Assembly (NCBI RefSeq): GCF_021026375.1
Contig: NZ_JAJNDB010000001.1
Span: 930,001-994,000 of the forward strand
Direction: 5' to 3'
DNA: 64,000 nucleotides
From: Actinomycetospora endophytica
Lineage (GTDB): Bacteria > Actinomycetota > Actinomycetes > Mycobacteriales > Pseudonocardiaceae
Shown here: in pieces, positions 1 through 64,000 of the stretch
Numbering within the stretch: the stretch's first letter is position 1
How the letters are laid out: every line of letters starts with the position of its first letter
The notes under the pieces: model-generated
The model's database searches: none
What the model was told of the DNA's origin: nothing
The model's input: the letters and a program-made list of their open reading frames with translations, nothing else
Translations under genes and position numbers: made by a program

Positions 1-947
1 GCGGCGCCGTCGACGGTGCTCGCGGGCACCACCACGACCTCCACCCGGGGATCGGCGAGCAGCCGCGAGACCGGGCGGTGCAGCGTCGGGCGACCGAGGA
101 CGACGACCCGCGCCGGCAGCAGCTCCGGCGCGGACCCGGCCAGCGCGGCGTCGAGCAGCCGCGTCCCGGCCCGCAGCCCGCGTCCCCACAACGGCGAGGT
201 CGGCTCGGCGATCACCGGGACCCCGGCCGGGATCCCGTCCGGGGCGGCGGCGCCGTGGCCGGCGACGACGAGCGTCGGGACCGCGGCGGCGAGGTCGAGC
301 GTGCCGACGCGCGGGACGTGCGGGGCGACGCGGGTCCAGGGGCCGCCGTCGGGACGTCCGGCAGCCCACGACGGCAGGCCGGCGGCATCGTCGTCGTCGG
401 GCACCAGCGGCTCGCGCAGCGGGACGTCGACCTGGACCGGCCCGGGGTCACCGGTGCTGGTGCCCGCGGCACGGTCGAGCGCGCGGCAGACCGCGGCGCG
501 CCACCCGTCGGCGGTCCTGGCGCGCTCGTCCGCCAACGGCAGCACGACGCCGGCCCGGACCGCGCCGCCGAACAGGCCGACCTGGTCGACGGTCTGGTTG
601 GCGCCGGTCCCGACCAGCTCCAGCGGTCGGTCGGCGCTCACCACAACGAGCGGCACGCCGGCGTGGGAGGCCTCGAGCACCGCCGGGTGCAGGTTGGCGA
701 CCGCGGTCCCGGAAGTGACGACGACGGGCACCGGCCGCCCCGACCGGGCCGCCAGGCCCACCGCGAGGAACCCGGCCGACCGCTCGTCGATGCGCACGTG
801 CAGGCGCAGGCGCCCCTCGGCGTCGGCGGCGTGCAGCGCGAGCAGCAGCGGCGCGTTGCGCGAGCCCGGGCACGCCACGGCCTCGCGGACCCCGCCACGG
901 ATCCATTCGTCGACGACCACGCGAGCCTGCACCGACGACGGGTTCAC
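1..947 (-). CDS. menD: MenD, SEPHCHC synthase (partial, C-terminus beyond window)
   Basis: ThDP-dependent enzyme of menaquinone synthesis that joins isochorismate and 2-oxoglutarate (2-succinyl-5-enolpyruvyl-6-hydroxy-3-cyclohexene-1-carboxylate synthase). About 315 codons are present. The N-terminus carries PGSRNAPL (residues 27-34), then RIDERSAGF with the expected ThDP glutamate, SGTAVANLHPAVLEA, and a GTGANQTVDQVGLFG stretch, all typical of actinobacterial MenD. I chose the GTG at 947 because it gives MNPSSVQARVVVDEWIRGG, matching the known start of the mycobacterial protein; an in-frame ATG lies 17 codons upstream at 998. The gene runs off the left edge, so the C-terminal cofactor domain cannot be judged. 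menA lies 1.5 kb away on the opposite strand. The 948-1183 gap to the divergent gene would hold both promoters; I see no clear operator. Confidence 0.93.
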   Translation of the reverse strand, partial: MNPSSVQARVVVDEWIRGGVREAVACPGSRNAPLLLALHAADAEGRLRLHVRIDERSAGFLAVGLAARSGRPVPVVVTSGTAVANLHPAVLEASHAGVPLVVVSADRPLELVGTGANQTVDQVGLFGGAVRAGVVLPLADERARTADGWRAAVCRALDRAAGTSTGDPGPVQVDVPLREPLVPDDDDAAGLPSWAAGRPDGGPWTRVAPHVPRVGTLDLAAAVPTLVVAGHGAAAPDGIPAGVPVIAEPTSPLWGRGLRAGTRLLDAALAGSAPELLPARVVVLGRPTLHRPVSRLLADPRVEVVVVPASTVDGA

Positions 948-1183
948 GGCGGGCGAGCGTAATGAGCAGGACGTCTTCCGGCCGCGTGAACCGGCCATCG
1001 TCACGTCACGGAGCCGGTTCGGACGGCCCGCCACGATCGCCACGGTCGGACACCCACGGCGATCGGCGACGTACCAGCAGGCGCGCCGATCGAGGCCAGG
1101 ACCACCAGGTCGAGTGACCCCCGTGTGGTTGGAGGGGCGCGTGGGGACGTATCGGAGGCCCGTCCGACGGGGTTGCCCCGGAC

Positions 1184-2473
1184 ATGCGCACCTGGTCCCG
1201 GCGCCGCCGCCCCGCGTCCACCCCGGTCGTGCTGTGGGTGCTCGCCGCGGCCGCCGTCCTGCTCCTCGCGACCGGGGTCGCCGCCACCGGAGCGTCCCCG
1301 GACGACCCCGGCGTCGTCACCCCCGGCACCGACGCCCAGCGCTGGGACCCGCAGCTCGCGGGCAGCGCGGTCCGCGTCCAGGTCGACGGCGGGGCCGCCC
1401 GGCTCGCGAGCCCGCGCGACGGCGAGCCACCGCAGCGGGCGGGCAGTCTGCGCGGCGCCCAGCGGCAGGGCTTCCTCGACCTCGGCACGCACACCTTCGC
1501 GCACCCCGTCGACCGCTTCGACGTGCCGGTGACGGCCGAGAGGCCGCCGGGCACGTCGATCATCGCGGAGGTGCGCGGCCGCGACGACGCCGGGCGCTGG
1601 ACGGAGTGGGTGCCGTCCGCTCCGGGCGCACCCGCCGTCCTGCCGGCCCCGAGCCGGACCGTGGCCCTGCGGCTGACCCTCACCGCCCCGGGCACCGCCG
1701 CCGGGCCGACGGTGCGCTCGGCCTCGGTCCACGCCGACCGTCGCGTCGGCGCGCAGCGCGAGCTGACGCCGCGGGCGTCCTACAAGGTGTTCGCCACCCG
1801 GGAGGGCCTCACCGGCGGCACGACCTCCAACGGCCACGTGATCACCGAGAACGACCAGTTCGTCGCCCTGCCCTCCCGCGGCGCCCTCGACGCCGACGGC
1901 AAGGGCGACTACAGCGTGCGGATGTGCACCGACGCCGGGCGCTGCGCCATCGTCCCGGTCTGGGACGTCGGGCCGTGGAACACCGACGACGACTACTGGA
2001 ACCCCGCCCCGCCGCGCACCACCTACACCGATCTGCCCCAGGGCATGCCGCAGGCCCAGGCCGCCTTCCAGAACAAGTACAACGACGGCGACGACGGGCT
2101 CGGGCGCACGGTGAAGAACCCGGCGGGCATCGACGTGGCGGACGGCACGTTCCACGCCCTCGGACTCGGCGACAACTCGTTCGTCACCGTCGACTACCTC
2201 TGGACCGGCCGGGCGGGCGAGTCCCCCACCGACGTGCACCTGGCCACCGCCGACAGCCCGGACAACCCGGTGACCATCCGCTCCACGCCCGCGAACGGCG
2301 GTGACGACAAGGGCCTGGTCGGCAACGACGCCCAGGTCGACGTGCAGTGCCACGTCGCGGGCGACTCGGTGACCGGTAGCCACGGCACCAGCACCGACTG
2401 GCTGCGCATCGACACCGACAAGTACGTCCCGGCCGCCTGGATGGTGCCGACCAACCAGGCACCCGACTGCTGA
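1184..2473 (+). CDS. Secreted/membrane-anchored protein with barrel-like and SH3-like segments
   Basis: 429 residues. A short basic N-terminus is followed by one hydrophobic segment (about residues 13-33), so it is exported or anchored outside the membrane. Residues about 45-190 form a beta-rich region of unknown class. The middle has YKVFATREGLTGGTTSNGHVI and VRMCTDAGRCAIVPVWDVGPWN (two cysteines; the VPVWDVGPWN signature recalls RlpA/3D-type double-psi barrels). The end, from about residue 385, contains WLRIDTDKYVPAAWM, resembling a bacterial SH3-like cell-wall module. No catalytic site is obvious. A wall-associated protein is the best inference. It ends 27 bases before menA and may be cotranscribed. 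The start ATG has only a weak ribosome site. Confidence 0.8.
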   Translation: MRTWSRRRRPASTPVVLWVLAAAAVLLLATGVAATGASPDDPGVVTPGTDAQRWDPQLAGSAVRVQVDGGAARLASPRDGEPPQRAGSLRGAQRQGFLDLGTHTFAHPVDRFDVPVTAERPPGTSIIAEVRGRDDAGRWTEWVPSAPGAPAVLPAPSRTVALRLTLTAPGTAAGPTVRSASVHADRRVGAQRELTPRASYKVFATREGLTGGTTSNGHVITENDQFVALPSRGALDADGKGDYSVRMCTDAGRCAIVPVWDVGPWNTDDDYWNPAPPRTTYTDLPQGMPQAQAAFQNKYNDGDDGLGRTVKNPAGIDVADGTFHALGLGDNSFVTVDYLWTGRAGESPTDVHLATADSPDNPVTIRSTPANGGDDKGLVGNDAQVDVQCHVAGDSVTGSHGTSTDWLRIDTDKYVPAAWMVPTNQAPDC

Positions 2474-2500
2474 GCGGCGCGCTGGCTAGTCTCCCTGCAC

Positions 2501-3379
2501 ATGGCCACCGTGGCGGAATGGGTCGAGGGCGCGCGGCCCCGCACGCTCCCCAACGCGATCGCCCCCGTCGTCGCCGGCACCGGCGCGGCCGCCAGCGGGG
2601 ACGCCGTGAGCCCCGTGGCGGCCGTCCTCGCGCTGCTCGTCGCGGTCGGGATGGTCGTCGGCGTCAACTTCGCCAACGACTACTCCGACGGCGTCCGCGG
2701 CACCGACGACGAACGGGTCGGCCCGATGCGCCTCGTCGGATCCCGCGCGGCGACCCCGGGCGCGGTGCGGAAGGCGGCCTTCGTCTCGCTCGGGATCGGG
2801 GCGCTGGCCGGGATCGCGCTGCTCGCGGTGAGCGGCGCCTGGTGGCTGCTGCTGGTGGGCCTGATCTGCCTGGCCGGCGCGTGGTTCTACACCGGCGGGT
2901 CGAGCCCCTACGGCTACCGCGGCATGGGCGAGATCGCGGTGTTCCTGTTCTTCGGCCCGGTCGCGGTGCTCGGCACCGAGTACACCCAGTCCGGCCGGGT
3001 GAGCGGGCTCGGGATCGGGACGTCGATCGGGATCGGGCTGCTCTCCTGCGCCGTGCTCGTCGCCAACAACCTGCGCGACGTCCCCTCGGACGCCCTCGTC
3101 GGTAAACGGACCTTGGCCGTCCTGCTCGGCGAGCGCGACACCCGGGTGCTCTACGCGGCCCTCGTCGTCATCCCGCTGGGCATGAGCCTGGTGCTGAGCC
3201 TCCGCGCCCCGTGGGCGTTGCTGGGGCTGCTCGCACTGGTGGTGCTGATCCCCGCGCTGCGCCGGGTCCTCGGTGGGGCGCGGGGGACGTCGCTGATCCC
3301 GGTGCTGCGCGACACCGGGGTGGCGCTGCTCGTCTGGGCCGTCGGTACGGCGATCGGTCTGGCCCTGGTGGTGGGCTAG
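2501..3379 (+). CDS. menA: MenA, 1,4-dihydroxy-2-naphthoate polyprenyltransferase
   Basis: Integral membrane prenyltransferase of the UbiA superfamily that attaches a polyprenyl chain to 1,4-dihydroxy-2-naphthoate, giving demethylmenaquinone. 292 residues with about eight membrane segments, the usual length. The first Asp-rich motif is NFANDYSDG (residues 56-64) and the second region holds NNLRDVPSD in a cytoplasmic loop; both chelate Mg-diphosphate in this family. The opening [13 protein letters not shown] is typical of actinobacterial MenA. It lies near menD, as in mycobacteria, and its 3' end is convergent with the DUF4229 gene only 4 bases away, another arrangement seen in relatives. Confidence 0.95.
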
Positions 3380-3383
3380 CCGG

Positions 3384-3824
3384 TCAGTCCTCCGGCGCCG
3401 GCCGGTCCGCCGGCGGCGGGGCGTCGCCGCGCAGCTCGGCTCGCAGCCGCTCCTTCTGCGCGCGGCGGGTGGCGGTGGCGGCCGCGAGCTCCCGGTTGAG
3501 CCGGGTGCGCAGCGGCCGGAAGAGCACCAGCGAGAGCGGCAGGGCCACCACCAGCGCGATGAGGAGCGCGATCAGCAGCGGCAGTCCGACGAGCATCAGG
3601 ACACCGGCGATGACCGCGACGAGCACCACGCGCGCGGCGACGTAGACGGTGATGGCGAGCGCGAGCGAGCGGCCGTTCCCGGGCTCGGGCGCGGGCGGCG
3701 GCGCGTCGGGTCCGGGCGACCGCGCGTCAGCTCCGGGCGACCGCGCGTCCGCTCCGGCCGATGACGCGGTGGCTTCGGACGACGGCGCTCCGGAGCCGGT
3801 CGACGGGGATCCAGCGGGTTCCAC
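3384..3824 (-). CDS. DUF4229 membrane protein
   Basis: 146 residues. The first ~50 residues are Ser/Ala/Pro-rich and contain short repeats (ADARSPG three times in variant form). Two hydrophobic segments follow (about 57-77 and 79-100), then a basic, helical tail rich in Arg, Ala and Glu. The FRPLRTRLNRELA region after the second helix is characteristic of the DUF4229 family, which is commonly found beside menA in actinobacteria. Function unknown; the position suggests a link with menaquinone or membrane homeostasis, but that is only context. It is divergent from the bldC-type gene; the 225-base gap between them (3825-4048) should hold both promoters and shows no other gene. Confidence 0.8.
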   Translation of the reverse strand: MEPAGSPSTGSGAPSSEATASSAGADARSPGADARSPGPDAPPPAPEPGNGRSLALAITVYVAARVVLVAVIAGVLMLVGLPLLIALLIALVVALPLSLVLFRPLRTRLNRELAAATATRRAQKERLRAELRGDAPPPADRPAPED

Positions 3825-4048
3825 GGAGCCCAGGGTAGGCGCCCGGTCACGAGCCCCGACACGACCCGATCGTCCGATTCCTGCCTTTATGAACCTTTTA
3901 CCTCCGCACTAGCGTTCGAGTACGTGAGGGGTCCGGTGTCACGATTCGACCCAGAACGTCTGCTCCGCCCCGCGTCGCGGCCTCACCGACCACGCGCCCG
4001 GCGACAGAGTCCCTCGTAGTCGGGCCATCGGGCCCGAGGAGGTGCCGC

Positions 4049-4252
4049 ATGACCGTCGCACCCGAAGCGACCGAGCGTCTCATGACCCCCGGTGAAGTCG
4101 CCGCAATGTTCCGCGTCGACCCGAAGACCGTCACCCGCTGGGCGGCAGCCGGCCGCATCGGCTCGATCCGTACGCCGGGCGGGCACCGCCGCTTCCGCGA
4201 GTCCGAGGTGCGCACCCTGCTCGACGGTCTCACCAGCGAGGCTCACGACTAG
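4049..4252 (+). CDS. bldC: BldC-family MerR-like DNA-binding protein
   Basis: 67-residue protein made almost wholly of one MerR-type helix-turn-helix: LMTPGEVAAMFRVDPKTVTRW at residues 11-31 followed by the wing AGRIGSIRTPGGHRRFRESEV. This is the size and sequence pattern of BldC of Streptomyces, a small developmental regulator that binds DNA cooperatively as head-to-tail oligomers on direct repeats. There is no effector domain. A good ribosome site (gaggag) precedes the ATG. It is monocistronic: a strong terminator follows 9 bases after the stop codon. A second BldC/excisionase-like protein is encoded at 31967-32191. Confidence 0.9.
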   Translation: MTVAPEATERLMTPGEVAAMFRVDPKTVTRWAAAGRIGSIRTPGGHRRFRESEVRTLLDGLTSEAHD

Positions 4253-4260
4253 CGCTCATC

Positions 4261-4308
4261 ACGACGAGGACCCGGCCGCGGCACCCGCGGCCGGGTCCTT
4301 TTCGTCGT
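4261..4308 (+). terminator. Intrinsic terminator of the bldC-type gene
   Basis: A 14-bp perfect GC stem (GGACCCGGCCGCGG, 4268-4281, with its complement at 4285-4298) closes a 3-base loop and is followed by TTTT. Outer arms ACGACGA/TCGTCGT can extend the stem. This is the only classic U-tract terminator I saw in the window. Confidence 0.9.
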
Positions 4309-4444
4309 TTCGGTCCGTTCGCCGTCACGGGCCGTCCACCCGGCGGACCTCGGTCGATCGATCCCCGGACACCTCCTTCGCCGGGTAGCGTGGGCCGGGC
4401 GAGCGATCGGCCGCCCCCATGGGCGTCCGGAGGAGGTGCGTGCC

Positions 4445-4708
4445 GTGCTGCTTTTCGTCGTCGCAGTGATGGTTCTGGTGGCGGTCGGAGTGCTGCTCTG
4501 GAAGGCCGTGTCCGCTCAGGCCCTCACCACGGGCTCGAGCACCTCCGAGGACGAGGCGCCGACCGGTCCCACGCGCACCCCCGGCGCCGGTCGCCCCCGC
4601 CGGACGCGCCCGATCGCCCCGGACGACGACCCGGAGTTCCTCCGCAGCCTCGACGAGCAGGTCAAGCGCGGACGGATCGACGGCCAGGACCCGTCGTCCG
4701 GCACCTGA
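4445..4708 (+). CDS. Small single-pass membrane protein
   Basis: 87 residues from the preferred GTG at 4445, which is 8 bases after ccggaggagg; an in-frame GTG at 4436 lies inside that ribosome site and is unlikely. One N-terminal hydrophobic helix (LLFVVAVMVLVAVGVLLW) is followed by a Thr/Pro/Arg-rich linker and an acidic then basic tail (DDDPEFLRSLDEQVKRGR). Function unknown. It sits alone between the bldC terminator and the TIGR04222/DUF692 operon. The conserved-looking tail suggests a real cytoplasmic contact surface. Confidence 0.7.
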   Translation: MLLFVVAVMVLVAVGVLLWKAVSAQALTTGSSTSEDEAPTGPTRTPGAGRPRRTRPIAPDDDPEFLRSLDEQVKRGRIDGQDPSSGT

Positions 4709-4737
4709 GTCTCACGCTCCGCTTCTGACGCCTCCCT

Positions 4738-4762
4738 CGGACTACTCCATCGGAGTGGTTCG
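4738..4762. promoter_or_regulatory. Imperfect palindrome upstream of the TIGR04222/DUF692 operon
   Basis: CGGACTACTCC-ATC-GGAGTGGTTCG: 11-base arms with two mismatches, 86 bases before the GTG of the TIGR04222 gene. The size and position fit a repressor operator or a terminator for the preceding small gene; there is no U-tract, so I favour an operator, with low certainty. Confidence 0.35.
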
Positions 4763-4848
4763 CTCTTGCTCTGGCCAGGCCTGACCGGCGATCGTTTCAC
4801 TCATCGTGATGACCATTCGGTCGTCCTCGTGCGAAACGGACGACCGCC

Positions 4849-5757
4849 GTGACTCCCACCTGGGGCATCTCCGGCCCGCTGTTCCTGCTGGTCTGGATCC
4901 CGCTCGCGATCGTCACGCTGCTGCTTCCGCGCCTGGTCCTGGTCGCGGCGCGACGGGGTCCGACCGCGCCACCGGACCGGACGCTGAGCCCCGAGCAGCT
5001 CGGTGCCCTGGCCGGCGGCCCCGACCGGGCGGTCGCGGCGAGCGTCGCGGGACTCGTCGAGAACGGTCGGCTGCGGGTCGACGACGAGCGCCGGTTGTGC
5101 GCCGTCGTCGCCGACGGTCGCCCCGCCCCCGAGGACGACCCGGCGCTGTCCGACCTCGACGTCGCGGTCCTGCACAGTGCCGAGTCCCCGACCTCGGGCC
5201 GGCAGGTCCTCGGCGCGATCGACCCCTGGTTCCGGGCACGGGATCTCGATGAGCAGCTCGTCGCGCGCGGGCTGCTCCGCGATCCGGCACAGATGCGCTC
5301 CCGCGCCCGCCGGGCGTGGATTCCGTTCGGGCTCGTCGTCGTCCTCGCCCTCGCCCGGCTCGCCGCCGGCCTCGGGCACGGAGCGTCCATCGGGTTCCTC
5401 GGGACCGTCCTGGTGATCGCCGTGATCCTGGCGCTGTGGGCCCGGCCGAAGTCCCATCGCGTGGTCACCCCGGCGGGCCGGGCGACGCTCGCCGCCGCGC
5501 GCGAGTCCGCGGGCCGGCCGGTGTCGGCCGCAGCCGGTCACCGGACCGCGCTCGTCGTCGGGGCCGGGGTCCTCGTCGCCCTCGGTGGGCTCGCCGCGTT
5601 CCCGGACCCGGCGACGGCGGCGCTCCTGGTCCCACCGGCCTTCTCCGGCGGCGGTTCCGACGGTGGGTTCGACGGCGGGTCGTCCTGCGGCTCGTCGTGC
5701 GGTTCCTCCTGCGGCGGCGGCTCGTCCTGCGGCGGGGGCGGAGGGTGCGGCGGATGA
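4849..5757 (+). CDS. TIGR04222-type membrane protein with Cys/Gly/Ser tail
   Basis: 302 residues. One N-terminal membrane helix (about 6-28), a cytoplasmic segment, then three further hydrophobic stretches (roughly 157-176, 181-198 and 232-250). The last 30 residues are a low-complexity tail of Ser, Cys and Gly, with cysteines at 280, 284, 288, 294 and 300 in SSCG-type repeats, ending right at the C-terminus. This architecture is that of the TIGR04222 family. The stop codon overlaps the ATG of the DUF692 gene (ATGA), so the two are translationally coupled. DUF692 enzymes are multinuclear iron oxygenases that act on Cys, Asn or C-terminal residues of peptides (MbnB, TglH, ChrH), so the tail is an attractive substrate. 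That is inference; metal binding by the tail itself is an alternative. Confidence 0.85.
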   Translation: MTPTWGISGPLFLLVWIPLAIVTLLLPRLVLVAARRGPTAPPDRTLSPEQLGALAGGPDRAVAASVAGLVENGRLRVDDERRLCAVVADGRPAPEDDPALSDLDVAVLHSAESPTSGRQVLGAIDPWFRARDLDEQLVARGLLRDPAQMRSRARRAWIPFGLVVVLALARLAAGLGHGASIGFLGTVLVIAVILALWARPKSHRVVTPAGRATLAAARESAGRPVSAAAGHRTALVVGAGVLVALGGLAAFPDPATAALLVPPAFSGGGSDGGFDGGSSCGSSCGSSCGGGSSCGGGGGCGG

Positions 5758-6599
5758 CCGCGGGCCCGGACGGCGTCGGGATCGGCTGGCGTCCCGGCAT
5801 CGACCGCACCGTCGAGCGCCTGGTCGCCTCCGAGGCGGCGTCGTTCGTCGAGGTCGTCGCCGAGGACGTCCACCCGGCGTCGCCACCCGCCTCGCTGGGG
5901 CGGCTGCGGGCGGCAGGGGTCACCGTCGTGCCGCACGCGGTCTCGCTGTCGCTCGGCGGCGCGGAGCCGCTGCGCACCGACCGCGTAGACCATCTGGCGG
6001 CGGTCGCGACGGCGCTCGACGCCCCGCTGGTGAGCGACCACGTGTGCTTCGTGCGCGCGGGGGGCCTGGAGTCCGGGCACCTGCTGCCGGTGCCACGCAC
6101 CCGGGACGCCCTCGACGTGCTGGTGGCCAACGTCACCGAGGCGGCCACGCGGCTGCCGGTGCCGCTCGCGCTGGAGAACATCGCGGCTCTGCTCGACTGG
6201 CCGGACGCCGAGATGGGCGAGGGCGCGTTCCTGGCCGAGCTGTGTGAGCGCACCGGGGTCCGGCTCGTGCTCGACGTCGCCAACCTGCACGCCTGCGCGG
6301 TGAACCTCGGCCGGGACCCGGCCCGCGTGCTCGACGACCTGCCGCTGGAACGGGTGGCCTACGTCCACGCCGCGGGCGGGATCACCTCGCCCGACGGGCT
6401 CTACCACGACACCCACGCCCACCCGCTCACCGAACCGGTCCTCGAGCTGCTCGCCGACCTGGTGGGGCGGGCCGCGTCGTGCGGGACGCGGCCCGCGGTG
6501 ATGCTCGAGCGCGACGACCGCTTCCCGTCGGACGCGGACCTGGCCGCCGAGCTCGGGCTGTTGCGGCGGGCGCACGGGCGGGTCGGGGCCGTGGGATGA
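5754..6599 (+). CDS. DUF692 (MNIO-type) oxidative peptide-modifying enzyme
   Basis: 281 residues, the usual family length, with a TIM-barrel pattern. Conserved metal-site regions are visible: VPHAVSLSLGG, SDHVCFVRAGG, the Glu/Asn of LALENIAALLDWPD, VLDVANLHACAVN, AYVHAAGG, HDTHAHPL and VMLERDDRFP; these supply the His/Asp/Glu ligands used by MbnB and TglH for two or three irons. I start at the ATG overlapping the previous stop; an open frame extends upstream to 5316 but is antisense-like Arg-rich sequence. Family members oxidise cysteine or rearrange peptide backbones in ribosomal peptides. Its coupled neighbours are a Cys-tailed membrane protein and a small partner protein, matching the enzyme-partner arrangement of MNIO systems (for example TglH/TglI). 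Substrate assignment to the Cys tail is inferred. Confidence 0.9.
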   Translation: MTAGPDGVGIGWRPGIDRTVERLVASEAASFVEVVAEDVHPASPPASLGRLRAAGVTVVPHAVSLSLGGAEPLRTDRVDHLAAVATALDAPLVSDHVCFVRAGGLESGHLLPVPRTRDALDVLVANVTEAATRLPVPLALENIAALLDWPDAEMGEGAFLAELCERTGVRLVLDVANLHACAVNLGRDPARVLDDLPLERVAYVHAAGGITSPDGLYHDTHAHPLTEPVLELLADLVGRAASCGTRPAVMLERDDRFPSDADLAAELGLLRRAHGRVGAVG

Positions 6600-6928
6600 G
6601 CACCGTCGACGCGCGGGCCGACCTGGCGGCGCGGCAGGCGGCGCTGCTGGCGGCGCTCGTCGGGGCCGGGCCGGTGCCCGACGGGTTCGACGCCGGCCAG
6701 GTGCGCGCGGAGGCCGGGGCGTTGCGGGCCAAGCGGGTCCGCGTGCTCGTCCGGATCGTGGCGGCGATGCTCGACGACGCGCGCGAACCGGTCCCCGCCG
6801 ACCTGTCCGCGCGCCTGCGGGACTGGGTCATCGAGCACCCCCGCCGCACGGGCACCGGCTTCCACGACGACGCCCGGGCGTTCCTCGCGACCCGCCGTCG
6901 TCGGCGTCGGTGGCGCCGGTCGGCCTGA
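6596..6928 (+). CDS. Small partner protein of DUF692 operon (SCO6045-like)
   Basis: 110 residues from the ATG that overlaps the DUF692 stop (ATGA). Ala/Leu/Arg-rich and mainly helical: two helices in the first half (ARADLAARQAALLAALVG; QVRAEAGALRAKRVRVLVRIVAAML), then LRDWVIEHPRRTGTGFHDDARAFLA and a poly-Arg end. It resembles the short proteins that follow DUF692 genes in actinobacteria (SCO6045-like C-terminal domain). By analogy with MbnC, TglI and HvfC-type partners it may recognise the substrate or hold the enzyme; no catalytic residues are evident. The gene is the last of the operon and is followed 17 bases later by a double palindrome. Confidence 0.75.
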   Translation: MSTVDARADLAARQAALLAALVGAGPVPDGFDAGQVRAEAGALRAKRVRVLVRIVAAMLDDAREPVPADLSARLRDWVIEHPRRTGTGFHDDARAFLATRRRRRRWRRSA

Positions 6929-6944
6929 CGGGTGCGGCTCCGTT

Positions 6945-6997
6945 GTCAGCGATGCGGCGTTGCTGACGTCGAGCGTCAGCGATGCCGCATCGCTGAC
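6945..6997. repeat. Two tandem TCAGCGATG palindromes between convergent genes
   Basis: Copy A (6945-6967) has arms GTCAGCGATG / CGTTGCTGAC around CGG; copy B (6975-6997) has perfect 10-base arms GTCAGCGATG / CATCGCTGAC around CCG. They are joined by GTCGAGC, so GCTGAC-GTCGAGC-GTCAGC also pairs. The element lies between the stop codons of two convergent genes and could act as a bidirectional terminator; related copies occur at 29331, 48286 and 50267. Confidence 0.8.
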
Positions 6998-7013
6998 ATC
7001 GGCACGGGGGCGG

Positions 7014-8657
7014 TCAGCGCGGACCGATGCGGACGCGGGACCCGGCCCGCGGGAAGTCGTCGGCCACGACCGCGGCCAGCTCGAGCATCGCGGTCCGCGT
7101 CCGGGGCGCGAGCTTCTCCAGTTCGATCTCCGCGCCCTCGTCGAGGTGCGGGTCGAACGGCAGCCGGGCCACGGTGCGGCAGCGCGCCGCGAAGTGCTCC
7201 GCGACCCGGTCGAGATCGACGCCGCCCGAGGAGCGCCGCACGTAGTTGATCACGGCGGTCGAGCGGGCCACGAGGTCGCCGTAGCCGTGCGCGTCCAGCC
7301 AGTCGAGGGTCGCCGAGGCGCTGCGCGCACCGTCGATGGAGGACGAGGACACGACGACGAGCGAGTCCGCGACATCGAGTACCCCGCGCATGGCCGAGTG
7401 CATGAGTCCGGTCCCGCAGTCGGTGAGCACGATGTTGTAGAAGTGCTCGAGCAGGTCCACCGCGCGCCGGTAGTCGAGCTCGCTGAACGCCTCCGAGACC
7501 GCCGGGTCCTGCTCGCTCGCGAGGACCTCGAGCCGCGACGGGCCCTGCGAGGTGTACGCCCGCACGTCGGAGTACCGCCGGACCAGCGCGGCGTCGCGCA
7601 GCAGGTGGCGCACCGTCGCCGTCGTCTCCACCGGCACCTTCTCGGCGAGGGTGCCCCGGTCGGGGTTGGCGTCGACGGCGACGACCCGGTCCCCGCGCAG
7701 CGACGCGAACGTCGCGCCGAGGGCCGCCGTCGTCGTGGTCTTCCCGACGCCGCCCTTCAGGCTCAGCATCGCGATCTTGTAGCAGCCCTGCAGCGGCTGG
7801 TTGACCCGCGCGACGAGCGCCCGGCGCGCGGTGTCGGCCTCGCTCTCGCCGGGGTTCACGACGCCGCCGCTCGCGACGTAGACCGCCCGCCGCCAGCCCG
7901 TGCGCGGCACCGGCCTGGCGGGGCGCAGCAGTTGCGCGGACGAGAGGTCGGACATCGCAGGCGGGCCGAACGACGGCGCGACGGTCGCGATCTCCGACGA
8001 CGGCGGGTGCGGGTCGGCACCCTCGTCGGGGCGGGTCTCCCCGGCGCGCGGCTCGGCGGCCGGGAAGGGGGCCGGGAAGGGGGCCGACGCCGGCTGGGAG
8101 GAGTGGCCCTGGGCTGCTGCCGGCTGGGGGCCCGCCGGCTGGGACGTCGCCGGCTGGGGGCCCGCCGGTTGGGACGTCGCCGGCTGGGGGCCCGCCGGCT
8201 GGGACGAGCCGGGTGGTGCGGCCGGACCGTGGGAGGACAGGGACCGTGCCGACGACGGCAGCCGCGTCGAGGACGTGGTGCTCCGTCCGTCGGAGGAGGC
8301 CGGCCGGCGGACGTCGCCCCGCGCCGCGCCGGCGGTGTCGACCTGCCGGGTCGTCTCGGCGGCGAGGTCCTCCTCCGACGCGGAACCGCCGCTCGGCTCC
8401 GTGCCCGCGGCCGAGGCGGCACCGTTCGCCTGCGTCGGGCCGGCACTTGTCGGGCCCGCACTCGTCGCGCCCGCAGGCGTCGGATCGATGCCCGGCCCCG
8501 ACGACATCGCGGAGCCCGCACCCGTCGTCGTCGCCTGCTCCGTGCCCGTGGTGGGGTGCTCCGGCGTCGGGGTCGACCCGTTCGCCGTCCCGCCCTCACC
8601 CGGGCCCGACTCGTCCTCGCGGCCATCCATCGTCGGCGCGTTCCCCTCCGTCGTCAC
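7014..8657 (-). CDS. ParA/MinD-like ATPase with long disordered N-terminus
   Basis: 547 residues from a GTG at 8657; an in-frame ATG at 8630 is equally possible, with GGAGGGG 12 bases upstream. The first ~230 residues are low complexity (Ser/Thr/Pro/Ala/Gly) and include three tandem SQPAGPQPAT units. The C-terminal half is a SIMIBI ATPase: deviant Walker A KGGVGKTTTTAALGA, VDANPDRGTLAEK, and a Walker B-like IVLTDCGTGLMHSAM, followed by LVVVSSSSIDGARSA. The preceding GWRRAVYVASGG...NPGESEAD segment is characteristic of the MinD/ParA-like proteins found with ESX/type VII systems and in many actinobacteria. No ParB or ESX gene is visible nearby, so its cargo is unknown; positioning of a membrane or secretion complex is a fair guess. 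Confidence 0.88.
   Translation of the reverse strand: MTTEGNAPTMDGREDESGPGEGGTANGSTPTPEHPTTGTEQATTTGAGSAMSSGPGIDPTPAGATSAGPTSAGPTQANGAASAAGTEPSGGSASEEDLAAETTRQVDTAGAARGDVRRPASSDGRSTTSSTRLPSSARSLSSHGPAAPPGSSQPAGPQPATSQPAGPQPATSQPAGPQPAAAQGHSSQPASAPFPAPFPAAEPRAGETRPDEGADPHPPSSEIATVAPSFGPPAMSDLSSAQLLRPARPVPRTGWRRAVYVASGGVVNPGESEADTARRALVARVNQPLQGCYKIAMLSLKGGVGKTTTTAALGATFASLRGDRVVAVDANPDRGTLAEKVPVETTATVRHLLRDAALVRRYSDVRAYTSQGPSRLEVLASEQDPAVSEAFSELDYRRAVDLLEHFYNIVLTDCGTGLMHSAMRGVLDVADSLVVVSSSSIDGARSASATLDWLDAHGYGDLVARSTAVINYVRRSSGGVDLDRVAEHFAARCRTVARLPFDPHLDEGAEIELEKLAPRTRTAMLELAAVVADDFPRAGSRVRIGPR
8121..8210. repeat. 30-bp in-frame tandem repeat, 3 units
   Basis: Unit begins CGGCTGGGGGCCCGCCGG and repeats at 8121, 8151 and 8181, nearly identical, encoding the SQPAGPQPAT units of the ATPase linker. 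Likely to vary in number between strains. Confidence 0.85.
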
Positions 8658-8783
8658 CGGCGCCTGGTCGGCCCGCGGCCTCGGGGGCGCCGACCGGCCG
8701 CACGACCGTATCCGCCCGGGACGAACAGGACGAGCCGATCGGCCGATCTACTCCGGATCTCGGTCCGGACACGCCGCCCGACC

Positions 8784-9043
8784 GATGATCACCGGGCCTG
8801 TGTTGCAGCCGTGGAGATCCACGACAGCCACCCGGGCCCGTTGATCACGAGCTGGGCCACCACGAGATCACCGGGCACCTGGCGGGCCGGCGGATCTCCG
8901 ATCAGCCCCGCACGTGCCCGATGATCACCAGCGACCGGACCCGCCGAGGCCGAGCGAGGCGCTCAGCGGGCCCCGCCCATGATCACCGGGACTTCACAGC
9001 GCCAGTGGATCTCCGGCGACGACCACATGGTCCCGGTGACCAT
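8784..9043. repeat. Degenerate ~57-bp units starting TGATCAC in a 402-bp gap
   Basis: The gap 8658-9059 (between the ccsB stop and the ATPase start) has no gene. It holds five GATCAC motifs at 8787, 8843, 8866, 8923 and 8981; four of them read [A/T]TGATCAC and follow a GCCCG-like end of the previous unit, with spacing near 57 bases. ATGATCACCGGGA (8979-8991) pairs with TCCCGGTGACCAT (9031-9043) with one mismatch and may form the 3' hairpin of the cytochrome biogenesis operon. The rest of the gap (8658-8783) should contain the ATPase promoter; I see no motif in it. Confidence 0.5.
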
Positions 9044-9059
9044 GAACTGGGCGACCGGC

Positions 9060-10100
9060 TCAGCCCACCCCGGCGTACGAGTGCAGGCCGGTGACGACGA
9101 GGTTGACGAAGAACAGGTTGAACGACATCACCGCGAAGCCGACGACGTTCACCGCCGCCGCCTTGCGACCGCGCCACCCCGCCGTCGAGCGCGCGTGCAG
9201 GTAGCCCGCGTAGACGACCCACGCGATGAACGCCGTCGTCTCCTTCGGGTCCCAGCCCCAGTACCGACCCCATGCCGCCTCGGCCCAGATGGCGCCGGCG
9301 ATGACGGCGAACGTCCAGATCGGGAAGGCGACGGCGGTGGCGCGGTAGGCGACGCGGTCGAGCACCGCGGCGCCGGGCAGCTTGGCGGTCCAGGCCATGC
9401 GGCCGTTCGAGTCGTGGACGCTGCGCAACAGGTAGAGCACGCTGGCCACGCCGGCGAAGAGCAGGATCCCGGAGGAGATCACCGCGGCCGTCACGTGGAT
9501 GGCGAGCCAGTACGAGTGCAGCGCCGGCACGACCGGTGCCGTCTGCGTGTAGAGCACCGTGCCGCCGAGCATCATCAGCACGATCACCGGCAGGAGCACG
9601 AACACGCCGAGTCGACGCAGCTCCGGGCGCCGGAAGAGCACGACCAGCCAGGCGAGCACCCCGACGAGCGTCACCGCCGCGACGAACTCGTACATGTTGC
9701 CCCACGGCGGGCGGTCGGCGGCCACGCCCCGCACCACGAGCATCGCGATGTGCAGGCCCAGGCCCAGCACCGTCAGCGAGACGCCCATCCGCCCGAACCG
9801 CTCCGACGCGGGCCGCGGCGGGCGGCCGTCGCGCGTCCGGGGGCCGGCCGGGGCGGGGTCGTCGCCGGCGGCGTCGTCACCGGCAGCGGGGTCGTCCGGC
9901 ACCACCGTGGTCGTGCCGGGCTCGTCGCCACCACCGGCGCCCACGGCCGCCGGCACCGCGGCGGGTACTGCCTCCGCCGACGCGACCCGGCGCAGCATGC
10001 CGTGCTCCACGGCGTGCAGGAGCATCGCGAGAATGTAGACCGCGAGCGCCGAGTAGAACAGCACGTCGCCGAAGTCGCCCAGCGGGGCGTCGACGTTCAT
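9060..10100 (-). CDS. ccsB: CcsB/CcsA-type cytochrome c biogenesis protein (heme handling)
   Basis: 346-residue polytopic membrane protein of System II cytochrome c maturation. It carries the heme-handling WWD-type signature WGRYWGWDPKETTAFIAW, the earlier WGNMYEF motif, and conserved histidines near the ends of helices, features of the CcsA/ResC family. An insert at about residues 35-85 is Gly/Ala/Asp-rich and cytoplasmic. With ResB it moves heme across the membrane and joins it to apocytochrome c. The ATG overlaps the resB stop (ATGA). It is the last gene of the leftward run hemL to ccsB, in the same order as Rv0524-Rv0529 of M. tuberculosis. Confidence 0.95.
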   Translation of the reverse strand: MNVDAPLGDFGDVLFYSALAVYILAMLLHAVEHGMLRRVASAEAVPAAVPAAVGAGGGDEPGTTTVVPDDPAAGDDAAGDDPAPAGPRTRDGRPPRPASERFGRMGVSLTVLGLGLHIAMLVVRGVAADRPPWGNMYEFVAAVTLVGVLAWLVVLFRRPELRRLGVFVLLPVIVLMMLGGTVLYTQTAPVVPALHSYWLAIHVTAAVISSGILLFAGVASVLYLLRSVHDSNGRMAWTAKLPGAAVLDRVAYRATAVAFPIWTFAVIAGAIWAEAAWGRYWGWDPKETTAFIAWVVYAGYLHARSTAGWRGRKAAAVNVVGFAVMSFNLFFVNLVVTGLHSYAGVG

Positions 10101-11806
10101 CCGCTACCTCCGTGGTCGCCCGGGCCGGCCTCGTCGGGGTCGGTCCGGGGTGGGGTCTCGTGCCTGCTGGTGGGCCGGTCGGGCAGCAGGTCCGTCCGGA
10201 GCCGGTCGAACTCCTCGCCGTACCCGGCCTGGTCGGTGCGGGCGAGGCCACCGAGCTCCACGCTCGACCCCGCCGCCACCGTACGACCGTCTGTCGTAGA
10301 CCGCGCGCCCGGGGCCGTCGGTGTGGCCCGCACCCAGAACCGGCGCCGCTTGACCGTCAGGGACAACGTGATGCCCACGAGCAGCGCGATCGCCGCGACG
10401 AGGACCGCGTCCTGCGCCGGATCGTGCGAGACCTGCAGCCTCACCCACTGCTTGACGGCGTCGAACCGGATCGTCGTCCCGTCGTCGAGGGTGAGCGACT
10501 GACCCGGGACCAGGTTCTGGCGGTCCACCCGCACGAGCCGGCCCTGGTCGACCATCGACTGGTCGATCCCGAAGATCGACTGCCCCTTCCCGGAGTCCAG
10601 CCCCAGGTCGCCGCGGTAGACGTCGGCGGCCACCTCCGGAGCGGTCAGCGCGGGGTAGGTGGAGGTCACCACGCCCCCGCCGCTGGAGGTCGGCGCGAAG
10701 AGGCCGGTGATGGCGAGCTGGGTACGACGACGGGTGGCGTCGTCGGTGACTCCGGGCCGGTCGAACTTCGTGGCGCCCTGGGAGAGGAACGTCGACGGGT
10801 TGACGGGCTCCCACTGGATGGCCTGCGTGCGCTGCTGGCCGTCGGGGAAGGTCACGGTGAACTGCGGCGCGTAGCCGTGGTCGATCAGGTACACCCGCTC
10901 ACCGTCGAAGCGCAGCGGATCGTTGACCTGGATGGTCGCCGGAGTCGGCGCGGCCCCGTCCGCGATCTGCGCCGCGTCGGAGTACCGGACGTCGGCCCGG
11001 TAGGATTCGGGGGCTCCGTCGGGCCGGTACTGCGCGTCGAAGCGGTCGACGTCGAGGCAGAACGGGTCGAGGTTCGTGCCGTCCACCTGCAGGCCGGGCC
11101 GGAACGTGTCGTAGGAGAGGATCCCGGAGTTGCAGAACTCCGAGCCGTCGGCCATGACGATGACGTCGCCCTCATAGCCGAAGAGCTTCCCGACCGCGAT
11201 CCCGATGAGCAGCGCCAGCAGGCTCATGTGGAAGACGAGGTTGCCGACCTCGCGCAGCGCGCCCCGCTCCGCCGAGACCGTCCGCACCCCGTCGGGCTCC
11301 TCGCGGACGTCGAGCTTCCAGCCCCGGAGCCGACGGCGGGTGTCGGCGACGACGTCGTCGGGCGAACGCGGATCCGTGCCCGCGGCGTGGTGCGGCAGCC
11401 GCGAGAGGTTGCGCGGGACGGCGACGGTGCGGGCCCGCAGGCCCTGGATCTGCTCCCAGGTGCGCGGGACGAGGCAGCCGACCAGCGAGATGAACAGCAG
11501 CAGGTAGACCGCCGAGAACCACGGCGTCGAGAAGAGGTTGAAGATGCCGATCTTGTCGAGGAGCGGCGCGAGCGTGGGGTGGGCGGTGAAGTAGTCCTGC
11601 ACCGCCTGCGGGCTCGGGCCGCGCTGCGGCAGGAACGCCCCGGGCAGCGCGGCGAGCGCGAGCAGGAACAGCAGGATCAGCGCCGTGCGCATGCTCGTCA
11701 GCCCGCGCCAGGTGTTGCGAGCGAGGGCGAGCAGGTCGCGCCACCAGCGACGGCCGGCGGGCGGCTCGGGGGACTCGTCGGGCGGCGACTTCAGTGTCTG
11801 TGTCAT
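10097..11806 (-). CDS. resB: ResB, cytochrome c biogenesis protein
   Basis: 569 residues. Four membrane segments are expected: near residues 37-57, around 95-110, about 196-216 and a last one near 465-490, separated by a large extracytoplasmic domain. Motifs typical of ResB/Ccs1 include FLPQRGPSPQAVQDYF, FSTPWFSAVYLLLFISLVGCLVPR and LVFHMSLLALLIGIAVGKLFGYEGDVIV. Works with CcsB as the heme ligation complex. Followed by ccsB with a 4-base overlap and preceded by ccdA with a 6-base gap. The C-terminal ~65 residues are a disordered cytoplasmic tail. Confidence 0.95.
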   Translation of the reverse strand: MTQTLKSPPDESPEPPAGRRWWRDLLALARNTWRGLTSMRTALILLFLLALAALPGAFLPQRGPSPQAVQDYFTAHPTLAPLLDKIGIFNLFSTPWFSAVYLLLFISLVGCLVPRTWEQIQGLRARTVAVPRNLSRLPHHAAGTDPRSPDDVVADTRRRLRGWKLDVREEPDGVRTVSAERGALREVGNLVFHMSLLALLIGIAVGKLFGYEGDVIVMADGSEFCNSGILSYDTFRPGLQVDGTNLDPFCLDVDRFDAQYRPDGAPESYRADVRYSDAAQIADGAAPTPATIQVNDPLRFDGERVYLIDHGYAPQFTVTFPDGQQRTQAIQWEPVNPSTFLSQGATKFDRPGVTDDATRRRTQLAITGLFAPTSSGGGVVTSTYPALTAPEVAADVYRGDLGLDSGKGQSIFGIDQSMVDQGRLVRVDRQNLVPGQSLTLDDGTTIRFDAVKQWVRLQVSHDPAQDAVLVAAIALLVGITLSLTVKRRRFWVRATPTAPGARSTTDGRTVAAGSSVELGGLARTDQAGYGEEFDRLRTDLLPDRPTSRHETPPRTDPDEAGPGDHGGSG

Positions 11807-11812
11807 CAGCGG

Positions 11813-12685
11813 CTACAGCGGGGTCGAGAAGCCCGCGACGGGCTCCCGGAGCAGGGTCACGATCTCGGCCCACAGGCCGGTGGCCAGCGCGAGGCCGACG
11901 ACGACGAGCAGCACGCCACCGGCGATCTGGATGCCGCGGACGTGGGTGCGCAGCCACGCCTGGGCCCGCACCGCCCGGCCGGCGCCGAGCGCGATCAGCA
12001 CGAACGGCAGGCCCAGCCCGGCGCAGTAGGCGAGCACCAGCAGCCCGCCGCGCCACGCCCCGGTGCCCGCGCCGGTCCCGGAGGCCAGCGCGATGACGCC
12101 GGTGAGGGTCGGGCCGAGGCACGGGGTCCAGCCGAGGCCGAACGTGGCGCCGAGCAGCGGAGCCCCGGCGATCCCCATCCGCGGCACCCAGTGCGGGCGG
12201 GTGTCGCGCTGCAGGGCGGGCACCAGGCCCAGGAACACCAGGCCCATCGCGACGGTGACGACGCCCCCGAGACGCTGCAGCAGCGACTCGTTCTCGATCA
12301 GCGCGTCGGCCGCCCACACGATCGCGCCGAGCCCGAGCACGAAGACCACCGTGAAGCCGAGCACGAACAGCGCCGCCGCCCCGGCGAGCCGCAGCCGGCC
12401 GCGGGGTGCCCGCGGCGGGAGCGTGGCGGTGGCGAGCCCGGTCCCCGTGGTCGGCTCGGCGGGAGTGTTCGCGGTGACAGCGGCGCGGCGCTCGGCCCGC
12501 TGGGCGGCGGCCTCCTCGGCGGTGACCGCGGGAGCAGTGGCCCCGACGAGCCCGGCGAGGTAGGCGAGGTAGCCCGGGACGAGCGGCACGACGCACGGCG
12601 ACGCGAAGCTCACGAGGCCCGCGGCGAGGGAGAGCACGAGCGCCAGCAGCACGGGACCCGAGGTCACCGTCTGGGTCAGGTCCAT
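11813..12685 (-). CDS. ccdA: CcdA, thiol-disulfide electron carrier
   Basis: 290 residues with six or seven membrane helices. The DsbD-gamma/CcdA family cysteines are in FASPCVVPLVPGYLAYLAG (first helix) and LGWTPCLGPTLTGV (fourth helix); they pass reducing power from cytoplasmic thioredoxin to extracytoplasmic ResA-type proteins, which then reduce apocytochrome c heme-binding cysteines. A cytoplasmic loop of about 60 residues (Ala/Glu/Arg-rich) follows the second helix, longer than in minimal CcdA proteins. Lies between the TlpA-like lipoprotein gene and resB, the expected functional order. Confidence 0.95.
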   Translation of the reverse strand: MDLTQTVTSGPVLLALVLSLAAGLVSFASPCVVPLVPGYLAYLAGLVGATAPAVTAEEAAAQRAERRAAVTANTPAEPTTGTGLATATLPPRAPRGRLRLAGAAALFVLGFTVVFVLGLGAIVWAADALIENESLLQRLGGVVTVAMGLVFLGLVPALQRDTRPHWVPRMGIAGAPLLGATFGLGWTPCLGPTLTGVIALASGTGAGTGAWRGGLLVLAYCAGLGLPFVLIALGAGRAVRAQAWLRTHVRGIQIAGGVLLVVVGLALATGLWAEIVTLLREPVAGFSTPL

Positions 12686-12816
12686 GCGGACTCGCAGTAC
12701 CGGGCGTTCATGTCGCGCCCCAGGGTAGGGCGGGGGCGTCCTGGCCGCGTGAGGGCGGGGGACTTCGTCCTACGGGATGTCGTAGGTCACGCCCGCGGCC
12801 CGCCGTTCCGAGCGGG

Positions 12817-13443
12817 TCAGGCCGGCGCGGGAGCCGGCTCCGCCGCGATCCGGTCGACCACGGGCTGCAGATCGCTCGCCAGCACCGAGGTGAGGAACAC
12901 CGCCGCCACCCGGTGCTGCCGGTCGAGCACGATCGTCGACGGCACCGCGTTGCGCGGGTAGCCGGAGAGCACGAGCAGCGACCGGCCCGGCGGGTCGAAG
13001 ATCGACGGGTAGGTGATCGCCCGGCTGCGGACGAAGTCGGAGGCGGCGTCGCGGTCGTCGCGCACGTCGACCCCGAGGAACTGCACCCCACGCGGCGCGG
13101 CCTCGGTCGCGACCTGCTCGAGACCGGGCGCCTCGCCGCGGCACGGCCCGCACCACGAGCCCCAGATGTTCACCACGACGACCTTGCCCTTGAAGTCCGC
13201 GCTCGATACCTGCTGGCCCGCCTGGAGCAGCGAGTCCCCGGACACCGGGGCGAGCGGACGACGCTGCGCCTCCGGATAGGTGATCTGGGTCTGCCCGCCG
13301 GGCGCGACGAACGTGAACCCGCCGCCGTCCGACGACCCCGACGAGCACCCCGCCAGCAGCGCCAGCCCGACGACGGCGAGCACCGCGGCCAGCTGCAGCG
13401 CCACGGGTCGAGCTGTGCCGCGCCTCGTTCCCCGCCGCCTCAT
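12817..13443 (-). CDS. resA: ResA/TlpA-like thioredoxin-fold lipoprotein
   Basis: 208 residues from the ATG that overlaps the phosphatase stop (ATGA). Arg-rich N-terminus, hydrophobic core and lipobox LLAGC give a lipid-anchored extracytoplasmic protein. The thioredoxin domain has the CxxC site in NIWGSWCGPCRGEAP, a LGVDVRDDRDAASDF segment and the cis-proline region GYPRNAVPSTIVLD. It should reduce apocytochrome c using electrons from CcdA. Gene order phosphatase-resA-ccdA-resB-ccsB matches mycobacteria (Rv0525-Rv0529). A 131-base gap separates it from ccdA. Confidence 0.93.
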   Translation of the reverse strand: MRRRGTRRGTARPVALQLAAVLAVVGLALLAGCSSGSSDGGGFTFVAPGGQTQITYPEAQRRPLAPVSGDSLLQAGQQVSSADFKGKVVVVNIWGSWCGPCRGEAPGLEQVATEAAPRGVQFLGVDVRDDRDAASDFVRSRAITYPSIFDPPGRSLLVLSGYPRNAVPSTIVLDRQHRVAAVFLTSVLASDLQPVVDRIAAEPAPAPA

Positions 13444-14090
13444 GCGCCGGTCGCCGAGGGGTCGGAGGTGCCCGACGGCTCGGTGTAGCCGATGTCGACC
13501 AGCGACTCGTCGTCGAACACCAGCGTGGTCACCGAGCCGAGCGCGCACTGGCGCTGCGTCGGGTTGTGCCAGAGCCGCTGCCCGGCGAGGAAGCGGCGCA
13601 GCGTCCAGATCGGCAGCTGGTGCGACACGCACACCGCCTCGTGGCCCGCGGCGGCCGCCCGCGCCCGGTGCGCCGCGCCGAGCATGCGGTGCGCGATCTC
13701 CAGGTACGGCTCGCCCCACGACGGGCGGAACGGGTTACGCAGGAGCGGCCAGAACTCGGGACGGCGCAGCGCACCGTCGCCGACGCCGACGTGCTCGCCC
13801 TCGAAGGCGTTGGCCGCCTCGATGAGCCGGTCGTCGGTGACGGGCTCGACGCCGAGCTTCTCCGCGATCGGCACCGCGGTCTCCTGCGCCCGCTGCATCG
13901 GCGAGACGAGCAGTGCCGTGACGTCGTTGGACGCGAGGTGCTCGGCGACCCGACGGGCCTGCTCCCGGCCCGTCTCGGAGAGCCCGTAGCCGGGGAGGCG
14001 CCCGTAGAGGATCTTCTCCGGGTTGTGGACCTCGCCGTGCCGGACGAGGTGGACCACCGTCCGCACGGGTTCGATGCCGCCGCCCGTCAC
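13440..14090 (-). CDS. Histidine phosphatase family protein
   Basis: 216 residues from a GTG that overlaps the hemL stop (GTGA). The phosphohistidine motif is [27 protein letters not shown], with the second-half histidine in [14 protein letters not shown] and an acid/base region around [11 protein letters not shown]. This branch of the phosphoglycerate mutase-like superfamily contains small-molecule phosphatases; the substrate is unknown. Its fixed place between hemL and resA in actinobacteria (Rv0525 equivalent) hints at a role in heme or cytochrome supply, but direct evidence is lacking. Confidence 0.9.
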
Positions 14091-15421
14091 TGCTCCTCCG
14101 GCGGGGTCGCGGCGGCCGCCGCCGCGGCGGCGTGCGGCAGCGCGTCGGCGATGACGCCGAACGCGTCCTCGTCGAGGGCGGCGGAGACGAAGCACGACTC
14201 GAACACGCTCGGCGGGAAGTACACGCCCCGGTCGAGCAACGCGTGGAAGAACGGCGGGAACCGCCAGGTCTCGGCGTCGCGCATGTCGTCGTAGTCCCGG
14301 CCGGCTCCGACGGCGAACCGGATCGAGACGAGCGAGCCGGCCCGCTGGATCGTGTGCTCGACCCCGGCCTGCGTCAGCGCCGAGGAGATCAGGCCGTGCA
14401 GCCGGTCGGCCGCCGCATCGAGGGCGGTGTAGACGTCGTCGGTCGCGTGCTGCAGCGTCGTCAGGCCCGCCGCGACCGCGACCGGGTTCCCGGCGAGCGT
14501 CCCTGCCTGGTAGACGGGTCCGGCCGGCGCGAGGTGGGCCATGACGTCCGCGCGGCCGCCGAACGCCGCCGCGGGCAGCCCGCCGGACATCACCTTGCCG
14601 AAGCAGTACAGGTCGCCGGCCACGCCCTCGAGGCCGTACCAGCCGGCGGGCGAGACGCGGAAGCCGGTCATCACCTCGTCGACGACCAGCAGCGCGCCGT
14701 GTGCGGCGCACAGCCGCTTGAGCCCGGCGTTGAACCCGTCGTCGGGAGCGACCGCGCCCATGTTCCCGGCGGCGGCCTCGGTGATCACGCAGGCGATCTC
14801 GGTGCCGCGCTCGGCGAAGACGGCGGCGACGGCGTCCAGGTCGTTGTAGGGCAGCACGACGGTGTCGGTGGCCTGCGCACCGGTGACACCGGGGCTCGAC
14901 GGCAGCCCGAAGGTCGCGACGCCGCTGCCCGCCTCGGCGAGCAGCGAGTCGACGTGACCGTGGTAGCAGCCGGCGAACTTCACGACGACGCTGCGGCCGG
15001 TGAAGCCGCGCGCCAGCCGGATGGCGCTCATCGTCGCCTCGGTGCCCGAATTGACGAGCCGGACCTGCTCGACCGGCTCGACCCGCCGGACGATCTCCTC
15101 GGCCAGCGCGACCTCGCCCTCGGCCGGGGTCCCGAAGCTCAGCCCGTGGGTCGCCGCCTCGCGGACCGCCTCGACGACGGCGGGATGCGCGTGCCCGAGG
15201 ATCATCGGTCCCCAGGAGCTGACGAGGTCGACGTAGCGGTTGCCGTCGGCGTCGGTCAGCCACGCGCCCTGCGCCGAGGACATGAACCGCGGCGTCCCGC
15301 CGACCGAGCGGAAGGCGCGCACCGGGGAGTTGACGCCGCCGGGGACGACCGCCTCGGCGCGCGCGAAGAGCTCAGCCGAGCGGGCGACCGGCCCGGCTGC
15401 CGTTGTGGGAGCGCTGCTCAC
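14087..15421 (-). CDS. hemL: HemL, glutamate-1-semialdehyde 2,1-aminomutase
   Basis: 444 residues from the GTG at 15421; the open frame extends upstream to 15838 but the extra sequence is not family-like. PLP enzyme that makes 5-aminolevulinate in the C5 pathway, downstream of HemA. Landmarks: [19 protein letters not shown] at the N-terminus, [20 protein letters not shown] (cofactor phosphate region), [10 protein letters not shown], and [16 protein letters not shown] with the Schiff-base lysine. The Ala-rich tail is extra. First gene of the leftward run to ccsB. The 190-base gap to the divergent lipoprotein gene (15422-15611) should contain its promoter. Confidence 0.96.
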
Positions 15422-15611
15422 GTCCCCATCCTCCCAGGCCGACCGGTGTGACCGTCGTCCGCCGGGGGTCCGACGGTGTGGCGTTCCGTGGTGATCGCAG
15501 GACCACTCGGGCGTGCGAGGCCCGCCGTTCGGCCGAGCGGGTGACGCGTGTAACACACATGTATCGCTCAGCGCTTCCACCACCGTCACACATCGACGCG
15601 GGGGAGACATC

Positions 15612-16181
15612 ATGGCGCGCAGCGTCCGTCCGGCAGACCACGACACCGACCGAAAGGTCCTCGTGACTGCAACGTCCGATGCAGCGGCGGCCCGGCGCTC
15701 CGGCCGGTGGGCGCGCATCGGCATCTGCATCGCCGGGCTCGGCCTGCTCACCGGCGTCGCCGCGTGCACCCCGACGACGGAGGTCCCGACCTCGTCGAGC
15801 AGTTCCGTCCCCGTCGTGGCCCCGACGACCACCACCACGCCGTACGGCTCGTCGACCTACGGTTCGTCCACCTACGGCTCGTCCAGCTCCGGGTCCTCCA
15901 CGTACGGGTCCTCGACCTACAGCTCGTCGGGGTCCTACGACTCGAGCTCGTCGTCGGGATCGTCCTCGTCCAGCTCGTCGTCGGGCGACTCCTCGAGCTC
16001 GTCGGGCGCCTCCGGCAGCCCCTACGCCGGGACCTACACCAACTCGGACGGCCAGCAGGTCGAGCGCCCCGACGCGAACAGCTCGGGCGCGACCGCGCGC
16101 TGCAAGGACGGCACCGACAGTCACTCGAAGCACAAGTCCGGGACGTGCTCCGGCCACGGCGGCGTCTCGGAGTGGCTCTGA
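15612..16181 (+). CDS. DUF3761-type secreted lipoprotein with Ser-rich linker
   Basis: 189 residues from the ATG with ggggaga upstream. A 45-residue basic cytoplasmic lead, a hydrophobic helix and GVAAC (lipobox-like) suggest lipid anchoring. Residues about 75-145 are an extreme low-complexity linker of Ser/Thr/Tyr/Gly with YGSST repeats. The C-terminal 45 residues carry the DUF3761 pattern ARCKDGT...[18 protein letters not shown], with two cysteines likely to form a disulfide. Function unknown; it looks like a small cell-surface domain on a flexible stalk. The Ser stretch is encoded by tcg/tcc/agc codons and may be slippage-prone. Convergent with the next gene, with a hairpin in between. Confidence 0.82.
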
Positions 16182-16193
16182 CACCGGAAGTCT

Positions 16194-16232
16194 GGTGGCG
16201 CAACCGAGTCACGCTGACTCGGTTGCACCACC
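16194..16232. terminator. 18-bp hairpin between convergent genes
   Basis: GGTGGCGCAACCGAGTCA (16194-16211), loop CGC, complement at 16215-16232 with one mismatch. Located 13 bases after the DUF3761 stop and 40 bases from the convergent gene's stop, so it can serve both. No U-tract. Confidence 0.7.
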
Positions 16233-16271
16233 GAGTTCAGGGTCGGCGACGGGGCACGACGGCCCAGCGAC

Positions 16272-16517
16272 CTAGGAGGCCCGCTCCGACCGCGCCGAGC
16301 GCCACCGCGCGACCGCGTCGATCCCGCACACCAGCGCCGCGGTGACCAGCGCGACGCCCCCGCTCACCCAGCCGCCCCGCACCTGGGTCAGCGGCACCGG
16401 GGCCACGAGCAGCCCGCCCGTGGACGGTGAGGTGTCGACCCCGTGCAGCAGGCAGACCACCCCGCCGGCGAGGAGCAGCACGGCGATCACCGCGGTCACC
16501 ACCGCGCGCCGGCTCAC
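16272..16517 (-). CDS. Small two-helix membrane protein
   Basis: 81 residues from a GTG overlapping the previous gene's stop (GTGA). Two membrane helices (VVTAVIAVLLLAGGVVCLL near residues 6-24, and VSGGVALVTAALVCGIDAVAR near 50-70) linked by a short polar loop; Arg-rich end. No family recognised. Third gene of a coupled three-gene membrane-protein set after hemB; mycobacteria also have membrane proteins at this position (Rv0513, Rv0514). Confidence 0.7.
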   Translation of the reverse strand: MSRRAVVTAVIAVLLLAGGVVCLLHGVDTSPSTGGLLVAPVPLTQVRGGWVSGGVALVTAALVCGIDAVARWRSARSERAS

Positions 16518-17005
16518 GCGCCCTCCACCGGCGCCGCGGTGCGTTCCGCGAGCACCCGGGAGAGCGCCGCGTGCAGCCCGTCGGCGTCCCGCGCCCAGGC
16601 CGCCCGGCGGCTCCCGTCGTCCAGGGTCACGACGACGACGCCGAGGTGACGCGGCACCGACGGGTGCCCGCCCAGGGGGCGGATGCCGTAGCGGCCGCTG
16701 CCGTCGGCCGGGCGGGCGCCGACGATGCTCGCCGTCCCGACCGCCTCGTCGCCCTGCGTCAACGTCGCGGGCGTGAGCCGGACCCCGAGCAACCGTCGGC
16801 GCGTCCGGACGATGAGCGCGATCGGCAGGAGCAGCAGGACCCCGATCGCGATCCAGGCCCACGGCGTCGCCCCGCCGGGCGCGAGGCGGTCGAGCAGCAG
16901 ACCACCGCCCCCCACGACCGGGCCGATCAGCAGCGGCCACCACGGCGCGCCGGCCTCGGCGAAGAGCACCTCGTCGTCGGGCACGGGAGCCGTCGCGCCC
17001 GTCAC
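16514..17005 (-). CDS. Membrane protein with cytoplasmic C-terminal domain
   Basis: 163 residues from a GTG that overlaps the stop of the upstream membrane gene. Two adjacent helices (about 19-40 and 48-66), then a soluble part of roughly 95 residues (LLGVRLTPATLTQGDEAVG..., GIRPLGGHPSVPRHLGVVVVTLDDGSRRAAWARDADGL) that looks like a small beta-barrel or PH-like fold of the type seen in DUF3093/bacterial PH-domain membrane proteins. That assignment is weak. Coupled at both ends, so it probably forms a complex with its two neighbours. Confidence 0.7.
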   Translation of the reverse strand: MTGATAPVPDDEVLFAEAGAPWWPLLIGPVVGGGGLLLDRLAPGGATPWAWIAIGVLLLLPIALIVRTRRRLLGVRLTPATLTQGDEAVGTASIVGARPADGSGRYGIRPLGGHPSVPRHLGVVVVTLDDGSRRAAWARDADGLHAALSRVLAERTAAPVEGA

Positions 17006-17415
17006 GAGAAGTAGGACCGGGCCGCGGGCACGTGCAGCAGCAGGGCGGCCACGGCGAACGCCACGAAGTAGACACCGCCCACGCCGAGGAACGTCAGCTG
17101 GACGAGCCCGGCGACGGCGAGCACGACGCCGATCCCGGTCAGCGCCGCGCGGGCCGGGCGCGACCCGAGGCGTAGCGCCCGCGTGGCCACCAGGGTCCCC
17201 GCACCGGCGATGACCAGCACGATCGCCGTCAGGACCAGCGAGCCCTTCCCGGTGTTCGGGTCGGTGATGCCGACGGCGGTCGCGATCGCGAAGAGCAGCC
17301 CGGTCAGCACGAGCAGCACCCCGAGCACGCCCCACAGCCAGATCGCGGCGGTCACCACCCGGGGGCGGCCGGGCTCCTCCCGGGGAGGGGTCACCTCGCG
17401 CACGACGTCGTTCAT
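17002..17415 (-). CDS. Four-helix membrane protein
   Basis: 137 residues. A 20-residue charged lead (MNDVVREVTPPREEPGRPR), then four hydrophobic helices separated by short loops. No catalytic motif. First of three overlapping small membrane genes; starts 32 bases after the hemB stop and may be cotranscribed with the heme operon. Function unknown. Confidence 0.72.
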   Translation of the reverse strand: MNDVVREVTPPREEPGRPRVVTAAIWLWGVLGVLLVLTGLLFAIATAVGITDPNTGKGSLVLTAIVLVIAGAGTLVATRALRLGSRPARAALTGIGVVLAVAGLVQLTFLGVGGVYFVAFAVAALLLHVPAARSYFS

Positions 17416-17446
17416 GCCCGGTCCAACGACCCGGGCACCCGAATGG

Positions 17447-18421
17447 TCATCGGTCCAACCGGCCGGCCAGCTCGGTGGCCCAGTAGGTGAGGACGATGTC
17501 CGCCCCGGCGCGCCGGATGCCGGTGATCGTCTCGAGGATGGTGCGCTCGCGGTCGATCCAGCCCCGCTCGGCGGCGGCGGAGATCATCGCGTACTCCCCG
17601 GAGACCTGGTAGGCGGCGACCGGCACCTCGGAGACCTCCGCGACCGAGCGCAGCACGTCGAGGTAGCCCATGGCCGGCTTGACCATGACCATGTCGGCAC
17701 CCTCGGCGAGATCCAGCGTGGCCTCCCGCAGCGCCTCGCGGGCGTTCGCCGGGTCCTGCTGGTAGGTGCGGCGGTCCCCCTTGAGCTGGGAGTCCACCGC
17801 CTCGCGGAACGGGCCGTAGAAGGCGCTCGCGTACTTCGCGGAGTAGGCGAGGATCGCGGTGTCGGCGTGCGCGGCGGCGTCGAGGGCCTCCCGGATGCGC
17901 CCGACCTGGCCGTCCATCATCCCGCTGGGGGCGACGACGTGGGCGCCGGCCTCGGCCTGGGCGACCGCCATGTCCGCGTAGATCTCCAGGGTGGCGTCGT
18001 TGTCGACCGACCCGTCCGCGGCGAGCACGCCGCAGTGCCCGTGGTCGGTGAACTCGTCCAGGCAGGTGTCCGCCATGACCGGCAGCGCGTCGCCGACCTC
18101 CTCGCGGACCTCGCGGAGCCCGACGTTGAGGATGCCGTCCGGGTCGACCGCGCCGGAGCCGGTCGCGTCGTGCCGCGCGGGGACGCCGAACAGCATGATC
18201 CCGCCGAGCCCGGCCCCGGCGGCCTCGGCGGCCGCCTTGCGCAGGGTCTCGCGGGTGTGCTGGACGACGCCGGGCATCGACGAGATCGGCTTCGGCGCGT
18301 CGAGGCCCTCGGCGACGAACACCGGCAGCACGAGGTGGCGCGGGCGGACGTCCGTCTCGGCGACGAGACGCCGGAGCGCCGGGGTGGTGCGCAGCCGGCG
18401 GGGCCGGTCGGTGGGAAACAT
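17447..18421 (-). CDS. hemB: HemB, porphobilinogen synthase
   Basis: 324 residues from the ATG at 18421. Condenses two 5-aminolevulinates to porphobilinogen in the cytoplasm. Active-site lysines are in [16 protein letters not shown] and [12 protein letters not shown]. The metal-binding stretch reads [14 protein letters not shown]: the first and third cysteines of the zinc-type motif are present while the middle position is Asp, so the metal preference is not clear from sequence. Last heme gene of the rex-hemA-hemC-hemD-hemB run, but separated from hemD by a long hairpin, so it may be expressed at a different level. Ribosome site gaagga lies about 8 bases before the start. Confidence 0.96.
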
Positions 18422-18440
18422 GGCTTTGTCCTTCGGACTT

Positions 18441-18480
18441 GTGCGTGCGTTTCCGTGCTCCAGCACGGAAACGCACGCAC
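18441..18480. terminator. Perfect 19-bp hairpin between hemD and hemB
   Basis: GTGCGTGCGTTTCCGTGCT (18441-18459), loop CC, exact complement 18462-18480. It begins 16 bases after the hemD stop and ends 20 bases before the hemB start. No U-tract; may attenuate read-through or protect the upstream mRNA end. Confidence 0.75.
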
Positions 18481-18495
18481 GAGGCGTCAGCCGAA

Positions 18496-20121
18496 CTACC
18501 GCTTGCGGGCCTTGGTCTTGCGGGGCGGGGGCAGCGCGCCCTCGGCCCGCAGCTTGTTCGCGTGCGCGGCGAGCGCCTCGACCAGCGCCGGGACCTCGGC
18601 GAGGTCGGGACGGACGTCCACGCGCAGGCCGAACTCGACCGCGGTCTCGGCGGTCTTCGGCCCGATGCACGCCACGATGGTGCGCGCGTGCGGCTTGCCG
18701 GCGATACCCACGAGGTTCCGGACCGTGGACGACGAGGTGAAGCACACCGCGTCGAACCCGCCGGTCTTGATCGCCTCGCGGGTCGGGGCGGGCGGCGGCG
18801 CCGCGCGCACCGTCCGGTACGCGGTGACGTCGTCGATCTCCCAGCCGCGCGCCTGCAGGCCCTCGGCGAGGGTCTCGGTGGCGATGTCGGCGCGGGGCAG
18901 CAGGACGCGGTCGACCGGGTCGAGGACGTCGTCGTGCGGCGGGAAGATGTCGAGCAGGCCCTCCGAGGACTGCTCGGTCTGCTCGGTGGGGACCAGCTCC
19001 GGGTGCACGCCGAACGCGCGGATCGCCGAGGCGGTGGCCTCGCCGACGCACGCGATCTTCACGCCGGAGAACGCACGGGCGTCGAGCCCGAACTCCTGGA
19101 ACTTCTCCCACACCGCGCGCACGGCGTTCTGCGAGGTGAAGACGACCCACTGGTAGCGCCCGTCGACCAGACCCTTGACCGCGCGCTCCATCTGCGCGGG
19201 CGAGCGGGGCGGCTCGACGGCGATCGTCGGGACCTCCTCCGGGACCGCCCCGTGGACCCGCAGCCGGTCGCTCATCGCGCCGGCCTGGTCCTTGGTGCGC
19301 GGCACCAGCACGCGCCACCCGTAGAGCGCCCGGGACTCCCACCAGGAGAGCGCGGCGCGGTCGCCCGCGGCGTCGCCGACAGTGACCGTCAGCGGGCCCT
19401 CGAGCTCGGTGCCGTCGGTGGCCAGCTTCTCGACCGACGACGTGACGGTCTTCTGCTTCGACTCGGTGCCCTGCGAGGTGAGCAGCGCGGGCGTCTCGGG
19501 CTTCCAGCCGTTCTCGACGAGCGACGCCGAGGTCGACGCGAGGTCGGCGGCGGTCGCGGTGAGCACGAGCGGCCCGGGTGCGACGGCGAGGGTGGTCCAG
19601 TCGAGGCCGTGGCGGACGTCGGCGGCGGTGTGCGCCGAGCCCAGCGCGACCCCGGCGTAGGCCGGGACGGCGGTGCTGGCCGGCATGCCGGGGACGACGT
19701 CGAACGGCACCGCGGCGGCCGCGACGGCGCGCACCTCGGTGATCACGGACTCGCGGGTCAGCGGGTCGCCCTCGACGAGACGGACGACCGACGCGCCGTC
19801 ACACGCCTGGGACGCCAGGTGCTCGGCGAGCGCCGAGGGGTCCTCGGGGAGCGCCTCGGCGATCTCCACCCCGTCCGCCAGGGACCCGTCGGGGTCGGCG
19901 AGCGGGGAGACCTCGGTGCCGCCGCCGGGGTGGCGCACGGTGACGGGGCGGGGAGCCTCCGCGAGCAGCGCGATCACGTCGTCGGGCACGCCCGGGTCCG
20001 CCACGACGTAGGTCGCGGACGCCAGCGCCTCGCGGGCGCGCACGGTCAGCAGCCCGGGGTCGCCGGGCCCGCTGCCGACGAAGGCGACTCGGCCGGCGGT
20101 GGTGGAGGGGGGTGCGGTCAT
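18496..20121 (-). CDS. hemD: HemD fused to a degenerate SUMT-like methyltransferase domain
   Basis: 541 residues. The N-terminal half (about 10-255) is a tetrapyrrole-methylase fold with [29 protein letters not shown] and [19 protein letters not shown]; the usual GGDPFVFGRG motif of active SUMT is altered, so methylation activity is uncertain. The C-terminal half (about 260-520) is uroporphyrinogen-III synthase with [60 protein letters not shown] and [12 protein letters not shown]. The tail is Lys/Arg-rich. Such fusions are normal in actinobacteria. Acts after HemC to close the macrocycle. A 51-base gap separates it from hemC. Confidence 0.93.
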
Positions 20122-20172
20122 GTCCTGTCTCGTCCCATCGTTTTTCTCTCCTTGCGACGGTGCGGCCGGCGC

Positions 20173-21132
20173 CTAGGCGCCTTCGGCGCCGCGCGGCTGC
20201 GCCCCGTCGACGAGCAGCTCGGCGGCCAGGGACCGCCCGATCTGCTCAGCGTCCTTCGTCTCTCCCGTGGCCGAGTTGCGCACCAGCGCCCCGTCGGCCG
20301 TCGTGGCGAACGCCCGCAGAGACAACCTCTCCACGATGCGTCCGTCGTCGTCCAGATCCTCGACGATGTCGGCGAGTGCACCGATCGCTGCGGCGCACGG
20401 TGACCCGAGCTCCTTCAGCACGGCGCGTTCGGCGGTGACCGCCGCGGCCGTCGACTCGTCGTGCAGCGTCGCGGCGAGGAATGTTTCGAGCTCGGTGTCG
20501 GCGACGCGGCACTCCACCGCGAGCGCCCCCTGGGCGGGGGCGGGCAGCATCTGCAGCGGGTCGAGCACCTCGGTGGCCTCGCCGGCACGGCCGATCCGTG
20601 CGAGCCCGGCCCGCGCGAGGATCACCCCGTCGACCTCGCCCTCGGTGACCTTGCGGATCCGCGTCTCCACGTTGCCCCGGATCCCGACGACCTCGAGGCC
20701 GAGACCCAGCGCGCGCAGCTGCGCCTCGCGCCGCGGCGACCCGGTCCCCACGACGGCGCCCGGGGGCAGCTGGCCGAGGACCATCTGGTCGCGCGCCACG
20801 AGGACGTCGCGGGGGTCGGCGCGCTCCGGGACCGCGGCGAGCACGATGCCGGGCAGACCCGCCGTCGGGAGGTCCTTGTAGGAGTGCACCGCGACGTCGA
20901 TGCGGTCCTCGAGCAGTGCCTCGCGCAGCGCCGAGGTGAACACCCCGATGCCGGTCTGGGCGATCGGCGTGTTCGCGGCCTGCGAGAGGTCGCCCGACGT
21001 CGAGATCTCGACGATCTCCACGGTCGCGCCCTGCGCGATCAGGGCGTCGGCGACCGTCCTCGTCTGCGTCTTCGCCAGCAGGCTCGCCCGGGTGCCGATC
21101 CGGATGGGACCCGACGGCGCGGCAGGGCTCAC
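20173..21132 (-). CDS. hemC: HemC, hydroxymethylbilane synthase
   Basis: 319 residues from a GTG that overlaps the hemA stop (GTGA); the frame stays open upstream but that part is antisense-like. Polymerises four porphobilinogens on a dipyrromethane cofactor. Landmarks: [74 protein letters not shown], and [12 protein letters not shown] with the cofactor-binding cysteine. Length and order (hemA-hemC-hemD) are standard. Confidence 0.96.
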
Positions 21133-22589
21133 GAGGTTCCTCCCGGCACCCGCAGTGGCGCGTCCGTGCCCTCGGGGGCCGTGCCGCCGAGCATCGGGTT
21201 GGCGGCCAGCGCCTGGTCGACCTCGCCGGCCTCGAGCCGGGCCGACTCGGTGGTCTGGGCGTCCTCCGCGGTGATCCCGGAGCCGCTCGGGCCGGAGGCG
21301 ACCGCGGCGGGGGCCTGCGGGTCGAGCTCGAACAGCTCGCGCAGCGCCTCGGCATAGGTGTCGCCGCCCGGCGACTGGGCGAGCCTCTTCACCTGCACGG
21401 TCGGGGTGTGCAGGAGCTTGTCGACGACGCGGCGCACGGTCTTCGCGACCTCGCCGCGCACGTCGGCCTCCAGTCCGGGCAGGCGGCCGTCGAGGCGCAG
21501 CAGCTCGGCGTCGACCACCTCGGCGGCCCGGCGGCGCAGGGCGGTGACGGTCGGGGTGACCTCCGCGGAGCGCTGCGCGGCCAGGTAGCCGCGGACCTCC
21601 TCGGTCACCACCGCCCGGGTGGCCTCCACGGCCTGGCCCGCGGCAGCGTGCTGCAGCCGCTCGCCGAGGGTGGCCAGGTCGACCAGCGTGACCCCGGCGA
21701 GCCCGCCGACCTCGGGGTCGACGTCGCGGGGCAGTCCCAGGTCGCAGACGACGAGCGGGCGGTCGGCACGGGCGCGCCCGGCGCGGACCGCGTCGAGCCC
21801 GACGACGGTGCCGACCGCGCCGGTACACACGACGACGAGGTCGGCGGCGCCCATCTCGGTCGAGAGGGCCTCGAGCGGGATCACCCGGGACGGGGTGCCC
21901 TCGTCGGCGACGATCTCGGCGAGGCGCTCGGCGCGCTCGGTGGTGCGGTTGGCGACGACGATCTCGCCCACCCCGCGGCGGCGCAGCGCCGCGGCGGCGA
22001 GCCCACCCATGGAGCCGGCGCCGACGACGACGGCGCGGCGCCCGGTGAGGCCGCCGCCCAGGGCCTTCTCGGCGTCGTCGAGGGCCTCGGTGACCACGGA
22101 GGCGCCGGCGCTGTCGATCCCGGTCTCGGCCTGGGCGCGCTTGCCGACCCGCAGCGCGTGCTGGGCGACCTCGTGCAGCGCGGTCCCGACGGTCCCGAGC
22201 TCGCGCGCGGTCGAGTAGGCCGCCCGGAGCTGGCCGAGGATCTGCGCCTCGCCGACGACCATCGAGTCCAGCCCGGCCGCGACCGAGAACAGGTGCTCGA
22301 CCGCGGACCCGGCGTAGTGCACGTAGAGGTGGTCGCTGAGGTCCGACACGTCGGCCTGGGCGTGGCGGGCGAGGACCCGGGACACCTCGGTGAGGCCGCC
22401 GTGGAACGTCTCCACGACCGCGTAGATCTCGATCCGGTTGCACGTCGAGAGCACCACGGCCTCGGAGACGTGCTCACCGGTGATCAGCTCGTCGAGGACC
22501 TTGGCGGTGTCCTCGCCGGAGATCGCGACGCGCTCCAGCACCGACACCGGCGCCGTGCGGTGCGACACACCCACGAGCAGCAGACTCAT
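21129..22589 (-). CDS. hemA: HemA, glutamyl-tRNA reductase
   Basis: 486 residues. NADPH-dependent reduction of Glu-tRNA to glutamate-1-semialdehyde, the entry and control step of heme synthesis by the C5 pathway. Catalytic Cys50 lies in [13 protein letters not shown]; the [22 protein letters not shown] helix, the nucleotide site [19 protein letters not shown] and the dimerisation region follow. The last ~60 residues are a low-complexity extension beyond the usual end. The ATG overlaps the rex stop (ATGA), coupling heme synthesis to the redox sensor. Confidence 0.97.
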
Positions 22590-23338
22590 CCGTACACCTT
22601 CCCCGTCGCATCGCTCGCGACCCTGTCGTGCCGGCGGGAGACGTGGAACGCGAGGATCTGCATCTCCACCGCCAGGTCGACCTTGCGTACCTCGACTCCG
22701 CCCGGCACCGACAGCACCGCCGGCGCGAAGTTGAGGATGCTCTGCACCCCCGCGCCGACCAGCGCGTCGCAGACCTGCTGCGCCGCGGCGGCCGGCGTCG
22801 CCACCACCCCGATGGTGACCCCGCGCTCGGCGCAGATCCGGGGGATCTCGGCCACGTCCAGGACCTCCACGCCCGCGATCGTCGTGCCGACCAGGGTCGG
22901 GTCGACGTCGAACAGCGCAGTGACGCCGAAGCCCCGGGCCGCGAACCCGCCGTACCCGGCGAGTGCATGTCCCAGGTTCCCCACCCCGACCAGCGCCACG
23001 GCGTTCGAGCGCGTGAGCCCGAGCACGGTCTCGACCTGGGCGGTGAGCCGGGAGACGTCGTACCCGACGCCGCGCACCCCCGACGACCCGATGTGCGAGA
23101 GGTCCTTGCGCAGCTTCGCGGCGTTCACGCCCGCGGCCGCCGCGAGCACGTCACTGGAGACCGTCGGGACGCCCTCGGCGAGCATGTCGGTGAGGACCCG
23201 CAGGTAGACGGCGAGCCGCTCGACGGTGGCCTCCGGCACACGGGCGGTGGCGCGGCGCCCGGCCGGGGTGCCCGACGGGGCCGGGACCTCCGGGGACCCG
23301 CCCGTCACGGGGTGCGGTACACCCCCGTCCACCGTCAC
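22586..23338 (-). CDS. rex: Rex, NADH/NAD+-sensing repressor
   Basis: 250 residues from the GTG at 23338, which has gaggagg 8 bases upstream; an upstream in-frame start at 23533 lacks this. N-terminal winged helix ([52 protein letters not shown] split across two helices) and a Rossmann domain with [19 protein letters not shown] and FDVDPTLVG, then [12 protein letters not shown]. Rex binds operators when NADH is low and releases when NADH rises. In Streptomyces it heads the rex-hemACD operon and represses it together with respiratory genes; the same order is seen here. A candidate operator lies 129 bases upstream of the start. Confidence 0.95.
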
Positions 23339-23466
23339 GCCGGGAGCCTCCTCGTGCCACTGCTGTCGGTCCGCGTCCAGCCCCGTGGGAGGCGGACGCC
23401 TGGCCCCGGGCGACGGGCTGCGTCCTGCGCGAGCTTTCCTGGACTGCTTCCAATCGAGGGTACCGC

Positions 23467-23484
23467 TCGTGAACACAGGCACAA
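23467..23484. promoter_or_regulatory. Candidate Rex operator upstream of rex
   Basis: On the minus strand the site reads TTGTGCCTGTGTTCACGA. It matches the Rex consensus TTGTGAA-N4-TTCACAA at 11 of 14 defined positions, including both TTGTG and TTCAC cores with the right spacing. A second palindrome, GTCACACGGCTGTGAC, lies at 23537-23552. Confidence 0.5.
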
Positions 23485-23602
23485 AGTCGCTGGTCACGGC
23501 GTCGATCCGACCGTCTCCGGACGGGACCGGCACGCCGTCACACGGCTGTGACCGTGACAGTGTGCCAGCCCCCCACCGGTTCCCCGACTACAGGGCACCC
23601 AC

Positions 23603-24274
23603 TCAGACCAGCAGCGCGTCGGGACCGAGCGCGGCGCCGGCGGGGCCGGGGGCGACCCCGGTGGGCCGACCGAGGAGGAAGGCCGCCGTCGCGCCGTGCA
23701 TCGCCGCCACCGGCGCGACCGTCGCCGCCAGCGCGGCGGCCCCGGCGTCGGTGAACTCCCCCGCCCGGGCGAGCACCGTGGCGCCGACCGACGCCTCGAT
23801 GTCGACCGCGACCGCGAGCAGGTCCGTGGGCGCCGCCGCGCGCCCGAGCGTGGCGCGCCGCTCGGTCTCCACCGACAGCGGCGTGCCGCTCACCGCGGGC
23901 CGGCCGGCCGCCGTGAGGAGCGCGTTCCACGCCGCGGCGTGCTCGGTGTGCTGCGCCCCGGCCCCGGAGAGGAAAGCGGTGACGACGCCGGGCACCTGCC
24001 CGAGCCGGCCGTCCCCGGCGGCGGTCACCGCGCCGGAGTAGAGGCTCGCCGCGAGCGAGGCGAGCGCGGCGCAGAGGGCGACGCCGCGCTGGTCGCCGAC
24101 GTAGGCCGGGCGCGCGGAGGTCGTGGTGCTCGGGGTCGTGGAGCCCGACGCCGGGCCCGCGGGCGCGGCGGGCGGCTCGTCGGAGCAGGCCGCGAGCGCG
24201 CCGGCACCCAGCAGGCCCGCGGCGCCCCAGCCCAGGACGAGGCGCCGGGACGGGCGGGAGGAGGAGAGGGTCAT
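23603..24274 (-). CDS. DUF4439 ferritin-like lipoprotein
   Basis: 223 residues. Twin-Arg-like SRRLVLGWGAAGLLGAG followed by LAAC gives a Tat or Sec lipoprotein signal; a Thr/Ser/Pro linker leads to an all-helical domain of about 150 residues, matching the ferritin-like DUF4439 family (CAALASLAASLYSGAV, AAAWNALLTAAGRPAV, VDIEASVGATVLAR, PVAAMHGATAAFLLG). Only one or two Glu/His pairs remain, so metal binding is uncertain. ATG overlaps the stop of the next ferritin-like gene upstream. Probably an extracytoplasmic four-helix bundle; role unknown. Confidence 0.82.
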   Translation of the reverse strand: MTLSSSRPSRRLVLGWGAAGLLGAGALAACSDEPPAAPAGPASGSTTPSTTTSARPAYVGDQRGVALCAALASLAASLYSGAVTAAGDGRLGQVPGVVTAFLSGAGAQHTEHAAAWNALLTAAGRPAVSGTPLSVETERRATLGRAAAPTDLLAVAVDIEASVGATVLARAGEFTDAGAAALAATVAPVAAMHGATAAFLLGRPTGVAPGPAGAALGPDALLV

Positions 24275-24906
24275 CCGGACCCCTCCTCGGGCGGCGAGGC
24301 CTTCGACGTCGGGAAGCGGGTGTCGGGGAAGCCGACGGTCCCGACGGCGGCGGGCAGCGCGGTGAGGTCCGGCGGTGCGACCACGAGGTCGGACTGGGCG
24401 GAGGACAGCAGGGAGCTGACGATCAGCAGGCTCGCCTTGCGCGAGGCGGCCGCGGCGCCCAGCCGGAGCGCCGTGGCCCGTAGCGCGGGCGTCGACAGGC
24501 CCGCCGCGTCGGCCACCAGCGTCTGCGCGAGGACGTCCTCGAGGGTGAGGGCGACCCCGACGACGTCCGCGGGGCTGCGCACCGTCGGCAGGGCCTGGGC
24601 GACGACGGAGCTGTACACCGGGTCCGGCGCGGTCTGCGGGCGGCCGCCCGCACCCGTCGTCGCCGAGCTGAGGGCGTCACGGGCGTCGCCGAGCTCGGTG
24701 GTCGCCGCGGAGAGCAGGTCACGGACGACCGGGTTGGCCCGGTCACCGCCGCCGGCCGGGAGCCCGGTCAGCGACCGGTACGTCGACTGGGCGAGCACGA
24801 CGAGCGAGGTCGCGGTCCGGAGCGCGGGCACGTCGGCACTGCCGGACTGCGCGCCGAGGGCGGGGAGGAAGGACACGGCCGGGGAGGTGGACACCGGGGC
24901 CGTCAC
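24271..24906 (-). CDS. Second ferritin-like helical protein
   Basis: 211 residues from a GTG that overlaps the glutaredoxin stop (GTGA). Helical throughout, with LRTATSLVVLAQSTYRSLTGLPAG, DLLSAATTELGDARDALSSAT, VGVALTLEDVLAQTLVADAAGL and a final ALRLGAAAASRKASLLIVSSLL. It lacks a clear signal peptide, unlike its partner. The pairing with a DUF4439 protein suggests a related four-helix bundle, perhaps a heterodimer. The open frame upstream of 24906 is out of frame with the glutaredoxin and was not included. Confidence 0.75.
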   Translation of the reverse strand: MTAPVSTSPAVSFLPALGAQSGSADVPALRTATSLVVLAQSTYRSLTGLPAGGGDRANPVVRDLLSAATTELGDARDALSSATTGAGGRPQTAPDPVYSSVVAQALPTVRSPADVVGVALTLEDVLAQTLVADAAGLSTPALRATALRLGAAAASRKASLLIVSSLLSSAQSDLVVAPPDLTALPAAVGTVGFPDTRFPTSKASPPEEGSG

Positions 24907-25172
24907 GCCTGCAGCGCCGTCCGCAGCGCGGCGGCCTCGACGCGCCACGTCGCGTGCTCCTCGCCGTCGACCAGCGTCACGGGGATGCGGTCGCCGAACT
25001 CGCCGCGCAGGTCGGCGTCGGCGTGGTCGATGTCGACGCGCTCCCAGCCGACGCCGACCTCGGCGCAGACCTCGCGGACGACGTCCTCCATCCGGTCGCA
25101 GGTCGTGCACTGCGCACGGACCAACACGGTCACCCGGACAGGGAGTCCTGTCTCGCTGACTACTTCGGACAC
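24903..25172 (-). CDS. Glutaredoxin-like (DUF836) protein
   Basis: 89 residues if started at GTG 25172. Thioredoxin fold with CxxC in VLVRAQCTTCDRMEDVV, VDIDHADADLRGEFGDRIPVTLVDGEEHATW containing the cis-Pro, and a last helix VEAAALRTAL. An upstream ATG at 25244 has a good ribosome site, but its 24 extra codons have poor third-position GC; a later GTG at 25133 is also possible. Related small glutaredoxins sit beside hemA in mycobacteria (Rv0508). Coupled to the two ferritin-like genes, so it may tune their thiol or metal state; this is speculative. Confidence 0.82.
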   Translation of the reverse strand: MSEVVSETGLPVRVTVLVRAQCTTCDRMEDVVREVCAEVGVGWERVDIDHADADLRGEFGDRIPVTLVDGEEHATWRVEAAALRTALQA

Positions 25173-25424
25173 GCCAGAACCAGTCCTCTCTCGACGTCCG
25201 CCCGAACGGGAGTCTGGCAGATCCTCCCGGACCGCCGACGGCATGGTCGGAACCTCTCACCGCAGGTCAAGTGCATGTCAACGAGCCTGGTGGCGGTGGG
25301 TGGCGCTCCGGTGACGAGGGCCTCGGAGCCGCACGTATGCTCCGTCCCCAGCGTGCTCCCCGACCGATGCGGACGGGCCCGCACGCCGCCGGAAGCGAGT
25401 GGTCGTCCAGCGAGGGAGAACGTC

Positions 25425-25517
25425 TTGTCCGCTGTCGTCGGCGTCGGCGTGGCGACGGGGGTCGCCGCCACGGCGGCCGTCCCGGACGCGTCGTGCACGA
25501 CCGACGGAGCGCGATGA
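25425..25517 (+). CDS. Possible leader peptide overlapping the sigma-factor start
   Basis: 30 codons from TTG at 25425, 4-9 bases after gagggaga, ending with a TGA that overlaps the sigma ATG (ATGA). The peptide (SAVVGVGVATGVAATAAVPD, then ASCTTDGAR) has strong third-position GC, unlike the upstream sequence. The frame is open back to an ATG at 25275. It may couple sigma-factor translation to its own; it could also be chance. Confidence 0.4.
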   Translation: MSAVVGVGVATGVAATAAVPDASCTTDGAR

Positions 25518-26650
25518 CGGTCGGAACCGGCGGCATGCCGAACCCGGAGCGCGACCGGCGCGACCGGTCCGGCCGCTCCGCGTCCATGACCGACACCCCT
25601 CCGCAGCCACACGACCCCGTGACGGCCGGTCGCGCGGCCCCGGGGGCGCCGACCTCGGAGCGCAGGCACCCGGGCCCGCCCGAGCAGGGGTACGGGTCGC
25701 CGTACCCGGAGCAGCGCGGCCCGGACGCGAACTGGCCGGCCGGCCCCGCGACCCCGCGCCCGATGGATCACCCGTCGCACCCCGACCTGCCGCGGGTGAA
25801 CGGGCACCCGGCACCGCCCGCCCCGCCGCGTCCGGTCGGGCCGCCCGGGCCGCCGCCTGGTCAGCCCGGTCCCCCTCCCGGACAGCAGCCCGGTCCCCCG
25901 CCGCCGGCCGCACCGCCCGCCGGGCCGCCGCCCGCGACGGGCGCGCCGACCGGTCCGGTGCCCGCACCCGGTCCCGCGCACCCGCCGACGACGCCGCTCC
26001 GGACGCCGGACGCCGCGAACGCGCCCGCCGAGGACGAGCAGACCGAGCTCGACGACTCCGACCTGGAGAGCGCGGGCCTGGAGGAGGCCGACGAGCAGGT
26101 CGCCGACGGCTGGGCGCTGGTCAAGGCCACCCAGGAGGGCGACACCGACGCCTTCGGGCAGCTGTTCGACCGCTACCACGACGTCGTCTTCCGGTTCGTC
26201 TTCTACCGGCTGGGTGACCGCGGCGTGGCCGAGGACCTCACCCAGGAGACGTTCGTCCGCGCGTTCCGCCGGATCTCGTCGGTGAGCTACCAGGGTCGCG
26301 ACATCGGTGCGTGGTTCGTCACCATCGCCCGCAACCTGGTGCTCGACCACGTGAAATCCAGCCGCTATCGCCTCGAGCAGGCGACGCCGGAGATCACCGA
26401 CGTGGCGCCCGACTCGCACCGGCCCGGTCCGGAGAGCGAGGTCATCGCCGGCGCGACCCACGAGGAGCTCCTGCGCTGCGTCGCCAAGCTCGGCGAGGAC
26501 CAGCAGGAATGCATCACCCTGCGGTTCCTCCAGGGACTCTCCGTGTCCGAGACGGCCCATATCATGGGGCGGAACGAGGGCGCGGTGAAGGCGCTGCAAC
26601 ACCGTGCGGTGCGGCGTCTCGCTCAACTGCTGCCCGAGGGTTTGCGGTGA
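25514..26650 (+). CDS. ECF-family RNA polymerase sigma factor with Pro-rich N-terminus
   Basis: 378 residues from the ATG at 25514 (GGAG 5 bases upstream). The first ~185 residues are Pro/Gly/Ala-rich and probably disordered. Region 2 follows in KATQEGDTDAFGQLFDRYHD, FRFVFYRLGDRGVAEDLTQETF and VRAFRRI; region 4 is LLRCVAKLGEDQQECITLRF with LQGLSVSETAHIMGRNEGAVKA. The adjoining DUF5667 protein mirrors the BldN-RsbN sigma/anti-sigma pair of Streptomyces, so this is likely a BldN-like ECF factor; the equivalence is inferred from context. It can be translationally coupled to small ORFs on both sides. Confidence 0.9.
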   Translation: MTVGTGGMPNPERDRRDRSGRSASMTDTPPQPHDPVTAGRAAPGAPTSERRHPGPPEQGYGSPYPEQRGPDANWPAGPATPRPMDHPSHPDLPRVNGHPAPPAPPRPVGPPGPPPGQPGPPPGQQPGPPPPAAPPAGPPPATGAPTGPVPAPGPAHPPTTPLRTPDAANAPAEDEQTELDDSDLESAGLEEADEQVADGWALVKATQEGDTDAFGQLFDRYHDVVFRFVFYRLGDRGVAEDLTQETFVRAFRRISSVSYQGRDIGAWFVTIARNLVLDHVKSSRYRLEQATPEITDVAPDSHRPGPESEVIAGATHEELLRCVAKLGEDQQECITLRFLQGLSVSETAHIMGRNEGAVKALQHRAVRRLAQLLPEGLR

Positions 26651-26763
26651 GTGACAACGATGTAGTTCCACCCGACGGCGTGTACCTCGTAACCAGTGGC
26701 CCGTCCGGTCGTTTCGACGTACGACGAGGACGGTTCGTGCCGGACGGCACGAGCGCACGATGA
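26647..26763 (+). CDS. 38-residue ORF between sigma and anti-sigma genes
   Basis: The GTG overlaps the sigma stop (GTGA), a GAGGG lies about 6 bases before it, and its TGA at 26761-26763 lies 11 bases before the anti-sigma ATG. The peptide begins MSDNDVVPPDGVYLVTSG and ends with FDVRRGRFVPDGTSAR, a plausible small beta-hairpin. Codon third positions are less GC-rich than in neighbours, so coding is not certain. It could be a small regulator of the sigma factor, or only a coupling device. Confidence 0.5.
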   Translation: MSDNDVVPPDGVYLVTSGPSGRFDVRRGRFVPDGTSAR

Positions 26764-26774
26764 GGACGGACGAC

Positions 26775-28103
26775 ATGCCGAGCGGTCGCGATGAGGCAGA
26801 CGAGCGGTTCGCCGCTGCCTGGGATGAACGGATGCGCGGACGCGCACCCGGTCGCCGCGCGCACCCTGGCGCGTCCGGGGTGCCACTCGGCGATCATGAC
26901 CAGCCCGGTGACGGGGAGCTCCAGGAGGAGCTCCGGATCGCCGAGATGCTGGGCCGCGCAGCCCGGTCGACCCCGGGGCCCGATCCCGAGGCCTCGCGCC
27001 GGATGCGCGCCAATCTCATGGCCGCGATCGCCGAGGAGTCCCCACAGGTCCCGGTGACGCGCCGCACCGAGCGTGTGGAGGCCACCCCCGCCGGCCACGG
27101 CCGCCGTCGCGCCGAGCGGCGCGGCGGGTCGCGCCCCGGCGACGGCCGCCCCGCCTCGCCCGCGACCGCCGCCGGTCCGGGCCGGGCCACGCGCCGCACC
27201 TCGACGGTGCGCAAGCTGCTCTCGACGACGATGGCCGGGATGGCCTGCGTGCTCGCGCTCGGCGCGCTCACGGTGCTGCTCTCGCGGGGCGCGCTGCCCG
27301 GCGACATGCTCTACGGCCTCAAGCGCGCCTCGGAGTCCACCGAGATCGGCCTGACGTCCGGCCAGGAGGCCCAGGCCCGCAAGCACCTCGACGTCGCGGC
27401 CCTGCGCCTCGACGAGATCCAGCAGCTGGTGGAGCGCGACTCGACCACCGCAGCGGGCCCGCGTCCCACCGCGTCCGGCGCCGACGACGCGGACGCCGCG
27501 CTCTTCGCCGACAACCTGCGCGCCTTCGACGACCAGGCCCGCACCGGCGCGAAGATGCTGCTCCCGCTCGTGAACCAGCCCGCCGGCCCGCCGCCGGGGC
27601 TGCTCTCGCAGTGGGCCAGCCAGCAGCAGCAGACCCTCAACGGGTTCTCCCCCTCGCTGCCGCCCTCGGGCCGGGAGCAGGCGGCGTCGTCCCAGCGACT
27701 GGTCCAGCAGCTGCAGACCCGGGCCACCGCGTTCGAGAAGTCCACCAGCCCGTGTGGCGGCTCGGACTCCGACGATCTGGGCCCGCTGCCCTCGGCGGCC
27801 TGCTCGCAGAGCCAGCAGCCGACGGCGAAGCCCGCGGCTCCGGACACGTCGGCGTTGTCCCCGACGACGAAGACCTCGGCGCCGTCGACGAAGCGGTCCA
27901 CCACCGACGAGACGACGACGAAGACCTCCGACTCGACGTCGACGACCCGCTCGAGCGATTCGGACTCGCCGCTGGTGCAGCTGCCGCTGCCCGGGCCGAC
28001 CACCACGAAGCCGCCGATCCAGGTGCCGGTGCCGGTGCCGGGCCTGCCGAAGGTGCAGCTGCCGCCGCTGCTCCCGGGTCTGCCCGGCCTCTCGCTCGGC
28101 TGA
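26775..28103 (+). CDS. DUF5667 membrane protein, probable anti-sigma factor
   Basis: 442 residues from ATG 26775, which has GAGGA 8 bases upstream (an alternative ATG is at 26760). N-terminal cytoplasmic part of about 150 residues with a helical anti-sigma-like segment (ELQEELRIAEMLGRAAR, then MRANLMAAIAEE). One membrane helix (MAGMACVLALGALTVLLSRG) precedes the DUF5667 signature LPGDMLYGLKRASESTEIGLT and a coiled-coil-like extracytoplasmic domain. The tail is Ser/Thr/Pro-rich and ends in PVPVPGLPKVQLPPLLPG. RsbN, the anti-sigma of BldN, has the same DUF5667 layout. It likely holds the upstream sigma factor at the membrane until a signal is sensed outside. Confidence 0.85.
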   Translation: MPSGRDEADERFAAAWDERMRGRAPGRRAHPGASGVPLGDHDQPGDGELQEELRIAEMLGRAARSTPGPDPEASRRMRANLMAAIAEESPQVPVTRRTERVEATPAGHGRRRAERRGGSRPGDGRPASPATAAGPGRATRRTSTVRKLLSTTMAGMACVLALGALTVLLSRGALPGDMLYGLKRASESTEIGLTSGQEAQARKHLDVAALRLDEIQQLVERDSTTAAGPRPTASGADDADAALFADNLRAFDDQARTGAKMLLPLVNQPAGPPPGLLSQWASQQQQTLNGFSPSLPPSGREQAASSQRLVQQLQTRATAFEKSTSPCGGSDSDDLGPLPSAACSQSQQPTAKPAAPDTSALSPTTKTSAPSTKRSTTDETTTKTSDSTSTTRSSDSDSPLVQLPLPGPTTTKPPIQVPVPVPGLPKVQLPPLLPGLPGLSLG

Positions 28104-28217
28104 ACGGACCCGGTCACGGCCGCGCCCGGCGGGATCGGCCGACACCACTAAGGTGGTCCGCGGAGGACGCGTCCTCTCACCGGGGCGGTTCCGCGGCAGG
28201 CGAGGAGGAGTCGGGCG

Positions 28218-29225
28218 TTGGTAGGACGGCGCGACCGGCGCGACCGACGGGCGGCTGCCGGACGGGAGGCCGCGCGGCGGGCCGGTGAGGCCTCGGCCGC
28301 CGCAGCCTCCGCGCTGGGCACCGACGAGCTCGATCCGGCGGAGGCGTTCGACGGGCCCGGTGCGGACACCGCGGCCGCCCGGGACGCCGGCGCCGCCGCG
28401 GCGGCAGCCGCCGAGACCGCCGGTCCCGACCTCGGCTCGGTACCGCCCGACCTCACCGCCGCCGCGTTCTTCGACGTCGACAACACGATGATGATGGGCG
28501 CGTCGATCTTCCACTTCGCCCGCGGTCTCGCCTCCCGGAACTTCTTCTCCGGGGCCGACCTGCGGGGCTTCGTCTGGCAGCAGGTGAAGTTCCGGCTGGG
28601 CGGCGAGGGCACCCCCGAGGACGTCCAGGCCCACCGCGAGGCGGCGCTGTCCTTCGTGGCCGGGCGGGAGGTGTCCGAGCTCGTGGAGCTCGGCGAGGAG
28701 ATCTACGACGAGCTGATGGCCGACCGCATCTGGGAGGGCACCCGCGCGCTGGCCCAGATGCACCTCGATGCCGGCCAGCGGGTGTGGCTGGTCACCGCCA
28801 CGCCGCTGGAGCTCGCCGGGATCATCGCGCGCCGTCTCGGCCTGACGGGGGCGCTGGGCACCGTCGCCGAGCACGACGACGGGGTCTACACCGGGCGTCT
28901 CGTCGGCGAGCTCCTCCACGGCCCGGCGAAGGCCCACGCGGTCCGCGCCCTGGCCGCCCGGGAGGGCCTGGACCTGCGCCGGTGCTCGGCGTACTCGGAC
29001 TCGATCAACGACGCCCCGATGCTCTCGGTCGTGGGCACCGCGGTGGCCGTCAACCCGGACGCCGAGCTGCGGGCCCTCGCCCGGCGCAACGGCTGGGAGA
29101 TCCGGGACTTCCGCTCCGGGCGCAAGGTGGCCCGCATCGGCGTGCCGTCGGTGCTCGGCGCGGGCGCCGTGGCCGGAGCGGTCGCGGCGGGCGCGGCCTA
29201 CCGCCGGCGCACCTCGGTGTTCTGA
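28218..29225 (+). CDS. HAD-IB family phosphatase (SerB-like)
   Basis: 335 residues from TTG 28218, chosen because gaggaggag lies 7 bases upstream. After an ~85-residue Ala/Glu-rich lead comes the HAD core: nucleophile motif [11 protein letters not shown], motif II in [10 protein letters not shown], the lysine in [17 protein letters not shown], and [13 protein letters not shown] as the metal motif. A helical cap sits between the first two motifs. The C-terminal [17 protein letters not shown] suggests a final membrane-like helix. This corresponds to SerB1/Rv0505c-type proteins, and the phosphate substrate is unproven (phosphoserine or a lipid phosphate). Confidence 0.88.
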
Positions 29226-29330
29226 GCCGCGTTCGTCTCGTCCGCCGCCTCGAGGGGCACGTCAGGCAGCTCCGAGGCCTGGGCGGCAAGCGTGGTGTGT
29301 CCCTCGTCGGGGGTGGCGCCCGAACCCGTC

Positions 29331-29353
29331 CTCAGCGATGGTCCTTCGCTGAC
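29331..29353. repeat. TCAGCGA palindrome between convergent genes
   Basis: CTCAGCGATG / GTCCTTCGCTGAC: arms TCAGCGA and TCGCTGA, followed by ATGTGACGTCAG. Same family as the elements at 6945, 48286 and 50267. Lies between the stop codons of the HAD phosphatase and the acyltransferase, in a 172-bp gap that holds nothing else recognisable. Confidence 0.7.
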
Positions 29354-29397
29354 ATGTGACGTCAGGATGAACCCTTGCTCACATCACGGAGGCGGGC

Positions 29398-30459
29398 TCA
29401 GCCGAGGAACGCGTTCCGGCGGCCCGAGAGCAGGCGGTAGAGCGTCTGCTGGATGTTCTCCCGCACCTGGTCGGTGAGGTTGAAGACGAGCATCGGGTCG
29501 TCCGCGGCGCCGGGCTCGAACTCGTCGGTGCGGATGGGCTCGCCGAACTCGATGTACCACTTCGACGGGAGCGGAACGAGGCCGAGCGGGCCGAGGAGGG
29601 GCCAGGTCGGCGTGATCGGGAAGTACGGCACGCCCAGCAGGCGGGCGATCGGGCCGAGGTCGCCGATCTTCGGGTAGATCTCCTCGGCGCCGACGATCGA
29701 GCACGGGATGATCGGCACACCGGTACGAAGCGCCGCCGACACGAAGCCGCCGCGCCCGAAGCGCTGCAGCTTGTAGCGGTCCGCGTAGGCCTTCCCGATG
29801 CCCTTGAAGCCCTCCGGCCAGACCCCGACGAGCTCGCCCGACCCGAGCAGCTTCTCGGCGTCCGGGTTGCAGGCCAGGGTGTGGCCCGCCTTGCGCGCGA
29901 CCGCACCGAACCCGGGCATGCCGAACACCAGGTCCGCGGCCAGCATCCGCAGGTTGCGCGGGGTCGGCAGGTCGTCGTGGGTCGCGACGACGGTCATCAG
30001 GGCGTCCAGCGGCAGCGTCCCCGAGTGGTTCGCCACGAGCAGCGCCCCGCCGTGGGCGGGCACGTTCTCGACGCCGATCGTCTCGACCCGGAACCAGCGC
30101 TCGTAGAGCGGGCGCAGCACGGGGAGGATGACGTTCTCGTTGAGGTCCGGGTCGAAGCCGAACTCGTCGACCGAGTAGCGCCCCGCCAGGCGACGACGCA
30201 GGAAGTCGACGACCTCGGAGACCGCCGCCTCGAGCTCGGAGGGCTGGGACGGCGCCAGCGGACCGGCCGGGATCGTCGCCACCTCGCCGCCCGGCGCGCC
30301 CTGCTCGTCCACGATCCCTCCGTCCGTTCCGCTCGCCCCCGTCCCGCCGGCCGGCTCCCCGGGCGGCTGAGCACCGACCACACCACGGCGGCGCGGGGTG
30401 GGCCGGGGACGCGGGCGCCCGCCCGCACCCCGCAGCGGGATCACCTCGGCGTCGCCCAT
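29398..30459 (-). CDS. PlsC-like lysophospholipid acyltransferase
   Basis: 353 residues from ATG 30459 (gagaggaac upstream; the resulting MGDAEVIPL resembles the start of mycobacterial Rv0502). An upstream ATG at 30492 overlaps the epimerase stop. The acyltransferase site is VANHSGTLPLD (HX4D), with WPEGFKGIGK and GVPIIPCSIVGAEEIYP completing blocks II-IV. The ~95-residue N-terminus is low complexity. It acylates lysophospholipid or a related acceptor at the membrane; the exact substrate is unknown. It is the downstream partner of the epimerase gene, as in mycobacteria (Rv0501-Rv0502). Confidence 0.9.
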   Translation of the reverse strand: MGDAEVIPLRGAGGRPRPRPTPRRRGVVGAQPPGEPAGGTGASGTDGGIVDEQGAPGGEVATIPAGPLAPSQPSELEAAVSEVVDFLRRRLAGRYSVDEFGFDPDLNENVILPVLRPLYERWFRVETIGVENVPAHGGALLVANHSGTLPLDALMTVVATHDDLPTPRNLRMLAADLVFGMPGFGAVARKAGHTLACNPDAEKLLGSGELVGVWPEGFKGIGKAYADRYKLQRFGRGGFVSAALRTGVPIIPCSIVGAEEIYPKIGDLGPIARLLGVPYFPITPTWPLLGPLGLVPLPSKWYIEFGEPIRTDEFEPGAADDPMLVFNLTDQVRENIQQTLYRLLSGRRNAFLG

Positions 30460-30488
30460 GCCGTTCCTCTCGGTCACGTCGGTCATCC

Positions 30489-31610
30489 TCATCGCACCGG
30501 GGTGAGCGCGGGCGTGTTCCTGGTCTCGATCGCGGCCGGTTCCCGCTCCGCGGGCGGCGCCGCACCCTGGCCGGGCAGGGCGTGCAGGGCCCGCAGGGCC
30601 AGCGACTCGGCGACGTCGACGTAGCGGTCGGTGTCGAGCATCGGGCGCAGTGCCCGGCCCGCCACGAAGTCGTCGAACGCCTGCGCCGTCGTCCAGCGGG
30701 GCTCGAAGCCGAACTCGGTCTTGAGCTTGGTGGTGTCGACGACGCGGCCGTAGTTGAGCAGGCGCATCTGCTCGGGCGAGAAGTCCACGAGGCGGGCGCG
30801 CCGGGTGATGCGGCCGACCCAGGGCACGAGCGGCTCCGGGATCGGCAGCGTGACCCGCCCCGCGCGGCGTACTGCCTGGGAGAGCATGAGCACGCCGTCC
30901 GCGCCGACGTTGAACACGCCCGGCAGCTCCTCGCGGGTAGCCCGCTCCAGGACCGCGACCGCGTCCTCGGCGTGCAGCAGCTGCACCCGGGCGTCGTACC
31001 CGAGCACCACCGGCACGACCGGCAGCGAGAAGTAGTGCGCGAACGCGGTGTCGGCGCGCGGGCCGATGAGGTTGACGAACCGCAGCGTGGTCACCGGGAT
31101 GTCCGGGCGGCGCCGCGAGAAGCTGCGCACGTAGCCCTCGATCTCGACGGCGTCCTTCGCGTACCCACCGGGCGGCAGCGCCTTCGGCTCGGTGGTCTCG
31201 GTGAACGTCGCCGGGTCACGCGGGCTGGCGCCGTACACGCTCGTCGTCGAACGGACGACGAGCCGGCCCACGGTGTCCGATTTCTGGCACGCCGCGAGCA
31301 GCTGCATCGTCCCGATGACGTTCATCTCCATCATCATCGAGCGCCCGCCGGCGGCCGACGGGTGGCCGGACAGCGACGCGTGGACGACGGTGTCGACCTT
31401 CGCGGTGCTGATGACCTTGCCGATGAGGGGATTGCGGATGTCCACGCGGACGAACTCCGCGCGACCCATCCGCCGTCGCATGTCCCGGGAGGGCGGGGTG
31501 GTGTCCACCCCGAGGACGCGCTCGATGGCGGGATCCGCCGCCAGACGCGCCGCCAGCTCGCCGCCGAGCTGGCCGGCGACTCCGGTGACGAGGACGACGG
31601 ACGGGGCCAT
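30489..31610 (-). CDS. NAD-dependent epimerase/dehydratase (extended SDR)
   Basis: 373 residues. Rossmann start VLVTGVAGQLGGELAARLA, VDTTPPSRDMRRRMG, catalytic-site region TTSVYGASPRDPATFTET and PPGGYAKDAVEIEGYVR (Tyr-x3-Lys), and FVNLIGPRADTAFAHYFSLP. Related to Rv0501 (GalE-like) of mycobacteria, but the real sugar-nucleotide or lipid substrate is unknown. About 50 C-terminal residues are extra and disordered. It heads a two-gene unit with the PlsC-like enzyme (ATGA overlap). Confidence 0.9.
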   Translation of the reverse strand: MAPSVVLVTGVAGQLGGELAARLAADPAIERVLGVDTTPPSRDMRRRMGRAEFVRVDIRNPLIGKVISTAKVDTVVHASLSGHPSAAGGRSMMMEMNVIGTMQLLAACQKSDTVGRLVVRSTTSVYGASPRDPATFTETTEPKALPPGGYAKDAVEIEGYVRSFSRRRPDIPVTTLRFVNLIGPRADTAFAHYFSLPVVPVVLGYDARVQLLHAEDAVAVLERATREELPGVFNVGADGVLMLSQAVRRAGRVTLPIPEPLVPWVGRITRRARLVDFSPEQMRLLNYGRVVDTTKLKTEFGFEPRWTTAQAFDDFVAGRALRPMLDTDRYVDVAESLALRALHALPGQGAAPPAEREPAAIETRNTPALTPVR

Positions 31611-31706
31611 GGCTCTCCCGGGCTGCGGGCGTACGAAATGTCAGGATCGGACCCGCGGGACCGCCGTCGGCGCCGGCCGGGGCTCGTCAGACCCGGCCGG
31701 TGCCGG

Positions 31707-31808
31707 TCACTTGCCGAGCTTGCGACGCTGCACGCGGGTCTTGCGCAGCAGCTTACGGTGCTTCTTCTTCGACATCCGCTTCCGGCGCTTCTTGATGACC
31801 GAGCCCAT
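31707..31808 (-). CDS. bS22/AURKAIP1-COX24-type 33-residue basic protein
   Basis: 33 residues, very basic: begins [20 protein letters not shown] and ends RRKLGK. This is the tiny protein found in all actinobacteria in this position (Rv0500B), with an AURKAIP1/COX24 domain and identified in mycobacteria as ribosomal protein bS22 on the small subunit. The start ATG has gaagggaac upstream. It lies 98 bases before the epimerase start and 158 bases after the BldC-like gene. Confidence 0.92.
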
Positions 31809-31966
31809 ACGGGTTCCCTTCGCAACTCATCCGTGGAGACGTACCGGCAGGCCCGGGCGGCCCGGGCAGCAAGCCTCCACCGTACCGGTGACCCGGGCGG
31901 AGTCCGCACTCCGCCCGGGCCCCGGGTGGTACTGCGCCGATCACCGACCGGCGCCCTGGGCCGGCC

Positions 31967-32191
31967 TCAGCCGGCGTCGATGTACGAGCCCCGCAAGTAC
32001 TCGTGCACCGCCTCCTCGGGCACACGGAAGCTGCGACCGACACGGACGGCCGGCAGCTCTCCGTTGTGCACCAGGCGGTACACCGTCATCTTCGAGACAC
32101 GCATCGTCGCGGCGACCTCGGCCACGGTCAGGAACTGCACCCGTGACAGGTCGCCGTCGTCCCTCCGCCCAGCGGCGGCATTCTGCGGCAT
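31967..32191 (-). CDS. BldC/excisionase-family helix-turn-helix protein
   Basis: 74 residues. After an 18-residue lead comes a MerR/excisionase-type HTH: VQFLTVAEVAATMRVSKMTV, then YRLVHNGELPAVRVGRSFRV and PEEAVHEYLRGSYID. Same class as Rv0500A of M. tuberculosis; usually annotated as helix-turn-helix or excisionase-like, though no phage gene is present. Small regulator of unknown targets. The 256-base gap to proC (32192-32447) would contain its promoter; I see no other element there. Confidence 0.9.
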   Translation of the reverse strand: MPQNAAAGRRDDGDLSRVQFLTVAEVAATMRVSKMTVYRLVHNGELPAVRVGRSFRVPEEAVHEYLRGSYIDAG

Positions 32192-32447
32192 GGTCGACCG
32201 CCTTCCGAGCACCCGTCGTGCCGCCGGTCTTCCCCTCCGGCGGTTCGACACGCACGTGCTGATCGGAGAGTAGCGAGACGGATGTGACGGATGAATCGCT
32301 CGACGTGATGGTGCGGTGGCCGTAGCGCTCGGCGCGTCAAGCGCACACGCCGGATCGTCGCCACGGGAGATGATCACGACGAACGGTCGGCGGCCCGGGC
32401 GAGCGGAGCGACACCGGACGAGCGGATCACCCGTCGGGGCCGCCGGA

Positions 32448-33260
32448 TCAGCCGCCGTAGGCCGCGCCGAGCGCCCGCGACGCGTCACGGCAGCTCTCGA
32501 CGGCGTCCGCGAACGCGGCCCGCAGGCCGTGCGACTCGAGGGTCCGCAGCGCGGCCGCCGTGGTGCCGCCCGGGGAGGTCACCGCCTCGCGCAGCAGGCC
32601 GGGGTGGGCGGGGCCGTCGGTGTCGTCGGTGAGGACCCCGCCCGCGCCGTCCACGGTCGCCGACACGAGCTGCGTCGCGACCGGCCGCGGCAGACCCAGC
32701 CCGACGCCGGCCTCGATCATCGCCTCGGCGACCAGGAACAGGTAGGCCGGCCCGGAGCCCGACAGCGCCGTCGCGACGTCCTGCTGCGCCTCCGGCACGC
32801 GCACCGTCTGCCCGACGGCCCGCAGGAGCGTCTCGGCCGTCCCGACGGCGTCGTCGTCGGCGTGGGCGCCGGGCGAGAGCACGCACATCGCCCGCCCGAC
32901 GAGCATCGGCGTGTTCGGCATGACCCGCACGACCGGCGTCCCCGCCGGCAGCCAGCGCTCCAGGGCCGCCGTCGGGATGCCGGCGGCGAGCGAGACGACG
33001 ACGCGGTCGCGCCCGGCCGGGACGGCCTCCAGCACCCCCTGCACGTCCTGCGGCTTGACGGCGACGACGAGGACGTCGGCCCGCTGCGCCGCGTCGGCGG
33101 CGTCGGTGGCGACGATGCCGAGGCGCGCGACGAGGTCGTCGGCGCGCGGGGTGTCGCGCTCGACCACCAGCAGCGAGGCGGGATCGTGCCCCGCCGCCAC
33201 CAGGCCGCCGAGCAGCGCCTCGCCGATCCGTCCGCCTCCGAGCACCGCGACCGTCGTCAT
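32448..33260 (-). CDS. proC: ProC, pyrroline-5-carboxylate reductase
   Basis: 270 residues. Last step of proline synthesis, NAD(P)H-dependent. Rossmann motif VAVLGGGRIGEALLGGL, VKPQDVQGVL, RVMPNTPMLVGRAM and the C-terminal signature region ALSGSGPAYLFLVAEAMIEA followed by GVGLGLPR and VTSPGGTTAAALRTLE. Length is normal. Starts 54 bases after the isomerase stop, with a long hairpin filling that gap. Confidence 0.95.
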   Translation of the reverse strand: MTTVAVLGGGRIGEALLGGLVAAGHDPASLLVVERDTPRADDLVARLGIVATDAADAAQRADVLVVAVKPQDVQGVLEAVPAGRDRVVVSLAAGIPTAALERWLPAGTPVVRVMPNTPMLVGRAMCVLSPGAHADDDAVGTAETLLRAVGQTVRVPEAQQDVATALSGSGPAYLFLVAEAMIEAGVGLGLPRPVATQLVSATVDGAGGVLTDDTDGPAHPGLLREAVTSPGGTTAAALRTLESHGLRAAFADAVESCRDASRALGAAYGG

Positions 33261-33268
33261 GGTGCGGA

Positions 33269-33328
33269 GCTTCGCATGTGAACGAATGTGGTCGTCATGG
33301 CGACCACATTCGTTCACATGGGCGAAGC
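33269..33328. terminator. Long hairpin spanning the isomerase stop codon
   Basis: Left arm GCTTCGC plus ATGTGAACGAATGTGGTCG (33269-33294); right arm 33301-33328; loop TCATGG. The stem is 19 perfect pairs plus 7 more after a 2-base bulge. The isomerase TGA (33314-33316) is inside the right arm, and the proC ATG at 33260 is 9 bases beyond the left arm. No U-tract. Confidence 0.75.
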
Positions 33329-34141
33329 CCTCCGGCTCCCCAGGTGCAGCCGGGCGAACAGCAGCGACTCCGCCAGCGCGTCGAGGCGGGCGTTGCGGGT
33401 CCTGGCCCGCCGCGTCGAGATCTCGACGACGACGGTGCCGCCGAACCCGGTCAGCGCGAGACGGCGCAGCACGTCGGCGCAGGGCTGGGTGCCCCGGCCC
33501 GGGACGAGGTGCTCGTCGCTCGGCAACCCGGTGCCGTCGGCGAGGTGCAGGTGGACGAGGCGCTCGCCCATGCGCTCGAGCAGCTCGAACGCGTCGTCGC
33601 CCGCCGTCGCGGTGTGCGAGAGGTCGAGCGTGTAGTTGCGGGCGCCGGGCACCGTCGGGTCGTGCCCCGGGGTGTAGCTGGACACCTTCATCCGGCCCCG
33701 GCGCAGCGGGAACATGTTCTCCATCGCGACCCGGACGCCGTGCGCGCGTTCCAGCTCGTCGACCTGCCGGGACAGACCGGCGGCGTAGCGGCGCTGCCAG
33801 CGGAACGGCGGGTGGAGCACCACCGTCGTCGCGCCGAGCCCGGCGGCGAGCACGACGCTGCGGCGCAGCCGTTCGGCGGGGTCCGCGCCCCACACGCGCT
33901 GGGTGATCGCCAGGCAGGGCGCGTGCACCGCGAGGACCGGCATTCCCGTGCGCTCGGCGTGACGGGCGACGGTGCGCAGCTGTCGTGACTCCGGCTCGTT
34001 CCACACCATCAGCTCGACGCCGTCGTAACCGAGCTCGGCGGCCGCGTCGAACGCGGCCGACATGGGCTCCGGGAAGACCGACGCCGTCGAGAGCGCTACC
34101 GGCGCCGACGGGCCGGTGGGTGCGGACGGAACGGCGGTCAC
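33314..34141 (-). CDS. Sugar phosphate isomerase/epimerase (AP endonuclease-2 fold)
   Basis: 275 residues from GTG 34141 (a GTG one codon upstream is equivalent). TIM-barrel family with ALSTASVFPEPMSAAFDAAAE, GYDGVELMVWNEPESRQL, LAVHAPCLAITQRVWG, VVLHPPFRWQRRY, VRVAMENMFPLRRGR, YTLDLSHTATAGDD and LVHLHLADGTG, carrying the Glu/His/Asp metal ligands. Equivalent to Rv0498 of mycobacteria. The true substrate is unknown. It starts 7-10 bases after the stop of the YGS-repeat membrane gene. Confidence 0.88.
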   Translation of the reverse strand: MTAVPSAPTGPSAPVALSTASVFPEPMSAAFDAAAELGYDGVELMVWNEPESRQLRTVARHAERTGMPVLAVHAPCLAITQRVWGADPAERLRRSVVLAAGLGATTVVLHPPFRWQRRYAAGLSRQVDELERAHGVRVAMENMFPLRRGRMKVSSYTPGHDPTVPGARNYTLDLSHTATAGDDAFELLERMGERLVHLHLADGTGLPSDEHLVPGRGTQPCADVLRRLALTGFGGTVVVEISTRRARTRNARLDALAESLLFARLHLGSRRASPM

Positions 34142-34151
34142 CACCCGGGGG

Positions 34152-35522
34152 TCATCGTGCGAGCAGGACGAACGCGGCGGGCGAGACCGTGACGACGAGC
34201 CCGACCACGATCGCGAGCACCATCGTCTGCAGGTCGTCCGAGCGGCGCATCGCCCGGACCCCGAAGACCAGGCCACCGGTCGCGGCGGCCGCGAGCACGA
34301 GGGCCACCACCGGCAGCGACTGCCACAGGTACGAGAACCCGATCCAGAGCACGGCGCCGAGCAGCGCCCCCACCACGAGCTGGCCCGCGATGACGGCCCA
34401 CTCCTTCGCGGTGGGCCGCTCCGCCGGCTCGTCGTCGTAGTCGTCGTACTCGTCGTCGTAGTCGTCGTCGGCGAGACCCGCCGGTGCCTCGACGCGCCGG
34501 GTCCGCGGGCCCGCGTCGTCCGGGCGGGCGAGCGGGGACGCCGCGGTCGACGGGCCGGTGTCGGTCGGCCGGGGCGAGGCGGTGGTCGGCGTGGCCTGGG
34601 TAGGGGCCGGCGTCACCTGGGTCGGCGACGCGCTCGGTCCGACCTGGGTCGGTGCCGCCGACGGGGTCACCTGCGTCGGCGCGGCCTGCGCCGGCGAGGG
34701 GGTCACCGCCGTGGGGGCCGCCGCGACCGGCGGCGCGGGCGGAAGGGGCTGCGCCGTCGTCGCCTGGGCCTCCGGTGCCGCGGGCGGCGGGCTCACGCCT
34801 GTGGTCGCGGCCGGCGCCCATCCCGCTGCCGGGGGCGGCGGGGCACTGGCCGGCTGCGGACCCGAGCCCGGCGGGGGTCCCGCGGGCCGGGGCACGGCGG
34901 GCGGGGGCGGCGGAGGCGGCGCGCCGTAACCGGTGGGGGCGCCCTGGTAGCCGTACGGCTCGGCGTAGGTGTCGCGGCCGTAGCCGGGCGGGGGGCCGTA
35001 GGGGTCGGCGCCGTACGGGTCCGGCGCGCCGTACCCGCCGGTGGAGGGGCCGCTGCCGTAGGACTGCGATCCGTACGAGCCGTGGGACGGCGGATCGTAG
35101 GACCCGTAGCCGTCCGAGGCGTACCCGTAGCCGTTCGAGCCGTAGCCATCGGGCCCGTACCCGTTCGACCCGTACCCGTTCGAGCCGTACCCGTTCGACC
35201 CGTAGGAGTCGGAGCCGTAGCCGGGCGTGCCGTAGCCGTCCGGGTAGCCGCCGAACGAGCCGCCCCGGTATGACGACGACGTCGACGGCCCGCCGTAGGG
35301 GTCCCCGTACGCGTCCCGACCACGATCGGGACCGGGAGCGCCGTACCGGTCGTCGTAGGCCGGGGGTGGTCCGGGCGCGTAGCCCGCGCCGTAGGGCTCC
35401 GCGGGGGCGGGCTCCGGGGCCGGCTCGGGACGCGACGGCTCGCGCGAGTCACCGCCGTAGGCGGCCAGCAGCTCCGCCACGCTGCGCTGAGTCCCGCGCC
35501 GAGGCGCGCCGTCCGTCGTCAT
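34152..35522 (-). CDS. Membrane protein with long Tyr/Gly/Ser repeat region (Rv0497-like)
   Basis: 456 residues from ATG 35522, overlapping the ppx stop (ATGA). The start RRGTQRSVAELLAAYGG is shared with the mycobacterial Rv0497 type. Residues ~40-200 are Tyr/Gly/Ser/Asp-rich with five to seven YGSNG repeats (15-bp DNA units at about 35131-35210); residues 200-340 are Pro/Ala/Thr-rich with APTQVTP repeats; then an acidic patch (DDDYDDEYDDYDDE) and three membrane helices at the C-terminus. The long cytoplasmic, low-complexity part could phase-separate or bind a partner; no function is known. Confidence 0.82.
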   Translation of the reverse strand: MTTDGAPRRGTQRSVAELLAAYGGDSREPSRPEPAPEPAPAEPYGAGYAPGPPPAYDDRYGAPGPDRGRDAYGDPYGGPSTSSSYRGGSFGGYPDGYGTPGYGSDSYGSNGYGSNGYGSNGYGPDGYGSNGYGYASDGYGSYDPPSHGSYGSQSYGSGPSTGGYGAPDPYGADPYGPPPGYGRDTYAEPYGYQGAPTGYGAPPPPPPPAVPRPAGPPPGSGPQPASAPPPPAAGWAPAATTGVSPPPAAPEAQATTAQPLPPAPPVAAAPTAVTPSPAQAAPTQVTPSAAPTQVGPSASPTQVTPAPTQATPTTASPRPTDTGPSTAASPLARPDDAGPRTRRVEAPAGLADDDYDDEYDDYDDEPAERPTAKEWAVIAGQLVVGALLGAVLWIGFSYLWQSLPVVALVLAAAATGGLVFGVRAMRRSDDLQTMVLAIVVGLVVTVSPAAFVLLAR

Positions 35523-36538
35523 CCGGTCCACCGTGCCGTGGCGGACGCCGGTCGTCCAGTAGCTGTGGGATGGACGGTGGTATACGTCCCGTCAGCGGCG
35601 AACGGACCGCCTTCGAGGGGCACCTGGTCGAGTCGTCCGAGGATGACGCCCTCACGCAGGGCCCACGGGCAGACCTCGACCTCGTCGAGTCCGAGGGCGT
35701 CCATCGCGCCGCGCGCGACGATCGCGCCGGCCACGAGCTGGTGGGCCCGCGAGGCGCTGACGCCCTCCAGTTCGGCCAGGTCGCCCGAGCTCATCCGGCT
35801 GATGAAGGCGACGACCTGCCGCAGCCCGGCGGCCGTCAACCGACGCGGCACCCGCGGGCCGGCGCTGCGCGGGGCGGCCCCGGTCAGCCGGGCCAGCGAC
35901 CGGAACGTCTTCGACGTCACGACGGCGCGGTCCGGGTCCCCGCCGTCGAGGAGCGCGGCCGCGGCGGGGGCGACGGTGTCGTGCACGTACTCGGCGAGCG
36001 CGCGGGTCTCCTTGCGCTCGGGCGGGTCGGCGGCGAACCAGTCGCGGGTCAGGCGCCCGGCCCCGAGAGGGAGGGACAGCGCCACGTCGGGGTGCTCGTC
36101 GCGCCCGACCGCCATCTCCAGGGAGCCGCCGCCGATGTCGAGCGAGAGCAGGCGGCCCGCCGACCACCCGAACCAGCGGCGGACGGCGAGGAAGGTGAGC
36201 GTGGCCTCGTCCGCCCCGGAGAGCACCTGCAGGTCGACGCCGGTCTCGTCCCGGACCCGCGCCAGGACCGCGTCGGAGTTCGTGGCGTCCCGCACCGCGG
36301 AGGTGGCGAAGGCGAGCAGGTCGTCGCATCCGAGGGCACGCGCCTCGCGGCGGGCCTCGGCGACCGCGGAGACGAGAGCGTCCGCGCCCTTGCGGGCGAG
36401 CACGCCGTCGTTCACGTGCTCGGCGAGCCGCAGTGCGGTCTTCGTCGAGGACTGGGGCGTCGGATGTGCACCGCGGTGGGCGTCCACCACGAGCAGGTGC
36501 ACGGTGTTCGACCCCACGTCGAGGACCCCGAGTCTCAT
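35519..36538 (-). CDS. ppx: Ppx/GppA-family exopolyphosphatase
   Basis: 339 residues, the short actinobacterial form. ASKHA-type ATPase fold with LGVLDVGSNTVHLLVVDAH, the catalytic Glu region QVLSGADEATLTFLA, and SLDIGGGSLEMAVG; C-terminal VVAFISRMSSGDLAELEGVS and GAIVARGAMDALGLDEVEV. It hydrolyses polyphosphate and possibly (p)ppGpp. It lies next to regX3-senX3, the phosphate-sensing pair, as in mycobacteria (Rv0496 near Rv0490-0491), which fits a phosphate-storage role. Confidence 0.92.
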   Translation of the reverse strand: MRLGVLDVGSNTVHLLVVDAHRGAHPTPQSSTKTALRLAEHVNDGVLARKGADALVSAVAEARREARALGCDDLLAFATSAVRDATNSDAVLARVRDETGVDLQVLSGADEATLTFLAVRRWFGWSAGRLLSLDIGGGSLEMAVGRDEHPDVALSLPLGAGRLTRDWFAADPPERKETRALAEYVHDTVAPAAAALLDGGDPDRAVVTSKTFRSLARLTGAAPRSAGPRVPRRLTAAGLRQVVAFISRMSSGDLAELEGVSASRAHQLVAGAIVARGAMDALGLDEVEVCPWALREGVILGRLDQVPLEGGPFAADGTYTTVHPTATGRPASATARWTG

Positions 36539-36574
36539 CGCTGAGCAGCCTAGACGGTCTCGATCGTCGCTCGA

Positions 36575-37297
36575 TCAGGCGTCCAGCTTGTAGCCGAGCC
36601 CCCGCACCGTCAGCAGGTGCCGCGGCTGGGAGGGCTCCGGCTCGAGCTTGGCGCGCAGCCGCTTGATGTGGACGTCGAGGGTCTTGGTGTCGCCCACGTA
36701 GTCCGCGCCCCACACCCGGTCGATGAGCTGCGCCCGGGTCAGCACCCGCCCGACGTTGCGCATCAGGTACTCGAGCAGGTCGAACTCCTTGAGCGGCAGC
36801 GCGACCTCGATGGGGTCGACCCCGTTCCCGCCCTCGACGGTCACGACGTGGCGCCCGACGTCCATGCGGACCGGGCCCGCCTCGAGGATCTGCCGGTCGC
36901 CCGTGGGGGTCGCCGCGGGCTCGGCACCCTCGCTCTCCTGCCCGCGCCGCAGCACCGCGCGCACCCGGGCGATCAGCTCGCGGGCCGAGTACGGCTTGGT
37001 GACGTAGTCGTCGGCGCCCAGCTCGAGGCCGACCACCTTGTCGATCTCCGCGTCGCGCGCCGTCACCATGATCACCGGGACGGAGGAGCGCTGACGCAGC
37101 GCCTTGCAGACGTCGGTGCCGCTCATCCCGGGGAGCATCAGGTCGAGCAGGACGATGTCGGCCCCGTGGCGCTCGAAGTCGTCCAGGGCGGCGGCGCCGG
37201 TCACGGCGACGCTGGCCTCGAACCCCTCCTTGCGCAGCAGGTAGGCCAGCGGGTCGGCGAAGGACTCCTCGTCCTCCACGATCAGCACGCGGGTCAT
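36575..37297 (-). CDS. regX3: RegX3-like OmpR-family response regulator
   Basis: 240 residues from ATG 37297 (AGAGG 5 bases upstream; a GTG at 37303 overlaps the kinase stop). Receiver domain with acidic pocket VEDEES, phosphorylated Asp in VLLDLMLPGMSG, Thr in VTARDAE and Lys in VTKPYSARELIARV. C-terminal winged helix: LPLKEFDLLEYLMRNVGRVL, LIDRVWGADYVGDTKTLDVH and IKRLRAKLE. Phosphate-starvation regulator of mycobacteria and relatives; expected to bind direct repeats like those upstream of senX3. Confidence 0.94.
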   Translation of the reverse strand: MTRVLIVEDEESFADPLAYLLRKEGFEASVAVTGAAALDDFERHGADIVLLDLMLPGMSGTDVCKALRQRSSVPVIMVTARDAEIDKVVGLELGADDYVTKPYSARELIARVRAVLRRGQESEGAEPAATPTGDRQILEAGPVRMDVGRHVVTVEGGNGVDPIEVALPLKEFDLLEYLMRNVGRVLTRAQLIDRVWGADYVGDTKTLDVHIKRLRAKLEPEPSQPRHLLTVRGLGYKLDA

Positions 37298-37299
37298 GG

Positions 37300-38748
37300 T
37301 CACCTCTGCTCGTCGGGTCCGACGGTCACGGACGTGGGGGTGCGTGGTGGGGAGGGGGCCGGGGGCTCAGGGGGATCCATGGCCTCGTCGTCATCGACCT
37401 CGTCGTCGGAGGTCTCGTCGGCCCCGGCGACCGGCTGCTCTGCCGGTCGCGCCGCGGGCCGCTCGGTGGGTCGCTCCGCCGGCCGCTCGGTCGATCGCTC
37501 GACCAGGGCGGACCGGGGGCGGTCGGCGGGGCGCCGCGGGTCGTCGAGCGCGCCGTCGACCGGGGTCGGGACGGGCGCGCCCGCCCGCGGCGACCCGCTG
37601 TCGTCGGCGGCCCCGCCCGCGGGCGCGGGCAGGCGCAGCGTGAACGTGGAGCCGACGCCGGGCTCGCTCCAGACCCGCACCTCACCGCCGTGGTTGGCGG
37701 CGACGTGCTTGACGATCGCCAGGCCGAGGCCCGTGCCCCCGGTCGCGCGGGAGCGGGCGGGGTCGACGCGGAAGAAGCGCTCGAACACCCGCTCCTGGTG
37801 GTCCGGCGCGATCCCGATGCCCCGGTCGGTCACCGAGATCTCGACCGAGCCCGCGCCGCCGGTCCCGCGCACCCGGCGGCGGCGCACCGAGACCGACGAC
37901 CCGGTGGGCGAGTAGGCGACGGCGTTCTCCAGCAGGTTCGCCAGCGCGGTGACGAGCAGCGTCGAGCTGCCGGCGACCTCGAGGCCGCTGGGGGCGTCGA
38001 GGGCGAGGTCGGTGCCGGCGGTCTCGGCGGAGACCCGGGCGCGCTCGACGGCCTCGCGGACCACGTCGTCGACGGCGACCGGCTCGAGCTCGGGCAGCGG
38101 GTCCGCGCCCTGCAGCCGGGACAGCTCGATGAGCTCGGTGACGAGCGCCCCCATCCGGCGGGACTCGTGGAGGATCTTCGTCGCGAAGCGGGTGACCTCG
38201 ACGGGGTCGTCGGCGTCGAGCACCGCCTCGGCCAGCACGGCCATCGCGCCGACCGGGGTCTTGAGCTCGTGCCCGACGTTGGCCACGAAGTCCCGCCGGA
38301 CGGCCTCGAGCCGCACCGCCGCCGAGGTGTCGGAGGCCTCGACCACGACGAAGCCGTCGCCGAGCGGGCCCAGTCGCGCGATCACCGACTGCGGTGAGCG
38401 GCGCGAGGACGTGGGCGGGGACAGATCGATCTCGGCGGTGCCGCCGCGCGCCGAGACCGTGGCGGCGGCCTCGGCGACCCGGCCCTCCGGGCGGGCGTCG
38501 ACGACCGCGCCGAGCACCTCGGCGCGGTCGTTCGAGAGCACCACGTCGCCGAACCGGTTGATCACCGCGAGCCCGGTGTGCGAGCGGCGCACGATGCGGG
38601 CGAGCAGTTCGGCCACCGTGGGCCCGGCGGCGACGACGGCGGCCCGCTTGCTCCGCGCCTTCCACTGCACGCCTGCGGCGCCGACGACGACGCCCACGAC
38701 CGCCGCGAGGACGGCGGCCAGGACGGTCACGTACGCCGGGACGGCCAC
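37300..38748 (-). CDS. senX3: SenX3-like sensor histidine kinase
   Basis: 482 residues from GTG 38748. One or two N-terminal membrane helices (VTVLAAVLAAVVGVVVGAAG), a PAS-like region (TGLAVINRFGDVVLSNDRAEVLG), the H-box VRRDFVANVGHELKTPVGAM, N-box ANLLENAVAYSP, and G-boxes DRGIGIAPDHQERVFERFFR and GTGLGLAIVKHVAANHGGEV. The last ~110 residues are an unusual disordered tail with RP-rich repeats (TERPAERPTERPAARPAEQP) and acidic patches. Overlaps the regX3 GTG by 4 bases. Operon senX3-regX3 in the mycobacterial order, next to gpm. Confidence 0.94.
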   Translation of the reverse strand: MAVPAYVTVLAAVLAAVVGVVVGAAGVQWKARSKRAAVVAAGPTVAELLARIVRRSHTGLAVINRFGDVVLSNDRAEVLGAVVDARPEGRVAEAAATVSARGGTAEIDLSPPTSSRRSPQSVIARLGPLGDGFVVVEASDTSAAVRLEAVRRDFVANVGHELKTPVGAMAVLAEAVLDADDPVEVTRFATKILHESRRMGALVTELIELSRLQGADPLPELEPVAVDDVVREAVERARVSAETAGTDLALDAPSGLEVAGSSTLLVTALANLLENAVAYSPTGSSVSVRRRRVRGTGGAGSVEISVTDRGIGIAPDHQERVFERFFRVDPARSRATGGTGLGLAIVKHVAANHGGEVRVWSEPGVGSTFTLRLPAPAGGAADDSGSPRAGAPVPTPVDGALDDPRRPADRPRSALVERSTERPAERPTERPAARPAEQPVAGADETSDDEVDDDEAMDPPEPPAPSPPRTPTSVTVGPDEQR

Positions 38749-38831
38749 GCCGCGATGGTAGGGCCGCCACCGGGATTTCGACCCGCGTCGGACCGCCGTT
38801 GGTGACCCGTCCAACCCTCGGAAGGGTGACT

Positions 38832-38859
38832 GTTGGCGACCCGTTCAGGTGGCGTTCAC
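38832..38859. promoter_or_regulatory. PHO-box-like direct repeats upstream of senX3
   Basis: Three half-sites with exact 11-bp spacing on the plus strand: GTTGGC (38832), GTTCAG (38843) and GTTCAC (38854). Actinobacterial PhoP/RegX3 boxes are 11-bp direct repeats of GTTCACC. They lie 84-112 bases before the senX3 GTG, so autoregulation by RegX3 is likely. Confidence 0.6.
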
Positions 38860-38891
38860 CGCACGGTGACCCCCGACGTCAGCGCCGCTGG

Positions 38892-39647
38892 TCAGCGCCC
38901 CTGGTTGGCGACCGCCGCGATCGCGTCCTTCGCGGCGTCGGGGTCGAGGTAGGTGCCGCCGGGATTCGTCGGCGTGAGGTCGCTGCCGGACTCGACGAGG
39001 TCGTAGCGCAGCGGGATGCCGGTCGGGATGTTCAGCCCGGCGATCGTCTCGTCGTCGACGCCGTCCAGGTGCTTGACCACCGCGCGCAGCGAGTTGCCGT
39101 GGGCGGCGACGAGGACCGTCCGGCCGGCCTTCAGGTCCGGGACGACGGCCTCGGTCCAGTACGGCAGCAGCCGCTCGAGCACGTCGGAGAGGCACTCGGT
39201 GCGGGGCAGGTCCGCGCCGAGGTCGGCGTAGCGCGGGTCGCCGGTCTGGGCGTACTCGTCGTCGGGGTCGATCGGCGGCGGCGGGGTGTCGTAGGAGCGG
39301 CGCCAGACCTGGAACTGCTCCTCGCCGTAGGTAGCAAGAGTCTGCTTCTTGTCCTTGCCCTGGAGCGCCCCGTAGTGCCGCTCGTTGAGCCGCCAGTTGC
39401 GGCGGACCGGGATCCAGTGGCGGTCGCAGACGTCGAGGGCGAGGTTCGCCGTGCTGATGGCGCGCCGCAGCAGCGAGGTGTGCAGGACGTCCGGCAGGAG
39501 CCCGGCGTCGGCGAGGAGCTCGCCGCCCCGGCGTGCCTCCCGCTCGCCGGTGTCGGAGAGGGGCACGTCGACCCACCCGGTGAACAGGTTCTTCTCGTTC
39601 CACTCGCTCTGGCCGTGCCGGAGCAGCACCAACGTGCCAACGGTCAT
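38892..39647 (-). CDS. gpmA: Gpm, 2,3-bisphosphoglycerate-dependent phosphoglycerate mutase
   Basis: 251 residues from ATG 39647. Glycolytic mutase of the histidine phosphatase superfamily: [49 protein letters not shown] with the acid Glu, and [19 protein letters not shown] with the second His. Standard length. In M. tuberculosis gpm1 (Rv0489) likewise precedes senX3. The gap 39648-39820 to the next, divergent gene holds no gene; it has CGGGTATCACCCG-type symmetry near 39753 of unknown meaning. Confidence 0.96.
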
Positions 39648-39820
39648 GCCGCGGCACCCTGCCATCTCGCTCACCGCACCGGGACCCTGACGGGCGATGT
39701 GGGCGCGTGAGATGCGCCGACCCCGGGTAGACGGCCCGCGTCGGGTATCACCCGGATCGAGTAGCGCCGGTCGGCGCGCCACCGGGAGGCTCGTACCCGA
39801 CCCACCACGAGGAGACGACG

Positions 39821-40144
39821 ATGAACGACGACGACATCACCACCTCCGGCTCGACCCCCGGCCACGGGCCCGCCGACGGCGGCGCCTCGGGTGGCGGCGG
39901 CGACGGGGGCGCGGACGGCGGCGCCGACGGCGGGGCGGGCCACGGCCCGGCCGACGGCGGGGCTGCCGGTCACGGGGCCGACGGCGGCGCGGACGGTGGC
40001 GCCGACGGCGGGGCCGACGGGGGCGCGGACCACGGCGCCGGGCACGGGCCGGCCGACGGCGGTGCCCGCGGCGGCGGCGCGGACGGCGGTGCCGATGGCG
40101 GTGCCGATGGTGGCGCCGACGGCGGGGCCGACGGGGGCGCCTGA
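39821..40144 (+). CDS. Gly/Ala/Asp repeat peptide (DGGA repeats)
   Basis: 107 residues with a strong ribosome site (gaggag, 6 bases before ATG). A 14-residue acidic start ([14 protein letters not shown]) is followed by about 90 residues made of ADGG units plus three GHGPADGGA blocks, only Gly, Ala, Asp, His, Pro, Ser and one Arg. It has no signal peptide and no hydrophobic segment. The leader-plus-repeats shape is that of a modified-peptide precursor or a repeat substrate. A hairpin and then a JmjC-type oxygenase gene follow on the same strand. Asp and His, the two reactive side chains, are common targets of JmjC hydroxylases. Similar repeat peptides are often listed as 'BatC-like'; I could not check that. 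Confidence 0.7.
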
Positions 40145-40190
40145 GCGCCTTCGAGCGGGCCGCCCCACCGAGATCGCCGAGATGACGGGC

Positions 40191-40213
40191 TCCTGGACGC
40201 CTGGCGTCCAGGA
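40191..40213 (+). terminator. 11-bp perfect hairpin between repeat peptide and JmjC gene
   Basis: TCCTGGACGCC (40191-40201), single base T, GGCGTCCAGGA (40203-40213). It sits 47 bases after the repeat-peptide stop and 67 bases before the oxygenase start. As in many peptide operons it may make the first gene more abundant than the second. The surrounding gap 40145-40279 has no other feature. Confidence 0.6.
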
Positions 40214-40279
40214 CCTCGTCGTTCCGGCGATCATGGGCCGAGGCGCCCCACCCTGCCCACGCCGAACCCCTGGACCGCC

Positions 40280-41584
40280 ATGAGCACGACTGACCGCCGG
40301 TACCTCCGCCGCGCCGTGGCGGGGGACCTCGACGCGTTCGCCCACGAGGCCTGGGGCCGCCACGCCGTGCTGTCGCGGCGCGACGACCTCGCCAAGCACC
40401 GCGGCGACGACGAGCCCGGGTTCGACGACCTCTTCTCGCTCGACGCCGTCGACGAGCTGCTGGCCAACCGGGGGCTGCGGACCCCGTTCCTGCGCGTCGC
40501 GAAGCAGGGCACCGTCGTGGGCTCCGGTCAGTTCACCGGGGACGGCGGGGTCGGCGCCGAGGTGGGCGACCAGGTGCGGGACGACCGGGTCGCCGCGCTG
40601 TTCGCCGACGGGCACACCGTCGTGCTGCAGGGCCTGCACCGGACGTGGGCGCCGGTCACCGCGCTCGCCACCGGGCTCAACGCCGACCTGGGCCACCCGG
40701 TGCAGGTGAACGCCTACGTCACGCCGGCCTCGTCGACGGGGTTCTCGGCGCACTACGACGTGCACGACGTCTTCGTCCTGCAGATCGCCGGCACCAAGCG
40801 CTGGCACGTGCACGCCCCGGTCCACCCCGACCCGCTGCGCAGCCAGCCGTGGAACGACCACGGCGGCGCGGTGAGCGGGCGCGCCCGGGAAGAGCCGCTG
40901 CTCGACGAGGTCCTCCACCCCGGCGACGCCCTCTACCTGCCACGCGGCTACCTGCACTCGGCCACCGCGCAGGGCGAGGTGTCCGCACACCTGACCGTCG
41001 GCGTCCACGTCGTCACCCGCCACGCCCTGCTGGAGACCCTGCTCGCGGGCCTGGCCGACGACCCCGAGCTGCGCTCCTCCCTCCCCCTCGGCGTGGACGT
41101 CTCCGACCCCGCGGCGCTCGCCCCGCACCTGGCGGCCGTCGCCCGCCGCGCCGCCGAGCACCTCGCCGACCGGTCGACCGACGACGAGCACGCCAGGGAC
41201 GCCGCGGATCAGCTGCGCGGGCGGGTCTGGTCGGGCAACCGGCCGGAGTCGCTGCGCCCGCTGCGCCAGGCCGCGGCCGTCCACGCGGTCGGCCCCGAGA
41301 CGGTGCTGCGGCTCCGCCACGGTCTGCGCCACCGCGTCCACCCCGACGACGACGGGCGGCTGCGGCTCGAGCTCCCCGACCGGACGCTGGAGCTCCCGGC
41401 CGGGGCCGCGACCCCGCTCGCCGCACTGCTCTCCGGCCGCGAGGTGACGCTCGGCCAGGTCGGGGAGGACGAACCCGGCGACGCGGTCGTCGTCGCCCGG
41501 CGGCTGCTCACCGAGGGTGTACTGGTGACGCCGGAGTCGGTCGGTGGCGCCCCGGACGATCGTGCGGGTACGACGGAGCCGTGA
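40280..41584 (+). CDS. JmjC/cupin-4-type 2-oxoglutarate oxygenase (ROX-like)
   Basis: 434 residues. Double-stranded beta-helix oxygenase with the iron site H158-Y-D160 (TGFSAHYDVHDVFVLQIAG) and H226 in ALYLPRGYLHSATA; TKRWHVH is the 2-oxoglutarate side. The C-terminal ~180 residues (dimerisation plus winged-helix-like) match the bacterial ribosomal oxygenase layout (YcfD/RoxA), which hydroxylate ribosomal protein Arg or His. Here the closest neighbour is a repeat peptide, an alternative substrate. The stop overlaps the GTG of the sucrase/ferredoxin-like gene. No strong ribosome site, so it may be translated at low level. Confidence 0.88.
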   Translation: MSTTDRRYLRRAVAGDLDAFAHEAWGRHAVLSRRDDLAKHRGDDEPGFDDLFSLDAVDELLANRGLRTPFLRVAKQGTVVGSGQFTGDGGVGAEVGDQVRDDRVAALFADGHTVVLQGLHRTWAPVTALATGLNADLGHPVQVNAYVTPASSTGFSAHYDVHDVFVLQIAGTKRWHVHAPVHPDPLRSQPWNDHGGAVSGRAREEPLLDEVLHPGDALYLPRGYLHSATAQGEVSAHLTVGVHVVTRHALLETLLAGLADDPELRSSLPLGVDVSDPAALAPHLAAVARRAAEHLADRSTDDEHARDAADQLRGRVWSGNRPESLRPLRQAAAVHAVGPETVLRLRHGLRHRVHPDDDGRLRLELPDRTLELPAGAATPLAALLSGREVTLGQVGEDEPGDAVVVARRLLTEGVLVTPESVGGAPDDRAGTTEP

Positions 41585-42624
41585 CGGCCGCGGAGACACC
41601 CACACCGGGCCCCCTCGACGGGGCCGCCCCGTTCCGCTGCTCGCAGGCCGCCCGGGACCGTGACGACCCGTTGTTCGCCTCCGCTCCGCCCGCGCGGCGG
41701 TGGCTGCTCGTGGAGCACCCGGGCCCGTGGGGCGCGCAGGCCCTCGGCGGCGCCGGGTTCGCCGAGGACGTCGTCACCGCGATCGACGCCTTCTGCCGAT
41801 CGCACGACGCCCGGTTCCAGCTCATCCGGCGCACGGCCGCCCGCGGCGCCCGCACCGAGGCCGGCGGGCGCTTCGCCGTCGTCGACTCCCGCCCGGGCCA
41901 CGAGTCGGTGCGGTGGGGCCGTGTCGACGCCCCCGAGGCGCTCCCCGGCGCCCTCGCCGATCTCGAGGCCTCCACCGAACCGTCGGACGAACCCGTCTAC
42001 CTGGTGTGCGCGCACGGCCGCCACGACACGTGCTGCGCGGTGCGCGGCCGGCCGGTCGCCGCCGCGCTCGCCGAGGAGTACACCGAGCGGACCTGGGAGA
42101 CCACCCACACCGGCGGCGACCGCTTCGCGCCCAACGTCGTGCTGCTCCCGCACGGTCTGGTCCTCGGACGGGTGCCCGCGACCGACGCCCCGGACGTCGC
42201 GGCGCGCTACGACGCGGGCGAGGTGGACCCGTCGCTACTGCGTGGCCGGGCCGGGATCGCCCCGCCGGTGCAGGGCGCGCAGCACCACGCCCGGCGCGCG
42301 CTCGACGAGCACCGCGTGGACGCGCTGGCCCCGATCGACGCCCGGCAGGACCCGGAGGACCCGGCGACGTGGACGGTGCGCCTCGCGGCACCGGACGGTC
42401 GGGGCGAGATCGTCGTCGTGGTGCGCGAGCGGTGGATCCCGTCGCCGACCCCGCTGACCTGCAGTGCCGGTCGGGCGGCGTCGATGCGGACCTACGACCT
42501 CGTGACGCGCGACGACGACGGGATCGGTCTGGTCACCCCGGACGACGCGGACATCGGCGTCGTGACGGTGACCGGCGACGCGATCGGCACCGTGGCCAAC
42601 GGGGCCGCCTCCACCCGTCCGTAG
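41581..42624 (+). CDS. Sucrase/ferredoxin-like protein (thioredoxin-like [2Fe-2S] type)
   Basis: 347 residues from a GTG overlapping the JmjC stop (GTGA). Family landmarks: FRCSQAARDRDDPLFASAPP, WLLVEHPGPWGAQAL, VYLVCAHGRHDTCCAVRG with clustered cysteines, and THTGGDRFAPNVVLLPHG. The C-terminal part has WIPSPTPLTC. Family proteins likely bind an iron-sulfur cluster and act as electron carriers; coupling to an Fe(II) oxygenase makes an electron or iron-repair role attractive, but this is inference. Its last ~40 residues (acidic, DDDGIGLVTPDDADIGVV) overlap the convergent acyltransferase gene by 133 bases. Confidence 0.85.
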   Translation: MTAAETPTPGPLDGAAPFRCSQAARDRDDPLFASAPPARRWLLVEHPGPWGAQALGGAGFAEDVVTAIDAFCRSHDARFQLIRRTAARGARTEAGGRFAVVDSRPGHESVRWGRVDAPEALPGALADLEASTEPSDEPVYLVCAHGRHDTCCAVRGRPVAAALAEEYTERTWETTHTGGDRFAPNVVLLPHGLVLGRVPATDAPDVAARYDAGEVDPSLLRGRAGIAPPVQGAQHHARRALDEHRVDALAPIDARQDPEDPATWTVRLAAPDGRGEIVVVVRERWIPSPTPLTCSAGRAASMRTYDLVTRDDDGIGLVTPDDADIGVVTVTGDAIGTVANGAASTRP

Positions 42625-43802
42625 CGGGCCGGGACGCGGTCCCACCAGCGCATCAGGGCCTGGTGCAGCGGCCGCTCGACGAGCCGCGTCAGGAGCCACC
42701 CGGCGAACACACCGGTCAGGATCATGACCACGGTCTGGAGCGTCGGCCCGACGCCGAGCTCCTGCACCCGGCGCATGACGACGTAGCCGATCGTCTGGTG
42801 GGTGAGGAACACCCCGTAGGAGATGCCGGCCAGCCAGGTGATCGCGCGGCGCCCGACGGCCGGGATCCAGCGGTCCCAGTCGGGCCCGACCGCGGCCGCC
42901 GTCATCGCGACCAGCCCGAGGGCGATCCCCACGACGGCGTCCCAGTCGGTGCCCCACCCGGCGACCGGGTCGAGCATCGAGGACTGCAGGGCGTGCTCGG
43001 CGACGGCGACGACCTCGATCGCCACGAAGTGCCACAGCCGCAGCCGCCCCGTGGACACCATCCACACCGCGATGCCCGCGACGAAGAGGTGCCAGCGGAA
43101 CACCCCGAGCCCGTTCGCGAACAGCGCGTACACCGCGCCGCCCCCGCCGGTCGCGAGGAAGTGCCACTGCAGGGCGGGGATGATCAGGGCGGCCCACATG
43201 ACGACGCGGAGCGCCACGCCGCGTCCCAGCGGCCCGCGCCACATCACCGCGGCCAGGCAGAAGGCCATCAGCTGCAGCGGGATCGTCCAGTAGGAGCCGT
43301 CGACGAAGCCCCAGCTCGCGTCCCAGTGCCAGAGCATCAGCAGGTTCGCGACGAGGTCCTTCTTGCCCGGGTAGTACCAGCCGTCCGGGGCGAGGTAGCG
43401 CAGGAACAGCCAGGCGTTGACGGTGGCCACGAAGAACGCCGGCATCAGCCGGGCGAGCTTTCCCCACCACCACCGGGCGGTCCCGCCGCGACGCGCGCCG
43501 CCACGGCGCACGGTGGCGGCGACGAAGTAGGCGGAGAGCACCAGCAGCAGGCTCGCGCCGACCTGGTGCGGGAACACGAAGTTCTTCGGGAGGATGTCGT
43601 GGTAGACGAGCGGCCCGATGAACGTCGAGTGGTACAGGATCACCAGCAGCACGAACGCGACGCGCAGCACGTCCCAGGACAGCTTGCGTCCGGACCCGCC
43701 GGGGGTCCGTGCTGTGGGGCCTGGAGCGGGACCGGCCGCGGCACCGTCCGGAACCAGGACGGGCGCGACCGCCGGCTCGGCACGATCCGCGATGTCGGTC
43801 AC
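42492..43802 (-). CDS. Acyltransferase-3 family membrane protein
   Basis: 436 residues from GTG 43802 (a TTG further upstream is possible). About ten membrane helices in the OafA/YrhL pattern: SWDVLRVAFVLLVILYHS, the YYPGKKDLVANLLMLWHWD loop, SYWTIPLQLMAFCLAA, WLAGISYGVFLTHQTIGYVV and VERPLHQALMRWWD at the end. It lacks a SGNH domain. Such proteins O-acylate cell-surface glycans, lipids or secondary metabolites. The ~40-residue Thr/Ser/Val tail is encoded opposite the tail of the sucrase-like gene. Confidence 0.85.
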   Translation of the reverse strand: MTDIADRAEPAVAPVLVPDGAAAGPAPGPTARTPGGSGRKLSWDVLRVAFVLLVILYHSTFIGPLVYHDILPKNFVFPHQVGASLLLVLSAYFVAATVRRGGARRGGTARWWWGKLARLMPAFFVATVNAWLFLRYLAPDGWYYPGKKDLVANLLMLWHWDASWGFVDGSYWTIPLQLMAFCLAAVMWRGPLGRGVALRVVMWAALIIPALQWHFLATGGGGAVYALFANGLGVFRWHLFVAGIAVWMVSTGRLRLWHFVAIEVVAVAEHALQSSMLDPVAGWGTDWDAVVGIALGLVAMTAAAVGPDWDRWIPAVGRRAITWLAGISYGVFLTHQTIGYVVMRRVQELGVGPTLQTVVMILTGVFAGWLLTRLVERPLHQALMRWWDRVPARYGRVEAAPLATVPIASPVTVTTPMSASSGVTRPIPSSSRVTRS

Positions 43803-43838
43803 CGAGGCGGACGTTATCAACGCCCCGCGACGGTCAGC

Positions 43839-44147
43839 TCACGAGGCGTCGCGCTCCGCGCTCGACGGACGTTCCTTCTCAGCGGCCGGTCCAGTGGTAC
43901 CGCTCGACCGTTCGGAGGTCGGACCGTTGATCGCCGACGTCGAACCGGAGTCGCCGTTCGCCGGGGCGCCTTCACCCGGAGATGACGTCCGGCCGCGGTC
44001 GTCGTCCTGCATGCCACGGGTCTCGGCCTTGAGGATGCGCATCGACTGCCCCAGCCCGCGGGCCATGTCGGGCAGTTTCCGCGATCCGAACAGCAACAGC
44101 ACCACGACGATCACGATCGCCCAGTGCACCGGGCTCAGCGATCCCAT
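43839..44147 (-). CDS. tatA: TatA, twin-arginine translocase subunit
   Basis: 102 residues from ATG 44147 (GAGGTG 6 bases upstream). Short N-terminus, one membrane helix ([20 protein letters not shown]) and amphipathic helix [19 protein letters not shown], then an acidic, disordered Ser/Gly/Glu tail. This is the TatA/E pattern (LFG, then KLP). No tatC is nearby; in actinobacteria tatA can be separate from tatC. It supports the Tat-signalled proteins in the window. The 173-bp gap to the next, divergent gene has its promoter. Confidence 0.9.
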
Positions 44148-44362
44148 CGCGCACACCTCATTTTTCCGGGCCTCGGACAGGGGCGGCACAGCACCGCCGG
44201 GGGCCGAGGGTAGCGGCGAGTGGGTGAGCGCGCGGCAAAGAACCGGTGACGGGCCCGGGTTCCGCCGGATGTGTCGCTCGAGTGAGGTTTGGGTGTAGGC
44301 ATCAGTGGGCGACGTAGGGCCTGCACCGTCACCGCGTCCTCGCGCATCGAAAGGACTTCGCC

Positions 44363-44638
44363 ATGATCTTGAGCATCCTCGGGTGGATCGTCTTCGGTCT
44401 CATCGTCGGCTTCATCGCCCGCGCGCTCGTCCCCGGCAAGGACAACATCGGCATCATCGCCACCATCATTCTGGGTGTCCTCGGCTCCGTCGTGGGTGGC
44501 GTGCTCGGCTCGCTGCTCTTCTCGCCGCACCAGCTCTCGTACAAGAGCCCGGTCGGCTGGATCGGGTCGATCATCGTCGCGATCATCCTGCTCGTCGTCT
44601 ACAACAAGGTCACCGGACGCAAGCGCGCCCGCCCCTGA
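44363..44638 (+). CDS. GlsB/YeaQ/YmgE-type stress membrane protein
   Basis: 91 residues with three membrane helices: [40 protein letters not shown] and [20 protein letters not shown], and a basic end. It is the transglycosylase-associated (YeaQ/YmgE) family, typically induced by acid, osmotic or oxidative stress. An OsmC-like gene follows 27 bases later on the same strand, so the pair is likely a stress-response unit. Confidence 0.9.
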
Positions 44639-44665
44639 TCTGCACCGACCCATCTGGAGGCGACG

Positions 44666-45103
44666 ATGCCGAGCCGTGACGCGACCACCCACTGGGAAGG
44701 CGGGCTGCAGGACGGCACCGGACACGTCACGTTGGACTCGTCCAACGCGGGACAGTTCGACGTGTCGTTCCCGACCCGCGCCGAGGAGCCGAATGGCCAG
44801 ACCAGCCCCGAGGAGCTGATCGCCGCCGCGCACTCGTCGTGCCTGGCGATGAACCTGTCCGGGGTGCTGGGCGGCGAGAACCTCACCGCCCGCTCGATCG
44901 ACGTGAGCGCCGACGTCACGCTCTCGCCCGCCAAGGGCGGCGGCTTCGAGATCAGCGGGATCGCGATCACGCTGCGCGCCGCCGTCGACGGTCTCGACGA
45001 GGCGAAGTTCAAGGAGCTCGCGAAGACCGCCGAGCAGACCTGCCCGGTCTCCAAGGCGCTCGCCGGCACCACGATCACCCTGGACGCCGCGCTCGACTCC
45101 TGA
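44666..45103 (+). CDS. osmC: OsmC-family peroxiredoxin
   Basis: 145 residues with gaggcg before the ATG. Organic hydroperoxide reductase fold: TTHWEGGLQDGTGHV at the start, the peroxidatic Cys in SPEELIAAAHSSCLAMNL, and the resolving Cys in AEQTCPVSKALAG. Detoxifies organic peroxides in the cytoplasm; reduced through lipoyl or thiol partners. Follows the GlsB-type membrane protein. A strong hairpin ends the unit. Confidence 0.92.
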   Translation: MPSRDATTHWEGGLQDGTGHVTLDSSNAGQFDVSFPTRAEEPNGQTSPEELIAAAHSSCLAMNLSGVLGGENLTARSIDVSADVTLSPAKGGGFEISGIAITLRAAVDGLDEAKFKELAKTAEQTCPVSKALAGTTITLDAALDS

Positions 45104-45127
45104 GCGCGGGAGTCCCCGCGACCTGAA

Positions 45128-45170
45128 CGAACGGCACCTCCGCCTCCTGACGTGGCGGAGGTGCCGTTCG
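45128..45170 (+). terminator. 17-bp perfect hairpin after osmC
   Basis: CGAACGGCACCTCCGCC (45128-45144), 9-base loop, exact complement 45154-45170. Begins 25 bases after the stop. No U-tract. Confidence 0.75.
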
Positions 45171-45314
45171 TGTGTCCGGGCCCTTCCGACGATCGGGTGG
45201 TGACGGCACCGCGGCGCCTCCCTCGGTGGTGGTCAGGCGTCCTGCCCATCGGGGTCCCAGCCCGCACCCAGGTGCGGGTCCCAGCCTGAGTGGGACCGAC
45301 GGGAGGAGAGCCAC

Positions 45315-46154
45315 GTGGGGCTGATGTGGGTGGTGCTGGCGGCGCTGCTGTTCGGCGCGGGTTCGGTGGCCCAGGCCGCGGCGGTGACGGCGCTCGACGA
45401 CGGGGCCTCGCTGCCCTGGACGAGGCTGCTGCGCCACCCGTGGTTCGTGGCGGGCACGGTCGCCGAGGGCGCCGGGGCGCTCTGCCACGTCGCCGCCCTG
45501 CAGTCGGTGTCGATGGCCGTCGCGCAGTGCGCGGTGAGCGCGAGCCTCGCGGTGACCGCCGTCGTCGCCCGCGTCTGGTTCGGCAGCCGGCTCGGGGCCC
45601 GTCGGATCGCGGCCGTCGGCGTGCTGTCGGTGGCCCTCGTCGGCCTCGCGGCCGTGGCCGGCCGGACGGGCACGGCGACCGACACGGTGGCGCTGGAGAT
45701 CAGCCTCGCCGTCGCGGCAGCGGCCATCGGGTTCGTCGGGCTCGCCGGGGCGGTCGCGCGGCGGGGCGTGGTGCTCGCCGTGTGCTCCGGCCTCGGCTTC
45801 GCCGCCTGCTCCATCGCCGTCAAGCTCGTCGACCTCTCCCACCCGCTCGCCGCGCTCACCTCGGCGCCCACGCTCATCGCGGCCGTCACCGGCGCCCTGG
45901 GCTGCCTGTGGTGGACGCTCGCGCTGCGCCACGCCGCGGTGACGACCGCGACCGCCGTGGTCGTCGTCGCCGAGGTCGTCCCGCCCTCGCTGCTCGCGCC
46001 GCTGCTGGGCGACAGCGTCTCCTCGTGGTTCGGCGTGGTCGCCCCGCTCACGCTCGCGCTGGCCGCGGCGGCCTGCGTCGTCCTCGCCCGGACCGGGCAC
46101 GCCCCGGTCCCCGCGCGGGTCGAGCAGGAGCCGCGGGTGCCGGTCGCGGCGTAA
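45315..46154 (+). CDS. DMT-superfamily membrane protein (EamA-like)
   Basis: 279 residues from GTG 45315 with gggaggaga 5 bases upstream. About nine or ten hydrophobic helices in two halves, Ala/Val-rich; the first half has VVLAALLFGAGSVAQAAAV and the second FVGLAGAVARRGVVLAVCSG. Resembles drug/metabolite transporter-superfamily proteins of the kind often listed as DMT family; substrate unknown. Short disordered C-terminus. The 211-base gap upstream (45104-45314) holds only the hairpin and a promoter region. Confidence 0.75.
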   Translation: MGLMWVVLAALLFGAGSVAQAAAVTALDDGASLPWTRLLRHPWFVAGTVAEGAGALCHVAALQSVSMAVAQCAVSASLAVTAVVARVWFGSRLGARRIAAVGVLSVALVGLAAVAGRTGTATDTVALEISLAVAAAAIGFVGLAGAVARRGVVLAVCSGLGFAACSIAVKLVDLSHPLAALTSAPTLIAAVTGALGCLWWTLALRHAAVTTATAVVVVAEVVPPSLLAPLLGDSVSSWFGVVAPLTLALAAAACVVLARTGHAPVPARVEQEPRVPVAA

Positions 46155-46185
46155 CCTCGAGGTGTCCGACCTGGAGGAGGACGAC

Positions 46186-46365
46186 ATGGCCGGCATCGTC
46201 GGGAAGCGCACCGTCGTCGAGCCGGGCGAGCCGGCGGGAGACCTCGCCGAGCGGCTGGGGCTGCTCCGCCCCGAACAGCGGCGGGCGTTCCGCGCGACGC
46301 TCGAGCGGGTCCGCGACGCCGAGCTGCGCGCCGAGTACGAGAGCGACGGCATCCGGCTGCGGTGA
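46186..46365 (+). CDS. Small charged helical protein
   Basis: 59 residues from ATG 46186, with ggaggagg 5 bases upstream; a GTG at 46162 lies within the 5' flank and is unlikely. Charged and helical: GDLAERLGLLRPEQRRAFRA, TLERVRDAELRAEYESDGIR. No domain recognised; no membrane segment. It lies between the DMT-like gene and the predicted protease, 33 bases before the latter. Might be an accessory or regulator of either. Confidence 0.6.
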   Translation: MAGIVGKRTVVEPGEPAGDLAERLGLLRPEQRRAFRATLERVRDAELRAEYESDGIRLR

Positions 46366-46398
46366 TCACCGTCGGGGGTCCGTGATAGTGCTTCACGG

Positions 46399-47853
46399 GT
46401 GACCGACTGGCCGTTCCTCGCGTGGTCCCCGGACGACGCGGCGGCGGCGGTCTACGACGTCACCGTCGACGGGGCGTGGGAGCAGCTCGTCGACTTCTAC
46501 GCCGGCGGCTCCCCGTGCGCGCCGCTGGAACGGATCGTCGCCCTGGCCCGAGAGCACGGCGTGCGGTCCCTGGTCGTCGAGCAGCGCCACCTCGACCCGG
46601 ACTGGCGCAGCGAGCACGCCGCGTTCCACGGCCGGCTCTTCCGCCGGCACCCGACGGTGACCCACCGCTGGCACCTGTTCACCGACGACGTCGACCCGGA
46701 GGACCTCACCCGGCTCGACCCGGTCGCCTACCGCGGCTACGCGGTGATGCGCCCGCTGCCGGCGACGCCGGTCGGGCGCACGATGATCACCCCGCCGCCC
46801 GGGCTCGACGGCGGGGTCCGCTGCGAGGCCACCGAGCGGGTCTCCCTGTTCGGGACGCCGCTGACGGTCCGCGCGATGCCGTTCCTGTCGCAGGACGCCG
46901 AGTACCTGCGCTGTGCCCACGCGACGCTCTGGATGGTGCTGCGCCACGCCCACCTCGCGCACGGGATCCCGCGCCGGCTCACCGCCGCGGTGCACGACGC
47001 GGCGCTGGGCGGGGTGATCGTCGGGCGCCAGGTGCCCAGCGAGGGACTGTCGGTGCAGCAGATGATGGCGGGCGCGACGCGGCTCGGGCTCTCCCCCGGG
47101 CTCGTGCACCTCCCGCAGACCCGGGCCGAGGACGGCGACGCCGGGATGCTGACACTGCACGGCATCCTCTCCCGCTACGTGAACAGCCAGGCGCCGCCGA
47201 TCGTGATCTCGCGGGCGCACGCGTGGGTCGTGGTCGGGTACCGGCGGGTCTCGCCGGAGTCCGGTGCCGGGGTGCGGCTGTGGCGGCACGACGACGCGCG
47301 CGGCCCCTATCTCGAGGTCGCCGACCCGTTCGACGAGCTCGACGAGGCGCACCGCCCCTGGCAGGCCGCGATCCTGCCGCTGCTGCCCGACGTCTACGTC
47401 ACCGCGGAGCGGGCCGAGGCCGCCGGCGAGCACTGGTTCGGCGGCTACCTGGGGCAGGCCGACCCCGACGAGCCGATCGCCCGGGCGGGCGCCGCCGGGG
47501 CGCTGACGTGGCGGACCTACGTGACCCGAGCCGACGAGTGGCTCGAACGGCTCCACGGCCGCGGCGTCGACCCGGAGCTCGCGCAGCTCTACCGGCTGAC
47601 CCCGATGCCCGAGTACGTGTGGGTCGTCGAGGCGGTGGACCGGGCGGCGCGGGCCGCGGGCACACCCGACGTCGTGGGCGAGGCGATCCTCGACTCCACC
47701 GCGTCCACCCACCACGAGCCGCTGCTCTCCGGGCTGATCGCGCTGCACGGGGGGCGGCTCGCCCACCGCGTCGGGCCCGACCACGGCGAGCGGCGCGAGA
47801 TCCATCTCGCCGAGCCGGGCCACTACCGAACGGGGCGCCGCGGCCGGGCCTAG
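46399..47853 (+). CDS. Uncharacterised protein with predicted papain/C39-like cysteine protease core
   Basis: 484 residues, cytoplasmic by sequence. I do not recognise the family, but the middle shows a papain-like layout: Gln165 in AMPFLSQDAEYLRCAHATLW with Cys172, then His274 in IVISRAHAWVVVGYRRV, then Asp309 in YLEVADPFDELD. Order, spacing and the Trp after the Cys resemble C39-like or transglutaminase-like enzymes. The first 160 residues (with YRGYAVMRPL and VSLFGTPLTV) and last 160 residues are unassigned. It converges directly on a trypco2 gene (stop codons adjacent). Action as a protease or transferase in a defence or regulatory setting is a hypothesis. Confidence 0.7.
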   Translation: MTDWPFLAWSPDDAAAAVYDVTVDGAWEQLVDFYAGGSPCAPLERIVALAREHGVRSLVVEQRHLDPDWRSEHAAFHGRLFRRHPTVTHRWHLFTDDVDPEDLTRLDPVAYRGYAVMRPLPATPVGRTMITPPPGLDGGVRCEATERVSLFGTPLTVRAMPFLSQDAEYLRCAHATLWMVLRHAHLAHGIPRRLTAAVHDAALGGVIVGRQVPSEGLSVQQMMAGATRLGLSPGLVHLPQTRAEDGDAGMLTLHGILSRYVNSQAPPIVISRAHAWVVVGYRRVSPESGAGVRLWRHDDARGPYLEVADPFDELDEAHRPWQAAILPLLPDVYVTAERAEAAGEHWFGGYLGQADPDEPIARAGAAGALTWRTYVTRADEWLERLHGRGVDPELAQLYRLTPMPEYVWVVEAVDRAARAAGTPDVVGEAILDSTASTHHEPLLSGLIALHGGRLAHRVGPDHGERREIHLAEPGHYRTGRRGRA

Positions 47854-48249
47854 TCAGCCCTCGGGATTGTCCGCGACCGCGCGCGGGATGACGCCGCGCG
47901 AGATGTCGGACCCCGCCACCGGCCCACCCGCCGTCGTCGGGCCGTTCTGCCCCGGAGCCGGCGCCAGCGGGCCGAGCGTGAGCGTGACCCGGTTGGTGGT
48001 CTTGCGGGCGCGGCTCCCGCCACCCGAGGCCGAGCCGGACAGCACGAACCACTTGGCGCCGACCTGGCCCTTCGCGTCGACGTGGCGGCTCACCTCGACC
48101 GAGAGCTCGATCTTGACCTCGCGCACCCCGAGCCCGGTGTTCTCGCCGTCGCTCGCGTGCTGGGCCTCGAGCAGGTCGTGCCGCAGCGCGGCGAGCACCT
48201 CGTCGAGTCCGAGCCCCGGCTGGTCGTCGTCGTCCCCCGTGTCCGCCAT
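47854..48249 (-). CDS. Trypco2-family protein
   Basis: 131 residues. Start GLGLDEVLAALRHDLLEAQH, then VREVKIELSVEVSRHVDAKG, AKWFVLSGSASGGG and KTTNRVTLTLGPLAP: the short alpha-beta pattern of the trypsin-co-occurring domain 2 (trypco2), a small domain seen next to or fused with proteases and other effectors in predicted conflict systems. The Gly/Pro/Asn-rich tail is disordered. Its stop is base-adjacent to that of the predicted protease on the other strand. Role unknown; the neighbour makes a protease-linked function possible. Confidence 0.78.
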   Translation of the reverse strand: MADTGDDDDQPGLGLDEVLAALRHDLLEAQHASDGENTGLGVREVKIELSVEVSRHVDAKGQVGAKWFVLSGSASGGGSRARKTTNRVTLTLGPLAPAPGQNGPTTAGGPVAGSDISRGVIPRAVADNPEG

Positions 48250-48285
48250 GCGCGCACGCTAACCGGGCCCACCGACGACGTGGAG

Positions 48286-48306
48286 CTGCTGACGTCGAGT
48301 GTCAGC
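48286..48306. repeat. Partial copy of TCAGCGATG-family palindrome
   Basis: GCTGAC-GTCGAGT-GTCAGC: 6-base arms and the same 7-base spacer (one change) that joins the two copies at 6945-6997. It overlaps the stop codon of the pentapeptide-repeat gene. Confidence 0.6.
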
Positions 48307-49102
48307 CCCACGCCGACGGACGACGCACCCGCTCGGGCAACGTCGTCGTCGCGTCCCCCCGCGCGGCGGCCACCTGCGGGCCGGTGAGGAACAGCGTCCG
48401 ATCGAGCCCGGTACCCCGCAGATCCGCGCCGCGCAGGTCCGCCCCGAGCAGCTCGGCCCGCCCGAGGTCGACCCCGCGCAGGTCGGCGCCCATGAGCAGC
48501 GCGCCGCGCAGCGTCGTCCCGGCCAGCGCCCGCTTCGACGCCCGCCCGCTGCGCAGATCCCGCCCGACGAGGTCCGCCCGCGCATGACCCGGACCCGACG
48601 ACCCGCGCACCGCCTCGCTCACCCGCGCGAGCAGCTCGCCGACCTCGCCGCGCACCGCCCCGACCTCGACACCGTCCAGTGAGCCCTCCGCCAGCCCGGC
48701 CACCCGGGACGCCGCGGCCGCCACCTCGTCGCGCAGCCCGGCCGGCGCCTGCGCGACCAGCGGTTCCGTCAGGTACCAGAGGATCTCGTGCAACGGGCGA
48801 AGCACGGCGAACGCGTCGAACGCCTCCCGCGCCGGGCCGGGACCGTCGCGCCAGTCCGCGGTGACCCGCTGCCCGGCCCCGAAGCAGTCGAACGCCACGC
48901 AGCCCGGGAAGCCGCGGTCGGTCAGCTCGGCGTGGATCGTGCAGGGCGCGTCGGACCGCCCGGGCGCGGAGACCAGCAGGTTCGGGCACGGTGTCTCGGC
49001 CGGCTTGTCGAGCGCGAAGTCGGCCGAGCGCGCGAACGCGGGCGCGACGCAGCACAGCCCGGAGCAGCGCCCGCAGTCGGCCTCGAGCTCCAGCGATTCC
49101 AT
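48302..49102 (-). CDS. Pentapeptide-repeat protein with N-terminal Cys-cluster domain
   Basis: 266 residues from ATG 49102. N-terminus: CGRCSGLCC (C-x2-C-x3-CC) and further cysteines around 40, 55, 70 and 75 (GFPGCVAFDCFGAGQ), a pattern of YkgJ-type zinc/iron-chelating domains. The C-terminus has several pentapeptide repeats (LVGRDLRSGRASKRALAGTT, LRGALLMGADLRGVDLGRAE, LLGADLRGADLRG), a right-handed beta-helix. The combination is unusual; such proteins are called pentapeptide-repeat proteins. It is the downstream gene of a MerR-led unit, so metal handling is a sensible guess. A 2H phosphoesterase precedes it by 11 bases. Confidence 0.8.
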   Translation of the reverse strand: MESLELEADCGRCSGLCCVAPAFARSADFALDKPAETPCPNLLVSAPGRSDAPCTIHAELTDRGFPGCVAFDCFGAGQRVTADWRDGPGPAREAFDAFAVLRPLHEILWYLTEPLVAQAPAGLRDEVAAAASRVAGLAEGSLDGVEVGAVRGEVGELLARVSEAVRGSSGPGHARADLVGRDLRSGRASKRALAGTTLRGALLMGADLRGVDLGRAELLGADLRGADLRGTGLDRTLFLTGPQVAAARGDATTTLPERVRRPSAWG

Positions 49103-49113
49103 CACGTCCGACG

Positions 49114-49680
49114 CTAGGCGATCCCCGCGAGCGGCAGCTCCGCCACCACCCGCCACGAGTCCGGCGCCCGGGCCCCGGCCAGCAGGTGCAGCCGGTCCAC
49201 GGCCGCCTCCACCGGCAACGACGGCCGCAGCTCCGCCTCCGCCGCCCGCAGGGCCTCGAGCGAGGCGTGGCTGCCGTAACCGACCGTCAGGTGCGGGTGC
49301 GGCTCGTGCTCGCCGCCGTAGGGGACCTGCTCGGGGAACGACCGCCACACGCGGCGGGTCAGCTCCGCGAACGGGTCGGCGGGGGTCGGGGCGAGCCACA
49401 GGAGGTCCTCGCCGAACCACCCGGTCCCGGTGAACCGGCACGCGAACGGCGCCACCGGCGACACCGCCGCCCGCAGGGTGGCCACGGTCGTCGTCGTGAC
49501 CTCCGCCGGAGGCACGAAGGGATAGAGCACCGTGACGTGGGCCGGCACGCCGGCCGCCGTCGTGGGGTCGAGTGCACGACGGTGCTTCCCGACGGCGGGT
49601 TCGGCCGCCGGTATCAGGGCGAGCACCGCGGTCTCGGTCGCCGACGGGTCGATCACCGCACCATCGTCGTCGAGGAGCAC
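49114..49680 (-). CDS. 2'-5' RNA ligase-like 2H phosphoesterase
   Basis: 188 residues from GTG 49680 (a later GTG at 49656 also fits). Two HxTx motifs, HVTVLYPF and HPHLTVGYG, spaced as in the 2H phosphoesterase superfamily (LigT-like). Family members cleave or join 2',3'-cyclic or 2'-5' phosphodiesters in RNA or nucleotides. Cytoplasmic. It lies between the Cys-rich microprotein and the pentapeptide-repeat gene in the same orientation. A role in metal response is not obvious, so it may be a passenger. Confidence 0.88.
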   Translation of the reverse strand: MLLDDDGAVIDPSATETAVLALIPAAEPAVGKHRRALDPTTAAGVPAHVTVLYPFVPPAEVTTTTVATLRAAVSPVAPFACRFTGTGWFGEDLLWLAPTPADPFAELTRRVWRSFPEQVPYGGEHEPHPHLTVGYGSHASLEALRAAEAELRPSLPVEAAVDRLHLLAGARAPDSWRVVAELPLAGIA

Positions 49681-49721
49681 GTCCCGCGTCCCGGGGCCCT
49701 CGGGACACGGTTCGACCGACC

Positions 49722-49793
49722 TCAGCAGCAGCCGCAGGCGCTGCAGTCACAGGTCGGGTCCCCGCAGCAGGGACAGGCCGTCAGATCGAGCAT
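49722..49793 (-). CDS. Cys-rich 23-residue microprotein (metallothionein-like)
   Basis: 23 residues beginning MLDLTA; cysteines at 7, 9, 10, 15, 17, 20, 22 and 23 (motifs CPCC, CDC, CGCC), i.e. 8 of 23. The ATG at 49793 has GGGGGGAGG about 8 bases upstream, one of the best ribosome sites in the window, lying inside the last codons of the merR gene; the two genes overlap by 13 bases. That ribosome site, the overlap and the dense CxC/CC motifs argue for real translation and for binding soft metals such as Cu, Zn, Cd or Hg. No other function can be seen. It would be cotranscribed with the merR gene and controlled by it. Confidence 0.7.
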   Translation of the reverse strand: MLDLTACPCCGDPTCDCSACGCC

Positions 49794-50227
49794 GCGTCAC
49801 ACCTCCCCCCGGTCACTCGGTGGTCGGGCGGGCACCAGGTGCCGGGGGACGGGTCCGGGCACGTCGCGCTCGGCAACTGGTCGGCCATGGCCACGAGGTC
49901 GGCACGCAGCCGCGTGAGCCGCGCCAGCTCGGTGTCGATCTCGGCGATGCGCCCGCGCAGCAGGGGCGCCGCCGGCTCACACGGGCACGCTCCGGTGTCG
50001 CGGACGGCGAGGAGGTCGGCGATGTCGGCCAGCCGGAGGCCGAGCCGCTGGGCGCCGCGGATGAAGCGCAACCGGTCGAGGGCGGGCTCGCCGTAGCGGC
50101 GGTGCTCGCCGGTGGTGCGCTCGGGCGTCGGCATCAGCCCGACGCGCTCGTAGTAGCGCACGGTGTCGGGCCGCAACCCGGCCTCGCGTGCGAGCCCGGA
50201 GATCGTCAGCGTCGCGCTCTCGCCCAT
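49781..50227 (-). CDS. MerR-family heavy-metal-type regulator
   Basis: 148 residues from ATG 50227. MerR winged helix (LTISGLAREAGLRPDTVRYY, RVGLMPTPERTTGEHRRYG), then a coiled helix with CPCE (DTGACPCEPAAPLL, RIAEIDTELARLTRLRADLV) in the position of the metal ligands of CueR/ZntR/CadR-type proteins. The C-terminal tail carries further cysteines (TCPDPSPGTWCPPDH and GRCDACSI), giving six or more thiol ligands. It sits on a MerR-type promoter (see 50235-50266). A metal or thiol-reactive inducer is expected; which one cannot be told from sequence. Confidence 0.9.
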   Translation of the reverse strand: MGESATLTISGLAREAGLRPDTVRYYERVGLMPTPERTTGEHRRYGEPALDRLRFIRGAQRLGLRLADIADLLAVRDTGACPCEPAAPLLRGRIAEIDTELARLTRLRADLVAMADQLPSATCPDPSPGTWCPPDHRVTGGRCDACSI

Positions 50228-50234
50228 GACGCCG

Positions 50235-50266
50235 ACGTTAGGACCTGGAGTCGGGTCCAGGGTCAA
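50235..50266 (-). promoter_or_regulatory. MerR-type autoregulated promoter
   Basis: Reading leftward: -35 TTGACC (50261-50266), a perfect dyad CCTGGA-N6-TCCAGG (50244-50261), and -10 TAACGT (50235-50240), separated by 20 bases. Extended spacers with a central dyad are the hallmark of MerR-activated promoters. It starts the merR/microprotein unit. Confidence 0.75.
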
Positions 50267-50288
50267 GTCAGCGATGGCCATCGCTGAC
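50267..50288. repeat. 22-bp perfect palindrome of the TCAGCGATG family
   Basis: GTCAGCGATGG / CCATCGCTGAC, followed by ATCGGACGTCAG. It abuts the -35 box of the merR promoter and is the best-conserved copy. Confidence 0.8.
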
Positions 50289-50344
50289 ATCGGACGTCAG
50301 AACGGCGCCACCCACCCGTCGAGGATGGGCGGACGCCGTCGTGG

Positions 50345-50623
50345 CTACTCGGCCGCGGCACCGACCTCGATGTTGCGGTGCGCCGCGATCACCGAGGCCA
50401 ACGCCTGCGAGTTCTGGGCGACCGTGTCGTTGCGCTTTCCGGACACCCGCTCGACGGCCCCGTCGAGGAGCTCGGCGACCCGGGCGAGGTCGTAGAGCAC
50501 GCCGGCCGCCCAGTCCTGGGGGTCGGCATCTGCGGGGCAGAGATCCTGTCCATGCTGGTTGAGCTGCAGGAGCGCATCGACGGCGCCGTGGACGGGCGAG
50601 GGGCTGGTTTCGTCACTCGACAT
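50345..50623 (-). CDS. Small helical protein of unknown function
   Basis: 92 residues from ATG 50623 (GTG at 50632 is an alternative). Helical with hydrophobic heptads: GAVDALLQLNQHGQDLCP, DWAAGVLYDLARVAELLDGA, DTVAQNSQALASVIAAHR. No membrane segment; no family recognised. It lies upstream of the merR unit but is separated from it by 56 bases, the palindrome and the MerR promoter, so it is probably a separate unit. Confidence 0.65.
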   Translation of the reverse strand: MSSDETSPSPVHGAVDALLQLNQHGQDLCPADADPQDWAAGVLYDLARVAELLDGAVERVSGKRNDTVAQNSQALASVIAAHRNIEVGAAAE

Positions 50624-50666
50624 CCCGAACACTTGTACGGGATCGAACTACCTCACGCGAGACCGC

Positions 50667-51062
50667 TCACCGATCGCGGAGCGGTCTGCGCTCCGTGGCC
50701 AGGCCGTCTCCGCGCAGCGGACGTCGCCGGACCTCGGCCGCGACCACCACCGCCTCGGTCACCACGAGGAACACGATCGCGAGGTACAGGGGGCCCGCCC
50801 ACGCCAGCAGGGCGGCACCGATCGCGAAGAGGACCACCTTGAGGACGAGGCCGGGACGCGGCGGCAGCCGCCGGCGCGCCCGGGGCGCGAGCCACCGTCC
50901 CCACACCGCGACGAACACGCCCACCAGGACGACGACGAGGACGACCCGCCCGATCACCGAGTCCGGCAGCGCGATCCCGACGTGGACCAGCGCGGCGAGC
51001 ATCGCGAGCTCGGCGAGGAACACCCCGATCTCCAGGGCACCGGGGGACTCCGCGCTGGTCAT
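50667..51062 (-). CDS. YrdB/DUF2568-type four-helix membrane protein
   Basis: 131 residues from ATG 51062. Four membrane helices (GVFLAELAMLAALVHVGIAL; VVLVVVLVGVFVAVWGRWLA; LVLKVVLFAIGAALLAWAG; LAIVFLVVTEAVVVAAEV). WGRWLAPRARRRLPPRPGL in the loop between helices 2 and 3 is characteristic of DUF2568 (YrdB). Function unknown. Confidence 0.78.
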   Translation of the reverse strand: MTSAESPGALEIGVFLAELAMLAALVHVGIALPDSVIGRVVLVVVLVGVFVAVWGRWLAPRARRRLPPRPGLVLKVVLFAIGAALLAWAGPLYLAIVFLVVTEAVVVAAEVRRRPLRGDGLATERRPLRDR

Positions 51063-51363
51063 GGCCGAGACGTTAGCGACGGACAGGGCCGCGGAGGGGG
51101 TGGTGACTCCGCCGACCCCAAGGGGGCGGAGATCGACGGAGCCACCGGTGATCAGCCACGGGGCGGCGGCCGATCTCGGGGCGCGTGCAGGGGGCCGCAC
51201 ACGCCCACGGGAGGACGGTCCCGCGTCGCCACCCTCTACGTCAACGCAGCAAAGTGGTCGCTTTCTGGACACGATCGGCTCACTGTGCGGCGCCGTCCCA
51301 CTGCTGATGGTCGTCACACAGATCCACTGGGCGACAAGAGCGGTGCCGAGCCGGGCCGGAATG
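51063..51363. other. 301-bp gap without a gene
   Basis: Upstream of the YrdB-type gene. I see no convincing ORF, repeat or hairpin. It should hold the promoter of that leftward gene; AAAGTGGTCGCTTTCT near 51250 is a short symmetric motif of unknown value. Confidence 0.5.
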
Positions 51364-51401
51364 ACGACACCCCGCCGACCCGGAGGACGGCGGGGTGTCG
51401 T
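51364..51401 (-). terminator. 14-bp hairpin after the MmpS-like gene
   Basis: ACGACACCCCGCCG (51364-51377), 10-base loop, exact complement 51388-51401, 13 bases after the stop of the leftward gene. No U-tract. Confidence 0.75.
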
Positions 51402-51414
51402 GTGGTCGGTCGGG

Positions 51415-52389
51415 CTACTTGGTGCAGGTCACCGAGGCGCTCGGGCCGGAGGCCGAGTTCGTCGCGACCTGGACGCCGTCCTCGACGATCGTGCAGGTGA
51501 TCGTGTCGGAGCGGTTCATGTGGCCGGCGTCCGGGCTGAGCGAGGCGGTCACCGTCGCGCCCATGAAGCCCGAGACCTGGGCGTTCGCGCTCCACGGCGA
51601 ACCGGCGCCGGTGACGCTCGCCGAGGCGAGGTTGTTGTCGCGGGACTGGCTGTAGGTGGCCGCGATCCGGGTGCCCTTCGCGGTGGTGACCTTGTAGGTC
51701 ACGTTGTGGACGGCCGCGCTCTGCTGCTGGGCGGTGGTGACGCCGCTGGCGACGGCACTGAAGACCGCCACGTAGAGGATGCACATGATCAGGGCCACGA
51801 CGCTCAGCACGACGCCGGCGATCGAGGCGCCGCGACCCTGCCGCGCGCGCCGGGACTTCACGAGGCCGATCACCGACAGCACCAGGGCGATCGGCGCGAG
51901 ACCCCAGGCGACCATCCCGACGATCGGGATGAACGACAGCACCGCGGCGATGATCCCGACGACGAGGCCGGCCGTCGCGAGCCCGTTGGAGCGGGGCGGC
52001 TCGGGGTTCGACGGCTGCGGCGGGACGGCCATCGGCTGCGGCGTCGCGTAGTTCTGCGGGTGGCGCACGAACTGCGGGGCGGCGACGTTCTGCTGCGCCC
52101 CGAAGTCCTGCTGCGCACCGTGGCGCTGCTGCGGGACGCCGTAGTGCGCAGGCGTGCCGTAGTGCGCAGGCGTGCCGTAGTGCTGCTGACCGGCGACGTT
52201 CTGCGGCGCTCCGAACGTCTGGAAGCTCGGCCCGTACTGCCCGGTGCCGTACTGCTGCGGGATCCCGTAGCCGGCGGGAGGCGTTCCGTATCCGCTCGAC
52301 ATCGGCTGGCCGGAGCCGTTCGCGGCGACACCCGCACGCTCGTCGACGTCGTTGCGACGGTGCCGCGGCCGGTCGATGTTCTGCGTCAT
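51415..52389 (-). CDS. DUF4190 membrane protein with MmpS-like extracytoplasmic domain
   Basis: 324 residues. N-terminal ~140 residues are Gln/Tyr/Gly/Pro-rich (TPAHYGTPAHYG repeats). Two membrane helices of DUF4190 type follow: GLATAGLVVGIIAAVLSFIP and, after VLSVIGLVKSRRAR, VVLSVVALIMCILYVAVFSA. The C-terminal ~90 residues resemble the MmpS family (VTYKVTTAKGTRIAATYSQS, SDTITCTIVEDGVQVATNSA, SASVTC), with two cysteines placed as in its disulfide. MmpS proteins assist RND lipid exporters, but no MmpL gene is present here. Monocistronic; hairpin after the stop. Confidence 0.8.
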   Translation of the reverse strand: MTQNIDRPRHRRNDVDERAGVAANGSGQPMSSGYGTPPAGYGIPQQYGTGQYGPSFQTFGAPQNVAGQQHYGTPAHYGTPAHYGVPQQRHGAQQDFGAQQNVAAPQFVRHPQNYATPQPMAVPPQPSNPEPPRSNGLATAGLVVGIIAAVLSFIPIVGMVAWGLAPIALVLSVIGLVKSRRARQGRGASIAGVVLSVVALIMCILYVAVFSAVASGVTTAQQQSAAVHNVTYKVTTAKGTRIAATYSQSRDNNLASASVTGAGSPWSANAQVSGFMGATVTASLSPDAGHMNRSDTITCTIVEDGVQVATNSASGPSASVTCTK

Positions 52390-52529
52390 TACCGTGATCC
52401 CCCGATCTCGTACGTGCTCGTCACGCCGATCTCGCGCCGGGGGATGCGGTCGTTACCGCCGCGTGGTCCGGCCTCCCGGGAATCACCCTCCCGAGCGACA
52501 TGGCCGGTCGGTCGCGGGCCGCCGTCGGG

Positions 52530-52961
52530 TCAGAGCACGATCTCGCTGTCGTGACGCCGGTAGATCTCGGCGAGGCGCTCGGGGTCGGGCGGTCCGGAGG
52601 CCGGCAGCGCCGCACCGATCTCCGCCATGAAGCTCATCGCGCTCGCCGGGCTCCACACCCCGATGACCCGGGCCGGCTCGTCGTGCGGGTTCGCGAACGT
52701 GTGGCGGACCCCGCGGGACGCGAGGATGAGGCCGCCGACCGGGACCGGCTCGGGTTCCCCACGGTCCTTGACCATCGTCAGCGCCCCGCTGAGCACGTAG
52801 AGGGACTCGTCGAACCCGTGATGGATGTGCGGGGGCGGTCCGGCGAAGTGGGCCGGCACGGTCAGCTCGCAGAAGGCGATGCCCTCGCTCTCGCCGAGAA
52901 CGCGGATGATCTCCCCGGCGTAGGGGATCCGGCGAGTCGCCTCCCCCTCGTGCGCGCTCAC
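52530..52961 (-). CDS. Cupin-2 domain protein
   Basis: 143 residues. Single-domain cupin: PPPHIHHGFDESLYVLSGAL gives the first metal motif (HxH...E), and RGVRHTFANPHDEPARVIGV the second (His). Short extra helices at both ends. No partner gene suggests a substrate. Gap to the HIT-like gene is 42 bases with the same orientation. Confidence 0.88.
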   Translation of the reverse strand: MSAHEGEATRRIPYAGEIIRVLGESEGIAFCELTVPAHFAGPPPHIHHGFDESLYVLSGALTMVKDRGEPEPVPVGGLILASRGVRHTFANPHDEPARVIGVWSPASAMSFMAEIGAALPASGPPDPERLAEIYRRHDSEIVL

Positions 52962-53003
52962 GTGGTTCAGCCTTGTCGGAGTGTCAAGACCGTGCCCTCG
53001 GCT

Positions 53004-53474
53004 CTAGGCCGTCGCGGCCCCGTCCAGCACGGCGAAGCGCTCCCGGGCCTGGGCGGCGAACGTCGTGACCTGCTCGGGGTCGGGGGACTCGCCGGCGGCG
53101 AACATCGCCGTCTGCAGCTCCGGGCCGGAGGCGTCGAAGCGGGTGACCTGCTCCCGGGTCACGGGCTGGACCACGTAGTGCACGTGGCCGGGACGACCCC
53201 CGGCGTGGGACCACAGGCAGTTGTAGACCTGCTCGGCCCCGGTCAGTTCGCGCACGACCGTGGAGGTCCCGATGAGCAGGGGTCCGAGCTCGACGGCCTC
53301 GTCCTCGGTCAGTTCGTCGACGCCGGTGACGTGACGGATCGGCTTCACGATCAGGCTGCCGACGCCGAGCGGCCCGACGCAGTGCTCGACGACCCAGCTC
53401 CGCGACCGGTAGATCGTCCCGCCCGGCAGCGGCACGTCCCCGGTCGACAGATCACAGGCGATGCACGACTCCAT
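53004..53474 (-). CDS. HIT-like nucleotide-binding protein
   Basis: 156 residues. N-terminus CIACDLSTGDVPLPGG; the HIT active-site region is WSHAGGRPGHVHYVVQP, with only HxH of the usual HxHxH triad, so activity is uncertain. Middle FTGVDELTEDEAVELGPLL-type helices fit the family. Cys at 4 and 7 may bind zinc as in many HIT proteins. It lies between a cupin gene and a divergent methyltransferase, with no clear pathway. Confidence 0.8.
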   Translation of the reverse strand: MESCIACDLSTGDVPLPGGTIYRSRSWVVEHCVGPLGVGSLIVKPIRHVTGVDELTEDEAVELGPLLIGTSTVVRELTGAEQVYNCLWSHAGGRPGHVHYVVQPVTREQVTRFDASGPELQTAMFAAGESPDPEQVTTFAAQARERFAVLDGAATA

Positions 53475-53542
53475 CGATCGAGGGTCGCAACGGCGGCAAG
53501 ATCATCGACCTCGGGCGTGTCCGCCGGTGACACGATCACCCC

Positions 53543-54283
53543 GTGAGCGCCGACCGGACCACCCACACCGCCGACGACCTGCTCACCCTCCTCGACACGG
53601 TGTTCGCCGGCGACCGGGACCGGACGGGCGCCGCGGCCGCGCCGTGGTGGGACCTCTTCTACGCCGACCCCGACCGACCGGCGCCGTTCCTGACCAGTGC
53701 TCCGGACGGGAGCCTCGTCGACTGGCTCGAGCACGGCCCGGTCCCCGGCGGTGGCCACGCCCTGGACCTCGGCTGCGGGATCGGGCGGAACGCGGTCCAC
53801 CTGGCCCGGCAGGGCTTCACCGTCGTCGCCGTCGACCTCTCGCCCGTCGCCATCACGCGGACCCGGGACCTCGCCGCGCGGGCCGGGGTCACGGTCGATG
53901 CCCGCGCGGTCGACGTCTTCAGCGCCGCACCCGGCCTCGGCCGGGGCTACGACCTCGTCCACGACAGCGGCCTGTTCCACCACCTGCCGCCTCATCGGCG
54001 GCTCAGCCACCTCGCGCTGCTCGACGAGGTCCTCGCTCCCGGCGGCTACCTCAGCCTCACCTGCTTCGGGGCGGCCCCGGCGGCCTCCGAGGTCCCCGAC
54101 GCCGAGCTCTACCGGAGCGGCGATCTCGGCGGGGGCCTCTCCTATCCCGCCGACGCCCTGCGCACGATCTTCGGACACCTCGACGAGATCGATTTGCGGC
54201 CGATGCGCGACGAGCCACCCGATTCCGGACGCTTCGGTGAGCCTTTCCTCTGGGCGGCCCTGTTCCGTCGCCCGCAGAACTGA
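53543..54283 (+). CDS. Class I SAM-dependent methyltransferase
   Basis: 246 residues. SAM site HALDLGCGIGRNAVHLARQG, VVAVDLSPVAITRTRDLAAR, VDVFSAAPGLGRGYDLVHD and the post-IV region LDEVLAPGGYLSLTCFGA. The N-terminal helices (PWWDLFYADPDRPAPFL) resemble small-molecule, tellurite-resistance-like methyltransferases. Substrate unknown. It ends 115 bases before the orphan qcrB. Confidence 0.88.
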   Translation: MSADRTTHTADDLLTLLDTVFAGDRDRTGAAAAPWWDLFYADPDRPAPFLTSAPDGSLVDWLEHGPVPGGGHALDLGCGIGRNAVHLARQGFTVVAVDLSPVAITRTRDLAARAGVTVDARAVDVFSAAPGLGRGYDLVHDSGLFHHLPPHRRLSHLALLDEVLAPGGYLSLTCFGAAPAASEVPDAELYRSGDLGGGLSYPADALRTIFGHLDEIDLRPMRDEPPDSGRFGEPFLWAALFRRPQN

Positions 54284-54398
54284 GCTCGACCACCACCCCG
54301 ACAGATCGAGAGCGCTCCGCTGCGAGATCGTTCAAACACCCTCCTCACACGCCCAGGATCACCGTAATCTGGGGCAGTAGGTTCGGGGAGCGCAGATC

Positions 54399-56048
54399 AT
54401 GAGTGGTATCACGGCACCGAGGCGCCGCGGCAGTACGGCAATGAGGATCGTCGGGACGGCCGCGGACGAGATCGACAGCCGCGTCCATCCGGCGGGACCG
54501 ATCAGGCGGCAGATCAACAAGGTCTTCCCCACGCACTGGTCGTTCATGTTGGGCGAGATCGCGCTCTACAGCTTCATCGTGCTGCTGCTGACGGGCACCT
54601 GGCTGGCGATCTTCTACGACCCCTCGATGGCCGAGACGACCTACGAGGGCTCCTACGCCGGTCTGCGCGGCGTGATCATGTCGCAGGCCTATCTGTCCAC
54701 GGTCGACATCTCGATCGACGTGCGCGGTGGCCTGTTCATCCGGCAACTGCACCACTGGGCCGCGCTGCTCTTCGTCGCCGCGATGATCGCCCACATGATG
54801 CGGACGTTCTTCACCGGAGCGTTCCGCCGGCCGCGGGAAACCAACTGGGTGCTCGGCGTCGTGCTGCTGCTCAGCGGCATGATCGAGGGCTTCGTCGGCT
54901 ACTCGCTGCCCGACGACCTGCTCTCCGGCACCGGACTGCGCACCGGGATGTCGGCGATCGTCATGTCGATCCCGGTGGTCGGGACGTGGGTGCAATGGGC
55001 GATCTTCGGCGGCGAGTTCCCGGGGACGATCATCATTCCGCGGCTCTACATCGTCCACGTGTTCCTGCTGCCGGGAATCATCCTGGCGGTGATCGCCGTG
55101 CACGTCGGACTGGTCTGGTTCCAGAAGCACACACAGTTCCCCGGGCCCGGCCGCACCGAGCGTAACGTCGTCGGGGTCCGCATCCTGCCGACGTTCGCGA
55201 GCAAGGGCGGCGGTTTCATGGTCGTCGTGGTCGGCGTTCTGGCGATCATGTCCGGCGTGTTCCAGATCAACCCGATCTGGAAGCTCGGCCCCTACGACCC
55301 GACCCAGGTCTCCGCCGGTTCCCAGCCCGACTTCTACATGGCGGTCTTCGACGGGGCGGTCCGATTGTGGCCCTCGTGGGAGATGTACCTGTTCGGGCGG
55401 TACACCATTCCGGCGATCTTCTTCCCCGCCGTGCTCGGCATGGGAATCCTGATGACGCTGTTGATCGCCTACCCGCTCATCGAGCGCAAGCTGACCGGCG
55501 ACAAGGCGCACCACAACCTGCTGCAGCGCCCGCGCGACGCCCCGGTGCGGACCGCCACCGGGATGATGGCCCTGGTCTTCTACTTCTGGCTGGTCGTGGC
55601 CTGCGGGAACGACATCATCGCCTACACGTTCGACATCTCGCTCAACGCGATGACGTGGATCGGGCGTATCGGCCTGCTCGTCCTGCCACCGCTCTTCTAC
55701 TTCGCGACCTACCGGATCTGCCTGGGCCTGCAGCGCTCCGATCGCGAGGTGCTCGAGCACGGCATCGAGACCGGCATGATCAAGCGCCTGCCGCAGGGCG
55801 AGTTCATCGAGGTGCACCAGCCCCTGGGCGACGTCGACGAGCACGGCCATGCCGTCCCGCTGGACTACCAGGGCGCGAAGGTGCCCAAGAAGATGAACGA
55901 CCTCGGCTACGCGGGGCACCCGATGAGGGGCGGCTGGTTCCGCCCCGACCCGGCGGTGGAGCAGGAAGAGATCCACGGCGGCCCGGGCGCCGACCGCGAG
56001 CTCGCGGGCCGGCCCGACGCCGGACGTCCGCAGGACCCGCGCACATAG
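54399..56048 (+). CDS. qcrB: QcrB-type cytochrome b subunit outside a qcrCAB cluster
   Basis: 549 residues with a gggag site before the ATG. Actinobacterial cytochrome b of the bc complex: N-terminal [19 protein letters not shown], heme-b helices with [20 protein letters not shown] and [20 protein letters not shown], quinol-site helices ([20 protein letters not shown]) and the long cytoplasmic C-terminal tail ([20 protein letters not shown]). No qcrA, qcrC or ctaE is adjacent, so it is a solitary copy. It may be a paralogue used in an alternative or inhibitor-tolerant bc complex, or a remnant; full length and intact motifs argue it is functional. Confidence 0.9.
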
Positions 56049-56064
56049 GCCACCGCCGTCGGGC

Positions 56065-56928
56065 TCAATGGCGCGCTCGCGCGATCCGGTAGAACGCCGG
56101 GACCGCGCGCGGGTCCAGTCCGTAGCGGATGAGTGCCTCGGTGGTGGAGATGTCCTCGAGCCAGCTCCAGCCGCGATCGTCCAGGTAGGCCGGGAGCTCG
56201 GCCGGCTCGAAGCCGAACACGAACGGCTCGCCGGCATCCGCGACCGAACGGACCCACGCGTCGGCGTGCGGGAACTGCACGGTGCCGTCGATCAGGCCGC
56301 GGTGGACGTAGGTGAAGGCGAGCTCGCTCGGCGTGCCGGTGGCGTCGTGGGCCCAGCGCACGGTCGCGTCGACGGCCTCGGGTGTGAGGTAGCTGGCCAC
56401 GCCCTCCCAGAGCACGAAGGTCGGGCGGCCGGTCCGGAAGCCGGCTCGGTCCAGGGCCTCCGCCAGGTCGTCGTGGTCGAAGTCGACGGCGACGAAGTGC
56501 ACGTGTGCCGGGAGCTGACCGAGCACCCGAGCGAGGACCCGGCGCTTCACGGCCTGGGTGTCGGGGTGGTCGACCTCGAACACGCGCACGTGCGCACACC
56601 CCGACAGCCGGTACGGCCGGCTGTCGTAGCCGGCCCCCAGGATCACGAGCTGTTCGATCCCGTCCGCCGCAGCCACGGCGTCGTCGAGAACCTTGGTCCG
56701 AGCGACGGCCGACGGGCGCGGGCCCGGGAACCGGCGGTCGATCACCCACGGCAGGACGCCGCGCAGGCCCGGCAACCGGGCGGCACCCGCGACCTGCGCC
56801 AGCGGCGAGCTCAGGAACGCGGCCGCCAGCGGGTCGGCGAAGAGCCGGCGCCCGGGAGGCCGACGGGTCTCCAGAGCGCGGAACAACGCCATGTACTCCG
56901 CCGTGCGGCTCTGCTCGCCCTCGCGCAT
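56065..56928 (-). CDS. PPM1/LCMT-type SAM-dependent methyltransferase
   Basis: 287 residues, typical for the actinobacterial leucine carboxyl methyltransferase-like family (TIGR00027 type). REGEQSRTAEYMALFRALE and RTKVLDDAVAAADGIEQLVI, then GAGYDSRPYRLSGCAHVRVF and EVDHPDTQAVKRRVL are the defining segments; SAM and carboxylate binding are expected there. These enzymes methylate small molecules or polyketide intermediates; the substrate is unknown. Convergent with qcrB. Confidence 0.88.
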   Translation of the reverse strand: MREGEQSRTAEYMALFRALETRRPPGRRLFADPLAAAFLSSPLAQVAGAARLPGLRGVLPWVIDRRFPGPRPSAVARTKVLDDAVAAADGIEQLVILGAGYDSRPYRLSGCAHVRVFEVDHPDTQAVKRRVLARVLGQLPAHVHFVAVDFDHDDLAEALDRAGFRTGRPTFVLWEGVASYLTPEAVDATVRWAHDATGTPSELAFTYVHRGLIDGTVQFPHADAWVRSVADAGEPFVFGFEPAELPAYLDDRGWSWLEDISTTEALIRYGLDPRAVPAFYRIARARH

Positions 56929-56956
56929 GCCTCCAGCTTGCGCCTGGCGGCAATCG

Positions 56957-58543
56957 TCAGGCGGGCGCGTTCTCCCGGGCGCGGAGGTCCTTGCGCAGGA
57001 TCTTCCCGGAGCCCGACTTCGGGATCTCGTCGATGAACTCCACGACCCGCACCTTCTTGTGCGGCGCGATCCGCGAGGCCACGAAGGACATGACGTCGTC
57101 CTCGGACAGCTGGGCGCCCTGCTGCTTCACGACGAACGCCTTCGGGATCTCCTCGCCGTCGGCGTCCTTGACCCCGATGACCGCCGCGTCCGCGATCGAG
57201 TCGTTGGTGAGCAGCAGCGCCTCGAGCTCGGCCGGCGGCACCTGGTAGCCCTTGTACTTGATGAGCTCCTTGACCCGGTCGACGATGTAGAAGACGCCCT
57301 CGTCGGTCACCGTCGCGACGTCACCGGTGTGCAGGAAGCCGTCGGAGTCCAGCGTCGAGGACGTGGCGTCGGCGTTGTTGAGGTACTCGCGCATGACGTT
57401 CGGGCCCTTGACCCACAGCTCGCCGCGCGGGCCCTCCTCGCCCGTCTCCGGGTCGACGAGCTTGCACTCGACATTCGGCAGCGCGACGCCGATCGAGGAC
57501 AGGTCCATGTCGGGGCGGTCGTCGGGCATGCAGTGGCTGACGGGCGAGAGCTCGGTCATCCCGTAGCCCTGCAGCACGGTGCAGTTGAGCCGCTTGCCCA
57601 TGGCGTGACCGAGTTCCGCGTCGAGAGCCGCGGCACCGGAGAAGACGATGTCCACGCAGTCGATGTCGTACTCCTCGACCATCGGGTGCTTCGCCAGCGC
57701 GACCGCGATCGGCGGCGCGACGTATACCCGGTCGATCCGGTACTCGGAGATGATCCGCAGGAACTCCGCGAGCTCGAACTTCGGCATCGTCACGACCGCC
57801 GCCCGCGCGTGGATGCCCTGATTCATCATGCAGGTCATGCCGTAGATGTGGAAGAACGGCAGCACGGCCAGGATCTTGGTGCCGCTCGAGACGTGGGTCC
57901 CCATCGTCTGCACCTGCAGCAGGTTCGCGATCAGGTTGCGGTGGGTCAGCACCACGCCCTTGGCCCGCCCGGTGGTCCCCGACGAGTAGGGCAGCGCCGC
58001 GACGTCGTCGCCGGTCACCGTCACCGACGGGCGCTCGGCCGTCGTCGTCAGGAGATCCGCGAGGGCGTTCTCGGGCAGCGGCGTCGAGGCCTCGTCGCGG
58101 GCGGCGTCGATGAGGATGATCTCCGAGACGACGACGCCCTCCTCCGCCACCGCGGCGCGGGCGCGGTCGAGGAACGCCGAGATCGTCACCAGGACCTTCG
58201 ACCCGGAGTCGCGGAGCTGGAACGCGACCTCGTCGGGGGTGTACATCGCGTTGATCGTCGAGACGGCGACGCCGGCGGCGAGTCCGCCGTGGAAGACGAC
58301 CGGGTAGTAGGCGTTGTTCGGCGCGAACAGCGCGATGACGTCGCCCTTGCCCAGCCCGCGCTCGCCCAGCGCGGCGGCGAAGCGGTCGACGCCGTGCGCC
58401 AGCTCGCCGAAGGTCATCTCGCGGCCGCTCGGCCCGTCGATCACGGCGACCGAGTCCGCGTGGTCCGAGACGTCGGAGAACAGGAACTCGGGCAGCCCGA
58501 CGTCGGGGATGTCGATGTCGGCGTAGGGGCTGCGCACGGTCAT
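56957..58543 (-). CDS. Acyl-CoA/4-coumarate-CoA ligase-like AMP-binding enzyme
   Basis: 528 residues. ANL-family ligase with P-loop YSSGTTGRAKGVVLTHRN, FFHIYGMTCMMNQGI, YGMTELSPVSHCMP, GELWVKGPNVM, the hinge TGDVATVTDEGVFYIVDRVK, and catalytic Lys in PKSGSGKILRKDL. Closest in style to 4-coumarate-CoA ligases and long- or medium-chain acyl-CoA ligases. It activates a carboxylic acid as acyl-AMP and forms the CoA thioester. No dedicated pathway gene is adjacent. 28 bases after the methyltransferase start region. Confidence 0.92.
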   Translation of the reverse strand: MTVRSPYADIDIPDVGLPEFLFSDVSDHADSVAVIDGPSGREMTFGELAHGVDRFAAALGERGLGKGDVIALFAPNNAYYPVVFHGGLAAGVAVSTINAMYTPDEVAFQLRDSGSKVLVTISAFLDRARAAVAEEGVVVSEIILIDAARDEASTPLPENALADLLTTTAERPSVTVTGDDVAALPYSSGTTGRAKGVVLTHRNLIANLLQVQTMGTHVSSGTKILAVLPFFHIYGMTCMMNQGIHARAAVVTMPKFELAEFLRIISEYRIDRVYVAPPIAVALAKHPMVEEYDIDCVDIVFSGAAALDAELGHAMGKRLNCTVLQGYGMTELSPVSHCMPDDRPDMDLSSIGVALPNVECKLVDPETGEEGPRGELWVKGPNVMREYLNNADATSSTLDSDGFLHTGDVATVTDEGVFYIVDRVKELIKYKGYQVPPAELEALLLTNDSIADAAVIGVKDADGEEIPKAFVVKQQGAQLSEDDVMSFVASRIAPHKKVRVVEFIDEIPKSGSGKILRKDLRARENAPA

Positions 58544-58678
58544 GCGGTGTCTCCTCGGATGGGCCGGGGCGGGCGCGCCGGCCTATCGGGCCGTGCGCGT
58601 GATCACGCCAACGTACCCGTCCCGTACCCGCCGAGGCGTGCGGCGGAACCCGGCCCGCTCACCCGGACGGCGCAGCCG

Positions 58679-59182
58679 TCACCCTACGTCGGAATCGGAC
58701 ACCAGGTGCGCGAACGCCCGCAGGTTGGCCAGCGATTCGCCGCGCGACTCCCGCCAGGCCCACTCGCGCCGGATCGACGTCGCGAAGCCGAGCTCGATGA
58801 GGGTGTTGAAGTCGCCGTCGGCAGCCTCGAGGACCTGCCCGAGGACGCGGTCGAGCTCGTCGTCGTCGACCGCGTGCAGGCCGATCCGGCCGACCAGGTG
58901 GATGTCGCCCATGTCGTCGAGCGTGTAGTGGACGCCGTAGAGGCGGGCGTTGCGCTGCAGCAGCCAGCGGTAGACGCCCTCGTGGTTCTCGTCCGGGCGC
59001 CGGCAGACGAACGCCTCGACCAGCAGCGCGTGCGGGGTCAGCACCAGCCAGCAGTTGGTCTGCAGCTTCTTCGTCCCGGGCAGGGTGACGAAGAACGAGC
59101 CCTCGGCCCGGCGCTGGTAGCCGAGCTCGCGCTCGTCGAGGGCCGCGGCGATCACGCCGGCGAGACCGTCCAGGTCGCTCAC
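58679..59182 (-). CDS. YbjN-type (type III secretion chaperone-like) protein
   Basis: 167 residues from a GTG that overlaps the mshA stop. YbjN fold: [80 protein letters not shown]. Equivalent to Rv0487, which sits beside mshA in mycobacteria. Function unclear; YbjN proteins influence stress tolerance in other bacteria. The 135-base gap after it (58544-58678) shows nothing. Confidence 0.88.
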
Positions 59183-60579
59183 ACCGCCACCCCCCGCGGC
59201 GCCGAGCCCGCGCGCCGCGCCGTCACGGCCTCGGAATAGGTGGCCAGCAGCGCGTCGGCGGTGCGGTCCCAGGAGAAGACGGCGGCGTGCTCGACGGCGC
59301 CCGCGGCGAGCCGGCCGCGCAGCTCCCGGTCCAGGGCGGCGCGCTCCAGCGCGTCCGCCCAGGACCTCGCCGAGTGGTCGTCGACGAGCAGCCCCGAGCA
59401 CCCGTCGGCGACGGCGACCGGCAGGCCTCCGACGGCGGCGGCGACGACGGGCGTGCCGCACGCCTGGGCCTCGAGCGCGACCAGGCCGAACGACTCGGAA
59501 TGGCTGGGCACGGCGACGACGTCGGCGGCGCGGTAGACCTCGGCGAGCGCCTCGCCGGAGCGCGGGGGCAGGAAGCTCACGACGTCGGTGATCCCCAGGT
59601 CGCGCGCCATCTCGATGAGCACCCGCGGCTGCGCGAGCCCCGACCCGGACGGCCCGCCGACGACGAGGACCCGCAGCCGGGACCGCAGTTCGGGCCGGCG
59701 GGCGAGCATCTCCGCGGCCGCCCGCAGCAGGACGTCGGGTGCCTTGAGGGGCTGGATGCGCCCGACGAACGCGAGCACGACGTCGTCCTCGCCGATCGGG
59801 ACCCCCGCCTCCCGGCCGAGCCGGGCGCGTGCTCCGTCGCGGTCGAGGTCGGGGGTGAAGGTCTGCAGGTCGACGCCGGGGGCGACGGTGCGCACGGTGT
59901 CCGGATCGGCGCCGTACTCGGCGACCAGCGCGTCCGCCTCGCCGGGCGTGGAAGCGACCAGCCGGTCGGCCTCGGCGACCACCTGTTCCTCGCCGACCAG
60001 GCGCCCCAGCGGCTCGGGCGCGTCGCCCTCGGCCAGCGAGGCGTTCTTGACCTTGGCCAGCGTGTGGGCGGTGTGGACCAGCGGGACGCCCCAGCGGTCG
60101 CGCAGCAGCCAGCCGACCTGGCCGGAGAGCCAGTAGTGGGAGTGCACGACGTCGAACCAGTCCGGTTCCTGGCCTGCCTCGTCGCGCAGCACCCCGGCGG
60201 TGAACGCGCACAGCTGGCTGGGCAGGTCCTCCTTGCCGAGCCCGCCGAACGGGCCGGCGACGACATGGCGGACCAGCACGCCGGGCGCGAGCTCGGCGAC
60301 CGGTGGCAGGTCCGACGACGTCTGGCGCGTGAAGATCTCGACCTCGACGCCGCGCTTGGCCATCTCCAGCGCGGTCTGCACGACGTAGACGTTCATCCCG
60401 CCCGCGTCGCCGGTGCCGGGCTGGGCGAGCGGGGAGGTGTGCACCGAGATCACCGCGACCCGGCGTGGCGCCCGCCGGACCGGGGAGAGCGACCGGAGGG
60501 AGGATCCATCGCCGTCCGGCCGGCTCCTCCCCCGTGAAGAGGATGTTCCGTCCGTCGCCGCCCTCGCCGCCGGAATCAC
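59179..60579 (-). CDS. mshA: MshA, D-inositol-3-phosphate glycosyltransferase (mycothiol)
   Basis: 466 residues from GTG 60579. GT4 enzyme joining UDP-GlcNAc to inositol phosphate, the first step of mycothiol synthesis. Landmarks: [20 protein letters not shown] and [51 protein letters not shown], and the donor site [20 protein letters not shown] followed by [16 protein letters not shown]. The first ~35 residues are extra. mshA places the organism among mycothiol-producing actinobacteria. The SDR gene is divergent; 64 bases lie between the starts. Confidence 0.93.
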
Positions 60580-60643
60580 ATCGACCAGCTTAGGGAACGC
60601 ACGCGTCGGCGTCCGGGCGAACCTGGTTCTAGGGTGGCGCCCC

Positions 60644-61405
60644 GTGACCTCACCCACCACCGCCACGGACCGGCCGGTCGTCGTCGTGACCGGGGCCAGC
60701 TCCGGCATCGGCGCCGCCTCCGCCCGCGCTCTCGCGGCCGACGGCTGGCATCCCGTGCTCGGCGCCCGTCGCCTCGACCGCCTCCGCGAGATCGCCGACG
60801 AGACCGGCGGGACCGCGCTCCCCCTCGACGTCACCGACGCGGCCTCGGTCGAGACCTTCGTGGGCCGCGTCCGGGATCTCGGCAACGTCCGGGGCCTGGT
60901 CAACAACGCGGGCGGCGCCAAGGGCACCGAGACGGTGATGGACGCCGACGAGGAGCACTGGCGCTGGATGTGGGAGTCCAACGTCCTGGGCACGATGCGG
61001 ATCACGAAGGGGCTGCTGCCCTCGCTCATCGCCTCCGGCGACGGCCACGTCGTCACGATCACCTCGATCGCCGGGCTCGAGACGTACGACGGCGGGTCCG
61101 GCTACACCTCCGCGAAGCACGCCGAGGGCGCGCTGCACCGGACGTTGCGCGGCGAGCTGCTCGGGCAGCCGGTGCGCCTCACCGAGATCGCGCCGGGCGC
61201 CGTCGAGACCGAGTTCTCGCTGGTCCGGTTCGGCGGCGACACCGAGCGGGCCGACAAGGTCTACGACGGCATCACCCCGCTGACCGCCGACGACGTGGCC
61301 GCGACGGTCGCCTTCGCCATGAGCCGACCGAGCCACGTCAACCTCGACACGATCGTCATGAAGCCGCGGGACCAGGCGAGCGGGATGCGGTTCTACCGCC
61401 AGTAG
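60644..61405 (+). CDS. SDR-family oxidoreductase
   Basis: 253 residues from GTG 60644. Classical [55 protein letters not shown], catalytic [14 protein letters not shown] after [10 protein letters not shown], then [19 protein letters not shown]. Rv0484c-like position between mshA and the L,D-transpeptidase. NAD(P)H substrate unknown. Its stop TAG lies at the edge of the shared hairpin with the convergent gene. Confidence 0.9.
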
Positions 61406-61477
61406 GTGCGCTTCGGGCTCGTGAGCACCAATTGACGCTCTGGCATCAATTAGTGCTCACAAGCCCGAAGGGCACCT
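61405..61477. terminator. Shared hairpin between convergent genes with mirrored stops
   Basis: Left arm 61405-61435 (GGTGCGCTTCGGGCTC then GTGAGCACCAATTGA), 10-base loop, right arm 61446-61477, with a few single mismatches. Both TAG stop codons sit at the tips of the arms, so the stem base is formed by the two stop codons. No U-tract. Confidence 0.75.
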
Positions 61478-62645
61478 AGAGGGCCGACTGCGCCTTCCAC
61501 GTCGACCAGGGCACCGCCCAGTCGTAGATGTCGCCGTCGCGGGGCGAGAGCTGGATCGGGGTGCCGGTGACCTCGACCGGGTCGCCGTACATCGCCGAGT
61601 CGTAGTAGGTCTTGGCGTCGGGCAGCGACAGGTTGACGCAGCCGTGGGTGACGTTGCTCGTCCCCTGCGCGGCCGCCGACTTCGGATTCGCGTGGATGAA
61701 CTCGCCGTTGTTGCTCATCCGCACCGCCCACTGCTCGACGACGTCGTAGTCGTACTGGCGGCTGACCATCCGCTTGTCGGTGAACTTCTCGGACACGACG
61801 TGGATGCCCGAGCGGGTGGTGCGGTTCGGGTCGGCGTCGATGCCGTAGGAGGCCGGGACGTCCATCACCGGCTTCCCGTCGCGGATCACGACCATCCGGA
61901 AGCTGTTCACGTCGGCCTTCACGATCTGCGAGCGCCCGATCGTGAAGTGCGAGCTGACGTCCTCGCGGCCGAACCCGCCGTCGCCGAGGTCGACCCCGAG
62001 CATGTCGGCCGTGACCGTGACCTTGGTGCCGGGGTCCCAGTACTCCTTCGGGCGCCAGTGCACCCGGGAACCGCCGTCCTGGTCGGGCAGCCACGCCCAC
62101 GAGCCCTCGGTGGGCTTCGACGTGTCCACCTTCAGCGCCTTCTCGGCGGCGGCGCGGTCGCTGACGTGGCCGTCGAACTGGACCTCGACGGGGGCGGCGA
62201 CCCCGACGGTGCGGCCGTCGCCGATGTTCAGCGTCGCCTCGATCTGCTTCTTCGGGACGATCGTGCGCAGGGTGCCGCCGAGCGGGTTCGTCCGGCCGTC
62301 GGCGGCCGTCGCGGTGCCGCTCCAGGTGTAGGTGGTCGCGAGCGCGAGCGGGCCCGACGCGGTCCAGCGCTTCCCGTCGGGCGAGAGCGTGCCGTCGACG
62401 GCCTTCCCGCCGCCCGTCGGCGTCAGCGCGACCCCGGCCAGCCGGCCGTCGGGCACCGACACCGACACGGGCGACCTGGGGGCCACGTCGGTGGCGTTCG
62501 CGGTCGGGGCGTACACGACGGGCACCGGTGCCGGCGGCGACGCCGCGTCCGCCGCTCCCGAGTCACCGCTCGAACAGGCCGACACCAGGGCCAGCACCGA
62601 GACGACGACGGGCAGCAGCACCCGACCCGCCCGCTCCGTCGTCAT
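61476..62645 (-). CDS. L,D-transpeptidase lipoprotein (LprQ-like)
   Basis: 389 residues from ATG 62645. Lipobox VSAC; two immunoglobulin-like domains (YAPTANATDVAPRSPVSVSV and VAAPVEVQFDGHVSDRAAAE-type strands), and a YkuD catalytic domain with EFIHANPKSAAAQGTSN and THGCVNLSLPDAKTYYD (Cys nucleophile, His). Makes 3-3 crosslinks in peptidoglycan and can attach proteins. Equivalent to Rv0483 (LprQ). Upstream murB (118-base gap) is another peptidoglycan gene. Convergent with the SDR gene through the hairpin. Confidence 0.94.
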   Translation of the reverse strand: MTTERAGRVLLPVVVSVLALVSACSSGDSGAADAASPPAPVPVVYAPTANATDVAPRSPVSVSVPDGRLAGVALTPTGGGKAVDGTLSPDGKRWTASGPLALATTYTWSGTATAADGRTNPLGGTLRTIVPKKQIEATLNIGDGRTVGVAAPVEVQFDGHVSDRAAAEKALKVDTSKPTEGSWAWLPDQDGGSRVHWRPKEYWDPGTKVTVTADMLGVDLGDGGFGREDVSSHFTIGRSQIVKADVNSFRMVVIRDGKPVMDVPASYGIDADPNRTTRSGIHVVSEKFTDKRMVSRQYDYDVVEQWAVRMSNNGEFIHANPKSAAAQGTSNVTHGCVNLSLPDAKTYYDSAMYGDPVEVTGTPIQLSPRDGDIYDWAVPWSTWKAQSAL

Positions 62646-62763
62646 CACGCCGTCCCCGCTCCCCCAGCCCACGTGCCCCTGGATGACACAACGACGGCGA
62701 CCCGAACCGCGTCACTGGTGTGAACCAGGTCCCGGAAATCCTTTCGGTCCGGGTCAGGGGCGT

Positions 62764-63843
62764 TCAGTCCAGCGCGCAGCCGACCAGGACGGGCTCTGGG
62801 ACGAGGCGCACACCGAACGCGGTCTCGACGCGGTCGCGCACGTCCCGGGCGAGGGCGAGCAGCTGCGCGGTCGTCCCGCCGCCGCGGTGGGTCAGCGCGA
62901 GGGTGTGGCGGGTGGAGACGCGGACCGGTGAGTCCGACCCCGGATAGCCGCGAGGCACCCCCGCGCGTTCGATCAGCGCCGCGGCGGAGAGCTTCACGCG
63001 CCCGTCGACGGTCGGCCAGGCGGTGACGGGCCGCTGGTCGGTGGCGGCCACCCGCGCCGCGACCCGCTCGGCGACGTCGCCGTGGACCACCGGGTTGGTG
63101 AAGAACGACCCGGCGCTCCAGGTGTCGTGGTCGGCCTCGTCGAGGACCATCCCCTTGCCTCGCCGTAGCCCGAGGACCGCCTCCCGGACGGCGGCGAGCG
63201 GGGCCCGGACGCCCGGCTCGACGTCGAGCGCGCGGGCGAGCTCGGCGTAGCGGACCGGGGCGGACAGCCCGTCGGTCGTCATCCGGAACCGGGCGGCGAG
63301 CACGATCTCCCGGTCCGTGCTCTTGAGCCGGCTGGTCCGGTAACCCAGCCCGAGGTCCGCGGCGGGGACGGTCCCGACGTCGCCGGTCCGGCGGTCCAAG
63401 AGCGTTGCGTCGACGAGCAGGTCGGCGACCTCGACGCCGTAGGCCCCGACGTTCTGCACCGGCGTCGCGCCCGCGCAACCCGGGATGCCGGACAGGCACT
63501 CGAGGCCACCGAGGCCCTCGTCCACCGTCGCCGCGACGAGCTCGTCCCAGTCTTGCCCCGCCTCGACCCGCACCAGGGCCTCGCCGTCGTGACGCTCCAC
63601 GGTGTGGCCCCGGGACTCCAGGTGGACGACCGTGCCGTCTAATCCGTCGTCGCCGACGACGAGGTTCGACCCGCCCCCGACGACGAGGACCCGCTCACCC
63701 GCCGCGTCACCGGCCCGGACCGCCGCGACGATCTCGTCGGCGCTGCCCGCGCGGACGAGCCGGCCGGCCGGTCCGCCGAGGCGCAGGGTGGTCAGCGCGG
63801 CGAGCGGGGTCGCGGGTGGCGACGACGTGGTCGGGGTCGGCAC
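62764..63843 (-). CDS. murB: MurB, UDP-N-acetylenolpyruvoylglucosamine reductase
   Basis: 359 residues from GTG 63843. FAD enzyme of peptidoglycan precursor synthesis. FAD motif VLVVGGGSNLVVGDDGLDG; LECLSGIPGCAGATPVQNVG and AYGVEVADLLV; the serine-type GSFFTNPVV motif; VRVSTRHTLALTHRGGGTTA near the end. Length is normal. In mycobacteria murB (Rv0482) is next to lprQ. Divergent from the DUF2505-like gene, with only 25 bases between the starts. Confidence 0.95.
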   Translation of the reverse strand: MPTPTTSSPPATPLAALTTLRLGGPAGRLVRAGSADEIVAAVRAGDAAGERVLVVGGGSNLVVGDDGLDGTVVHLESRGHTVERHDGEALVRVEAGQDWDELVAATVDEGLGGLECLSGIPGCAGATPVQNVGAYGVEVADLLVDATLLDRRTGDVGTVPAADLGLGYRTSRLKSTDREIVLAARFRMTTDGLSAPVRYAELARALDVEPGVRAPLAAVREAVLGLRRGKGMVLDEADHDTWSAGSFFTNPVVHGDVAERVAARVAATDQRPVTAWPTVDGRVKLSAAALIERAGVPRGYPGSDSPVRVSTRHTLALTHRGGGTTAQLLALARDVRDRVETAFGVRLVPEPVLVGCALD

Positions 63844-63868
63844 GCCTGCGACGGTAGCCTCCTGCCTC

Positions 63869-64000
63869 GTGGCCCAGACGATCTCCCACCGCGCCGGCTG
63901 GGATGCCGACGCCGACACCGTGTACCGCGTGCTGGTCGACGCCGACCATCTCGAGGCGCGCCTGAAGGAGCTGGGGGGCAAGGACCCCGCGCTGGTCGAG
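63869..64000 (+). CDS. DUF2505/SRPBCC-like protein (partial, C-terminus beyond window)
   Basis: 44 codons from GTG 63869 to the edge. The start AQTISHRAGWDADADTVYRV, then LVDADHLEARLKELGGKDPA, resembles the helix-grip N-terminus of DUF2505 proteins, which lie next to murB in mycobacteria (Rv0481c-like). Likely a ligand-binding SRPBCC fold; more cannot be said. Confidence 0.75.
   Translation, partial: MAQTISHRAGWDADADTVYRVLVDADHLEARLKELGGKDPALVE

Follow-up and report, generated by a model that had tools for sequence, protein, structure and literature searches.

The locus considered here raises the question of whether a 23-residue open reading frame (ORF) that overlaps the end of a merR gene is itself a gene and, if so, what its product does in the cell. 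It lies in a stretch of 64,000 nucleotides from Actinomycetospora endophytica, hereafter the window, i.e., the whole piece of DNA that was analysed. The earlier note, made from the sequence alone, proposed a MerR-controlled miniature metallothionein. We consider it likely that the ORF encodes a miniature metallothionein-like peptide and closes, behind merR, a self-activated operon of two genes; its translation, its induction, the binding of metal and the identity of the ligand are inferred.

The ORF is observed on the minus strand (Table 1), and its translation, MLDLTACPCCGDPTCDCSACGCC, contains the cysteine motifs CPCC, CDC and CGCC, as had been described. Likewise, the reported overlap with merR was found to be exact, with 13 bases (49781–49793) common to the ORF and the end of merR. 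The 3′ end of the Shine–Dalgarno sequence GGGAGGTG is located 6 bases upstream of the ATG, and 7 contiguous bases match AAGGAGGTGA. Among the 651 short starts of the window (ATG or GTG, 10–45 aa) no longer match occurs, and only three starts, the microprotein included, reach 7 bases. The claim that this is one of the best ribosome sites of the window thus stands for short ORFs, to which the ranking was confined. At least five cysteines are encoded from two of the 651 starts, the microprotein with eight and one other ORF with 5 Cys in 34 aa and a 3-base Shine–Dalgarno site. With 8 Cys in 23 residues, arranged as CC, CXC and CXXC, the microprotein meets the criterion of size and cysteine content for a metallothionein in the broad sense.

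Table 1. Coordinates of the features at the locus and at related loci. Where a locus name precedes the numbers, they refer to that locus.
Feature	Position	Strand	Description
Predicted MerR operator/promoter of merR	50235..50266	-	TTGACC, 20-bp spacer with dyad (CTGGACCCGACTCCAGGTCC), TAACGT
merR, metal-type MerR regulator	49781..50227	-	148 aa from the conserved ATG; stop codon 49783-49781
Shine–Dalgarno sequence of the microprotein	49800..49807	-	GGGAGGTG, within the final merR codons
Microprotein gene	49722..49793	-	Translation MLDLTACPCCGDPTCDCSACGCC, 23 aa, 8 Cys, then stop
Hairpin 3′ of the microprotein stop	49684..49710	-	10-bp stem, possible terminator
2′-5′ RNA ligase superfamily gene	49114-49680	-	Pfam PF13563
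Pentapeptide-repeat protein	48302-49102	-	
Cadmium-family P-type ATPases	L162:2814-4823; L163:2878-4893	-; -	CSC for CPC in the likely membrane motif
Cys-rich slot proteins, 60-98 aa	L142:1970-2263; L147:1166-1408; L153:1232-1420; L183:1125-1304	; -; -; 	Behind remote MerRs
Thioredoxin-like proteins	L138:1944-2219; L154:1899-2165		Additional CXXC; preceded by MerRs that share the operator type

The hairpin 3′ of the microprotein stop is no better than in shuffled sequences (z −0.33). The 2′-5′ RNA ligase superfamily gene begins around 40 bases past the stop, and two genes downstream of the microprotein a pentapeptide-repeat protein is encoded, with CGRCSGLCC in its probable N-terminus. A search of Rfam over positions 48900–50700 of the window gave no match.

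The merR gene probably starts at the ATG at 50227, to judge from the start common to its relatives; a longer frame of 169 aa, from 50290, passes through the operator. Its product carries a CPC motif, a CX7C loop and a C-terminal CDAC, and both Pfam MerR_1 and MerR-DNA-bind score above the gathering cut-off. The four metal-binding cysteines (CPC and the CX7C loop) are invariant in an 11-row alignment, and in the named survey described below the loop Cys is kept at 69 of 74 loci with a peptide and is Leu at the other 5. The nearest solved relatives of the protein are 4ua1, CadR and mercuric MerR. It falls below every cut-off of the NCBIfam equivalogs for mercury MerR, ZntR, CadR-PbrR and CueR.

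The predicted operator of merR contains a dyad which we take to resemble those of the ZntR and CadR operators. In the window, the −35 element lies 39 nt from the merR start codon. The operator 28-mer (50239–50266) has a single match in the genome at up to 3 mismatches, and its reversed control has none. Upstream of merR, the motif was found at 72 of the 74 named loci with a peptide vs 0 of the 6 without it; the two misses are L080, a one-base variant by eye, and L114, which remains unexplained. The majority operator of the 72 loci reads TTGACCTTGGAG, five loose bases, TCCAAGGTCTACCGT, within a layout of −35 TTGACC and −10 TANNNT separated by a 20-bp spacer. At 71 of the 72 loci the first in-frame start of merR lies 38–40 nt from the −35, so that the predicted transcript begins at or next to the start codon, which suggests, by inference, a leaderless merR transcript.

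A search of 200 genomes of the family for this operator, allowing at most 1 mismatch, found 22 sites in 21 genomes, of which 19 are merR-peptide operons. The remaining three comprise two sites before another MerR-like gene and one before a remnant of such a gene. This gene (L190 and L206, with the remnant at L203) encodes a distinct protein, about 245 aa long and extended at its C-terminus, and the same operator stands 38–39 nt upstream of its GTG start. The count of 22 is a lower bound, because the pattern misses divergent operators (TCACAGG for TCCAAGG). Within this lower bound, no pump was seen under the operator in a peptide-bearing genome.

Conservation of the peptide was observed at the level of the genus. 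The window MerR is present at 1e-30 in 6 of 18 Actinomycetospora genomes, and in all six the ORF is in place behind merR, open over 23 aa and with 8 Cys. Stop codons or lost cysteines in close relatives that keep merR, named in advance as the outcome that would refute the idea, are thus absent. The segment GGGAGGTGTGACGCATGCTCGA is identical in the six sequences; in one species (L010/L052) one Cys has moved, giving CDGCSCGCC for CDCSxCxCC and still 8 Cys. A profile of the peptide gave strong matches in the same six genomes only. The other 12, one of which is only 59% complete, yielded two weak matches (E 0.05 and 0.24).

The substitutions observed in the genus are of the coding type. Over codons 6–23, pS is 0.30 and pN 0.11 (pN/pS 0.37), third codon positions account for 10 variable columns, first positions for 4 and second positions for 3, and 3 of the 7 invariant Cys codons use both TGC and TGT. 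Ungapped identity of the six sequences is 86% in the ORF vs a mean of 37% over the 60 bases past the stop, so that the peptide gene looks like the operon end. The statement that the ORF stops within the unit could not be upheld in the sense of a conserved unit. Substitutions and divergence together form the pattern of a translated gene closing the operon.

The search behind merR homologues that the earlier note recommended was run on the best 80 of 386 MerR relatives (the named survey). Within a range reaching from 90 bases ahead of the merR stop to 60 past it, the script compared the ORFs of 10–45 aa by their starts and kept the one richest in Cys. A small Cys-rich peptide was found behind merR at 74 of these 80 loci and was absent from 6. 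The peptides are 11–32 aa long (median 20) with 4–9 Cys (median 6), and they consist of 36% Cys (the first Met excluded), 17% Asp and 10% Gly. They start with ATG (63) or GTG (11); counted from the base that follows the merR stop, the starts lie between 35 bases before and 32 past it, and 73 of the 74 have a Shine–Dalgarno match of at least 5 bases. As a control, the script was applied to both strands of the same 80 loci at the ends of all open frames no shorter than 120 codons, 3077 in number, many of them non-genes and some overlapping. A density of 4 or more Cys per 25 aa was reached at 22 of these vs 74 of the 80 merR ends, and with the stricter limit of at least 5 Cys the numbers are 4 of 3077 vs 73 of 80.

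Examples of the peptides are MRNDDWCDCDCCGSGCC from Amycolatopsis, MCPCCDDPTCDGSCCDGECC from Thermomonospora, MDDCCTCCDCC from Lentzea and MNDCCDDPTCPPESCGCGC from Citricoccus. A further one, MHDCCEDPMCPPELCGCGC, is encoded on two Rhodococcus plasmids, where no gene is listed (the gene table is known to be incomplete). When 24 peptides are aligned, 2 of 41 columns are invariant, both Cys. The smallest members have 4–6 Cys in 11 aa, which is low for a stable cluster. Such an Actinomycetota-wide class, hypervariable in sequence, was not foreseen by the earlier note. On the MerR tree, the presence of the peptide requires 2 changes, the operator 4 and the loop Cys 4. A sign test of co-loss on this tree was not significant, with too few pairs. 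As the absence of the peptide amounts to only 2 tree changes, its covariation with the operator and the loop Cys does not represent many independent events.

A second survey covered 297 genomes of the family; its counts cannot be added to those of the named survey, since many species are common to both. The MerR was found at 1e-25 in 54 places in 49 genomes, and all 54 were examined. A Cys-rich ORF of the microprotein kind is present at 38, and all 38 have the operator. Eight places have neither peptide nor operator, and the loop reads WR where others have WC. One (L183) combines the operator with a 60-aa Cys-rich protein, six belong to other MerR types as judged by their low scores, and one (L176) was unreadable by the script. 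Strong matches of the peptide profile over the 297 genomes are confined to the six Actinomycetospora genomes, and the weak ones range from E 0.014 to 0.1.

The operation of the proposed two-gene unit can be described as follows. MerR would occupy its own promoter, in which the 20-bp dyad spacer separates TTGACC from TANNNT. A thiophilic ion, i.e., Cd, Zn, Pb or arsenite, with Hg possible, would bind to the cysteines of the CPC motif and the CX7C loop, and the ion-bound MerR would untwist the over-long spacer and turn on merR together with the peptide. Translation of merR would probably begin at a leaderless start and that of the peptide at the strong Shine–Dalgarno sequence inside merR. From this pairing it is inferred that the peptide should outnumber the regulator. 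The thiolates of the peptide would then take up the ion, and the cytosol would be buffered. Selection would hold the place, the ribosome site and the dense cysteines (CC, CXC, CXXC), not a fixed sequence, with Asp, Gly, Thr, Pro and Glu as the residues between them.

As to the ligand in this mechanism, the genomic contexts point in two directions. Close MerRs without the peptide are found on Streptomyces pFRL4, on Mycobacteroides pGD22-1 and on a Mycobacterium contig (L060). In all three, R replaces the loop Cys and the same operator faces a divergent P-type ATPase. The ATPases of pFRL4 and pGD22-1 exceed the NCBIfam cut-off of the cadmium family, but near DKTGT they carry CSC, and CPC is absent. 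At these peptide-less sister MerRs a pump stands in for the peptide. An ATPase like that of pFRL4 occurs at 4 of the 80 named loci, two without the peptide (L060 and L109) and two with it (L061 and L125).

The second context is that of arsenic genes, and it gives rise to an alternative in which the ion sensed by MerR is arsenite (or antimonite) and the thiols of the peptide bind arsenite, in support of neighbouring ACR3/ArsC/ArsO islands. Homologues of ACR3 or ArsC lie at 17 of the 80 named loci, all 17 with the peptide, on either side of it and on either strand. ArsC identity is at least 63% in 15 of them and 40–42% in 2. ACR3 itself is present at 10. In 60 genomes of one family, 48 copies of ACR3 were counted; at an estimated one copy per about 9 Mb, the 756 kb of locus DNA should contain only around 0.1 copies. 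The curated cut-offs were passed by all 3 ACR3 proteins scanned, by 1 of 2 flavoproteins for ArsO and by 2 of 2 proteins for the ArsR/SmtB family; the ArsC proteins scanned were below the NCBIfam cut-offs. Arsenic neighbours (ACR3, ArsC-type low-molecular-weight phosphatases, ArsO-like and other flavoproteins, ArsR) were seen at L070, L079, L085, L101, L105 and others, and likewise at L118, L123, L125, L127 and L128.

This alternative remains possible, even if we doubt it. Neither ACR3 nor ArsC was found in the locus DNA examined for 57 of the 74 peptide loci, the window has neither gene, and no ACR3 was detected at 1e-60 in its genome. Much of the set of 17 comes from related genera (Geodermatophilus/Modestobacter and the Micrococcaceae), and the sister MerRs face an ATPase of the cadmium family. 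As the two contexts disagree, Cd/Zn/Pb and arsenite both remain candidate ligands. The reading as a MerR-controlled miniature metallothionein is supported by the six Actinomycetospora genomes, the 74 named loci, the operator at 72 of them and its uniqueness in the genome. What does not follow is that the ligand is a metal cation, since it may be arsenite.

A third survey took in more remote MerRs. The MerR profile at 1e-25 matched in 56 of 396 genomes of the phylum, and 30 loci among the matches listed, the window's own included, were inspected. A peptide is present at 16 of the 30 (one counted at 45 aa), and at three of the 16 (L133, L144 and L150) it is fused in frame to MerR. These fusions retain the internal ribosome site and the ATG (the genome of L133 has one contig listed), and they give the strongest indication from sequence that the Cys segment is translated and goes together with MerR. 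Three further loci of the 30 (L142, L147 and L153) have Cys-rich proteins of 63–98 aa in the slot of the peptide; no Pfam or NCBIfam model scored above its cut-off on these or on the slot protein of L183. Two others (L138 and L154) have thioredoxin-like proteins there. At L139 the slot holds a 19-aa ORF with 2 Cys, at L137 the operator is present but a comparable ORF is lacking, and 7 of the 30 loci are other MerR types in which the operator is absent. The operator pattern was recognized at 13 of the 16 peptide loci (missing from L140, L143 and L149) and also at 5 of the 14 without a peptide (L137, L138, L139, L147 and L154).

The fusions and the constant adjacency to merR would suit a peptide that mainly serves as a partner of MerR, i.e., a metal donor, stripper or off-switch, and not as a bulk sink. 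The absence of a second operator from the genome and the members with only 4 Cys are also in line with such a role. We nevertheless regard it as unlikely, because the peptides drift fast and share no motif other than Cys across genera, unlike a protein–protein interface. The two functions can also be combined in one peptide, acting both as an ion sink and as an off-switch that strips MerR, in a self-activated homeostatic unit across Actinomycetota built around a hypervariable thiol peptide. In this combination, which is put forward only as a speculation with rather low chances, the window's genome shows no pump under the operator. Nothing but the position in the operon, the ribosome site and the number of Cys would then preserve the function, and the family would thus be invisible to homology search.

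A different kind of role is that of a polycysteine attenuator, in which the speed of the ribosome over the Cys codons reports the cysteine supply and controls what lies downstream. Mycobacterial Cys-rich short ORFs with such a role have been reported (Canestrari 2020, as cited in PMC9094748). We find this improbable for the ORFs considered here. The microprotein is a distal gene, past whose stop the DNA diverges, and it has a strong Shine–Dalgarno sequence, whereas the title of Canestrari 2020 names leaderless ORFs. The requirement that the ORF stand upstream of one conserved regulated gene is not met at the surveyed loci, where the recurring neighbours, the arsenic genes, are not one co-directed downstream gene. 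Moreover, hairpins are enriched past the peptide stop at the 74 named loci, with a mean z of −1.76 (29 of 74 below −2) and a longest stem of 9.3 vs 6.5 in shuffled sequences. Past the peptide at L073, L076, L085, L089, L090, L097, L098, L105 and others, hairpins whose loop has a GCGCC core, e.g., CCGCCGAGCGCGCCGGCGG, were noticed by eye; they recur across several families and may be a type of terminator.

Small size and Cys density would also fit the precursor of a modified (RiPP-type) peptide, which is very improbable given that no modification enzyme was found among the 22 neighbouring open frames scanned and that the operator and MerR point to metal. The idea that the ORF arose by chance, from the high GC content of the DNA or from repeats of TGC, has for it the short, low-complexity members and the use of TGC in 459 of 499 Cys codons, and is hardly credible; it is refuted, as far as sequence allows, by the excess over the control ends, the ribosome sites, the mixing of TGC and TGT with Cys retained and the pN/pS ratio.

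As a metallothionein-like peptide, the microprotein can be compared with several known systems. The bacterial metallothioneins SmtA, BmtA and PmtA have around 50–80 aa and a partly folded part, and SmtA is controlled by an ArsR-type repressor. They share with the microprotein class the small size, the abundance of Cys, a metal-sensing regulator and the role of a presumably induced sink, but the class differs in its length of mostly 11–32 aa, its MerR activator and the absence of Pfam or NCBIfam matches. The copper metallothionein of the fungus Neurospora, with 25 residues and about 7 Cys, is similar in size and Cys density; it is eukaryotic, linked to copper and a single sequence family, and no homology is claimed. 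Mycobacterial MymT is likewise a small actinobacterial Cys-rich metal sink, but it is longer (about 53 aa), binds copper and is under a different type of regulator.

Database searches agree with the separate position of the class. No Pfam or NCBIfam model, those of SmtA/BmtA included, matches 26 distinct peptides (that of the window, 24 relatives and one more), a test weakened by their short length. The window peptide had no match in the PDB, viral contigs or plasmids, and its DNA had none in phage records. Searches of the open-licence PMC literature brought up no description of the class, to judge by the openings of abstracts; subscription papers, e.g., an in-silico survey of actinobacterial metallothioneins (Schmidt 2010), are mostly outside that literature. 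A functional parallel is offered by Pseudomonas aeruginosa, in which CadR, a MerR-type Cd/Zn regulator, activates the formerly unannotated small zinc-ribbon protein Zrd (PMC12301328). Zrd is also a small Cys protein under a MerR-type regulator. According to the same source (PMC12301328), its gene is flanked by opdD and PA1026, and the protein contains two CXXC-N10-CXXC ribbons; the members of the microprotein class are far shorter, and their genes overlap merR or lie directly next to it. The mycobacterial polycysteine ORFs are equally actinobacterial, very short and rich in Cys, but, as far as the citing paper reports them (Canestrari 2020, cited in PMC9094748), they are leaderless attenuators located upstream, whereas the microprotein is distal, led by a Shine–Dalgarno sequence and placed behind MerR. 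The class is metallothionein-like in composition and setting; profiles do not assign it to the known families of bacterial metallothioneins, and what defines it is its position, not its sequence.

Many actinobacteria thus have, directly behind the gene of a metal-sensing regulator, an overlooked gene for a Cys-rich peptide of mostly 11–32 aa, whose probable role is to sequester toxic metal or arsenic. Few metallothionein-like peptides of bacteria may be smaller. If this is true, natural bacterial metallothionein-like peptides would extend down to 11 residues, and more than 70 natural variants would be at hand to ask how few thiols suffice for a working sink. The gene class would be recognisable by place and composition, not by homology. 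It would also provide the missing output for "orphan" metal-type MerR regulators of actinobacteria. For Frankia, which was outside this analysis, a study states that none of its metal-related merR genes shares an operon with genes for metal resistance (PMC4531530), and an unannotated peptide gene behind merR would look like just this pattern.
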